A model generated the notes under the pieces. That model searched no databases. It was not told the DNA's origin and worked only from the letters and a program-made list of their open reading frames with translations. From Candidatus Zhuqueibacterota bacterium (GTDB lineage Bacteria > Zhuqueibacterota > Zhuqueibacteria > Residuimicrobiales > Residuimicrobiaceae), in assembly GCA_963169875.1 (NCBI GenBank), contig CAUJEL010000028.1, forward strand, positions 1-42,237: a stretch of 42,237 nucleotides of DNA, written 5' to 3'. Of this stretch, positions 1 through 42,237 are shown in pieces. Both the position numbers and the translations under genes were made by a program. Numbering within the stretch: position 1 is the first letter of the stretch; each line of letters starts with the position of its first letter.

Positions 1-131
1 CCAGTGCTTTGCCTGCGGCTTCCTTCAGGCGCCGGGTCACCCCGGTCACCCTTGCCGTCCGGCTAATGATTCCCCTTACCGGGCTCATAGGAGACTTCCA
101 CTCCCAAGTGTATGGAACATGCCGAGCGCAC
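1..131 (-). mobile_element. Group II intron (class C-like), 5' end, truncated by the window edge
   Basis: Read on the minus strand from position 131, the sequence begins GTGCGCTCGGCATG, matching the GUGYG 5' consensus of group II introns and closely resembling the start of class C introns such as B.h.I1. Further in come GACGGCAAGGGTGACC and GGCGCCTGAAGGAAGC, which resemble the domain I segment of that class in the same order. The intron runs leftward out of the window, so its reverse transcriptase is not visible. It sits immediately 3' of a terminator hairpin with its T-run, the known target preference of class C introns. Assignment by recalled similarity, not by covariance search. Confidence 0.82.
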
Positions 132-164
132 AAATAAAAAAGGTCACTTTTACAAGTGACCTTT
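132..164 (-). terminator. Rho-independent terminator of the thioredoxin gene and intron target site
   Basis: Bases 139-149 and 154-164 form a perfect 11-bp stem with a 4-nt loop. On the minus strand it is followed by TTTTTTATTT and then directly by the intron 5' end at 131. It lies about 100 bases beyond the thioredoxin stop codon, so it probably ends that transcript. Confidence 0.85.
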
Positions 165-262
165 CAAGATTTGCGCTGATGAGCCGGGTATCATTAGTCA
201 GCAGTCGCTATATGGTAAGCATTGGCTGATGGCGCACATGCATTACTTCAGCCCCTGGTTTT

Positions 263-670
263 TTAGTGACTGTGGTGATGACCGCAGTTTTCGCAATCAT
301 GATGCTCGTGATCCTGCTCCTTCTCCATATCGGCGCGGACCTTGTCCATGTCCAATTTGCGCACCTGGTCGATGAGGTCTTCCAGGGCAGCTTCTGGCAG
401 AGCGCCGGGCTCACGGAATAGCAGGATGCCCTCGCGGAAGATCGCCAGCGTTGGAATCGATTGAATGCCGAACATGGCGGCTAACTGCTGCTCCGCTTCG
501 GTATCCACCTTGGCAAAGTGAATGTCAGGGTTTTTTTCGGACACTTTTTCATAGGTCGGGCCAAACATTTTGCATGGTCCGCACCAGCCTGCCCAGAAAT
601 CGATGAGTACGATATTGTTATCGGCGATGGCTTGTTCAAAATTGCCAATGGTCATTGTGGAAGTTGCCAT
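263..670 (-). CDS. Thioredoxin-family protein with a His/Cys-rich C-terminal tail
   Basis: A 135-residue cytoplasmic thioredoxin expected to reduce protein disulfides. The active site WCGPC has cysteines at about 30 and 33, and the cis-proline loop SIPT follows at the usual distance. The ATG at 670 is chosen because AAGGAG lies just upstream and the protein then starts at the normal thioredoxin N-terminus; an in-frame extension to 751 would add an implausible leader. The usual fold ends near residue 110. Here roughly 20 further residues (116-135) are rich in His, Asp and Glu and carry a CENC pair, a likely metal-binding tail. A terminator at 139-164 follows. The HAD gene lies upstream on the same strand, about 110 bases away. 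Confidence 0.93.
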   Translation of the reverse strand: MATSTMTIGNFEQAIADNNIVLIDFWAGWCGPCKMFGPTYEKVSEKNPDIHFAKVDTEAEQQLAAMFGIQSIPTLAIFREGILLFREPGALPEAALEDLIDQVRKLDMDKVRADMEKEQDHEHHDCENCGHHHSH

Positions 671-783
671 GATTACTCCTTTTTGGATTTCTTTTTTTAA
701 CCTTCGCAAGGTTAAAGTCCGGGTTTTCACTCTTTCTAGTATTAGATGCATGAGCAGAAGAAAAGATACACTGAATCAGCCAT

Positions 784-1491
784 TCAGGCGAGTTGCAGCA
801 GGAAATGATGCAACTCTTCCAGTGTTCCGGAGTAGGTGGGAGGATGCACTCCCTGTTCGCTGTTAAGCGGGTCATCACTGACCAGAAAGGTCTCCATGCC
901 CACCGAGGCGGCTGCCAGATCATCGCGATGATCGTTGCCGGCCATGAGACACTTTTCCGGATTGACGCCGAGTTTTTGCGCGATCTCGAGAAAATAGTGC
1001 GGATTGGGTTTGCTGTAATGCATATTCTCAAAACTGGTGATGAGGCTGAAGGGAAAATGTTCCAGGTGGCCCCAGCGCAGCCGCGCCTCTATGGCGATGC
1101 GCGGAAAGATCGGAATGGTCGCCAGGGCAATCCGCGGGGTGATGGCGGCGGCAGCCTCCAGCACCTTCGGTGCCAGGGGCAAAGGCCTGGAAACTGCAGC
1201 GACTTGATTGAATTCGTTTTCATAAAACGCGAGAAAAACGGGCTCCAAATCGGCGAATTTGACCGGACTCGAGTGGTCATAGGTTTCTTGAAAGACATCG
1301 CGCAGCAATCCGTGTGTGCCATCCGAGCGGATCATGGCTTCGGTGGCGGTGCCGATCAGCGTCATGAAATCGGTCTGTGGATAATGCGGCGCGAGTTTTG
1401 GCGCCAAAGCCTTGAAATAATAGGTCACAAATTGATCGTTATCCAGTCCCAGCAGTGTTCCATCCAGATCGAATAAAATGGCTTCGTACAT
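784..1491 (-). CDS. HAD-superfamily hydrolase (phosphatase-like)
   Basis: A 235-residue soluble hydrolase of the haloacid dehalogenase superfamily, probably a small-molecule phosphatase with a helical cap as in phosphoglycolate phosphatase. Motif I is DLDGT (nucleophile Asp8, acid/base Asp10). The lysine of motif III is in SKPNP, and the Mg-binding motif IV is GNDHRDD. Starting at ATG 1491 places AGGAGTGAC directly upstream and motif I at residue 8, as usual; the alternative start at 1506 lacks these advantages. The substrate cannot be read from the sequence. It is divergent from sdaA and probably cotranscribed with the thioredoxin gene downstream. Confidence 0.88.
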   Translation of the reverse strand: MYEAILFDLDGTLLGLDNDQFVTYYFKALAPKLAPHYPQTDFMTLIGTATEAMIRSDGTHGLLRDVFQETYDHSSPVKFADLEPVFLAFYENEFNQVAAVSRPLPLAPKVLEAAAAITPRIALATIPIFPRIAIEARLRWGHLEHFPFSLITSFENMHYSKPNPHYFLEIAQKLGVNPEKCLMAGNDHRDDLAAASVGMETFLVSDDPLNSEQGVHPPTYSGTLEELHHFLLQLA

Positions 1492-1686
1492 GTCACTCCT
1501 CATCATTCTTCAAGGTACTCGTGCGAACAATTTCCTCAACTTTTGCCTAAGAAACAAGCGTTTTTTCCATACTGCCGCTGTTCGTGGCACATTCATCACA
1601 ATTCTCTTGTCCTGTAGATATTTTTTATATAACTTTAATTTATTCAGTTACTATCATCCTGTGTATCTCAAGAAAGTAATCATAGC

Positions 1687-2892
1687 ATGCTCTCCATTCG
1701 CGAACTCTATCGCATCGGCTACGGCCCCTCCAGCAGCCACACCATGGGACCCCATGCCGCGGCGCAGCAGTTTTTACGCAGGCAGCCGGGTGCGCACCGT
1801 TATCGCGTTCATCTCTTCGCCAGTCTGGCCGCGACGGGGAAGGGCCATTTGACCGATCAGGCCCTCGCACGCGCTTTTGCCGGCCATTCATTTGAAATAA
1901 TCTGGAAGCCGGAGGAGCAGCTGCCCCGGCATCCCAATGGCATGCTATTTGAAGCCGTGGACGAGAACGGCCAGGAGCAGGATCATTGGGAGGTCTATTC
2001 GGTCGGCGGCGGCAGCATTGAAGACGATGGCGCTGGCGGCGCCCTGGTCCCGATCTATCCGTTTTCTTCCATGCGTGAGATCCTGCAGCAGGCGGAAACG
2101 ACCGGGCAAACCCTGTGGGAGATGGTCGAGCAATCTGAAGGCGAGGATATCTGGCCTTTTCTGCGCCAGGTGTGGCGGGTGATGTGTCTGGCCATTGAAC
2201 GCGGGCTCGATGCGGAGGGCGTTCTACCCGGCGGACTCGGGGTGGCGCGGCGGGCCTGGGCTTTTAATCACAAGAGCGAAGTCTACGGCCGTGATTTCCG
2301 CCGCACCGGGCGGCTGTCCTCCTATGCCCTGGCCGTGGCTGAGGAAAACGCCGCCGGTGGCGAGATCGTCACCGCGCCGACCTGCGGTTCCTGTGGTGTG
2401 GTCCCGGCGGTGCTGCGCTATGTGCAGGAAAACAGCGATCTCGAGGAGGACCGGATTCTCCGTGGACTGGCAACGGCCGGTTTGATCGGCAATCTGGTCA
2501 AACATAATGCTTCCATTTCGGGCGCAGCGGTTGGCTGTCAGGGCGAAATTGGCACCGCATGCGCCATGGCCGCCGGCGCTGCGACCCAGCTCATGGGCGG
2601 TACAGTGCGTCAGGTGGAGTACGCCGCCGAGATGGGGTTGGAGCACCATCTCGGGCTCACCTGCGATCCCGTGGCCGGCATGGTGCAGATTCCCTGCATA
2701 GAACGGAATGTATTCGCCGCGGAGCGCGCCTTGAGTTGTGCCGAATACGCCCTGTTCACCGATGGCTCGCATCGCATCCCATTTGATGAAGTGGTCGCGG
2801 TCATGCGCGAGACCGGGCATGATCTGCCGCATCTGTACCGGGAAACCGCCAAGGGCGGGCTGGCAAAGGCCTACCGCCGCCGCAAACGTTAA
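1687..2892 (+). CDS. sdaA: L-serine dehydratase, iron-sulfur type, single chain
   Basis: Converts L-serine to pyruvate and ammonia in the cytoplasm using a [4Fe-4S] cluster instead of PLP. The N-terminus has the family hallmark GPSSSHTMGP at residues 13-22. The C-terminal catalytic part contains CGSCG at 233, GCQGEIG at 283 and GLTCDPVAGMVQIPC up to 337. Cys284, Cys326 and Cys337 have the 42- and 11-residue spacing of the cluster ligands in characterised single-chain enzymes. At 401 residues it is shorter than the about 455 of E. coli SdaA, mostly between the two domains, but appears complete. No strong ribosome-binding site precedes the ATG; the start is supported by alignment of the first 25 residues. 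No serine transporter is adjacent. Confidence 0.95.
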   Translation: MLSIRELYRIGYGPSSSHTMGPHAAAQQFLRRQPGAHRYRVHLFASLAATGKGHLTDQALARAFAGHSFEIIWKPEEQLPRHPNGMLFEAVDENGQEQDHWEVYSVGGGSIEDDGAGGALVPIYPFSSMREILQQAETTGQTLWEMVEQSEGEDIWPFLRQVWRVMCLAIERGLDAEGVLPGGLGVARRAWAFNHKSEVYGRDFRRTGRLSSYALAVAEENAAGGEIVTAPTCGSCGVVPAVLRYVQENSDLEEDRILRGLATAGLIGNLVKHNASISGAAVGCQGEIGTACAMAAGAATQLMGGTVRQVEYAAEMGLEHHLGLTCDPVAGMVQIPCIERNVFAAERALSCAEYALFTDGSHRIPFDEVVAVMRETGHDLPHLYRETAKGGLAKAYRRRKR

Positions 2893-2962
2893 AAAAGAAT
2901 AGATTTTTGTGAGAGATTTTATTACTTTCTCAAAGAGGCGATCTCTGCAGCAGGAGCAACGC

Positions 2963-3430
2963 ATGAAGACCTATGAATTCGATGCGGTCATCCAGGGCGA
3001 TGACAAGATGGATATCGGTTTCGTGGAGTTTCCCCATGACGTCGAAACTGAATTTGGCGTCAAGGGACAGGTCAAAGTTAAGGTTACTTTTGACGGCTAT
3101 CCCTATCGCGGATCCCTGGCCAAAATGGGCCGTCCCTGCCATTTTATCGGCTTGACCAAAGCTGTACGCAAAGCCATCGGAAAACAACCGGGCGACACGG
3201 TGCACGTGATTTTGCAGCAGGATACGGAACCGCGCATGGTGGTCGTGCCGGAGGATCTTGCCGCGCGTTTCAATAGCGATGGCGAGATCAAGGCTTTTTT
3301 TGACAAGCTCTCGTACACCCATCAAAAAGAGTACGTAAACTGGATCACAGAGGCGAAAAAACCGGAGACCCGCGCCCTGCGCATTGAAAAAACCATGCAG
3401 ATGTTGCGCGACAAGATCAAGCATCCATAA
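2963..3430 (+). CDS. YdeI/OmpD-associated family protein with DUF1905 domain
   Basis: A 155-residue cytoplasmic protein of unknown biochemical role. The first 95 residues resemble DUF1905, a small beta-barrel, including the segment RGSLAKMGRPCHFIGLTKAV and the phrase GDTVHVILQQD. The last 50 residues (FFDKLSYTHQKEYVNWI, then a basic helix) match the OmdA/YdeI helical motif often annotated as bacteriocin-protection. ATG 2963 is chosen because GCAGGAGCAACGC precedes it; an upstream in-frame start at 2909 would add 18 low-complexity residues. It follows sdaA by 70 bases and may share its transcript. The bacteriocin label comes from the family name, not from evidence here. Confidence 0.85.
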   Translation: MKTYEFDAVIQGDDKMDIGFVEFPHDVETEFGVKGQVKVKVTFDGYPYRGSLAKMGRPCHFIGLTKAVRKAIGKQPGDTVHVILQQDTEPRMVVVPEDLAARFNSDGEIKAFFDKLSYTHQKEYVNWITEAKKPETRALRIEKTMQMLRDKIKHP

Positions 3431-3493
3431 GCATCTTAATGATCTTGAATATCTGCCCTAAGGCACTCCGATCCAATCTAATTTGAGGAATTT

Positions 3494-4024
3494 ATGTTCT
3501 GGCTCAAACTCATCAAGGATATCCTCGCCATTTTTCGCGAGGGGCAGTCGCCGCGGCAGGTGGCGGGCGGTTTTATGCTGGGCTCCCTCATCGGCCTTTC
3601 GCCGGTGTTGACGCTGCAGGGGGCGCTGGTGTGGTTTTGCGTCCTGATTCTCAATGTCAATCTCGGCGCCGTTTTTCTCGCCCTGACCCTGTGCGCGCTG
3701 CTGGCCTGGCTCGCCGATCCCTTTTTCCACTGGTTCGGTTATCAGCTCCTGGTAAATGTTGACGGACTCAAGGGACTATGGACAGCGCTGTACAACATCC
3801 CCATTGCACCGCTGACCCGCTTCAACAACACCGTGGTGCTGGGCAGTTTCGTCACCGCCCTGATCCTGGCGGTGCCGGTTTACTTTGGTTTCAAACATCT
3901 GGTGATCGCCTACCGCAAAAGCATCGGCGCCAGGGTAGAAAAACTTAAAATTTATCAGGTCATTAAAAAGAGCAGCCTGGTCAGACTTTATGTAAAAATT
4001 CGCGACCTGGGAGGCTTGTCATGA
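3494..4024 (+). CDS. Integral membrane protein, TIGR03546 type (DUF2062-like)
   Basis: A 176-residue polytopic inner-membrane protein of unknown function. An amphipathic N-terminus (residues 1-20) is followed by a Gly-rich hydrophobic hairpin at 25-75 (GGFMLGSLIGLSP), a segment ending in ADPFFHWFGY, and a last membrane span near 115-135, then a basic cytosolic tail. The pattern resembles DUF2062, and size and context match the TIGR03546 family, which is characteristically encoded beside TIGR03545. The stop codon overlaps the next start as ATGA at 4021-4024, so the two are translationally coupled. GAGGAATTT before ATG 3494 is a reasonable ribosome-binding site. Confidence 0.8.
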   Translation: MFWLKLIKDILAIFREGQSPRQVAGGFMLGSLIGLSPVLTLQGALVWFCVLILNVNLGAVFLALTLCALLAWLADPFFHWFGYQLLVNVDGLKGLWTALYNIPIAPLTRFNNTVVLGSFVTALILAVPVYFGFKHLVIAYRKSIGARVEKLKIYQVIKKSSLVRLYVKIRDLGGLS

Positions 4025-5880
4025 GAAAAAAAATCGTCTTTTTTGTTCTCATACCGCTGCTCATCTTCCTGGTTATTGCCTGGATTTTCATGGACTGCTG
4101 GATTGAATCGGGTCTGGAGCGCGCCGGCGAAGAGCTGGCGGGCGCCCGCGTCGAAATCGACGGACTCGGCATATCGCTCTCCCCGCTGGTCATTCAATTT
4201 GAGCGGCTTCAGGTGGCATCCAGTAGCGATTCCATGCGCAATCTCTTCGAGACCGGCCGGGTACGCTACGCCATGAGTCTGGCGCAGCTGCTGCGCGGCA
4301 AGACGGTCATCGAATCCATGCAGGTGGAAAATATTGTGCTCGGCACACGTCGCACCCGCAACGGCTTCATCGCCAACCGCCGCGGCTACCTGCTGCCGGA
4401 TTCGGGCGAAGGCAGCTATTCTGAACAGATTAAACAGCTATTGCAAAACACACTCAGCTCCACCCCGATCTTTGATCCGACGCTGTGGCGCAGTTCTCTG
4501 AATATCGACAGCCTGGTGAAGGCGCAGAATTTTCAGACGCTCGCCCTGGTGGATTCCCTGCAGAATAATGTAAGCGCTGCATCTTCTCAATGGGACAGCA
4601 CGCTCACGACCTTTCGGGCGAGCGAGGAACGTCTGCAGGAGATCAAGATGCGTCTGACCGCGATCAAACCTGCAGAATTGAAAACCGTGGAGCAGATCAC
4701 CGCGGCGCTCAAAACGGTGGATGAATCGAGAAAAGCGGTCGAGGATTTTCGCAATCAATTTCAGGATCGCTACACCGGTATCACCGGCCAGGTGCAGAAT
4801 CTCACCGCATCGGTGGGCACGCTCGATGAGGCCATGGCTCAGGATATCCGCCAGGTGCTGTCGCTGGCACGGCTCCCGGATATCAATGCCATGGGACTGG
4901 CGGAATTATTCATCGGCCGGAAAATCTTGTCCGACGCGAAGCAAGCGGCCGACTGGGTCGATGCCGGCCGCGCGCTGGCGCAGCGCTATACCCCCGCGCC
5001 CGATTACATCAAGCCGCCGCGGTTCCGCGGGCAGGATATCTCTTTCCCGGTTGAGCGCGGCTATCCCAAACTCTGGATCAAGGAACTGAAAATAAGCGGG
5101 GGGACGGATCGCGCGCAGAACCCGGATTATATCTATCTGCAGGGCCTCGTGAAAAACATCTCTTCGGAGCAACGCGTGGCCGGTGTACCGTTGAGCATCG
5201 CACTGCAGGGAACCCGCGGCGGTTCACTCGACGTGGCATTTTCCGGCACCATGGACCGGCGTCAGCAGCAGCCGCAAGACGAATATAACATCAGGATGAC
5301 CGGACTGCAATTGCGGGGTTTTGACCTGGGCAAAGCCGACTTTTTGCCGGCCACGGCTCCGGGTGCGGTTCTGGGGATGAATCTGGCGGTGAATATGCCG
5401 GGAGAGGGTTTCCGCGTCCACGGCGATCTGCAGCTGCGGTCACTGCAGCTGACTTTTCTACAAGAGCCGCGCAACATCGGCGAACGGCTCGCCCGCGATG
5501 TGCTGGCGGATGTCAACGGTTTTAACGCGGGATTCAAAATCTGGAGCGCCGCCGAAGGGGCGGGCGCCTCTTTCACCACGGATCTGGATGATCAGTTCGC
5601 CGCCGGCATCAAGCGTGTGGTGGGCGCTGAATTAACCGCCTTGCAGAATCAGGTGCGCAGCCGCGTGGAAAAAGAGATCGCCGGCAAACGCGCCGCCTTT
5701 GAAAAAGCCTTTGCCGCCAAGCGGGATGAAGTGGAAGGCAAGCTCAATGCCTATAAAACGCTGGCTGACGAAAACTTGCGCATGCTTGAAGAAAAAAAGA
5801 AAGAGTTGGAGCAGCGGCTGGAACAGGCCAAAAAGAGAGCACTGGACAAGGCTGTGGACCGGATACTGAAAAAGAATTGA
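4021..5880 (+). CDS. Large membrane-anchored protein, TIGR03545 type
   Basis: A 619-residue protein with one N-terminal membrane anchor (about residues 5-27) and a long non-cytoplasmic body. Residues 30-130 look AsmA-like, with beta strands and phrases such as MQVENIVLGTRRTRNG. Residues about 175-275 are a predicted coiled coil rich in Gln/Glu/Lys heptads. A beta-rich region at 340-500 follows, and a second strongly charged coiled coil covers about 545-619. No catalytic motif is visible. Partnership with the preceding TIGR03546-type gene is shown by the 4-base overlap. A role in envelope maintenance or lipid transfer is possible by analogy with AsmA-like proteins, but this is inference only. 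Confidence 0.8.
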   Translation: MRKKIVFFVLIPLLIFLVIAWIFMDCWIESGLERAGEELAGARVEIDGLGISLSPLVIQFERLQVASSSDSMRNLFETGRVRYAMSLAQLLRGKTVIESMQVENIVLGTRRTRNGFIANRRGYLLPDSGEGSYSEQIKQLLQNTLSSTPIFDPTLWRSSLNIDSLVKAQNFQTLALVDSLQNNVSAASSQWDSTLTTFRASEERLQEIKMRLTAIKPAELKTVEQITAALKTVDESRKAVEDFRNQFQDRYTGITGQVQNLTASVGTLDEAMAQDIRQVLSLARLPDINAMGLAELFIGRKILSDAKQAADWVDAGRALAQRYTPAPDYIKPPRFRGQDISFPVERGYPKLWIKELKISGGTDRAQNPDYIYLQGLVKNISSEQRVAGVPLSIALQGTRGGSLDVAFSGTMDRRQQQPQDEYNIRMTGLQLRGFDLGKADFLPATAPGAVLGMNLAVNMPGEGFRVHGDLQLRSLQLTFLQEPRNIGERLARDVLADVNGFNAGFKIWSAAEGAGASFTTDLDDQFAAGIKRVVGAELTALQNQVRSRVEKEIAGKRAAFEKAFAAKRDEVEGKLNAYKTLADENLRMLEEKKKELEQRLEQAKKRALDKAVDRILKKN

Positions 5881-5912
5881 CCGCGAAAGACAGCCGGTGT
5901 GCAACCGGGACA

Positions 5913-6273
5913 GCCAGCGTTCGTAGTACCGGCTTTAGCCGGCCTCATTTGCGCCCGAAGGCGGGACAACTAACTTTCGATTGCCTGGATTTTACAGCCG
6001 CTTACCGCTGATTCTGGTATAGCCAGCGTTCGTAGTACCGGCTTTAGCCGGCCTCATTTGCGCCCGAAGGCGTGACAACTAACTTTCGATTGTCTGGATT
6101 TTACAGCCGCTTATCGCTGATTCTGGTATAGCCAGCGTTCGTAGTACCGGCTTTAGCCGGCCTCATTTGCGCCCGAAGGCGGGACAACTAACTTTCGATT
6201 GCCTGGATTTTACAGCCGCTTATCGCTGATTCTGGTATAGCCAGCGTTCGTAGTACCGGCTTTAGCCGGCCTC
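5913..6273. repeat. 109-bp tandem repeat of paired REP-type palindromes, 3.3 copies
   Basis: Copies begin at 5913, 6022, 6131 and 6240, giving an exact period of 109 bases; the last is cut off after about 34 bases. Each unit carries GTTCGTAGT, then the palindrome ACCGGCTTTAGCCGG, then a second inverted hairpin around CGCCCGAAGGCGGG. Copies differ at only a few positions. Related units occur at 10695-10843, 32962-32975 and 41431-41563, so this is a dispersed family. Confidence 0.95.
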
Positions 6274-6796
6274 TGTTTCTCTGCTCATAAACATGCCGAT
6301 ATCAACCCCCCGGGGACGTCCCCTGATCACACCGTGGGGTTTTTCATTTGCCGTCATGATTGCTTACCGTGTGATGGCCACTCCTTCATAACCATAGATG
6401 ACCCAAATCGACCAAACCCTCTCCTGTGCACTATTGCTGTCGCATTTCTATTGCGAGGTGTCACAAAAATTAGACCGGATAGACCATACATTCTTTATTT
6501 CACGAATCTACGCTCGACAATAGCGACGTAAGTTATTGATATTTAGTAGATGATCGCATGTGTTTTGGCATGATATTTGAATATAATCGTTTGCGCCTTT
6601 ATCAGACGCGGCAACCTTCGCTGCTGAAGTGTGTCCTGTGCCTTTTTTAAACCAGACTCTATTAAAGCTTACACCCGCCTGTGAGAGAGACAGTTGATAC
6701 GATGTTGACAATATTTGAGTGGTTGATGACCAATCTTCAGGTGTGTGTGAGTTTGCCTTTCTGATAACAACTCAAATTACGAAAAGGAGAATGTAC
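6274..6796. other. AT-rich non-coding stretch before the secreted-protein gene
   Basis: No convincing gene lies here; short open frames lack ribosome-binding sites and recognisable composition. It holds a perfect palindrome GGGGACGTCCCC at 6312-6323. It probably contains the promoter of the gene at 6797, but I could not identify a well-spaced -35/-10 pair. Confidence 0.6.
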
Positions 6797-9700
6797 ATGA
6801 AGAAATGGTTACTGTTTTTGGCGATGATTTTCTCGTTCGCGCAGCTCTTCAGCCAGGAGTATTCGTATTTGCCGACGGCGAATGAGCATGATGCCAAAAT
6901 GTTCGAAATCATCAGCACCGGCGCTTCCGGCGATATCGGCACAGAGTTGCTGGAGTTTCGTCTTGAAGTCAGTCAGACCTGGCCGACTTTGCGGCTGGGG
7001 ATCTATGACGGGGATATCACCGCCCACACAATCGGTCATTGGGATGCCCGGGCCGCCAATATCACGCCGCCCCCTACACTATACATCGTGTACGCTGATC
7101 CCCAGGGTGACGGCACGGACATGGTTTTGTGCGGCACATGGAACAGCACCATGATGCCGGATGATGCCTGGTACGACTGTGTGGTGCCCTTGCGGCCTGA
7201 GGCGCGCAATAAAAATGGCAATTATATCTACCGTCTCCAGGTTACCACCAACAATCCGCACTTCCCGCAGTGGTACGCCAATCGTTTCAAACTCAGGGTC
7301 AATGGAAAACTGGGAATTCACGCCAATACCTTCGAATTTGTCGGTGGATTAACTTCGGTCCTGGATTTACCGTACATCTATCCCCAGACAAGTTTGACCC
7401 CTCCCTATGGTCCGTTTGTACCGACCACCTATGACGGGACATTCCAATGGTTCTTTTATTTGCCCAGGCCGGTGAATTACATTGAATTCTGGGATGGCGA
7501 ATTTGATTATGGCCAGGCCAGCCTCAGCCTGCCCCACGACACCGATGATCCAAACACGCCCAATAACGTGTTGCCGCCGTGGGGCTATCTCGGCGATGAA
7601 ACCCTGCCGGAGGGTGTGCGCCTGGCCGCACCGGTAGATGATACGCCCTATCCCCTTTACCTGCGCACACCCAATGTCTATTATGAATTGGTGGCGCCGG
7701 ATGGCGCGGTCTATCGCAATGATAATCCCTCAGGCAACCGCGAATGGGAAAAATTCCGCGTCGATACAGCGCCGTTTGATCCCTCTATAATGGATTACCA
7801 TGCGAACGCGCTGCCGGCCGGCGTCTATCAGGTCAACATCTATGGCGTGGATATGGGCAATTCCAAAAACATGCGTTTTTTTGAGACCATCTCCGGCGTC
7901 AGTGATGAGGGGAAACCCATCATAACTGTGCCGGTGCCGCCAGAACATCTGGGCAGCATCGGCGATTGGGTCTGGGAGGACAGCAATCACAATGGCCGCC
8001 AGGATGAGAATGAAGAGGGACTGGCCCACGTCACTTTACGGCTCGTCAACGATCTTGGCTTCCAGATCTCCAAAACCATGACCGATGAGAATGGCAACTA
8101 TCTGTTCAAAAATGTCCCCGCGGGCCGGTACACTATCCTCCTGGACGCCGCGACCATTCCCTGGGGGTTGCGCAATACCACCTTTAATCTGCCCTATTCC
8201 ATCTCCCTGGACAAAGGCGAGCGCCATCGCGAGGCCGATTTCGGCTATACGCCATTGGAAGGCGCCAGCTGCAGAGAGGTTCTGGCCTGGTATGATCCCT
8301 GGTACGGTTCAGAGAAGAGCGCCCATCCGCTGCGTCACTGGAGTGCTGAAAACCAGGGCGGCATTGCGGATACAGCCGCATTTGATCTCTATGTGCCCAG
8401 CCATCAACAGGCGGATATCAATCCACTATTCGATTCGACGGATCCCGATATGTGGGAGCACGATATCCTGTTAGCCTGGGCCGCGCATGTCGATGCTTTT
8501 GTCGTCAATTGGTTCGGCAAGGATTCTTATGAACAATCCGGTCTCAAAGGACTGCTGGATACGGCTGAACGGCTCTATCAGCAGTATGGCGCCAGCGGCT
8601 TTGATTTTCGCATCATCGTCGCTTATCATGAAGAAGCTCTGGGGGACCTGGACGACAACCTCGTGTTTCTGGCCGATTCCGTGTTCACCCACCCCGCCTA
8701 TTATCACCAGCGGGAAAGTTTGCCCCGGCCGCTGTTCGTCTACGCGCCGCAACACACTCTGGCGGTACAGGATTTTATGACGGCCTTGCAGGGCGCCTCT
8801 CCTGAAAAGGTCGTGGTCTGCTGGAACTGGGAACCGGGTTACACAGAACCCGCCGGTCTGGTGGACAGCGTCTATCCCTGGCCGTTGCATGAAAAAGCCA
8901 ATTGGGATGATCAAAGCGGCATGAAGTGGGGCGAAGAGTATCTTGATGAGTTTTATGCAACTGCGGCTAATCTGGATATCCGTTTTATAACCGCAGGCGT
9001 ATGGCCAGGGTATGATGATCGTCTTTACGTCAACGGGATTAACCACTGGATGCAGCGTCTCGATGGCCGGGTCTACACCACGACCTGGGATAAGCTTAAC
9101 GCGGCGTTTCCGCCATGGGTGCTGATTCATTCCTGGAACGATTACAACCACGCCACGCAGGTGCAGAATACCTACGACTATACGGATCTCTACGTGCGCC
9201 TGACGCAATCGCGTGCGCGGGCGTGGAAATATGGCAATGGCTGCGCGGATGGCGGGGGAGAGCGCGACATCACGGTGCCCGAACTGGTAGTGAATGCGCG
9301 CAAGTTGGGCGCCAGCGAAGAACAGATCACAGCCCTGATCAGCGATTTTATCAGCCGCGGTCAGATTCAGGTGCAGGCGCCGCAGTTGGCCATGGCCGCG
9401 GTGGTGGCGCCCAATGCGCTGGTTTTTGTCAAAGGGTCTCCTTCTCATTTTGGCCAGTCCTGGGAAAATGCCGTTGACGGCGACCGGGATGGCTGGGATG
9501 GCACCGCCACGGTCAAGCCCAAAGGCTCTGATTACAGCAAGGATGCCTGGGCGATCTTTCGCTTCGGTGATGGGGAGACCTATCAGTTTGACTATTTGAC
9601 GATGCAGACTGATAACGGCGTGGATGACGATCGCTATCCCGAGCGTCAGGCCAAAGTCGTGGATTTCTACGTCTCCACGGCCGGACAGGATGAGAACGAT

Positions 9701-10177
9701 TTTCAATTTTTGACGCGTTTGAAGATCAAGGTGGGAACGGAGAAAAAGTATGGCCTGCCCGGACGCACAAAAGCGAAATATCTCAAGCTGGTGGTGGTCG
9801 AGCCCAAATGGACCTCGGGCGGCTGGCGCCAGATCGTCGAATTTGGCGTGCACTGTCTCGATCAAAGAGGCGCCAAACCGGCGAGTGAAAGCGTGGTTTT
9901 GGCCGCTGTTCCGCTGGAGTTTGGTTTGGGCCAGAATTATCCCAATCCATTCAATCCCGTCACCACCATCCCCTATCAGCTGGCGAATGCCGGTCATGTG
10001 ACCTTAAAAATCTATGACATGCTGGGTCATGAGGTGGCCATACTGGTCGATGGCGAGCAGGCGGCCGGGTGGTATCAGGTGGAGTGGTCAGCCCGACAAA
10101 TGGCCAGCGGCACTTATTTCTGCCGGCTTACGGCTGGCGCGCAGCAGTCCGTGCGGAAACTGGTGGTGACGAAATAA
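6797..10177 (+). CDS. Secreted multidomain GH99/GH71-like protein with type-A C-terminal sorting domain
   Basis: A 1126-residue exported protein. A signal peptide covers residues 1-20 (MKKWLLFLAM onward, ending FSQ). The N-terminal 380 residues are beta-rich and unassigned. An SdrD/Cna-B-like domain at about 385-485 begins GSIGDWVWEDSNHNGRQDE. Residues about 490-815 resemble GH99/GH71-type glycan-active barrels: WYDPWYG near 497, DAFVVNWFG, and WNDYNHATQ near 780, where many relatives have a WNEW-type motif. A discoidin-like domain spans about 880-1025. The last 80 residues start NYPNPFNP and end in a Lys-rich sorting signal, suggesting type IX-like export. ATG 6797 is preferred over 6791 because AAGGAG is then 7 bases upstream. 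The substrate is unknown; alpha-mannan-like glycans are a family-based guess. Confidence 0.85.
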   Translation: MKKWLLFLAMIFSFAQLFSQEYSYLPTANEHDAKMFEIISTGASGDIGTELLEFRLEVSQTWPTLRLGIYDGDITAHTIGHWDARAANITPPPTLYIVYADPQGDGTDMVLCGTWNSTMMPDDAWYDCVVPLRPEARNKNGNYIYRLQVTTNNPHFPQWYANRFKLRVNGKLGIHANTFEFVGGLTSVLDLPYIYPQTSLTPPYGPFVPTTYDGTFQWFFYLPRPVNYIEFWDGEFDYGQASLSLPHDTDDPNTPNNVLPPWGYLGDETLPEGVRLAAPVDDTPYPLYLRTPNVYYELVAPDGAVYRNDNPSGNREWEKFRVDTAPFDPSIMDYHANALPAGVYQVNIYGVDMGNSKNMRFFETISGVSDEGKPIITVPVPPEHLGSIGDWVWEDSNHNGRQDENEEGLAHVTLRLVNDLGFQISKTMTDENGNYLFKNVPAGRYTILLDAATIPWGLRNTTFNLPYSISLDKGERHREADFGYTPLEGASCREVLAWYDPWYGSEKSAHPLRHWSAENQGGIADTAAFDLYVPSHQQADINPLFDSTDPDMWEHDILLAWAAHVDAFVVNWFGKDSYEQSGLKGLLDTAERLYQQYGASGFDFRIIVAYHEEALGDLDDNLVFLADSVFTHPAYYHQRESLPRPLFVYAPQHTLAVQDFMTALQGASPEKVVVCWNWEPGYTEPAGLVDSVYPWPLHEKANWDDQSGMKWGEEYLDEFYATAANLDIRFITAGVWPGYDDRLYVNGINHWMQRLDGRVYTTTWDKLNAAFPPWVLIHSWNDYNHATQVQNTYDYTDLYVRLTQSRARAWKYGNGCADGGGERDITVPELVVNARKLGASEEQITALISDFISRGQIQVQAPQLAMAAVVAPNALVFVKGSPSHFGQSWENAVDGDRDGWDGTATVKPKGSDYSKDAWAIFRFGDGETYQFDYLTMQTDNGVDDDRYPERQAKVVDFYVSTAGQDENDFQFLTRLKIKVGTEKKYGLPGRTKAKYLKLVVVEPKWTSGGWRQIVEFGVHCLDQRGAKPASESVVLAAVPLEFGLGQNYPNPFNPVTTIPYQLANAGHVTLKIYDMLGHEVAILVDGEQAAGWYQVEWSARQMASGTYFCRLTAGAQQSVRKLVVTK

Positions 10178-10187
10178 GGAAAATTTT

Positions 10188-10270
10188 CCGGTAGGTAGTG
10201 GTGAAAATCCGGCTATATGGAAGATGTATAGTCATGAGGTAGCCGGAAGTAAAAAGTCCAATCTTACCGG
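10188..10270 (+). other. Nested inverted repeats, possible structured RNA
   Basis: Outer arms CCGGTA (10188-10193) and TACCGG (10265-10270) enclose a perfect 8-bp inner stem, TCCGGCTA (10208-10215) with TAGCCGGA (10240-10247). The unpaired joins are purine-rich (GTGGTGAAAA, AGTAAAAAG), typical of folded RNA. The 3' arm runs directly into GGAGG and an ATG at 10279 that opens only a 23-codon frame. The RNA class is not recognised. Confidence 0.4.
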
Positions 10271-10311
10271 AGGATTTAATGTATTCGACACGCAGTAGTA
10301 ATAATATTGAT

Positions 10312-10337
10312 CGCCCAGGGAATCATTTCCCTGGGCG
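10312..10337. repeat. Hairpin repeat (GATCG...GCGGAAT family), copy 1
   Basis: A perfect 11-bp stem with loop TCAT lies inside the frame GATCG...GCGGAAT. A second hairpin of CCCCCGGG and CCCGGGGG follows within 70 bases. The same frame with different stem bases recurs at 22787-22818, so the stem is conserved by compensation rather than by sequence. It could also terminate transcription of the secreted-protein gene, although no T-run follows. Confidence 0.7.
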
Positions 10338-10400
10338 GAATAAAGAATGATTAAGCCGTGTCCATCGAGCCCCCGGGCATCTCATTCCCGGGGGTGCGCC

Positions 10401-10460
10401 TTGTCATCTTCCCCCTTTGTCATCTTCCCCCTTTGTCATCCCCCTTGTCCTTCTCCCCCT
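10401..10460. repeat. Short tandem repeat, unit TTGTCATCTTCCCCCT
   Basis: Units begin at 10401, 10417, 10433, 10445 and 10460, with spacings of 16, 16, 12 and 15 bases. The last unit merges with the left end of the MITE-like element at 10462, whose terminus also reads TTGTCAT. Confidence 0.8.
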
Positions 10461-10461
10461 T

Positions 10462-10624
10462 GTCATGGTGTAACCATCTTTTAGCATCCGCGGCAGGTCT
10501 CGGTGTAGACGCCACAAGATCCTTACAGGATGACAAAAAGAATAGAACCATGCCGCGCCGTTGGCGACACCAGCGCGGTGGCGGATGCAGTTGGTATTTG
10601 CTAAAAGGTCCCTGCTGGATGACA
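10462..10624. mobile_element. MITE-like dispersed element, copy A
   Basis: A 163-bp element bounded by imperfect terminal inverted repeats of about 25 bases: left GTCATGGTGTAACCATCTTT, right ending GCTAAAAGGTCC...GGATGAC. Related copies lie at 29034-29198 and 41596-41707. It has no coding capacity. An internal copy of the right end (AAGATCC...GGATGACA near 10518-10535) suggests a composite structure. Confidence 0.7.
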
Positions 10625-10694
10625 GGCGGGGGGAGGGCGTCATACTTATGTGTATAGCAAAACGCGTTTTCCTAAAGCGCGCAGCGACGATGGA

Positions 10695-10843
10695 TTTCCG
10701 CCTGAAAGCGGGACTACGAACTTTCGCCTGGCAGGATTTTTTGTACGCTTTTCGCCGGTTCTGGTATAGCCAGCGTTCGTAGTACCGGCTTTAGCCGGCC
10801 TCATTTCCGCCTGAAGTCGGGACTACGAACTTTCGCCTGGCAG
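10695..10843. repeat. REP-type paired palindromes, about 1.4 units of the 109-bp family
   Basis: TTTCCGCCTGAA recurs at 10695 and 10804, again a 109-base period. The complete part shows the symmetry clearly: GTTCGTAGT and ACTACGAAC form outer inverted arms around two inner hairpins. It lies directly against the stop codon of the binding-protein gene at 10850. Confidence 0.9.
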
Positions 10844-10849
10844 AATGTT

Positions 10850-12103
10850 TCAAAGGGCCGTTAAATTTCGCGTCGCCTGATCATTGGTCCCATCATAATA
10901 GGCGCTCTTGACCCACGTAGTTTTTCCGCCGCTGGCATCGATGCGCCAGAAATCATAATTGCCCGCTTTGCGATCGCCGGCTGCATTCAATACAGTCCAG
11001 CCGGTGGCGCCGAAATAGGAATTGGCCTGACGGGCAAATTCTGTCTTGAAATCGGGCCAGACCACGCCGGATCCATCGGTCGCGTTCAGCGTATTGGCCA
11101 GCACCCAGACCGCATCATAGACCGCCAATGAAAATGGATTGGCGTCATTGCCGGTTTTACTTTTTATGCGTGCGGCGAGGGGCTCCCAGATGGCAGCGGC
11201 CGATTGATCAAAACTCAGATTGGGACTCTCCGCCTGCGTTTGAAAAGCAACCGCGGAGGCAACGGCATCGCCCCGCAAGGTCTCGTTCAACGCCACCCCA
11301 TCTCCACAGTACCATTTGATGCCCGTGAGCACGGTGTCCGCGGCCAGGGTGCGAAAGATGGTGACGATTTCGTCGAAAGAGGCGGCATAAACCGCAACTT
11401 TAGCGGCCCCTTTTTGCGCGATGGCCTGGTCCACCTGGGCACGGATTTGCGCGACTGCAGCAGAAAAATCGCTTGTGGCTGGTTCATAGCGGTATCCGCT
11501 GAAAAAAGTGCCGCCGTTTGCCTCAAAGGCTGTTTTCACCGCGTCGTGCAATCCCTGATTACCGGCATCATTGCGCCATAACGGCACCATGGCCTGAATG
11601 CCGTCCAGCTTGCACAACGCCGCAATAGCCGGACCTTCACTCATATCGGAAGGGCAAAAGCGGTAAATATTATCATCCGCGATGGCCAATCTGCCGGCGG
11701 TGCTGTAATGGCTGATCACCAGAAGATTGTTGGCATCGGCGTGGGATTTAACCGCATCCACTTCGGCGCTGGACGAAGGTCCGACGAAATACCTGATGCC
11801 TTGCCCTGCCTGTGCCTTGAGGAGATTGGTGGCAAGGGTTGGGTCGAGCTGGGTGTCCTCGATCACGCCGGCAAGACGGATGGGCTGATCGTTTTTGCTG
11901 AAGACGGCGTTGATGTCCTCGATGGCCAACTCCATGGCGGTCTTGCTGTCCTGTCCCAGCGCCGCGAGGTTTGAGGTGATGGAAAAGAGACCACCGATCT
12001 TGATGGTTTTTGTCACTTCCGGTTGAATGATTATTTTTTCCCGGGTGCAGGACACCAGGATGGCCATTAACGCAAAAGACATCAAAACGCGCTGCAGTTT
12101 CAT
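10850..12103 (-). CDS. ABC-type substrate-binding lipoprotein, branched-chain amino acid (LivJ-like) family
   Basis: A 417-residue lipoprotein of the type 1 periplasmic binding fold. Residues 1-19 form a lipoprotein signal with lipobox LVSC and the acylated Cys at 19. The mature start TIKIGGLFSITSNLAALGQDSKTAMELAIEDIN is typical of LivJ-like receptors, including the G...A...G...A.ELA pattern. A mid-protein segment with GPSSSAEVDAV and VISHYSTA matches the ligand hinge. AAGGAG lies 7 bases before the ATG at 12103. No permease or ATPase genes are adjacent, so it may serve a distant transporter or act as a sensor. The ligand is unknown; amino acids or amides are typical for the family. Confidence 0.88.
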   Translation of the reverse strand: MKLQRVLMSFALMAILVSCTREKIIIQPEVTKTIKIGGLFSITSNLAALGQDSKTAMELAIEDINAVFSKNDQPIRLAGVIEDTQLDPTLATNLLKAQAGQGIRYFVGPSSSAEVDAVKSHADANNLLVISHYSTAGRLAIADDNIYRFCPSDMSEGPAIAALCKLDGIQAMVPLWRNDAGNQGLHDAVKTAFEANGGTFFSGYRYEPATSDFSAAVAQIRAQVDQAIAQKGAAKVAVYAASFDEIVTIFRTLAADTVLTGIKWYCGDGVALNETLRGDAVASAVAFQTQAESPNLSFDQSAAAIWEPLAARIKSKTGNDANPFSLAVYDAVWVLANTLNATDGSGVVWPDFKTEFARQANSYFGATGWTVLNAAGDRKAGNYDFWRIDASGGKTTWVKSAYYDGTNDQATRNLTAL

Positions 12104-12243
12104 GTCAAGCTCCTTGGATTTGTTTTGTACCCGGACCCTGTGTCAGGGAGCACTCAAAGCTCATTCCCATTCACCCATGAAGTGAGAGCATTTGAGCTTT
12201 ATGGGTGTAGTAGCACAGAATCCGGGTTGAAAAATCGGTACCT

Positions 12244-14034
12244 CTAGGCCTTTGACTTGCTGAAATGGGCTTCGATCTCTTCCAGCGTTTTTCCCTTGGT
12301 CTCCGGCAGGAAAAAGGCCGCGGTGATGAAATAGATGACCGTGCATCCGGCAAAAATGAAAAAGATGGTCGAATAGCCGTATTTGCCCACGGTGGGCAGA
12401 AAAATCGCCGCGATGGTGGTGGAGACCGCCTGGTTGATGAGCAGCGCGATGCTCATGCCATTGGAGCGGATGCGCGTTGGCATGAGTTCCGAGAGGGCCA
12501 GCCAGACGCAGACGCCGGGTCCGACCGCGAAAAAGCCCATGAATATAAAGAGAAAAATAGCGATGGTCCAGCCGCGTTCTTGTGAAGGCACGGGCGTGAC
12601 CAGGGCATTTTCAATTTTCAGCGGCGCCGATTGGGCGGCATCGAGATCCGCAAAGGGATTGGTGAAAAAAGCGATGGTTTTGTTGGAAGGCAGGCTGGTG
12701 GCGCGATCGATCTGGATCGGTTTGGCGAGACTGTCGCTTGAGCGCACCACCTTGGTGGCCGCCCGGAAATCGCCGTACGAGTAGATGATAATCAGGCTGG
12801 AGGGATTGCCGAGCAGGGGTTGTCCCGCGGGACCGCTCGCCCCCAGTATCTGCATTGCGATGCCGGGGTTATACGGCAAGGTCAGGCTCTGTTCACCCGT
12901 CACCTGCATTTGCACCTGTTCGCGGCAGTCGATGCGCTGCTGTTCCACGCCATTGAACAACAAGGCGACCACCACCAGGGAACCGATGATGCCTGCCGAG
13001 CCCAGGGAGAGGAGAAATTTCCGCCCTTTTTTGTCGACCAGCATGACGCCGATGATGGTGATCAAAAAATTGACGCTGGTGAGGATGACATAGCCCCAAT
13101 GGGCGGCCACATCGGACAATCCCGCCTGGATGAGGATGGTGGCGTTATAGCCGATGATGGAATTGACACCCGTGGCCTGATTGCAGGCGAGGATGATGCA
13201 GGCCAGCAAAAAGGGGATGACGTATTTGCGTTTGAGCAGCGATTCTTTCACGGCTTGACCGTTGACCTTGCGCGATTTTTTCTCCGCTTGCAGGCTCTCT
13301 TCCATCTCGCGCAGTTCGATCTCGGTTTGTTCTTCCGTGCGGGAGCGCAGCAGGGCGGCGCGCGCCGCCTCTTTTTTGCCGCGGCTGTATAACCAGCGCG
13401 GCGATTCGGCGACGAGCAGACTGCCGATGACAAAGAGAATGCCCGGCGGCAAGGAGACCCAGAAAATGCTGCGCCAGGCCGTATCCTTGGCGGCGAATAG
13501 TTTGGCGGCATCGCCGAGCGCTTCCACATTGCTGAGCCAAATGCTGAAGAAAATCGCGATGAAGGCGGCCGCCACAATGCCGAGCGTCAACAGCCATTGA
13601 AAGATGCCGGTGCCTTTCCCGCGCGTCGATGCGCTGAGGCATTCGGCCAGATAGAGGGGGACGACCACGCCGATGAGTCCCGCGCTGATGCCCTGCAGCA
13701 GGCGGCCGAGAACCAGGGGGCCATATCCCTGGGCGAGCGCTATGGCCGGAATGCTGACGACGAACAAAACGCCGCTCAGTGCCATCAGCTTCTTGCGGCC
13801 CATCCAGTCGGCGAGCATGCCGGCGAAGAGGGTCGAGATGACGCTGCCCAGCAGCACGGCGGCGACGATGAAGGAGAGCTGGCCGGCATTGAGGCCGGAT
13901 GTGGCTTCCAGATAGGGCAGGGCGCCGGCGATGATGCCCACATCCACGCCATAGAGTAACCCGCCCAGTCCCGCCACCAGCAGCAGGAAACGATTATAGC
14001 CGCTTTTTGAGTTGCTGTTTATTGCGTCCGCCAT
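12244..14034 (-). CDS. Sugar porter family MFS transporter with a large extracytoplasmic insertion
   Basis: A 596-residue inner-membrane symporter of the sugar porter family. Family signatures are present in order: GGLLYGVDVGIIAGALP in TM1 (26-40), ADWMGRKK at 75-82, GRLLQGISAG at 110-119, AESPRWLYSRGKK at 209-221, VDKKGRKF at 333-340 and PETKGKTLEEIE at 577-588. Typical members have about 450-480 residues; the excess is mainly an insertion at about 361-487 between TM9 and TM10, predicted outside the cytoplasm. AAAGGAT lies upstream of ATG 14034. The neighbouring NahK-like kinase, transcribed just before it, suggests an amino sugar or related monosaccharide, but the substrate is not fixed by sequence. 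Confidence 0.9.
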   Translation of the reverse strand: MADAINSNSKSGYNRFLLLVAGLGGLLYGVDVGIIAGALPYLEATSGLNAGQLSFIVAAVLLGSVISTLFAGMLADWMGRKKLMALSGVLFVVSIPAIALAQGYGPLVLGRLLQGISAGLIGVVVPLYLAECLSASTRGKGTGIFQWLLTLGIVAAAFIAIFFSIWLSNVEALGDAAKLFAAKDTAWRSIFWVSLPPGILFVIGSLLVAESPRWLYSRGKKEAARAALLRSRTEEQTEIELREMEESLQAEKKSRKVNGQAVKESLLKRKYVIPFLLACIILACNQATGVNSIIGYNATILIQAGLSDVAAHWGYVILTSVNFLITIIGVMLVDKKGRKFLLSLGSAGIIGSLVVVALLFNGVEQQRIDCREQVQMQVTGEQSLTLPYNPGIAMQILGASGPAGQPLLGNPSSLIIIYSYGDFRAATKVVRSSDSLAKPIQIDRATSLPSNKTIAFFTNPFADLDAAQSAPLKIENALVTPVPSQERGWTIAIFLFIFMGFFAVGPGVCVWLALSELMPTRIRSNGMSIALLINQAVSTTIAAIFLPTVGKYGYSTIFFIFAGCTVIYFITAAFFLPETKGKTLEEIEAHFSKSKA

Positions 14035-14153
14035 GATACATCCTTTCCTGTGATTAACCTTTTCTTAGTACCGAGAAGGCTCAAACCTGTGCCAGCAGGT
14101 TACGAAGAGTGCGACTCACTCAATGTAGAATTGTTAAGCCCGATTTATTCATG

Positions 14154-14301
14154 AACCGCCGATGGCGCAAAGACCGCCGGGCTGTTATTGTTGAAGTAGG
14201 GAACAAAGTACAATTTAACTTTCTTTTCAGTTTTAAAAGCGACTATTGATGCTGTTAGTATGTTTTGCTTTTCTTTGCGTATCTCCGCGGCCTCGGCGGT
14301 T
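14154..14301. repeat. Inverted repeat pair around the NahK-like gene stop
   Basis: The left arm AACCGCCGATGGCGCAAAG at 14154 and the right arm CTTTGCG...CCTCGGCGGTT ending at 14301 are inverted copies about 110 bases apart. The right arm reaches into the last codons of the kinase gene and its TAA. A related fragment, CCGCCGAGTGCGCAGAGCCCG, occurs near 27901, and the motif resembles a dispersed repeat common in many environmental genomes. Confidence 0.55.
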
Positions 14302-15427
14302 AATAATTCTGGTTAGAAATCCGGCGCACCATCTCTTCCATTTCAGGTTCGTGCGCCTCGATGGAGGCGACGAGTTTGAATTGATTGCGCGCGCGCACGA
14401 GGTTGTGCTCCGGGTATTTGATTTTGTAATAGGTATCGCCGTTGAGGTAATCGCCCAAAAAACGGATGCCTTGCTCAAAGGTGATCAGTTTGCCGGAAAA
14501 AACGAGATGATTGATTTCCACCGGATTGAGGAACGCAGCGGCTTCGGAAAGATAGCCCTCCACCAGCGCATTGAACATGGCCAGATCGATTTGCACTTTA
14601 CTCAAATCGGATTCATCTTCCGCGGCGGTGCAGGAGGCGCTGCGCACCATGTCGCCGAAATCATAGAGGGCACTGCCGGGCATCACCGTATCCAGATCGA
14701 TGATGCAGATAGCTTCTCCCGTGCTCTCGTCCAGCAGGATGTTGTTCAGTTTGCTGTCGTTGTGGGTGATGCGTTCGGGAATATCTCCGCTTTTCATGAG
14801 ATCGATCAGGACGGGCGCCAGCGCCCGACGCTGCAGGGCAAAGTCGATGTCCGGCTGGCATGCGGCGGCGCGCCCGGCGCGGTTCTGCTGCAGGGCTTGT
14901 TCAAAATCCGTAAAACGCGAGGCGGTATGATGGAAATTGGGGATGGTCTCATGAAGCCGGGGGCCTGGCAGATCGATCAGCATTTTTTGAAACCGGGCAA
15001 ACGAGGCGGCGGTCAGTAAAGCTTGCTCCGCAGAGGCAATGATGTCAAAGGTTCGGGTGCGCTCGATGAGCTGACACATCCGCCAGCAACCGCCGTCGCT
15101 GTCGTTAAAAAAATGCGCGCCATTCCTGGTGGGGAAAAACTGCAGGCAGCGGCGTTCAATATCCGTCGCGTGTTGTTGAGCCATTTTATGACGCTGGTGA
15201 TTGGTGACGCGGAGGATGTTCTCCATCAGCTCATCGGGTTGTTTAAAGATGGCGGTGTTGATGCGCTGGAGGATATAGTTGCGCTGCTTTCCTTCTTGCA
15301 GCAGCTCGATCCGGTAGGTATCGTTAATGTGGCCTGATCCGAAAGGGCTGCCGGAGATGAATTGGCCGTCGACGGCAATGGCTGCTGTGATGCGTGCCAT
15401 CGCCGTGGTGGAAAGTGTTGACTGCAT
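14300..15427 (-). CDS. NahK-like sugar 1-kinase (aminoglycoside phosphotransferase fold)
   Basis: A 375-residue soluble kinase resembling N-acetylhexosamine 1-kinase (about 360 residues), which forms the sugar-1-phosphate used for nucleotide-sugar salvage. The nucleotide loop FGSGHINDTYRI is at 29-40. The catalytic Brenner motif THNDSKLNN is at 221-229 (Asp224 base, Asn229 metal). IIDLDTVMPGSALYDFGD at 242-259 carries the Mg-binding Asp. The IDLDTVMPG form is characteristic of the NahK branch rather than antibiotic kinases. GGACC lies 12 bases before the ATG, a weak site. It lies upstream of the sugar porter gene in the same direction, separated by 265 bases of repeat. The exact sugar is inferred from the family. 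Confidence 0.85.
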   Translation of the reverse strand: MQSTLSTTAMARITAAIAVDGQFISGSPFGSGHINDTYRIELLQEGKQRNYILQRINTAIFKQPDELMENILRVTNHQRHKMAQQHATDIERRCLQFFPTRNGAHFFNDSDGGCWRMCQLIERTRTFDIIASAEQALLTAASFARFQKMLIDLPGPRLHETIPNFHHTASRFTDFEQALQQNRAGRAAACQPDIDFALQRRALAPVLIDLMKSGDIPERITHNDSKLNNILLDESTGEAICIIDLDTVMPGSALYDFGDMVRSASCTAAEDESDLSKVQIDLAMFNALVEGYLSEAAAFLNPVEINHLVFSGKLITFEQGIRFLGDYLNGDTYYKIKYPEHNLVRARNQFKLVASIEAHEPEMEEMVRRISNQNY

Positions 15428-15581
15428 CGCGGGATAAGGTCCTTTTATAATGGATGGAATGAGAATCAGCCGCTTTGTTTTTTCGCTGCAAAAACTGTCA
15501 AGGCAATATAGTTATTCAACAGCATCAAAATCAATAAAAAAGTCAAAGCGATCGTCAAGTGAATCATTGCATTTGTCGCGA

Positions 15582-17141
15582 TCAGATGAATACTTTTTCT
15601 TCCGCCCAGATCTGCGCGAAAGTGAACTGCGGCCCGCGGCAGAGGAATATCTGCCGGCCGTTTTCGAACGGCATCGCATAAGGGTGACGGGTGGTGGCCA
15701 TGAGCTGTACTTCTGCAAAACGGCCGGGACCCTGCAGATCCGCCAGATTTTCCTCCAGATTATAATGTGTGCCGAAAACAATCGCTACTTGCATGGGATG
15801 ATCGCCGCGGCCCCAGAGCCAGTAATTGTTATGCGGGCACAGCGCGTGCGGCAGTCCGTGGCGGCGGCCGAAGAAATCGATGGCGCCGGCTTCACCGTAG
15901 TTGCGCACATAGATCACGCAGTGGGCTTTTTCCTCCGCAGTGAGTGTGCTGTAAATGTTAGCTATCTGTTCGACCATTTCCTCCCAGCCGAACATGTCCG
16001 CGTAATATTGCGGCAAATCTGCCAGGGTCGTGTGTTCTTCCGGTTTGGGCGACAATTCCAGCGTCTTGGAGAAGGCGATGAACTCTTGCACCGGCAGCAC
16101 CGGGATGGCAAAGGGCATGGCCAGCAGACTCAGAGTGATGAGTACGGTGATGAAAGCCGGCCGCAGCCATTTCCACGAGGCGCGTTCCAGCATCACGGCG
16201 CCGGCCGCCATCAGCGGCGCATAAATGGGGGTCAGATAATAGACTTTGGCGTGGCTGAGGATCATGATCAGGAAAACTGCCCCATAGCTCCAGGCGAACA
16301 GACGCAGGGATTTGCCCTGACGGTGAAAGGCAAAAAAGCCCAGTCCAAGCAGCCACAGGATCGATTGGGCGAATCCCACTTGCATGAACTGGCCGAAGAG
16401 AAATTCCAGCGGCGGGATGGCGACGTTTTTCTCGCCCGCTGCCCGGCGCATGAATTCCAGGGAGGGAAAATCGTTCTGCACCTGCCAGATGACGTGGGGA
16501 AGGAAGAGAATGACTGCGATGAGTCCGCCGAGCCAGAAACGGCGATCCAGCAACTGCCGGCGTTCGGCCGTTAGCAGCAAGCCGAGGACGAGTCCTATGA
16601 TGAAGAAACCCAGGGAATATTTGTTGAGCAGCCCCAGTCCGGCGACGCCGCCGAACCACAGCCACCATCCCGGCCGCTCCTGGACGATGATTTTGATAAC
16701 GATCCAGGCGGCCAGGGCCCAGAACAGCAGGTCGAACGCATTCATGGAATAGTATCGTGCCGCATTGCCCAGGATCACCGGGGAGACCGCGGCGGCCAGG
16801 GCGGCGATCATCTGCGCAAAACGGCTGCCGCCGATGAGGCGCGTCATGAGTCCGGTGAGGACGACCACCGCGGCGCCGGCCAGCGCGGGCGCGAAGCGGA
16901 GGGCGTACAGCGAATCGCCCAACAGCCAGCGGGTCAGCGCCAGGATCACGGCGCACAACGGCGGCTGATCCACATAACCCCAGGCGAGGTGATCGCTGCA
17001 GGCGATATAGTACAATTCGTCGCGGAAATAGCCGTAGCGGCCGTGGAAGGCGATGTTGAGGATGAGTTTGAGTGCGGCGATGTAACAGATTACGGCGGTC
17101 GCGCTCAAGAACGCGTTAAATGAGTTTCTGATTTTATTCAT
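15582..17141 (-). CDS. GT39/PMT-type integral membrane glycosyltransferase
   Basis: A 519-residue GT-C glycosyltransferase of the ArnT/PMT_2 type, transferring a sugar from a polyprenyl-phosphate donor on the outer face of the inner membrane. The first periplasmic loop holds the catalytic-type motif YFRDELYYIACSDHLAWGYV with Asp41-Glu42, followed by DQPPL. About eleven hydrophobic spans fill residues 12-350, and a soluble domain of about 150 residues ends the protein. GAGGATAACGGGAA precedes the ATG. It lies between the kinase and phosphatidylserine decarboxylase genes, all minus, with 154 and 242 bases between them, so operon membership is uncertain. The acceptor (lipid, protein or glycan) cannot be told. 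Confidence 0.88.
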   Translation of the reverse strand: MNKIRNSFNAFLSATAVICYIAALKLILNIAFHGRYGYFRDELYYIACSDHLAWGYVDQPPLCAVILALTRWLLGDSLYALRFAPALAGAAVVVLTGLMTRLIGGSRFAQMIAALAAAVSPVILGNAARYYSMNAFDLLFWALAAWIVIKIIVQERPGWWLWFGGVAGLGLLNKYSLGFFIIGLVLGLLLTAERRQLLDRRFWLGGLIAVILFLPHVIWQVQNDFPSLEFMRRAAGEKNVAIPPLEFLFGQFMQVGFAQSILWLLGLGFFAFHRQGKSLRLFAWSYGAVFLIMILSHAKVYYLTPIYAPLMAAGAVMLERASWKWLRPAFITVLITLSLLAMPFAIPVLPVQEFIAFSKTLELSPKPEEHTTLADLPQYYADMFGWEEMVEQIANIYSTLTAEEKAHCVIYVRNYGEAGAIDFFGRRHGLPHALCPHNNYWLWGRGDHPMQVAIVFGTHYNLEENLADLQGPGRFAEVQLMATTRHPYAMPFENGRQIFLCRGPQFTFAQIWAEEKVFI

Positions 17142-17383
17142 TTCCCGTTATCCTCGCAACTGTCTGACAGGATCACTGCTGAATATTTTCTAACAGGTTG
17201 TCCGGCGGCTTGGCGCGATTTTTGACGTGATTCCTTATTGCATAAGCACCATGCAAAAGCTGACCGCTTTCAGTTGCAGCGGTTTGCGGCAAGAAAAGCA
17301 ACCCGGTTTCGCCGATACTGCGCCCGATACGTATGCAGTAACAGAATCCCGGCCTCTTTGAAAAGAGCATCCCAGCTGTGCGG

Positions 17384-18268
17384 TTACCGCGCCCGTCCGA
17401 TGGTTTCTCCCACTTTGATGAAGGTTTCGAAGCCTTCGCGGCTGTTTTGCACCAGGTCTTCATCGAAAACGACTTTATCTTTTTGGAAAAACAGGATCAC
17501 GGTGGAACCGCCAAATTTAAAATAGCCTTTTTCATCCATTTTGAAGGCTTGTTTGTCACTATGAGTTTGCACGATGGAGGCGACGCCGGAGGCGCCCACT
17601 TCCACCATAGCCACATACTCGAAAGCTTTCGACTGCAGCAGCGTCACGGTGCGCACGTTTTCCTTGAAGGGATTGAGTCCCACTTCGAATGCGATGGGAT
17701 TGACCGAATAATAGGCGCCCTTGATTTGGCACGAATCGGCGATCTCGCAATCACACGGAAAGTGGAAGCGGTGATAATCGGTGGGATTGAGGCGGATCAC
17801 CGCTACGGCGCCGTCCACAAAGAGGCCATGAATATCCGGCAGTATGTCAGCAATCGTAATGGCTTTGCCCTTGATACTCAGGCTGGTTTTTTCCGTCAGA
17901 GAGGGGAAGAACAACGCGCGGCCCTCCGCGGCTGCGCTCAAGACATTTGCGGCGGAGTCAAAGGGTCTGGACGCCGGTTTGAGTTGGCGGATAAAAAAAT
18001 CGTTAAAGCATTTAAAAGAGGAAAGTGGCAAGAGTATTTCCTCTGTGTTGATCTGCATCTGATTGACAAATTTTTGGATGCGGCCTGTTGACCAGCGGGA
18101 GTCAAAGTACCAGCCCATAAGCTGCGACAACAGCGGCGATTTGAATATCCTGTCTCTGAGCCAGGTGGCTTTGCTGTAATAGGCCCGGCGCATCAACGCA
18201 CCGCCCCAGACGATTTCTTCCTGGAGGGCACGCGGGTTTCTGCTATAAATAAAAAGTCTATTTTCCAT
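17384..18268 (-). CDS. psd: Phosphatidylserine decarboxylase
   Basis: A 294-residue membrane-associated proenzyme that makes phosphatidylethanolamine from phosphatidylserine. The self-cleavage motif is GGST (residues 253-256), which yields the pyruvoyl group on Ser255 of the short alpha chain. This form is typical of the longer type found in Clostridium and Chlamydia rather than the LGST of E. coli. The catalytic-triad histidine region DYHRFHFP lies at 164-171 and ENVRTV near 203. The N-terminal region (IYSRNPRALQEE, then LSQLMGWYFDSRWS) also fits that type. ATG 18268 is preferred over an in-frame TTG at 18286; neither has a clear ribosome-binding site. No phosphatidylserine synthase gene is adjacent. 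Confidence 0.93.
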   Translation of the reverse strand: MENRLFIYSRNPRALQEEIVWGGALMRRAYYSKATWLRDRIFKSPLLSQLMGWYFDSRWSTGRIQKFVNQMQINTEEILLPLSSFKCFNDFFIRQLKPASRPFDSAANVLSAAAEGRALFFPSLTEKTSLSIKGKAITIADILPDIHGLFVDGAVAVIRLNPTDYHRFHFPCDCEIADSCQIKGAYYSVNPIAFEVGLNPFKENVRTVTLLQSKAFEYVAMVEVGASGVASIVQTHSDKQAFKMDEKGYFKFGGSTVILFFQKDKVVFDEDLVQNSREGFETFIKVGETIGRAR

Positions 18269-18796
18269 GAATCGTCCAATTTGCAAAGTGTTATATCATG
18301 TTATCTTATCAGGAGTATCTTTAGCTTGATCACGCCGTGCTCTGTGGCCCGTTGCCTAAAATAAGTGCAGCTCCAATGTGGGGGCCTGGACTGGAAAAAT
18401 GCGGTTATTCACGCTTTTTTCACTGTTTTTGTGACCACCCAGCAGGCTAATAAAGTATATCAAATTATACAATAACTGGGCGCCAAAGGCAAGGTAAAAT
18501 GTGGGTGCAGGAGTTTTTGGAAAAATTCTTATTCGCAAGCAGCCAGCGTGGCTACACCCTGCGCCGCCGTCGAAAATAGCATCATCGCCCTTCTTGCCAG
18601 GACCAGACCAGTCTAAAATTTCCGGACCTGGTCCTGCTGTTTATCCTCACTTTATTATGCCTGATCTGAGCCCCGCTCGTTCTGCCCTATTTTTATATTT
18701 TTTTTACATGTTTCACCCCAATCTTGACGGTTTCTATATATCTAATTGATTATATTTATTTTCAAATAATCAGTATCACGATGTTGTTGAAAAATC
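18269..18796. other. Non-coding stretch between psd and trkH
   Basis: A divergent intergenic region of 528 bases. Its right part (18690-18790) is strongly AT-rich and includes TTGACG at 18723 followed by TATATATC and TTATATTTA, a plausible but poorly spaced promoter for trkH. I see no convincing gene, repeat or terminator. Confidence 0.5.
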
Positions 18797-20146
18797 ATGA
18801 AAAAATTTATTCGGCTTTTTCGCACCTTCACACCATTGCAGCTGTTGGTATCTGGCTATCTCGTACTCGTCTGGCTTTTTGCATTTCTTCTTACACTGCC
18901 GATTGCGACGACCCAGGAAAAATCCCAACCACTGGTCGATGCATTGTTTCTTGCCACCTCAGGCATCAGCACTTCCGGGCTTACCGTGGTTGATGTGGGC
19001 AGTTACTATACCCTGTTCGGGCAGATCATCCTTCTCATCGATTTCCAGATTGGCGGCTTGGGATATATGACCTTTATTGCATTCGCGGCTTTCATCTTGC
19101 AGCGCAGGTTGTCATTTAACAGCATGCAAGTAGCGGTTGAATCCCTCGCAGGGCCAAACTTGGGCGATTTGAAAAAATACTTTCTCAAGGTGATTAATTT
19201 CACCCTTCTATTTGAAGGAGTCGGCGCCCTCATTCTCACTGTTTACTGGATGCCTCAATATACTTTTTTCAAGTCTCTTTATCTTGGCATCTTTCATTCT
19301 GTCTCCACCTTCTGTACGGCGGGTTTTGCCCTTTTCCCCTCCAGCCTGATCCCTTTTCAAGGAGACGTGGGATTTAATCTCGTTATTAACGTTGTTTCAC
19401 TGGCTGGGGGGATCGGATTTTTTGTGTTGAATGATCTGCACATCTATTTTAAAAATTGGCTCGCTAAAACATACCCCCGCCGTCTCTCCGTTCATAGTAA
19501 ACTGGCCCTGACAGTGACCGGCGTTGTGTTGTTCGCCGGTTCCGCTATCATATTGATGGCTGAAGCCTGGCCGGAAAAAACGGGTTTGGGTGACCGCATC
19601 CTCATTGCCACGTTTCAAGCGATTTCCGCGTCCACAACGGACGGCTTTAACAGTGTCGATATCGGCTCCATGCAACCGGCAAGCCTGTTTGCGCTCATTA
19701 TTCTGATGTTTGTTGGCGCTTCGCCAGGAAGCACCGGAGGTGGCATGAAGACAACCACCCTGGGGTTGCTGGGAGCTACGCTTTGGGCGGCCATAAAAAA
19801 TGATCAAGACATCAATCTGTTCCAGCGACGCGCGTCATGGAACGACATCCGCAAAGCAATGGCTGTGTTTCTCTTCTTTCTGGCCATATTACTTTTGGAT
19901 ATTTTCGTCATGACCATGACTGAAAAAGGTTCTTTTTTAGCTGTTATTTTTGAAATAACGTCCGCGCTGGGCAATACCGGGTTATCCATGGGAATCACCC
20001 CCACCTTGACAACCACGGCAAAAATTCTGTTGACGATTACCATGTTCATCGGCCGCGTCGGACCTTTGACCATTGGATTTGCATTGATGGGACGAAAACA
20101 GCCGGCACGCATCAGATATGCTGAAGATGATCTCTTTATCGGATGA
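18797..20146 (+). CDS. trkH: TrkH/KtrB-type potassium uptake channel subunit
   Basis: A 449-residue integral membrane protein of the Trk/Ktr superfamily, built of four pore repeats that conduct K+ (or Na+-coupled K+) into the cell. The four selectivity-filter regions are visible: TSGISTSGLTVVD near 53, TAGFALF near 172, STTDGFNSVD near 282 and ALGNTGLSMG near 392. Each has the conserved filter glycine. The 449-residue length suits KtrB-like subunits. The cytosolic NAD/ATP-binding partner (TrkA/KtrA) is not encoded in this window. Two-component genes of the KdpDE type follow on the same strand, suggesting potassium-responsive control. The ATG at 18797 has no strong ribosome-binding site. Confidence 0.94.
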   Translation: MKKFIRLFRTFTPLQLLVSGYLVLVWLFAFLLTLPIATTQEKSQPLVDALFLATSGISTSGLTVVDVGSYYTLFGQIILLIDFQIGGLGYMTFIAFAAFILQRRLSFNSMQVAVESLAGPNLGDLKKYFLKVINFTLLFEGVGALILTVYWMPQYTFFKSLYLGIFHSVSTFCTAGFALFPSSLIPFQGDVGFNLVINVVSLAGGIGFFVLNDLHIYFKNWLAKTYPRRLSVHSKLALTVTGVVLFAGSAIILMAEAWPEKTGLGDRILIATFQAISASTTDGFNSVDIGSMQPASLFALIILMFVGASPGSTGGGMKTTTLGLLGATLWAAIKNDQDINLFQRRASWNDIRKAMAVFLFFLAILLLDIFVMTMTEKGSFLAVIFEITSALGNTGLSMGITPTLTTTAKILLTITMFIGRVGPLTIGFALMGRKQPARIRYAEDDLFIG

Positions 20147-20362
20147 GCGGCATAAAAGAGAGTTGATATTGATGGTCATGAGTGGTACATTTCATAATGA
20201 TGAGGTGCGCGTCGGGCTTGTGTTCTTCATCAAAATGTGGCTAATAAAAATTATTAGTCAATTGCGATCAAGCAGTGAGATCCAGGAAAGTATTCGCCTG
20301 AACGCAGCGTAATCTTTCTTGTTCTGCGTATTAGGAATGCAGGTTAAAGGTGGATTGAACCT

Positions 20363-21889
20363 ATGCGGATAACAAAATACACTCGTTTTCACAGACTGCA
20401 GTGGCAGAACTATCTCTATGCACTTGGCTTTGTCGTCGCCGTGGCTGTTTTATGCCATTTAGCCTCTGCCGTTATCGATTACCGCTCCGTGGGGATGTTT
20501 TTTCTTTTTATCATCTCGCTTCTGGCTTTGATTTCCGGTCCAGGGCCGGTATTAATGGCGGCGGCGCTCAGTGCTTTCATCTGGAATTTCTTCTTCATCC
20601 CCCCACGCATGACCATTAATATTCATGATTTTTCTGACGCCCTGATGGTTGGGATGTATTTTTTCATCGCTTTGATGGGTGGAATATTGACGGCACGGGT
20701 GCGAGAACGGGAAATGGCGGTGCGGCATCGCGAAGAGCAGACCAGCGCTCTTTATAATCTGGCAAAAGAGATCAACCAGGCTGGATCGCTGGATGACATC
20801 ATCCAAACCGCCATTCAGCAGCTTTCTCTTTTATTCAATGCACCAGCGGCGCTTTTTCTTTTGAATGATGTCAATCAACTCGAAGATACGCCTCGTGCCA
20901 GTGGAGAATTTGTCCTGTCTGATGCGGAATGGGAGGCAGCGTTATGGGTGTTCCGCAATCGTCGGATAGCAGGCTGGAAGACGAAAATGTACCCGGCGCT
21001 TGAAATACTCTACTTTCCTCTGTACACCAGCAATGGTGCTGTCGGCGTCGTGGGTGTGCGTTTGAAGGAGGCATTGAAACCGGAAGAGGAGAGTCAACTT
21101 GAAACATTTCTGCATCAAATTGCCGTCGCCATTGAGAGAGAGTTATTGAGAAATACCGTTGCAAAAGCGAAGCTCATGACGGAATCCGAGCGGCTCCACA
21201 AAACGCTCTTGAACTCTGTTTCTCATGAACTTCGCACGCCCCTGGCAACCATTACGGGCGCATCGAGCAGCCTTTTGCAATTGAATGATGCCGCAAATCC
21301 TAATTGGAAGCTTTTAGTGGAAGATATTTTCAGTGCGTCGCAGCGATTGAACCGGCTGGTCAAGAATCTGCTTGATATGTCACGCCTCGAATCCGGCATG
21401 GTAAAATTACACCTTGAGTGGAGCGATATCGAGGATCTTGTGCGGGTGGTGACGCGGGATCTCGACAGCGAGTTGGCGGATCATACGATACATCTCGAAA
21501 TGGATCCCCACCTCCCTTTTGTCCGCCTGGATTTTGTCCTGATGCAGCAGGTTCTTGCGAATATCCTCCTGAATGCAGCATTGCATACGCCATCGGGTAC
21601 GCATGTCCGCGTGTGCGCGCGGGTAGAGGAGCATAATTTGAGAATCGAAATTGAAGATAATGGCCCAGGATTTCCTCCGCAAAGCATCGCTCATATTTTT
21701 GAAAAATTCTATCGTCTGCCAGCCTCCTCCGCCGGGGGAACCGGCCTCGGGTTATCGATTGCAAGGGGATTTGTAGAAGCTCATGGCGGCACGATTACGG
21801 CGCAAAATTGTGAAAAAAAAGGCGCGCGTTTCATTATCTTGATTCCCGTTGAAATTGCACCGCCCGCAATCGAGGAGGAAATCGAATGA
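20363..21889 (+). CDS. kdpD: KdpD-like sensor histidine kinase lacking the N-terminal KdpD and USP domains
   Basis: A 508-residue membrane kinase matching the C-terminal two-thirds of KdpD. Four membrane spans of the DUF4118 type fill residues 16-112 (with FFFIPPRMTI typical of KdpD). A GAF-like domain covers about 130-270, and the HisKA box SVSHELRTPLATITG has phospho-acceptor His288. The ATPase domain has LANILLNAALHTPSG, DNGPGFP and GGTGLGLSIARGFVEAHGG. E. coli KdpD is about 894 residues because it begins with an ATP-binding KdpD domain and a USP domain; both are absent here. An ATGA overlap couples it to the regulator gene. Its likely signal is K+ limitation or turgor, by homology. Confidence 0.92.
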   Translation: MRITKYTRFHRLQWQNYLYALGFVVAVAVLCHLASAVIDYRSVGMFFLFIISLLALISGPGPVLMAAALSAFIWNFFFIPPRMTINIHDFSDALMVGMYFFIALMGGILTARVREREMAVRHREEQTSALYNLAKEINQAGSLDDIIQTAIQQLSLLFNAPAALFLLNDVNQLEDTPRASGEFVLSDAEWEAALWVFRNRRIAGWKTKMYPALEILYFPLYTSNGAVGVVGVRLKEALKPEEESQLETFLHQIAVAIERELLRNTVAKAKLMTESERLHKTLLNSVSHELRTPLATITGASSSLLQLNDAANPNWKLLVEDIFSASQRLNRLVKNLLDMSRLESGMVKLHLEWSDIEDLVRVVTRDLDSELADHTIHLEMDPHLPFVRLDFVLMQQVLANILLNAALHTPSGTHVRVCARVEEHNLRIEIEDNGPGFPPQSIAHIFEKFYRLPASSAGGTGLGLSIARGFVEAHGGTITAQNCEKKGARFIILIPVEIAPPAIEEEIE

Positions 21890-22578
21890 CGGTACCTCAA
21901 ACAGTTTTAATCATTGACGATGAGCTGCAAATACGCCGTTTTCTGCGCGTCACTCTGGAAGCAGATGGCTATAAAGTTATCGAAGCCGCAACGGGCCAGG
22001 ATGGTATCGTGCAAGCCGCCATGTCGCACCCGAGCGTTGTCATTCTGGACCTGGGGCTACCCGATATCAATGGCATGGAAGTTCTCGCGAAAATTCGCGA
22101 GTGGAGCTCCATGACCGTTATCATCCTTTCTGTACAGGATTCTGAACAGGAAAAAATTGCGGTCTTGGATGCGGGCGCGGATGATTATGTCGTTAAACCT
22201 TTTGGCATCGGCGAGTTGCTGGCCCGTATCCGCGTGGCAACGCGTCACGCACAACCAATCCAGGAGGCGCAGGAATTCCGCAATGGCCACCTTTGCGTCG
22301 ATCTCGTGCATCGGATCGTCAAAGTCCATGACGAAGCGGTTAAACTGACAGCCACCGAGTATGCCCTGCTGATGCTGTTTATCAAACACGCGGGCAAAGT
22401 ACTTACGCACCGGCAGATATTGAAGGAAGTTTGGGGACCCCATGCCGTTGAGGAGACACAATATTTGCGCATCTATATGGCCCAGCTACGCAAGAAACTT
22501 GAAGCCGATTCCATGCAGACACGACTGTTTCTCACCGAATCGGGCGTGGGATATCGTATGATTTTGTTGGATAGTTAA
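21886..22578 (+). CDS. kdpE: KdpE-like response regulator, OmpR/PhoB family
   Basis: A 230-residue DNA-binding regulator. The receiver domain has acidic residues Asp11/Asp12, phospho-acceptor Asp55 in VVILDLGLPD, and the conserved Lys106 in VVKPFG. DLGLPDINGMEVLAKIREWS and the absence of a long linker are typical of KdpE. The winged-helix domain at about 130-225 contains LTATEYALLMLFIKHAGKVL, THRQILKEVWG and the recognition/wing segment ending GVGYRM. The start overlaps the kinase stop by four bases. Upstream trkH is its most likely local target; no kdpFABC genes lie in the window. Confidence 0.94.
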   Translation: MTVPQTVLIIDDELQIRRFLRVTLEADGYKVIEAATGQDGIVQAAMSHPSVVILDLGLPDINGMEVLAKIREWSSMTVIILSVQDSEQEKIAVLDAGADDYVVKPFGIGELLARIRVATRHAQPIQEAQEFRNGHLCVDLVHRIVKVHDEAVKLTATEYALLMLFIKHAGKVLTHRQILKEVWGPHAVEETQYLRIYMAQLRKKLEADSMQTRLFLTESGVGYRMILLDS

Positions 22579-22893
22579 CGAGGGAATATGAATAAAACAG
22601 AGGCGTCTCTGCTTTGTGGGGCCGTTTTGTGCACTGCGATGAATCACAAAGGGATGCCTCATGTGAACTTATTTTTCTCCTGTCCGGTCGATTGCTTGAA
22701 TCTTGCGAAGGTTGCATGCCTTCGCAAGGATGCCGCCATTTCTACTTTTTATCACCATCGCAACTCCGCCGCCGTCCCCATCCTTTGATCGCACCGGGGT
22801 TCCAATCCCGGTGCGGAATGTGTCGGAGGATTCCATCCTCCAGGAACCCAAGCAGGGGTTGAACGCCATGAAGAGTACATCAATACATGCGTG
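22579..22893. repeat. Cluster of hairpins between kdpE and the M14 peptidase gene
   Basis: Four inverted repeats occur in 315 bases without a convincing gene. An imperfect stem joins GAGGCGTCTCTGCTTTGTG (22601) with CACAAAGGGATGCCTC (ending 22653). A 10-bp stem occupies 22702-22728 (CTTGCGAAGG/CCTTCGCAAG). An 8-bp stem at 22791-22814 lies in the GATCG...GCGGAAT frame also seen at 10312. A 6-bp stem lies at 22825-22841. The two genes converge here, so one or more may stop transcription. Confidence 0.7.
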
Positions 22894-25722
22894 CTACCAC
22901 TTCAGCTGCTGCGCCGTCCCCATCCCCGGTCCAAGCACCAGCGCGTTCATCAGCATCTGCGCCGTGTCTTTGAAATAGGCGCGAAAATAGGGGTCATTGG
23001 CGAACAGAATGATCTGCCCACGGCCGGCTTGCTCGCGGCTGCAGTAGACGCTCTCCGCCAGCAGCTCGCGCGCCTCCGGCCACAAGAGCCCCGAGAGCCG
23101 CAGCTGTGCAGCCGGCGCCAGCCGCGCTGCCACCTGAACCGGTTCCCGGGCCAGCAGCGGCATGGTGTTTTCGATAAAGACGGGTATCCGCGCTGACAGG
23201 CCAAAGTTCAGCCACTGCTCCGCATCCAAGTCGGCGCTGAGGATGGCGCCGCTGGGAAGAAATCGCGCCAGCCACTTTTCCCGCTCCTGCAAGGCTTTCA
23301 ACTCTGCAGCGGCCGGCTTGCTGGATTTGCTCTTCAGGAACGCCGAATCCAGAGCCGCGGGCGGCTGCGTCCACAGGGACAGGCTGTCGATGACCGGTTT
23401 TTCCGCGCGGCGCTGCCGCTCGGCGTACTGTTTGAACAACTCCAATTGATCAAGGGCTTGATTGCGCGGCCGCACCTGACTCCATTTCACCGATGAATCG
23501 GCCGCGAAAACCGCAGAGGAGCCCATGGCGATCAAGGTGCCGCCCTCCTCGATCCAGCGTTTCAGCCGCTCCATGCCGTTTTTGCCAAGGATGTTCTTCA
23601 ACTGCTGCGTATCACCCCAGAGGGAGGGCAGGATCAGGACATTGTAGAGATCGAGCTGTAGATTGCCCAGGCGCTGGATGTCCAGCAGCGAGTGCCTTGC
23701 CTGCATTTCCTGTTCGACCATAAACCAGATTTCGCCCATGTTGGTGGAGGAGACGGGTGTGTTGGCCAACAGGGCGATGCGCGGCGTTTTCAACAGCGCG
23801 TACTGACTGCTGCCGAGATCGAGTCCCTCATCGACCAGTCCGGTGCTGCTCGGCGTTATTTCAAGATGGTGCTTGGCCGCGATGTCGGACAGGACGTTCC
23901 GCAAATCAGGGGGATTCTTGCTGACAAAAAGAACCAGCGTTCCTGCCGCATATTGACGCTGTTCCATGGTGAATGCCTTTGCGGCGGCATATACCGTGTA
24001 ACCGCGCTGCAGCAGATCCAGGCCGGCGTGGGCAGCGCGTTCCTGGTTGTAGTTGATAATGTAGGCAAAAGGTGTAGCGGTTTGTTGCAAACCGGGCGTC
24101 TCATTCCTCACCTGATCCACATGCACCAGTTTACCTGAGGGCAATTGATTCAGCCAATAGGCTTCGACCCCGTACGCCATGGGCAGAGACCAGGCTGTGA
24201 CATCGTAAATGCGGCTCTCCCCCAATTTTTCGAGACTCTTGCGCTCCTCCTGCAAGGTGCTGGAGAGCAGGTGCGGATCAAAATCGCACAAGGCATGCAC
24301 CAGGGCGGCCAGAGGCTGATTCAGATCGATCACGTAGACGCCGGCGTTCAGGATTGCGGGGGCGGGACGGCCCCAGTAGTCGCGGCCGGAGATGCCCCTG
24401 ACCGGGTCGGTGGTTTGGGACACTTCAATGCCCAGCAGCTGCAACCCTTCTATCATGGCCGCTGCGCGCCGCGGATGTTTTGCCGGATCGATGACCAGCG
24501 CTTTTTGCGCGAGCCGCGCGTAGGCTTTTTGCGGCGCCAGACGGGTATCGTAAAAGGTCTGCAGCAGGGCGCGCCGGTTTTGAGCGGCTGTCATCAAATT
24601 GGACATGCTGCTTATAAAATGGTGGTGCACCGCCTCGCGATAGGTGAGCACCTCGCCGTCCAGCTGTTTGATCATGGAGCCTTCGACGCGCGCCTGCTCA
24701 TAGAGGATGCCGACGCAGCCGCCGAAGAGAATCCAGGCATCCGCATACCCCGGGTACCACTGCTCGTGCCAGTCACGCGTATAGTAACGCCATCCGTAGC
24801 GGTCGTACCAGCGCGCCTGGTCCCGGGAGAAGATCTTCCATAAATTGCGGATCCGGGTGGAAACTTGCGGGTGGATCGGTTCTCGCGGCGGCGAAAAGAG
24901 ATAGGTGTCCATTCCGCCCATTTCATGAGAATCAACAAATAGCTGTGGATGCCATTCATTGACCGCGGCGACATGGGCCCGGGTTTCCGACTGGGTGAGG
25001 GGGAGGAAATCGCGGTTGAGATCGAAGAGATAATGGTTGCCGCGGCCCCCCGGCCAGCCGCCGCTGTGATGCAGACTCTGGATGTCGCCATTGAGAACCG
25101 GCCCGCGCCACTGGCGCCAGTATTGCACGGCGCGCGCACGACCGTCGGGATTTTGCAGCGGATCGATAATGATGATGAGATTATCGAGCAGGGAGCGGGT
25201 GGTGCTGTCTGTGCCCGCGGCCAGTTGATAAGCGAGCTGCACAGCCGCCTCGGTGCTGGAGGTTTCATTGCCGTGGATGTTGTACGCCATCCAGGCGATG
25301 GCCGGCAGCTCCTCGATGAGCGTTTTCGCTTCTGTGATCGCCAGCGTGCGCGGATCGGCCAGCTGATCAATGCCCGTTTTTATCGCATCGAGGCGCGCCA
25401 GGTTTTCCTCCGAGCTGATGACCAGATAGTGCAGGGCGCGTCCCTCCCAGGAAGTACCGGCTTGCCGCAGCAACAGCCGTTTAGACTGACTGGCGAGGGT
25501 CTGCAGATAGCGTTCCAACCCATCCTGTTCGATGGGTTGGGTCCCCACGGAAAAGCCAAGCACTTGTTCGGGCGTTGAGATGTCCGTTTGATAGGTGCCC
25601 TCCGGCCAGAAGGGGAGAGAAGTGCCGGACGGCTCAGTCGCATGAGAGGGACACAAGCCCATAGCGGCCAGCAAAAGAAAGATGATGAAGGCAGGCGAAT
25701 GATTATTATCTTTCCCGGTCAT
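22894..25722 (-). CDS. Secreted M14-family zinc carboxypeptidase-like protein with C-terminal GATase1-like domain
   Basis: A 942-residue exported metallopeptidase. A signal sequence occupies residues 1-28 (hydrophobic FIIFLLLAAMGL). The M14 domain has zinc ligands in HGNETSS (His150, Glu153) and DSHEMGG (His266), the substrate-binding NPDGR near 191, and a likely catalytic Glu in LYEQARVEG near 342. The long C-terminal half has a class I glutamine amidotransferase-like region (LYNVLILPSLWG, then EEGGTLIAMGSSA) without an obvious catalytic Cys, as in many large environmental M14 proteins. ATG 25722 has AGGAGCG upstream and overlaps the stop of the preceding small gene; an in-frame extension to 25821 lies inside that gene. 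Its role is probably peptide scavenging. Confidence 0.9.
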   Translation of the reverse strand: MTGKDNNHSPAFIIFLLLAAMGLCPSHATEPSGTSLPFWPEGTYQTDISTPEQVLGFSVGTQPIEQDGLERYLQTLASQSKRLLLRQAGTSWEGRALHYLVISSEENLARLDAIKTGIDQLADPRTLAITEAKTLIEELPAIAWMAYNIHGNETSSTEAAVQLAYQLAAGTDSTTRSLLDNLIIIIDPLQNPDGRARAVQYWRQWRGPVLNGDIQSLHHSGGWPGGRGNHYLFDLNRDFLPLTQSETRAHVAAVNEWHPQLFVDSHEMGGMDTYLFSPPREPIHPQVSTRIRNLWKIFSRDQARWYDRYGWRYYTRDWHEQWYPGYADAWILFGGCVGILYEQARVEGSMIKQLDGEVLTYREAVHHHFISSMSNLMTAAQNRRALLQTFYDTRLAPQKAYARLAQKALVIDPAKHPRRAAAMIEGLQLLGIEVSQTTDPVRGISGRDYWGRPAPAILNAGVYVIDLNQPLAALVHALCDFDPHLLSSTLQEERKSLEKLGESRIYDVTAWSLPMAYGVEAYWLNQLPSGKLVHVDQVRNETPGLQQTATPFAYIINYNQERAAHAGLDLLQRGYTVYAAAKAFTMEQRQYAAGTLVLFVSKNPPDLRNVLSDIAAKHHLEITPSSTGLVDEGLDLGSSQYALLKTPRIALLANTPVSSTNMGEIWFMVEQEMQARHSLLDIQRLGNLQLDLYNVLILPSLWGDTQQLKNILGKNGMERLKRWIEEGGTLIAMGSSAVFAADSSVKWSQVRPRNQALDQLELFKQYAERQRRAEKPVIDSLSLWTQPPAALDSAFLKSKSSKPAAAELKALQEREKWLARFLPSGAILSADLDAEQWLNFGLSARIPVFIENTMPLLAREPVQVAARLAPAAQLRLSGLLWPEARELLAESVYCSREQAGRGQIILFANDPYFRAYFKDTAQMLMNALVLGPGMGTAQQLKW

Positions 25723-25922
25723 TTTTCGCTCCTGTGAAAAAAAGAGTATAACGGTTTGGCGACGGCAGCCAGCGAGATGATCAAGTACCAGTGCCAGTCG
25801 AGACGCAACAGGGGTTGCCACAATTTCGCCATGCAGAGTGCAGCGGCGAATACAGCGATTTTGATCAATGCGACGTCGATCCAGCCAGCCTGATAATTCG
25901 ATATTTTTTTAATGATCTGCAT
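25719..25922 (-). CDS. Small membrane protein coupled to the M14 peptidase gene
   Basis: A 67-residue protein with two predicted membrane spans (about 18-34 and 44-58), joined by a short aromatic turn with LDWHWY and ending in a basic FFHRSEK tail. A strong AGGAGGA stands before ATG 25922. Its TGA overlaps the start of the peptidase gene as ATGA (25722-25719), strong evidence that it is translated. I do not recognise a named family. It may assist membrane insertion or export of the peptidase, or simply share its transcript. Confidence 0.8.
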   Translation of the reverse strand: MQIIKKISNYQAGWIDVALIKIAVFAAALCMAKLWQPLLRLDWHWYLIISLAAVAKPLYSFFHRSEK

Positions 25923-26040
25923 GGGCTAATCCTCCTTATTATACGATACAAAGCATTTGTCTGAATGGCAAGAAAAATCCTGTCTTGATAATATAAAATA
26001 TTTTTCATATCTTTTACGTTTAGAAGAGTAGAGCTCATGT

Positions 26041-26111
26041 TCGCTGTCAACGGGAAAATTTGGGGTGTTTTAGCACCCCCGGTGTCGCCGACTAACCTGT
26101 GGACAGCGAAT
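26041..26111. repeat. Palindromic element in the pdxS leader
   Basis: Outer arms TTCGCTGTC (26041-26049) and GACAGCGAA (26103-26111) enclose an inner stem GGGGTG/CACCCC (26063-26080). A related sequence (GACGGGCAAATTT... to ...GACACCGAATCG) lies near 35866-35935 upstream of the export operon. It may be a dispersed repeat or a leader structure. Confidence 0.6.
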
Positions 26112-26140
26112 CGGTGTAGAGATTATCTGAGGGTATTAAC

Positions 26141-27025
26141 ATGCAAAACGACAAAAATATGAAGATAAAAATCGGCCTGGCGGAGATGCTCAAGGGCGGT
26201 GTGATCATGGATGTGACCACGCCGGAGCAGGCCAAGATCGCCGAAGAAGCCGGCGCCGTGGCGGTGATGGCGCTGGAGCGCATCCCCGCGGATATCCGCG
26301 CTCACGGTGGTGTGGCGCGCATGTCCGATCCGACGGTGATACGGGCGATCCAGAAAACAGTCAGCATCCCGGTGATGGCCAAGTGCCGCATCGGCCATTT
26401 CGCCGAGGCCCAGGTGCTGGAGGCTTTGGGCGTGGATTTCATCGACGAGAGCGAAGTGCTCACCCCGGCGGACGAGGAATTTCACGTCGACAAATGGAAA
26501 TTCAAGGTGCCGTTTGTGTGCGGCTGCCGCAATCTTGGGGAGGCGCTGCGCCGCATCGCCGAAGGCGCGGCCATGATCCGCACCAAGGGCGAAGCAGGCA
26601 CCGGCAATATCGTCGAAGCCGTGCGCCACATGCGTGCGGTTCAGGGCGGCATCCGCCGCATCCAGGGGCTGGGCGATGAGGAGCTGGTCACCGAGGCCAA
26701 GAACCTCGGCGCTCCGGTGGAACTGGTGCGCGAGGTGAAAAAGCTGGGCAAACTGCCGGTGCCGAATTTCTCGGCCGGCGGCGTCGCCACGCCGGCGGAT
26801 GCATCATTGATGATGCAGCTGGGCGCGGAGACCGTTTTTGTGGGCAGCGGCATTTTCAAATCCAGCGACCCGGTCAAGATGTCCAAAGCCATCGTCACCG
26901 CGGTGACCCATTACATGGATTTCAAACTCATCGCCAAGGTTTCCGCCGGACTCGGCGAGGCCATGCGCGGCCTGGAAATGGGCGCCATACCGGAAGAAGA
27001 ACGCATGGCGGGGCGAGGCTGGTAG
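26141..27025 (+). CDS. pdxS: Pyridoxal 5'-phosphate synthase, lyase subunit
   Basis: A 294-residue (beta/alpha)8 enzyme that makes PLP from ribose 5-phosphate (or isomer), glyceraldehyde 3-phosphate and ammonia supplied by PdxT. The sequence is near-textbook: [13 protein letters not shown] at 13-25, catalytic lysines Lys81 (MAKCRIGHF) and Lys149 ([11 protein letters not shown]), and the [14 protein letters not shown] segment at 102-115. The C-terminus GRGW is typical. The ATG at 26141 has GAGGGT upstream; a start six residues later is also possible. The stop codon TAG touches the pdxT start without a gap, so the pair is one operon. It implies vitamin B6 prototrophy by the deoxyxylulose-independent route. 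Confidence 0.98.
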
Positions 27026-27607
27026 ATGCAGATCGGGGTTCTTGCGGTTCAGGGTGATTTCTCCAAACACCAGGATATGCTGCGGCAGATGGGGATCGAA
27101 TCCCAACTGGTGCGCACGCCGGCTGTTTTGTCGAAATGCGATGGCCTCATCATTCCCGGCGGTGAATCGACCACGCTGACAACGGTCATGCAGAAGCATG
27201 GCTTATGGCAGCCGCTGCAGGAGTTCGGCCGCCGCAAAGTGATCTTTGGCACCTGCGCGGGCCTGATCATCATGGCCAATGAGGTGCCGGGGCATCCGCA
27301 TGCCACGCTGGATTTGATCGATATCACGGTCGAGCGCAATGCCTACGGACGCCAGGTGGATTCCTTCATCGATAAGGTGAAACTGGAGCTGTCGGGCGCG
27401 TCCAGTGTTGTGGAAGGTGTCTTCATCCGCGCGCCAAAAATTAAAGCGTGCGGAACGAGTGTGCGGATCCTTGGATATCATCGCCAGGATATAGTGGCGG
27501 CGGAGAATGAACATATTCTGGTGTGTACGTTCCACCCCGAACTCACCGGGGATGAGAGGCTGCACCGCTATTTCTTGCACAAAGTGAGCCGGCATATTCA
27601 CGATTAG
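27026..27607 (+). CDS. pdxT: Pyridoxal 5'-phosphate synthase, glutaminase subunit
   Basis: A 193-residue class I glutamine amidotransferase that hydrolyses glutamine and channels ammonia into PdxS. IGVLAVQGDFSKHQ opens the protein, GGESTT at 46-51 forms the oxyanion region, and the nucleophile Cys77 is in FGTCAGLI. The His170/Glu172 dyad is in CTFHPELTGDERLH. Its start follows the pdxS stop codon directly, so translation is probably coupled. A transcription terminator lies about 150 bases downstream at 27754-27788. Confidence 0.98.
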   Translation: MQIGVLAVQGDFSKHQDMLRQMGIESQLVRTPAVLSKCDGLIIPGGESTTLTTVMQKHGLWQPLQEFGRRKVIFGTCAGLIIMANEVPGHPHATLDLIDITVERNAYGRQVDSFIDKVKLELSGASSVVEGVFIRAPKIKACGTSVRILGYHRQDIVAAENEHILVCTFHPELTGDERLHRYFLHKVSRHIHD

Positions 27608-28050
27608 TATTATTTTGCACAAAATGGTCAAGAAATGCCGGAAACCTTTGCGGTCCAACATTTGATTCCGGTTTATCCAGGCTGGGTTCAGCGAACGAAC
27701 GCAGCCGGCTGATAAAAACGATGGCATCCGTCCCCCAAAAAATATGCCAAATAAAAAAGCCCTGGTGTTTGCCAAATCAGGGCTTTTTATTTCAAAAATT
27801 CTGCAATTCAAGAGACATCCTGGCGAAGGATTCAGACTCTTGTAAAAATCAGACACACACTCGGTTACGACTATTCATGAACCATTAACCTGCTCTTAAC
27901 CCGCCGAGTGCGCAGAGCCCGCCGGGCAGTTTTCGCATGATTTCAGATCCAGTTTTGATCCAAATTTTAGTACAGTCACATAGGCTGCTATCGATGCGTT
28001 TTATCTTTTGTCTGCGCAACTCGGCATTTTTGAGCGGTGAATCAGCAAGG
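27608..28050. other. Non-coding region downstream of pdxT
   Basis: It holds the terminator at 27754-27788 and a dispersed-repeat fragment, CCGCCGAGTGCGCAGAGCCCG near 27901, related to the arms at 14154 and 14301. No gene is evident; the open frames here lack start signals and family resemblance. Confidence 0.55.
27754..27788 (+). terminator. Terminator of pdxST
   Basis: AAAAAGCCCTG pairs with CAGGGCTTTTT across a 13-base loop, an 11-bp stem whose 3' arm ends in a T-run. Because the A-tract pairs with the T-tract it can work in both directions, so it may also stop transcripts arriving from the minus strand. Confidence 0.88.
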
Positions 28051-28371
28051 CTAGATACGTCCGAGGCGTTTTTTGATGCGCCGCATCCTGCTGCGAATCC
28101 GTTTCACTTTACCGGACTCTTTGGCCGTTAGCGCGGCATCACGTTCTTTTTTCAGGGATTTGAGTTCCTTTTTAAAATTGGATTTCTTGTCAGCCGATTT
28201 GGCGTGATGATGCACATGCATGTCCAATCCGAGGGCCGTGCATACGGCCACCAACAGATGTTCCTTGTTGAGCTGGGAATAGCCTTTGACAGCCTCGTGA
28301 TCCATACCCTTGGCGATTTCCCGCAGTTCGGCAACGGTCTTTTTCTTGAGTTCTTCATAGCTATGCGACAT
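28051..28371 (-). CDS. Small basic protein with Rho-N/SAP-like N-terminus
   Basis: A 106-residue cytoplasmic protein. Residues 4-48 (LKKKTVAELREIAKGMDHEA, then SQLNKEHLLVAVCTAL) have the helix-extended-helix pattern of the Rho termination factor N-terminal / SAP-like motif, which binds nucleic acid. A short His-rich stretch (MHVHHHAK) follows, then a very basic helical tail of about 50 residues ending KRLGRI. ATG 28371 has GGAGGA upstream; a longer open frame to 28590 adds a Cys-rich leader without support. It is probably a nucleic-acid-binding protein of unknown role. It is divergent from the DsrE-family gene at 28658. Confidence 0.75.
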   Translation of the reverse strand: MSHSYEELKKKTVAELREIAKGMDHEAVKGYSQLNKEHLLVAVCTALGLDMHVHHHAKSADKKSNFKKELKSLKKERDAALTAKESGKVKRIRSRMRRIKKRLGRI

Positions 28372-28577
28372 AGTGCGTCCTCCCTGTTTGATACTTTCAT
28401 ATACACAATTTTCGGGAAAAACACAACAGAAAAGCGCATTTCTGTCTGAATGCGGATGGGCAGCAAAACCAGGGGTATGCCCGATCATTAAATCGGCGCT
28501 GCGAGAGGCCAGGCTGCAAATGGGGCAGGTAATAGTAATCCAAAAGCACTTTTTCCCCGGACGAATTGGTGACAAAA

Positions 28578-28606
28578 TTGACTTTTTCACATATTTGGCT
28601 TATATT
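28578..28606 (+). promoter_or_regulatory. Sigma-70-type promoter for the DsrE-family gene
   Basis: TTGACT at 28578-28583 and TATATT at 28601-28606 are separated by exactly 17 bases. The predicted transcript would start near 28613, 45 bases before ATG 28658 and its AGGAG at 28645. Confidence 0.65.
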
Positions 28607-28657
28607 CTCATTGAGGAGTAATCTTGAAGACCGGACTCGAACACAGGAGAAATCTGG

Positions 28658-28993
28658 ATGACGTTACTGTATTTGAACTCTGACAAGATGGGCGAAGGCG
28701 ATGCCGAGTTGGGTAAAAAACTGCTGCGGATTTTTCTCGAAAAACTGGCGGACTCACAGGTACAGATCGATGTCATTGGCTGCGTCAATGGCGGCGTACA
28801 TCTGACGACGCAGGGCAGTCCGGTGCTGACCAGTCTGCAAAAATTGCAGGAGCGAGGCGCGCGCATCGCCACCTGCGGCACCTGCCTGGATCATCATAAC
28901 ATGCGTGAGCAGTTGGCCATCGGTGAAATCGGCACCATGGATATGACGGTGCAGATCATGGACATGGCGGATAAGGTGATTCGGCCCTGTTGA
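28658..28993 (+). CDS. DsrE-family protein resembling the C-terminal domain of YedF
   Basis: A 111-residue cytoplasmic protein. MTLLYLNSDKMGEGDAELGK, VIGCVNGGVHLTTQGSPVL, CGTCLDHH and the ending ADKVIRP match the C-terminal DsrE-like half of YedF, a protein linked to sulfur and selenium metabolism. The N-terminal TusA-like half is missing, and no tusA-like gene is adjacent. The Cys pair in CGTC (residues about 73-76) is the likely sulfur-handling site. AGGAG lies 8 bases before the ATG, and a good promoter lies at 28578-28606. Function as a sulfur carrier is inference from the family. Confidence 0.85.
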   Translation: MTLLYLNSDKMGEGDAELGKKLLRIFLEKLADSQVQIDVIGCVNGGVHLTTQGSPVLTSLQKLQERGARIATCGTCLDHHNMREQLAIGEIGTMDMTVQIMDMADKVIRPC

Positions 28994-29033
28994 AAAGTTC
29001 ACTTTGCGAAGGTCGGCGACCATCCCCCGACAT

Positions 29034-29198
29034 GTCATGATGTAACCATCTTTTTACATATCGGCTTATATCGGCGCAGACGCCAAAAGATTCTTGCAAG
29101 AATGACAGCAGTGAAGCACACATATGGAGCACCCTTTGCAGAGCCAGCGCCGAGGCGGATTTATCGGCGTTTGCTAAAGATTCCTGGTATATCATGTT
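29034..29198. mobile_element. MITE-like dispersed element, copy B
   Basis: 165 bases, from GTCATGATGTAACCATCTTT to TTGCTAAAGATTCC...ATCATG. Length, termini and an internal AGATTC...GAATGACA segment match copy A at 10462-10624. The rest of the 28994-29343 interval is AT-rich (29200-29275) with no recognisable gene. Confidence 0.7.
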
Positions 29199-29343
29199 CA
29201 AGCATTTTTTTGAGTTTTTTATATCCAGGCTCTTTGATTGAGCTATAATTTATGTAAATTATATTAATTCCGAGTGTTCGTCTGAATGACCTGCTCGGCG
29301 ATCTCTGCGTATGCGGCGGTTTCTTGAACGCCTTATGATCTGA

Positions 29344-29868
29344 TCAACCCCGTCTGGCCGTCATCCGCATCCAGGCATAGCGGCCGGCGATGAAAAAGAG
29401 GATGACGATGGGGATCAGCCACACCGGCGTGATCCAGATCAGCGCGATCACCCGCAGCCGCGCCAGCAGAAAAACCGCGGCAAAGACGATGGCCGAGAAC
29501 AGCGCCATGCCGCTCAAGCGGCTGAAGCCCGGCACCTGCTCAAAATCGACCAGCTGGCGATAGAGGTACAGCGACGCCGCCATCCAGATGGGCGGGAAAA
29601 AATAGAACACCGGCAGGCTAAGCAAATTCATGCGGGTGATGAATAATAAATAGACCAGAATCATGATATAAAACATCCCCGGAATCGTGGTGAGAAAAAC
29701 GGGAATGGCCATGAAACGGTGCGCCCAAAGAGGACGGTTCGATTTGAGCAGCAGATAACAGACCACTACACTGGTCAGAGTCAACAGCAGCATCGCCAGC
29801 ACCAGCAGCTGCCATTGGCGCGCCAGACTGAGCAGCAAATCTTCCAGGGTTTGCGGGTTATTTTCCAT
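29344..29868 (-). CDS. Integral membrane protein downstream of the SSS symporter
   Basis: A 174-residue protein with four to five predicted membrane spans (about 20-41, 50-72, 82-100, 122-137 and 142-166), short charged connecting loops and a basic C-terminus. It starts inside the end of the symporter gene (an 11-base overlap), with AAAGGATC upstream of ATG 29868, so the two are translated from one message. I do not recognise a family. It could be an accessory subunit or chaperone of the symporter. Confidence 0.78.
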   Translation of the reverse strand: MENNPQTLEDLLLSLARQWQLLVLAMLLLTLTSVVVCYLLLKSNRPLWAHRFMAIPVFLTTIPGMFYIMILVYLLFITRMNLLSLPVFYFFPPIWMAASLYLYRQLVDFEQVPGFSRLSGMALFSAIVFAAVFLLARLRVIALIWITPVWLIPIVILFFIAGRYAWMRMTARRG

Positions 29869-31561
29869 AGATGTGATCCTTTCTCTCCAGGCTCATCTGC
29901 AGCGGCCACGACAATCCCGCCACCGCCAGGCAGCCGATGACATTATACCATAAAAATGAAATATCCGTCCACAAGAAACAGCCCATCACCAGCATCTCCG
30001 CAGCCACAGCCGCCCAAAAGACCGCCCTGCCGCCGATGCGCGGCAGATAAAACGCCACCAGAAAAATCCCCACAATCGTCCCGTAAAAAAGCGAGCCGAG
30101 AATATTGACCGCCTCGATGAGGGAGCCGAGGCGGCTGGCGTAATCGGCAAAGGCGATGGCGAACAGCCCCCAGCCGATGGTGGCCAGACGCGAAAAACGC
30201 ACGGTCTGTTTTTCGTCCGGCTGGCGTTTGCGGAAGCGGCGATACAAATCCACCGTCGCGGTCGATGCCAGGGCGTTGAGTTCCGCGGCCACCGAGGACA
30301 TGGCGGCCGCGACAATGGCCGCGATCACCAGCCCCACAATGCCTGTTGGCAAATGCGATGTAATGAAACTGAGAAAAATGAAATTGGTGTCTTTTGGATC
30401 CATGCCCGGATTCACAGTCTTCATCAGCCCGATGCCTTGCTGGCGGATAGCGCCCAGCTCGGTTTGGGACTGCGCCAGGGCGGTTTCCGCCGCGCGTCTG
30501 GAGGCCTCGTCCTTTTGACTGAACGCCGCCACCAGCTGCTCGCTGTTGCGCTGGTTAACAACCGCGGCTCGTTGATACTCCGCTTCCAGCACGGCATAGG
30601 CTTCGGCTTGGGGCGAATGCAGCACACGGTTGACCTCGACGCGGTTGAAAAACAGCGGCGGCGCGTTGAACTGATAGAACACAAATACCAGGATGCCGAG
30701 GAAGAGGATGACAATCTGCATGGGAATTTTCAGCAATCCGTTGAAGAGCAGACCGAGGCGGCTATGGCTGATCGACCTGGCGGTGAGATAGCGCTGCACC
30801 TGTGACTGGTCGGTCCCGAAATAGGAGAGCTGCAAGAAGAAACCGCCGATCACTCCGGACCAAAAGGTATAGCGGTTGCTGAGATCGAATGAAAAATCGA
30901 TGCTGTCGAGTTTGCCCATGCGGCCGGCCAGGCGCACGGTGTCCATCAGACCCATCGGACCCGGCAGGAGGTTTATGACGAGCACATAGGTGGCGATCAT
31001 GCCGAAAAAGATGATCAGCATCTGCAGGGACTGCGTATAACCGACCGCCCGCGCGCCGCCCGATGCGGTATAGAGAATAACCACACCGCCGACCACCAGG
31101 TTCATCCAGAAGAGATCCCAGCCAAAGATGGTCGAAAAGATGATGGCGGGCGCATAGATGGTGAGTCCGGCCGCGAGTCCGCGCTGGACCAGGAACAGCA
31201 GCGCCGCCAGCGTGCGCGTGCGCAGGTCAAAACGCGATTCGAGATATTCGTAGGCGGTGAATACCTGGAGACGGTGATAAATGGGCACCGCGGTGATGGA
31301 GAGGACCACCATGGCCAAAGGCAGCCCCAAATAAAATTGAATGAAACGCATGCCATCAACGTAGGCCTGGCCGGGCGTGGACAGGAAGGTGATGGCGCTG
31401 GCTTGCGTCGCCATGATGGAAAAAAGCACGGTGGTCCAGCGCAGATTGCGGTCCGCCAGCAGATAACTCTGTCCGGTCTGGCTGTGCCGTCCCCGCCACA
31501 TCCCGTACAGGGCGACAAATAGCAGGGAAGCGATGAGGACGGTCCAGTCGATGACATGCAT
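29858..31561 (-). CDS. Sodium:solute symporter (SSS family)
   Basis: A 567-residue inner-membrane symporter of the LeuT-like SSS family, coupling Na+ to uptake of an organic solute. Typical features: YLLADRNLRWTTVLFSIMAT at 33-52 with ASAITFLSTPGQAY in TM1-TM2, AYEYLESRFDLRTRT at about 103-117, LYTASGGARAVGYTQSLQ at about 163-180, and the Na+-site region SSVAAELNALASTATVDLYR near 420. A charged Gln/Ala/Glu-rich segment of about 75 residues (310-390) interrupts the C-terminal half and may form an external helix. AAGGATG precedes the ATG at 31561. It follows the C1 peptidase gene by 17 bases. The substrate is unknown; amino acids, peptide fragments or sugars are possible. Confidence 0.92.
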   Translation of the reverse strand: MHVIDWTVLIASLLFVALYGMWRGRHSQTGQSYLLADRNLRWTTVLFSIMATQASAITFLSTPGQAYVDGMRFIQFYLGLPLAMVVLSITAVPIYHRLQVFTAYEYLESRFDLRTRTLAALLFLVQRGLAAGLTIYAPAIIFSTIFGWDLFWMNLVVGGVVILYTASGGARAVGYTQSLQMLIIFFGMIATYVLVINLLPGPMGLMDTVRLAGRMGKLDSIDFSFDLSNRYTFWSGVIGGFFLQLSYFGTDQSQVQRYLTARSISHSRLGLLFNGLLKIPMQIVILFLGILVFVFYQFNAPPLFFNRVEVNRVLHSPQAEAYAVLEAEYQRAAVVNQRNSEQLVAAFSQKDEASRRAAETALAQSQTELGAIRQQGIGLMKTVNPGMDPKDTNFIFLSFITSHLPTGIVGLVIAAIVAAAMSSVAAELNALASTATVDLYRRFRKRQPDEKQTVRFSRLATIGWGLFAIAFADYASRLGSLIEAVNILGSLFYGTIVGIFLVAFYLPRIGGRAVFWAAVAAEMLVMGCFLWTDISFLWYNVIGCLAVAGLSWPLQMSLERKDHIYGK

Positions 31562-31578
31562 GGGTGCATCCTTATGCG

Positions 31579-32799
31579 TTATTTAAAGCGGGCGAGGAGG
31601 TCGCGCACCGCATCCTTGTGCAGTGTGGCGCAGAGCATCTTCAACTTGACATAATCTTCGTGATAAAAATAATAACCCGGATGGCTGCTGTTGTAGGCGG
31701 AACTCCACGAGTCCTTGACCAGATACCAATCCTTGCCATCCCTTTCGACATAACCGACCAGATGCAGACCATGATCGTCCTGGGTGGTTTTGTTGCTGAA
31801 GCGGAACTGCCGCGCCAGGTCGTCGATGTACGAGGAGGGGATATCGAAGGAGGGCACGACGGCCATGCCCGCGGCGCCGTAGGAGTAGCCGGGCTCGCTC
31901 ATGTCGCCGCCAATTTCCACTGTGTACCCATCGCGGATGGCTTTTTTCAGGGCCTGCATGAACTCTTCCAGGGGCACGTTATGGTAATCGCTGTTGTGCC
32001 ACCAGTTGTCCGGCACGGGATATTCCACCTTTTCGTAAAAGGGCTGCTGCAGGAGGGAGAGCAGATCGACATAATCGTCCGGATTGAGGCGCACGACTTT
32101 GGCGAGGTACTCTTTGGGCGTCATGGAGGTGCCGTCGACGGTCACCGCCGTTGGCGGCGGGCCGATATGGTGGTCAAGGATGGTGCGCACCGTGGTGATG
32201 ACCACCTCCTCGTTCCAGGCATTGGCCTCCTTGACGCTGGTGAGATAGTTTTCAATCTCCGAAAATAAGGCAAGGTGGTCGTGATAGCGCGCGCCAGGTT
32301 TAAGGCCGGTATAGCTCTCGGCGGGAACGACGCCGTACTTTCTCCAGATGCGCAGCACTGCATTGGCTTCGGAGCCTTCGCCGTAAACGGAGGTGCCGCG
32401 GCTATGAACGAATCCGCGCGCTTTTTCGACGTGCTCCCAATAGACGGTGTGCAGTTCGGAGAGTTTGATCTTGCGTTTGCTCTGCCGGTAAATCTCGGAT
32501 TCGAGCATGGAGGTGGTGGAGAAGCACCAGCACATCCCTGAGCGTCCCTGGAGAATGGGCGGGAAATGCCACTGGCTTTTAAAATCCCCCAAGGCCGGCG
32601 CCGGAATGGTTGAGAAGTCGACCTGAAAGACTTTGGTGGCGGATTTTTCGCCTCCCGATTCGGCCACGGCCTTTTTGATGGCATCGTACATGACATCGTT
32701 CTTCACCGCAAAAACGGCTTGATCGCGGCGCTCCTGGGCGTTAATGGAGAGAGTGGCAATCGTTAACAGAAACAGAAGGATTGATGTGAATCGATTCAT
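31579..32799 (-). CDS. Exported C1-family cysteine peptidase (bleomycin hydrolase/aminopeptidase C-like)
   Basis: A 406-residue papain-fold peptidase with a signal peptide (residues 1-21, ending SINAQ). Gln84 and the nucleophile Cys90 lie in QGRSGMCWCFS at papain spacing, and catalytic His343 is in DDHGLHLVGY. The position of papain's Asn is Asp363 in VKDSWSSAYN, where most relatives have NSWG. The C-terminal LHKDAV resembles the end of aminopeptidase C. AAAAAGGAACTCC precedes the ATG. It is 17 bases before the SSS symporter gene, suggesting that released amino acids or peptides are taken up. Enzymatic competence with Asp in place of Asn is uncertain. Confidence 0.88.
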   Translation of the reverse strand: MNRFTSILLFLLTIATLSINAQERRDQAVFAVKNDVMYDAIKKAVAESGGEKSATKVFQVDFSTIPAPALGDFKSQWHFPPILQGRSGMCWCFSTTSMLESEIYRQSKRKIKLSELHTVYWEHVEKARGFVHSRGTSVYGEGSEANAVLRIWRKYGVVPAESYTGLKPGARYHDHLALFSEIENYLTSVKEANAWNEEVVITTVRTILDHHIGPPPTAVTVDGTSMTPKEYLAKVVRLNPDDYVDLLSLLQQPFYEKVEYPVPDNWWHNSDYHNVPLEEFMQALKKAIRDGYTVEIGGDMSEPGYSYGAAGMAVVPSFDIPSSYIDDLARQFRFSNKTTQDDHGLHLVGYVERDGKDWYLVKDSWSSAYNSSHPGYYFYHEDYVKLKMLCATLHKDAVRDLLARFK

Positions 32800-32961
32800 G
32801 GCGGAGTTCCTTTTTGTATTTTATTTTTAATTCCTGATTATGAAGAAATGGCTGTCTCCCCGGGTTATTCCTCGTCAAGGGCTGCCGGATCCGTTTGCGA
32901 ACAGGTTGTACGAATAATATCCGAAATGACGATTATTCTCTAACAGCAAACGTTTGTAGTC

Positions 32962-32975
32962 CCAGCTTTAGCTGG
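32962..32975. repeat. Single REP-type palindrome
   Basis: CCAGCTTTAGCTGG preceded by GTTTGTAGTC, the half-unit of the family at 5913-6273. It lies in the 217-base gap between the small membrane protein gene and the C1 peptidase gene. Confidence 0.75.
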
Positions 32976-33016
32976 CGCAAATTCTGTTAAAAGATAAAGC
33001 ACGTTCACGTAGGCTG

Positions 33017-33139
33017 TCACCCTCGGGCGATATCTCCAAGCCAGAGCAAAAACAGGATAACCACAGCCAGCACGGCCACAACCAGCGCATACCAGTGCCT
33101 CCATTTGGGAAAAAGGGGCGGTTTTTCGGTGTGCGTCAC
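33017..33139 (-). CDS. Forty-residue single-span membrane protein
   Basis: A GTG-started frame encoding 40 residues: a polar start with THTEKPPLFPKWRHWY, one hydrophobic span (about 18-34) and a short DIARG end. The GTG lies three bases after the PIG-L stop codon, and GGGAGATGATCC provides a ribosome-binding site within the end of that gene. Position, coupling and the Pro-Pro-Leu-Phe-Pro...Trp-Arg pattern before one span resemble small proteins I associate with SSS/PIG-L loci of related bacteria. The function is unknown; an accessory subunit of the symporter is one possibility. Confidence 0.68.
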   Translation of the reverse strand: MTHTEKPPLFPKWRHWYALVVAVLAVVILFLLWLGDIARG

Positions 33140-33142
33140 GGA

Positions 33143-35617
33143 TCATCTCCCTGCCTGGATCATGTTATTGAAAACTCTGTACGCACCCGGCACGCCGGCT
33201 GGCAATTGCCGGAACCAGGCATAGCTGGTGAAGATGAATACCCCCTTGCCATAGCGCGTATACAAGAGGCCGCCTTCCGTGGCTTTTTCGCCGGGATCGT
33301 TACAGGCCAGCATGCTCTCGTAGCGCGCATCCCATTTATCTGCAAAATAGAGTCCGCGCTCCTGCACCCATCCATCAAAATCATCAGCGCTGATTTTCAA
33401 CGGCCGGTTGAGCAGGGGATGCGCCGGTTTGGTGAAGGTCATCTGCGCTTCTTCGACGGTGACGCGGTCGCGCGATATCCCCAATGGATAGGGCCAGAAT
33501 TCCCCGGCCAGCAGGCGATTGGGCGTGTTGTATTGCACAATCAGGGTGCCGCCGCGGTGCACGAAATCCAGAATAGCAGGCTTGGCCTCCTTGAGGACGG
33601 CGCGCGTGTTCAAGGCGCGCACGCCGAGCATGACAACATCCACATCGGCCAACTCGCCGCGGGACAGCTCAGCGTCCGATAACAGCCGCACGGGATATCC
33701 CATCTGCTCGAGGCATTTGGGAATGTCATCGCCAGCGCCCATGACGTAGCCGATGCGGCGCTCCGGTTTGGAAAGGGGCACATAAATCAGCTCTGCCTCG
33801 GCGCGCGGAAACAGCACCTGGATGGGGATGTGCGGATACTGCAAGGTGATCAGGTTGTTTTGCAAAGTGCTCGTCCCTGTTCTTGCAACGGCATGCAAAA
33901 GACCGTTTTGGGGATTGTCCAACGGCCGGATATCAAAACGGACCTCGGCACTCTGATCCCTTTTCTCAAGTGCAAAGGGCTGCTGTTGCGGCGCGCACTG
34001 CCATCCCGGCGGCAGCTGCAACTCGATAATCCCCTCCACTTTCCCGGAAATGCTGCTGACACGAATGTTAACCTCTTTAGGGTTTGCATTGGGAAAAACG
34101 AACAAATTTTCTCCCGGACTCAGGGTCGCCGCTGGGCCAACTGCAAAAGCGCGGTAGAGATCCCCTTCTACCGGATCGGTCCAGCGATAGAGCAGCGGGA
34201 TATCGTAGGAGAGGCTGCGGCCGTTGAGGTCGAGTGCGAACCGGACGCAGCCGGCTGGGGCCGATTCGGGGTTTCCGATCAACTCCGATGCGGAAACGTT
34301 ATAATGTCCGGAAGCGGGGGGCTGCTGCAGCCAATAGGGTTGCGAGATATCGGCGCGGGGCGCGATGGTGATCTGCGTTTTCAAATCCAGCGGGCGATTA
34401 TGGGCCAAGCCGGCATTGGCCAGGGTGTCCGGTTTTGACCAGGGAAAGCTGATTTTTGTCAATCGCCAGGAGGCATGGCTGCGGTTGACGAGATTGAGCG
34501 CAAGCGTGAGCGATTGCCCGGGCGCGGCCACGGGGTGATCCACGGCAGCTTCGAGCCAGAGTCCGCTGCAGGCGCGGATGAGTTCTGCGAGTTCGCCGCG
34601 TTTTTGTTCTACCCAGTCGTCACCTGACTGTAACGATAGCAGGTCCCATGCATCTAATAAAAGGTGCAGACTCTGTTCCGGGGCACGGGCGTCAAAAGAT
34701 TTGCTGGCTTGTTGCAGCACCTCTGTCATCTTTCCGCCTTCGGGATGTGCGCGGCGCCAGGTGAGATCGATGCCGTCGAAGAGATCATTCTGGGCCGGTT
34801 CGCCCTCCAGGAGCTGAAACAGCTCGATGCGGCTGCCGCGGCGTTCGGCAGCGCCGAAACCCTGACTCTTGTGCATGCTGCGGCTTTGTGCGGCGATTTC
34901 GGTGTAGGAGCGGCCGAGCAGGGGATTGTAGAGACCGATATCGATTTGCAGCAGTCCCGAGACATCGCTGCCTTCCGGCCGCCAGGCGTTCCAGAAAAGG
35001 CGTTGGGCACGCCAGGTGCTGACTTTTGTCAATTGCTCCGGGAATTTGTGCGCATCCGCCGCCGCTTTATAGGCCTCTGCTGCGAGGATCGCAGAAGCGG
35101 TGTGATGGCCATGGCCGCCGCCGCTGGTGGCAAAACGTGAAATGATGACGTCGGGTTTAAAACGGCGGATGATCCAGACCATGTCGCCGAGGACCTCTTC
35201 GTGTCCCCATTTTTCCAGGCTCTCCTCCGCGCTCTTGGAGTAGCCGAAATCGATGGCTCGGGTGAAGAACTGCCGGGCGCCGTCGATGCGGCGGGCGGCG
35301 AGGAGCTCCTGGGTGCGGATGACGCCCATCAGTTCGCCTTGTTCGCTGCCGATGAGATTTTGCCCGCCATCGCCGCGGGTGAGGGAGAGATAGGCAACAT
35401 CGACGCGCCGTTCCTTGGCCAGCCAGGCCAGCAGCGCCGTGTTCTCGTCATCGGGATGTGCGCCAATATAAAGCACGCGGCTTAGGACATTGAGCTTGTC
35501 AATGCCCATCTGCAGTTCGGCGGCGCTGAGCGATGCGACCGGTTGGGAATGGCTGATGTGGCAGAACGCCACCGCCAAAATGACCACAGCAAAAAGTATC
35601 TGTTGCAATCGAGGCAT
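33143..35617 (-). CDS. Large exported PIG-L-family deacetylase-like protein with GATase1-like C-terminus
   Basis: An 824-residue exported protein. A signal peptide covers residues 1-25 (QQILFAVVILAVAF). The LmbE/PIG-L domain (about 45-290) has the zinc/catalytic motif GAHPDDE at 52-58 and a second metal motif GGHGHHTAS near 168; relatives hydrolyse N-acyl groups on amino sugars or similar compounds. A long beta-rich middle follows. The last 200 residues have a glutamine amidotransferase-like fold (VDVVMLGVRALNT, then HRGGTLIVQYNT). Start 35617 gives a clean signal peptide with GGAAAAG upstream; 35632 is an alternative. It heads the minus-strand cluster with the 40-residue protein, C1 peptidase and SSS symporter. 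Confidence 0.87.
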   Translation of the reverse strand: MPRLQQILFAVVILAVAFCHISHSQPVASLSAAELQMGIDKLNVLSRVLYIGAHPDDENTALLAWLAKERRVDVAYLSLTRGDGGQNLIGSEQGELMGVIRTQELLAARRIDGARQFFTRAIDFGYSKSAEESLEKWGHEEVLGDMVWIIRRFKPDVIISRFATSGGGHGHHTASAILAAEAYKAAADAHKFPEQLTKVSTWRAQRLFWNAWRPEGSDVSGLLQIDIGLYNPLLGRSYTEIAAQSRSMHKSQGFGAAERRGSRIELFQLLEGEPAQNDLFDGIDLTWRRAHPEGGKMTEVLQQASKSFDARAPEQSLHLLLDAWDLLSLQSGDDWVEQKRGELAELIRACSGLWLEAAVDHPVAAPGQSLTLALNLVNRSHASWRLTKISFPWSKPDTLANAGLAHNRPLDLKTQITIAPRADISQPYWLQQPPASGHYNVSASELIGNPESAPAGCVRFALDLNGRSLSYDIPLLYRWTDPVEGDLYRAFAVGPAATLSPGENLFVFPNANPKEVNIRVSSISGKVEGIIELQLPPGWQCAPQQQPFALEKRDQSAEVRFDIRPLDNPQNGLLHAVARTGTSTLQNNLITLQYPHIPIQVLFPRAEAELIYVPLSKPERRIGYVMGAGDDIPKCLEQMGYPVRLLSDAELSRGELADVDVVMLGVRALNTRAVLKEAKPAILDFVHRGGTLIVQYNTPNRLLAGEFWPYPLGISRDRVTVEEAQMTFTKPAHPLLNRPLKISADDFDGWVQERGLYFADKWDARYESMLACNDPGEKATEGGLLYTRYGKGVFIFTSYAWFRQLPAGVPGAYRVFNNMIQAGR

Positions 35618-36027
35618 ATCTTTTCCGTTCATGGGTGCACTTATTATTAAACCAAAAAATCCCGGCATTGGCATCGGCCAGCCAAGATTATTGCCGATTA
35701 CTGATGTCCTGATTTCGAAACAGAGGAAATTAATGATTTGTCATCTATTTTCAAACAAATTATATGCGAACTTTTTTATAGAGAACTTCGTCTATATATC
35801 GTCCTGTTACCAGAAAAAGACAACCCCCTTTATAAGTATTTCCAATCCCGCAAATGCGCTTTCGACGGGCAAATTTAATGGTTGTTGTGACACCCACTCG
35901 GATGCCGGACCAGCCTGCAGACACCGAATCGTTGTGTAAACAATCAGCAAGTTTGGCATGGTTCAGGGGTTTAATCTGATGAACACGCTTTTTTTGAATG
36001 TATGATCTAAAATTAATTGGGAGCATC
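35618..36027. other. Divergent intergenic region between the PIG-L and export operons
   Basis: About 410 AT-rich bases with divergent genes on both sides, so both promoters should lie here; no well-formed -35/-10 pair was found. A segment at about 35866-35935 resembles the palindromic leader element of pdxS. No gene is evident. Confidence 0.55.
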
Positions 36028-37347
36028 ATGAAAAAGAAATGGATCATTCTCGTACTGGCCCTCGTAATCGTGGCCATTGCCTTGGGATTTTATTTCAGCA
36101 AAAACGGCAAGACCGGTTCCACCTATATGACAGAAACGCTCAAAGTCGGCAGTTTGACCAACAAGGTCTCCAGTACCGGCACCTTGAAAGCCATGCGCAC
36201 GGTCGAAGTGGGAACCCAGGTTTCCGGTATCATCGATCAGCTCTACGTCGATTTCAACGACAATGTGCGCAAAGGGCAGTTGCTGGCGGTGCTCGACACC
36301 GTGTTGTTAAAGTCGGCGCTCGAAGATGCCCAGGCCAATAATAAAAAAGTGATGGCGCAATTGGAACAATCGCGCGCCGATCATGCCCGCAGCCTGCCGC
36401 TTTTCGAGAAAGGTTTGATATCGGAGGCGGAATATCTGCCCATCAAAACCTCGATGAAAACCAATGAGGCGAGTTTGCAAAGCGCATTGTCCGGTTTGCA
36501 GCGCGCGGAACGCAATTTAAAATATGCCTTCATCCGTTCGCCTATCGATGGCAAGGTCATCCAGCGAAACATCGAGCAGGGACAGACGGTCGCGGCCAGC
36601 CTTCAGGCGCCCACGCTCTTTCTCATCGCCGAAGACATGTCCAAGATGGAAATTCACGCCCTGGTGGATGAGAGCGATATCGGTCTGATCAAAGAGGGGC
36701 AGGATGTCACCTTTACGGTGCAAACCTATGACAATAAAACCTTCACAGGCAAGGTGCGGCAGATACGGCTGCAGCCGGAGACGGTGCAGAACATCGTCAA
36801 CTATACCGTGGTCATCGATGCCCAAAATGATGAATATCTGCTGCTGCCGGGTATGACAGCCGTTGTCGATTTCATCATCGACCAGCGTGAAAACGTCTTG
36901 CTGGTCCCCAATGCCGCCATGCGGTTCCAGCCTCCAGCGGATATCATGCAGAGAGCCGTGGAAGCCGAGCGAAAGCGTTTTGCTGAGATGCCCGATTCCG
37001 TCAAGGCGCGTTTTGGCCGCGGCGGTGGCATGCCGGGCGGTGGCGCACCTGGCAGCGGCATGAGCGGCGGCATGGGCGGCGGCATGGGGCAGGGTGGCAC
37101 CATGGGCACGGCCGGATCCGGCGGCCGCAGGGATTTTGGAGCAGTCTGGTTCCTGGATGAAAAAGGTGAGCCGGCCATGGCGCGGTTCCGCTCGGGCGTT
37201 ACCGACGGCAAAATGACCGAAGTGGTGCGCAGTCGCGATCTCAAGGAAGGCAGCAAAGTGATCATTGGCACGACCGCGGCCACCGCGACCCGGTCAACGC
37301 AAACGAATGGCCAGAGCGGCGGGCGGCCGCCGATGCGCATGTTCTAA
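36028..37347 (+). CDS. Periplasmic adaptor (membrane fusion protein), MacA/HlyD-type
   Basis: A 439-residue adaptor linking an inner-membrane ABC exporter to an outer-membrane channel. The N-terminal anchor spans about 5-22. The lipoyl half-motif VSSTGTLKAMRTVEVGTQVSG at about 46-66 is followed by a coiled-coil hairpin (about 95-165), a second lipoyl half with RSPIDGKVIQRNIEQGQTV, and a beta-barrel. A Gly/Met-rich linker (GGGMPGG...GGMGGGMGQGG) at about 330-365 is unusual. ATG 36028 has GGGAG upstream; an earlier ATG at 35998 does not. It is followed by the ATPase and permease genes, so this is a MacA-like partner. Substrates could be peptides, lipids or drugs. Confidence 0.92.
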   Translation: MKKKWIILVLALVIVAIALGFYFSKNGKTGSTYMTETLKVGSLTNKVSSTGTLKAMRTVEVGTQVSGIIDQLYVDFNDNVRKGQLLAVLDTVLLKSALEDAQANNKKVMAQLEQSRADHARSLPLFEKGLISEAEYLPIKTSMKTNEASLQSALSGLQRAERNLKYAFIRSPIDGKVIQRNIEQGQTVAASLQAPTLFLIAEDMSKMEIHALVDESDIGLIKEGQDVTFTVQTYDNKTFTGKVRQIRLQPETVQNIVNYTVVIDAQNDEYLLLPGMTAVVDFIIDQRENVLLVPNAAMRFQPPADIMQRAVEAERKRFAEMPDSVKARFGRGGGMPGGGAPGSGMSGGMGGGMGQGGTMGTAGSGGRRDFGAVWFLDEKGEPAMARFRSGVTDGKMTEVVRSRDLKEGSKVIIGTTAATATRSTQTNGQSGGRPPMRMF

Positions 37348-37395
37348 TATCGAATCCGCGATTCAAAAGATCACAATGACTGAAGGATATGTTTG

Positions 37396-38142
37396 ATGGA
37401 TCCAGTAATATTAACGAAAAATTTACATAAAACCTATCACATGGGCGATGTCAGTGTCCATGCTCTGCGCGGCGTCAATATCCATGTGGAGCCCGGCGAT
37501 TTCCTCGCCATCATGGGCGCCTCCGGTTCCGGCAAATCGACGTTGATGAACCTGCTGGGGTGTCTGGATCAACCGACCTCCGGAGAGTATTATCTCGGCG
37601 GCAAGGAGGTCACGGCGCTGGATAAAAATGAATATGCCGACATTCGCAACGAAAAGATCGGCTTTGTGTTCCAGGGATTCAATCTGTTATCGCGCACCTC
37701 GGCGCTGGACAATGTGGAACTGCCGCTTCTCTATGACCGCCATAAACGGTTTCCAGACCCGGTGGCCTCCGCCAAAAGGGCTCTGGATCGCGTGGGGCTT
37801 GGAGACCGCATGGACCATATGCCCAACCAGCTCTCCGGCGGTCAGCAGCAGCGTGTGGCCATCGCCCGCGCCCTGGTGACCGAACCTGCGATTCTGCTGG
37901 CGGACGAACCCACCGGGAACCTGGACACCCGGACTTCCTATGAAATCATGAGCCTGTTCCAGGAGCTGAATGATCAGGGAATCACCGTTCTGCTGGTTAC
38001 ACACGAGAAAGACATTGCGATGTATGCGAAACGAATCGTCGAAATGCGCGACGGTCTCATCCGTCGCGATCAAGCGGTGCCAAAACGGCGCAAGGCCAGT
38101 CATGACCTGGCTCATTTCCAGGAAATGGTTTTTGAAGAGTAA
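37396..38142 (+). CDS. ABC transporter ATPase, MacB/LolD type
   Basis: A 248-residue cytoplasmic ATPase. Walker A GASGSGKST is at about residues 40-48, the Q-loop follows in FVFQGFNLL, the signature LSGGQQQRVAIARAL at about 140, Walker B ILLADEPTGNLD and the H-loop VTHEKD. The sequence TYHMGDVSVHALRGV at the N-terminus is typical of MacB/LolD ATPases. ATG 37396 is chosen since GAAGGA lies 8 bases upstream. It lies between the adaptor gene and the permease gene (gaps of 48 and 14 bases), giving a split MacA-MacB arrangement with ATPase and permease as separate proteins. Confidence 0.95.
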   Translation: MDPVILTKNLHKTYHMGDVSVHALRGVNIHVEPGDFLAIMGASGSGKSTLMNLLGCLDQPTSGEYYLGGKEVTALDKNEYADIRNEKIGFVFQGFNLLSRTSALDNVELPLLYDRHKRFPDPVASAKRALDRVGLGDRMDHMPNQLSGGQQQRVAIARALVTEPAILLADEPTGNLDTRTSYEIMSLFQELNDQGITVLLVTHEKDIAMYAKRIVEMRDGLIRRDQAVPKRRKASHDLAHFQEMVFEE

Positions 38143-38156
38143 GGGAACAGAAAGCT

Positions 38157-39377
38157 ATGCTGCAATTTACAAATATACTCAAATCCGCTTTTCGCAGTAT
38201 CATGAAGAACCGCATGCGCAGCCTGCTGACATCGCTGGGCATCATCATCGGTGTGGCGGCGGTCATCGTTATGGTGGCCATCGGCCGCGGTGCCTCAGAA
38301 CGCATTTCCAATAATATCGCTTCCATGGGGACCGATATGTTGATGATCCGGCCGGGCATGAGCATGTTCGGCGGCGTCAGCCGCGGCGCCGGCAGCTTTA
38401 ACCGGTTGACCTTTGACGATGTGGAAAGAATCAAGGCCGAGGCGACCTATATCAAAGCGGTCTCGCCCATGGTGCGCTCCGGCGCCCAGGTCGTGGGCGC
38501 GGGCAACAATTGGAACACCTCCATCCAGGGCGTGGGTCCACAATATCTGTATGTGCGCAATTTTGAATTGGGTTCCGGCGAGTTTTTTACGGATCGGGAT
38601 CTCTCTTCAAGAAGAAAAGTGGCGGTGCTGGGGAAAACAGTAGCCGATACGCTGTTCAAGGGAGCCGATCCGCTTGGCGAGGAAATTCGCATCGGCAATA
38701 CGCCCTTCACCGTTGTCGGCGTGCTCAAACCCAAAGGCGAGAGTGGCTTTGGCGGTGATCAGGACGATGTGGTGCTCGTCCCGGCGACTACGGCTTTGTA
38801 CCGGCTCAAAGGTGGCAAACATATCGACATGATCTATGCCAGCGCCCTGAGCAAGGAACACATGTACGACGCTGAAAAAGAACTCATCACCATCATGCGC
38901 GCCTCCCACCGCATCAGTGAGGGCGAAGAGGATGACTTTAACGTGCGCAATCAGGCCGAAATCATCGCCATGGCGTCCGAGGCCTCCTCAACCATGACCA
39001 TGCTGCTGGCTTCCATCGCCGCGGTGTCGCTCATCGTCGGCGGCATCGGCATCATGAATATCATGCTCGTCTCAGTGACCGAACGCACCCGTGAGATCGG
39101 CATTCGTCTCTCCGTGGGCGCGCGGCCTCATGATATTCTCACCCAGTTTCTGACCGAAGCGGTGGTTTTGAGCCTGGCGGGCGGCACCATCGGTGTGACG
39201 GTCGCTTTTGTGGTCGCCGCTATCATGAGCAAATATTCGACTTTTACGACGGCTATAACCCTGGATGTCATCCTGTTGGCTTTTTCGTTTGCCGGCCTGG
39301 TCGGCGTCTTTTTTGGCTATTACCCGGCGCGCAAGGCGGCGGCTCTGAATCCGATCGATGCATTGCGGTATGAATAA
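38157..39377 (+). CDS. ABC transporter permease, MacB/FtsX type
   Basis: A 406-residue inner-membrane permease. The N-terminal cytosolic helix NRMRSLLTSLGIIIGVAAVI leads into TM1 (about 22-42). A large periplasmic domain spans about 45-280, and three membrane spans (about 285-305, 335-355, 370-390) form the FtsX-like domain with GGIGIMNIMLVSVTERTREIG at about 294-314. The tail PARKAAALNPIDALRYE is typical. AAGGGAACAGAAAGCT precedes the ATG. It couples ATP hydrolysis by the preceding protein to mechanical export through adaptor and channel. Confidence 0.94.
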   Translation: MLQFTNILKSAFRSIMKNRMRSLLTSLGIIIGVAAVIVMVAIGRGASERISNNIASMGTDMLMIRPGMSMFGGVSRGAGSFNRLTFDDVERIKAEATYIKAVSPMVRSGAQVVGAGNNWNTSIQGVGPQYLYVRNFELGSGEFFTDRDLSSRRKVAVLGKTVADTLFKGADPLGEEIRIGNTPFTVVGVLKPKGESGFGGDQDDVVLVPATTALYRLKGGKHIDMIYASALSKEHMYDAEKELITIMRASHRISEGEEDDFNVRNQAEIIAMASEASSTMTMLLASIAAVSLIVGGIGIMNIMLVSVTERTREIGIRLSVGARPHDILTQFLTEAVVLSLAGGTIGVTVAFVVAAIMSKYSTFTTAITLDVILLAFSFAGLVGVFFGYYPARKAAALNPIDALRYE

Positions 39378-39398
39378 AAATCTAATGAGATGAAAAAT

Positions 39399-39652
39399 CG
39401 GTCTCCGGGACATTGTCTTGAAAGAGCCCGAGACCGAGCAAAGTATGAATAATGATGGAATGAGAAAAAAACGGTCTCTGAATTATCGTCTTGAAAGAGC
39501 CCGAGACACTGTAAAATTTGAATTGAGATATAATGAAAAATCGGTCTCCGGGACATTGTCTTGAAAAAGCCCGAGACCGCGCAAAGTATGAATAATGATG
39601 GAATGAGAAAAGAACGGTCTCTGAATTATCGTCCTGGAAATGCCCGAGACCG
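39399..39652. repeat. Tandem array of four hairpins between permease and channel genes
   Basis: Four hairpins begin at 39399, 39472, 39542 and 39615, each 38 bases, with arms CGGTCTC and GAGACCG and an inner CCGAG pairing. Spacings are 73, 70 and 73. Units alternate in type (A-B-A-B, super-period 143): A has CTCCGGGACATTGTC, B has CTCTGAATTATCGTC. The leader of each unit (AATGAG...AAAAAA..CGGT) recurs once more at the start of the next gene (AATGAGATGAAAAAAACGGT at 39675). Confidence 0.92.
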
Positions 39653-39680
39653 CGTAATGCATGAATAAAGGTGCAATGAG

Positions 39681-40928
39681 ATGAAAAAAACGGTTTTGAT
39701 CATTTTTATATCTTTTATCAGTTTATTCGCACAAGCGTCCTTGAGCGAATTGACGCTGGATCAATGTGTCGATCTGGCGCTGAAAGCGAACACCACGATT
39801 CTGCAGAACCGGCTCACCATCCGCCAATCTGAAATTGCCGTGAACAGTGCGGTTTCGGCGCTGCTGCCCACCGCCAGCATCAGTTCCTCGGCTTCCACGA
39901 CCCGGAGTGAAACGGCCGGGGCCGCCTGGGCTTCGGATTGGCGGCTGTCGGGAAACGTCAGCCAGAATATCTATCAGCCCGGACTTTACAGTGGCATCAG
40001 CCTGGCAAAAATCAATAAAACCGCGACCCGCTTGAGTGCGGCAGAGTCCCAGACACAGATCATCGCCACTGTGCACCGGCTCTATTTTCAAATTTTGACG
40101 TCGCAAAATCTCATCAAAGTGTACCAGGAAAATCTGCTCAGCTCGGACCAGAATCTGGAAAAAATCCGCTATATGTTCCAGGTGGGCGCCAAGACCGAGT
40201 CCGATGTGCTTAAAGCCGAGGTTCAGCGCGGCGACATCCAGTCGTCGCTGTTTTCCGAAGAGGAGAATTTGCGGGCGCTGAAACGGGATATGGATATTCT
40301 TCTCGGACGCACCCCGTCTGGCGAATTCAACCTGGAGCCGGTTGCGGTGGACAAGATCGATATTCCCGAGTGGACCAACGCCAGAGAGATGCTTCTGGAG
40401 AAAAACCTTTCGTATCAGGCCCTGCAGCAGAATCTCAAGGCGCAGCAGCTGTCCGTGAAAATTGCCAGAGAAGCCTATCTGCCGTCCCTGTCCGGCTCGT
40501 ACGGCTATTCCAAAGGCGGTGATTTTGATGGGTACACCAGTCCGGCCGGGCACTCTATCAGCGTGCGCGCCAGCCTTGATGTTTTTGACGGTTTCCGCAA
40601 ACACCGCGGCATCCAGCTCGAACAGGTGGCGCTGGACAAGATGAATCTGGATTTGCAGGAAAAGGAACGGCAGTTGACGCAGGATCTGGCCTCGGTTTAC
40701 CAGACCATCGAGACATTGGATCAGCTGATCGCCCTGAATGAAAAGACCGTTCGTTCGGCACAGCGCGATCTGCAATTGGTGAGTGAGCGTTACGCCATGG
40801 GCGGCAGCACGATTCTGGATCAAACCACAGCGCAGGCTGCGCTCATCCGCACACAAACGGAACTGGTGCGCGTACAGTATTCGCGAAAAATCGCTGAAGC
40901 GCAAGTGAAGCAGCTTCTCAATCTGTAA
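39681..40928 (+). CDS. TolC-family outer-membrane channel protein
   Basis: A 415-residue outer-membrane efflux protein. A signal peptide (about 1-19) precedes SELTLDQCVDLALKANTTIL, the usual N-terminal motif of the family. Two internally repeated halves of about 190 residues each have long amphipathic helices, and the final helix holds GGSTILDQTTAQAALIRTQ, typical of the second OEP repeat. It forms the exit duct for the MacAB-like exporter encoded just upstream. The ribosome-binding site is weak (AAAGGTG), and the start codon lies within a repeat-like sequence, so the start is chosen on the signal peptide. The hairpin array upstream may lower or separate expression from the permease gene. Confidence 0.92.
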   Translation: MKKTVLIIFISFISLFAQASLSELTLDQCVDLALKANTTILQNRLTIRQSEIAVNSAVSALLPTASISSSASTTRSETAGAAWASDWRLSGNVSQNIYQPGLYSGISLAKINKTATRLSAAESQTQIIATVHRLYFQILTSQNLIKVYQENLLSSDQNLEKIRYMFQVGAKTESDVLKAEVQRGDIQSSLFSEEENLRALKRDMDILLGRTPSGEFNLEPVAVDKIDIPEWTNAREMLLEKNLSYQALQQNLKAQQLSVKIAREAYLPSLSGSYGYSKGGDFDGYTSPAGHSISVRASLDVFDGFRKHRGIQLEQVALDKMNLDLQEKERQLTQDLASVYQTIETLDQLIALNEKTVRSAQRDLQLVSERYAMGGSTILDQTTAQAALIRTQTELVRVQYSRKIAEAQVKQLLNL

Positions 40929-40938
40929 AGGAGATGTC

Positions 40939-41355
40939 ATGAAGAATTGTTGGTTGTTGGGAGTATTAGTCCTTGCATTGGGCCAGCCGGTCCTGTCCCA
41001 GGATCAGCCGCCCATGCCGCCGGGAGGCCGCGGTCCGATGATGCCCGATTCGGCGCAGATCGTGCAGATGGTGGATGAACTGGCCGGCAAACTGACGCTG
41101 ACGGTGCAGCAGAAAGAAAAAGTATTGAAAATTCATCAGGCGCACTATGCGGAGATGAAGAAGCTGCGCAGCGATGAAAGCATGGATCGGGAGGCGCGGC
41201 GGGAAAAGATGCGCGGCATGCGCGACAAGATGTCGGAGCAGATCAAGGCTTTGTTGAATGAGGATCAGGCCAAAATCTACGATGAATATCTCAAGGAGCA
41301 GCAGAGCCACCGCATGATGCGACCGGGCGGCCCTCCTTCAGGCCCGCGGCCGTAA
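40939..41355 (+). CDS. Spy/CpxP-like periplasmic protein
   Basis: A 138-residue exported protein. A signal peptide (about 1-20, ending VLSQ) is followed by a Pro/Met/Gly-rich segment (PPMPPGGRGPMMP), a helical core with LTLTVQQKEKVLKIHQAHYA, an Arg/Met-rich charged helix with LNEDQAKIYDEY (an LTxxQ-like repeat) and a Met-Arg-Pro-Gly tail. It resembles Spy/CpxP chaperones or metal-responsive periplasmic proteins. GGAGATGTC precedes the ATG, 10 bases after the channel stop codon. It is probably the last gene of the export operon; it may sense envelope stress or bind metal, though this is inference. Confidence 0.78.
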   Translation: MKNCWLLGVLVLALGQPVLSQDQPPMPPGGRGPMMPDSAQIVQMVDELAGKLTLTVQQKEKVLKIHQAHYAEMKKLRSDESMDREARREKMRGMRDKMSEQIKALLNEDQAKIYDEYLKEQQSHRMMRPGGPPSGPRP

Positions 41356-41370
41356 AGAGTCTTCGTCCGT

Positions 41371-41567
41371 CATTCTGGCACAAGACAGCTGGCAATTCGC
41401 CCGGATGATGACTGGCAAAGGTTAATAGTTCCAGCTTTAGCTGGCCGAAACTCCGCCTGAGAGCGGAGGTGCAAACCGCCATCGTTCGTCATTCTGGCGC
41501 ATGGCATATGGCGGTTTGCCGGGATGATGACGGGCGAAGGTTCGTAGTACCAGCTTTAGCTGGCATG
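41371..41567. repeat. Direct repeat of about 119 bases with REP-type palindromes
   Basis: CATTCTGGC begins at 41371 and again at 41490. Both units carry GGATGATGAC and a REP half-unit (AGTTCCAGCTTTAGCTGG at 41427-41444; GTAGTACCAGCTTTAGCTGG at 41544-41563). They belong to the dispersed family at 5913-6273 but are more diverged. Confidence 0.75.
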
Positions 41568-41595
41568 TAGACGAGCCTGTGGCCCTGCCCCACCT

Positions 41596-41707
41596 GTCAG
41601 GGTGTAACCATCTTTTAGTGATAACGGCAATGATACGCGCCTGCGCAAAGACCCGGACAGACGCGCACACAGTCGGGTATTTGCTAAAAGATTCATACTG
41701 AATGACA
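41596..41707. mobile_element. MITE-like dispersed element, copy C (shortened)
   Basis: 112 bases, from GTCAGGGTGTAACCATCTTT to TTTGCTAAAAGATTC...GAATGACA. Termini match copies A and B, but about 50 internal bases are missing. Confidence 0.68.
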
Positions 41708-41722
41708 TTAGGGATGTTATGC

Positions 41723-41750
41723 CGTTTCCCACGCAGGAGCGTGGGAAACG
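41723..41750. repeat. Hairpin of CGTTTCCCACGC
   Basis: A perfect 12-bp stem with loop AGGA. It lies between the converging Spy-like and GH97 genes; no T-run follows, so it is more likely a dispersed palindrome than a terminator. Confidence 0.6.
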
Positions 41751-41802
41751 CGTTCAGCTGCTCCAGCGGCTTGATTCGTCTGCCCGCCCTTGTGTAATCA
41801 CA

Positions 41803-42237
41803 TCATTTAAATTTTTTTAATATGCGCAGTTGTTCCACGGTCGCCGGCATCAGACTCACCGCCGCGCCACCACCCGGCGCCATGTCAAACTTCAACACAC
41901 TCTTCTGATCCACCCATCCTTTGCGAATTTCCCAGGTCATTGGATTCTTTTGCCAATGGGCATTCTTGCCGTCGAGGTAGAGCGTCGCCACATACTTTTT
42001 ACCGGCATCGAGAAAATCCAGCACCACCTTCTCGGAACGCGGATTTTCATCGCTGATGGCGCCGATGAACCAGTTGTCCGATTTTTTTGCTTTGCGGGCA
42101 ATGGTGATGTAATCGCCAGGCTCCGCGGCGAGGATGCGGGTATCGTCCCAATCTACGGCCACATCTTTGATGAACTGGAAGGGTTCCGGGAAGCGTTCAT
42201 AGTTTTCGATGAGATCAGCGGCCATCTGCAGCGGACT
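41803..42237 (-). CDS. Glycoside hydrolase family 97 enzyme, C-terminal fragment
   Basis: The last 144 residues of a larger protein that runs out of the window. FIKDVAVDWDDTRILAAEPGD, ITIARK, NWFIGAISDENPR and LDFLDAGKKYVATLYLDG match the C-terminal beta-sandwich domain of GH97 alpha-glucosidases/alpha-galactosidases (susB type), exported enzymes that cleave alpha-linked sugars. The catalytic barrel is upstream and not visible, so substrate and mechanism (inverting or retaining) cannot be told. The frame stays open to the window edge (four codons beyond the first internal ATG at 42225). No local partner genes of a starch-utilisation locus are visible. Confidence 0.87.
   Translation of the reverse strand, partial: SPLQMAADLIENYERFPEPFQFIKDVAVDWDDTRILAAEPGDYITIARKAKKSDNWFIGAISDENPRSEKVVLDFLDAGKKYVATLYLDGKNAHWQKNPMTWEIRKGWVDQKSVLKFDMAPGGGAAVSLMPATVEQLRILKKFK

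Follow-up and report, generated by a model that had tools for sequence, protein, structure and literature searches.

A one-helix microprotein encoded with an SSS-family symporter and an exported PIG-L deacetylase in several bacterial phyla

Genes for an exported deacetylase, a peptidase, a symporter and two small membrane proteins, all read in one direction, raise the question of which of them work together, and in particular whether a frame of only 40 codons among them encodes a protein and, if so, which neighbour it serves. The locus lies in a 42,237-nt stretch of DNA, here called the window, which is contig CAUJEL010000028.1 of a Candidatus Zhuqueibacterota bacterium (GCA_963169875.1). The reading frames of the window place five minus-strand genes between positions 35617 and 29344:

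33143..35617, minus strand: PIG-L (LmbE-like) de-N-acetylase, exported, 824 aa (Pfam PF02585, E=3.7e-16)
33017..33139, minus strand: one-helix microprotein, 40 aa, GTG start (profile E=1.2e-11; cross-phylum 4.1e-11)
31579..32799, minus strand: C1B-type cysteine peptidase (aminopeptidase C / bleomycin hydrolase-like), 406 aa (PF03051, E=2.3e-14)
29858..31561, minus strand: SSS-family symporter, 567 aa (TIGR00813, E=3e-73)
29344..29868, minus strand: multi-helix membrane protein of no family, 174 aa (no Pfam or NCBIfam match)

A sequence-only reading had suggested that these genes, which include two exported hydrolases, a sodium symporter and two membrane proteins, form a compact system that frees a compound from deacylated glycan- or peptide-like material and imports it, and it had proposed modelling the symporter in complex with both small membrane proteins. 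The spacings it gave are correct: 3 nt separate the PIG-L stop from the GTG start of the 40-aa gene, 17 nt lie between the peptidase and symporter genes, and the symporter and 174-aa genes overlap by 11 nt. However, 217 nt lie between the 40-aa gene and the peptidase gene, so the cluster is compact at these junctions but looser than a single block. The GTG start is preceded by AGGGAG, and both hydrolases have hydrophobic, signal-like N-terminal segments. Scans for promoters and terminators gave results near shuffle expectation.

Comparison with other genomes reduces the five genes to a conserved unit of three, consisting of the PIG-L deacetylase, a one-helix microprotein of 30-65 aa and the SSS symporter. 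This triplet recurs in the phylum of the window, Bacteroidota, Ignavibacteria, Acidobacteria and Myxococcota. Among 99 relatives, six further genomes (G002, G007, G012, G015, G046 and G064) carry a PIG-L orthologue followed by a symporter orthologue, and in each a frame of 43-55 aa that aligns with the 40-aa protein of the window lies between them. Scanning GTDB genomes with the PIG-L alignment gave 80 loci, spread over Bacteroidota, Ignavibacteria, Myxococcota, Acidobacteria (Bryobacteraceae and Thermoanaerobaculia among them), an Eisenbacteria genome and others. The symporter lies downstream of PIG-L in 51 of these loci, with the microprotein just upstream of the symporter in all 51, and in 32 of 50 loci the end of the microprotein gene and the start of the symporter gene share 4 nt (ATGA or GTGA). 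In the other 29 loci the symporter is absent from the fetched downstream stretch, which ran for 5 kb or to the contig end. The expectation that gene order would be conserved thus holds for PIG-L, microprotein and symporter and fails for the peptidase and the 174-aa protein, which accompany the triplet at no other searched locus (the 99 relatives and the GTDB PIG-L loci). Likewise, the idea of a single system survives in part: PIG-L and the symporter do form a conserved unit, and that one compound is both released and imported would be reasonable to suppose, but the peptidase and the 174-aa protein are local neighbours outside the unit.

The 40-residue gene, which the sequence-only reading had called easily missed by gene callers, proves to be real. 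A profile trained without the window found this frame among 23,814 at E=1.2e-11, and one built from 39 sequences, nearly all Bacteroidota, recovered it at 4.1e-11 together with microproteins of other phyla. Members are about 30-65 aa long and share a motif KPPLFPKW...Y followed by a single transmembrane helix; W13 and Y17 are present in every one of 61 homologues, and all 51 microproteins tested have a hydrophobic stretch sufficient for one membrane helix. The proposed check of synonymous-site constraint indicates purifying selection, with a pooled dN/dS of 0.11 (Nei-Gojobori, pairs within genera or families at more than 60% amino-acid identity), a rough value as many pairs are near saturation at synonymous sites. 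Together with this ratio, the conserved tryptophan, tyrosine and helix residues point to a functional protein and not simply to a leader that is translated. None of the 61 microproteins matched a family in Pfam or NCBIfam. On these sequence grounds the gene is real, and encodes a member of a widespread and unnamed family of one-helix membrane proteins. Two further candidates were rejected: a second match to the 40-aa protein in its own genome (contig C31) is a chance match, and an apparent PIG-L-microprotein fusion (L089) is two genes in different frames.

Inheritance of the microprotein follows the symporter. Of 82 genomes in the phylum of the window, 7 have it, and these 7 and no others carry the symporter orthologue (p=2.6e-10); the match holds although the genomes carry many other SSS candidates. 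Among 148 Bacteroidota, 55 have both genes, 1 the microprotein only, 5 the symporter with no microprotein detected and 87 neither (p = 1.7e-33); in both sets the genomes are related by descent, and the counts do not amount to independent events. The two genes are adjacent in 51 of the 55 Bacteroidota that carry both, at a median gap of 8 nt. In three loci (L107, L124 and L134) PIG-L is set apart from the pair by intervening genes or long gaps and the microprotein stays at the symporter, and when the symporter is encoded away from PIG-L the microprotein lies directly upstream of it in most genomes examined. PIG-L is more loosely tied to the symporter than is the microprotein, as seen from the 29 loci with no symporter nearby and from three genomes (G025, G038 and G047) that have PIG-L and neither of the other two. 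In the window itself the microprotein and symporter genes are not adjacent, the C1 peptidase gene lying between them. We note that an Acidobacteria genome shows a similar separation: its microprotein adjoins PIG-L (L089:7299-7453) and its symporter is on a separate contig (L164) without a microprotein. Encoded and inherited together with one particular SSS symporter, as is expected of an accessory subunit, the microprotein is very probably a dedicated partner of this transporter. Of the two small membrane proteins that the sequence-only reading had proposed to model with the symporter, just the 40-residue protein tracks the symporter, and the 174-aa protein does not.

What this partner does is suggested by a eukaryotic precedent. 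The single helix of MAP17 binds TM13 of SGLT2 and is needed for SGLT2 uptake activity (PMC10203128, PMC10803289), which shows that a transporter of the SSS fold can depend on a subunit with a single helix. Like the microprotein, MAP17 (PDZK1IP1), which accompanies human SGLT2 and SGLT1 (SLC5, that is, SSS family), is a small one-helix protein; unlike it, MAP17 is eukaryotic and has extra regions outside the membrane, and contact with the transporter has been established for MAP17 whereas for the microprotein it is proposed here. The likeness is one of analogy and not of family membership, and no sequence relationship would be expected. The microprotein family accompanies one kind of SSS symporter, in most cases with a secreted deacetylase encoded alongside, which makes the microprotein a probable small transporter subunit, and by this analogy we consider a single-helix subunit with a MAP17-like role to be likely. 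Small membrane proteins encoded beside SSS genes are familiar in bacteria. TIGR03647 (Na_symport_sm), a putative solute:sodium symporter small subunit, is a small hydrophobic protein of this kind that partners another SSS branch, the VC_2705 family; its model has 77 positions where the protein described here has about 40 aa, the 61 microproteins gave no match to it, and the genome of the window has no member. YjcH (DUF485) with ActP and YhdT (DUF997) with PanF are larger, two-helix proteins, and the Pfam scan of the 61 microproteins showed neither DUF485 nor DUF997.

The genetic data presented here would fit a regulator, inhibiting the symporter or targeting it for turnover, as well as they fit a constitutive subunit, and several bacterial one-helix small proteins, MgtR and AcrZ for example, regulate membrane proteins. 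The constant 4-nt overlap of the microprotein and symporter genes in diverse phyla nevertheless suggests that the two proteins are made together in set proportions and are not regulated separately, and we regard a regulatory role as unlikely. Slightly less likely still is that all five genes form a single release-and-import system in which the peptidase and the 174-aa protein are working parts. The tight spacing of the peptidase, symporter and 174-aa genes in the window speaks for such a system, as does part of the same chromosomal site in a sister species (G001, a 90%-complete draft genome), a site flanked by pdxST on one side and HlyD-ABC-FtsX-TolC on the other. There, the 252 bp between the peptidase and 174-aa genes (L069:7738-7990) are collinear with the 3' end of the window symporter gene, with an alignment score of 84.5 against 77 for the best of 1000 dinucleotide shuffles and 76 for the best unrelated real stretch; control stretches that scored near or above it lie inside a genuine SSS paralogue (L069 48-1400). 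This moderate support makes the 252 bp a probable decayed remnant of the symporter gene, and its position between the peptidase and 174-aa genes suggests that the five-gene order probably predates the split of the genus. However, the same site retains the peptidase (74%) and the 174-aa protein (72%) and has no PIG-L, microprotein or symporter, so that in this species the triplet was probably lost while its neighbours remained, and at every other locus searched neither protein accompanies the triplet. Relatives of the peptidase occur in 47 of the 99 genomes, unlinked to the triplet. The 174-aa protein is confined to six genomes of one order, its clear homologues being in G001, G002, G003, G005 and G009 only, unlinked to PIG-L or the symporter in their genomes, and outside the genus the peptidase and 174-aa genes were never seen adjoining each other. 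The peptidase itself resembles aminopeptidase C (PDB 3pw3 and 5wdk, E about 1e-45), its catalytic Cys and His stretches, QGRSGMCWCFS and DDHG, aligning with these structures. In this peptidase and in its orthologue from the sister species, KDSW stands in place of the KNSW of relatives with solved structures, with Asp for the usual catalytic-site Asn.

The least probable reading is that the microprotein serves PIG-L, as a membrane anchor or as a leader or coupling peptide of the operon, its nearness to the symporter being secondary: the usual order of PIG-L, microprotein and symporter and its position beside PIG-L, not the symporter, in the window and L089 would suit this, but in most genomes examined it keeps to the symporter where the two larger genes are apart, is lacking from the three PIG-L-only genomes and, in its conserved residues and low dN/dS, does not look like a leader.

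We therefore return to the microprotein as a symporter subunit, and to what the two larger proteins of the unit suggest about its setting. The symporter (SSS family, TIGR00813/PF00474) scores 247 bits against TIGR00813 (curated cut-off 184), and its AF2 model (pLDDT 86, 13 predicted transmembrane helices) has the LeuT-type fold of SSS transporters. Its nearest structures are SiaT, NIS, SMCT1 and SGLT2-MAP17, the closest being the sialic acid symporter SiaT (5nva, also 5nv9; TM-score 0.74/0.89) at about 22% identity. S55 and T58 of the window protein align with SiaT S60 and T63, whereas SiaT Thr58 is replaced by Gln53 and SiaT Arg135 by Ala130. About one turn from the position of Arg135 lies an invariant arginine, Arg127, which hints at an anionic substrate. 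Of the Na2-site hydroxyl residues (helix 408-443), S422 is kept, but positions 425 and 426 read Ala/Ala in the window protein, where most of the family has Ala/Ser; with these two positions alanine, sodium coupling is not assured. In contrast to SiaT, the window symporter has an extended helical hairpin (about 307-383) in the loop that follows helix 264-298; the stretch 299-391 that contains it is unaligned to SiaT and measures 71-128 residues across the family. From the known topology of the fold the hairpin should face the periplasm. This hairpin of some 75 residues recurs throughout the symporter clade and could be a docking site. No close relative of this symporter was found in plasmid records.

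The PIG-L domain scores 60.2 bits (gathering cut-off 28.2), and the zinc ligands and catalytic base of the AHPDD and HxxH motifs (H54, D56, D57, H169 and H172) are invariant in 42 homologues. Its model (AF2, pLDDT 90) has a signal-like N-terminus, a catalytic domain of the MshB fold, MshB being the best PDB match, then beta-sandwich domains and a C-terminal alpha/beta domain. With its catalytic residues intact, the sequence predicts removal of N-acetyl groups. The fold and the zinc and base residues are common to MshB and Mca (mycothiol deacetylase and amidase), but the window protein scores far under the MshB, Mca and BshB equivalog cut-offs and adds the signal-like N-terminus and ~500 residues of beta-sandwich and alpha/beta domains.

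Other genes recur around the unit. A DUF2911 gene (PF11138, of unknown function) lies near PIG-L and the symporter in 28 loci of several phyla (within L074-L153), often convergent and downstream of the symporter (for example L118:9493-10344 and L119:750-1607); in the genome of the window it is on a different contig. In Mucilaginibacter- and Chitinophaga-type genomes a second small membrane protein, glycine-rich and of about 50-63 aa, is encoded between PIG-L and the microprotein (L112:7524-7712, L134:10824-11015, L118:7425-7601, L132:7468-7638, L135:7499-7654 and L145:7421-7594), and two members tested fell below every Pfam cut-off. Literature searches on a PIG-L/symporter pair, named small SSS partners and DUF2911 found nothing about the triplet system.

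In the mechanism that we propose, the exported zinc de-N-acetylase, of PIG-L/MshB type, would cleave an N-acetylated compound, probably an amino sugar, outside the cytoplasm, and the symporter would take up the resulting product or an anionic solute related to it. The microprotein would be a dedicated subunit required for folding, stability or activity of the symporter, as MAP17 is for human SGLT2, and the deacetylase would make or trim the symporter's substrate. In the window, the C1 gene would have come to sit between the microprotein and symporter genes, with the 174-aa protein a lineage-specific neighbour. That the deacetylase supplies the imported compound we put at slightly short of an even chance. 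More tentatively again, the family may represent an obligate single-helix subunit of ~30-65 aa for one SSS clade across phyla, a bacterial counterpart of SGLT-MAP17, possibly within a deacetylate-and-import complex that also involves the hairpin and the periplasmic deacetylase.

A functional model of the cluster can thus omit the C1 peptidase and 174-aa genes, and the product of an exported de-N-acetylase offers a lead to the substrate of the symporter. Little is understood about the accessory subunits of SSS/SLC5 transporters, and those of bacteria that have family names are larger proteins. A partner of 40 residues, present in multiple phyla and not in the family libraries searched, is a small and tractable system, and the microprotein/symporter pair lets one ask why some SSS-fold symporters need a helper helix.
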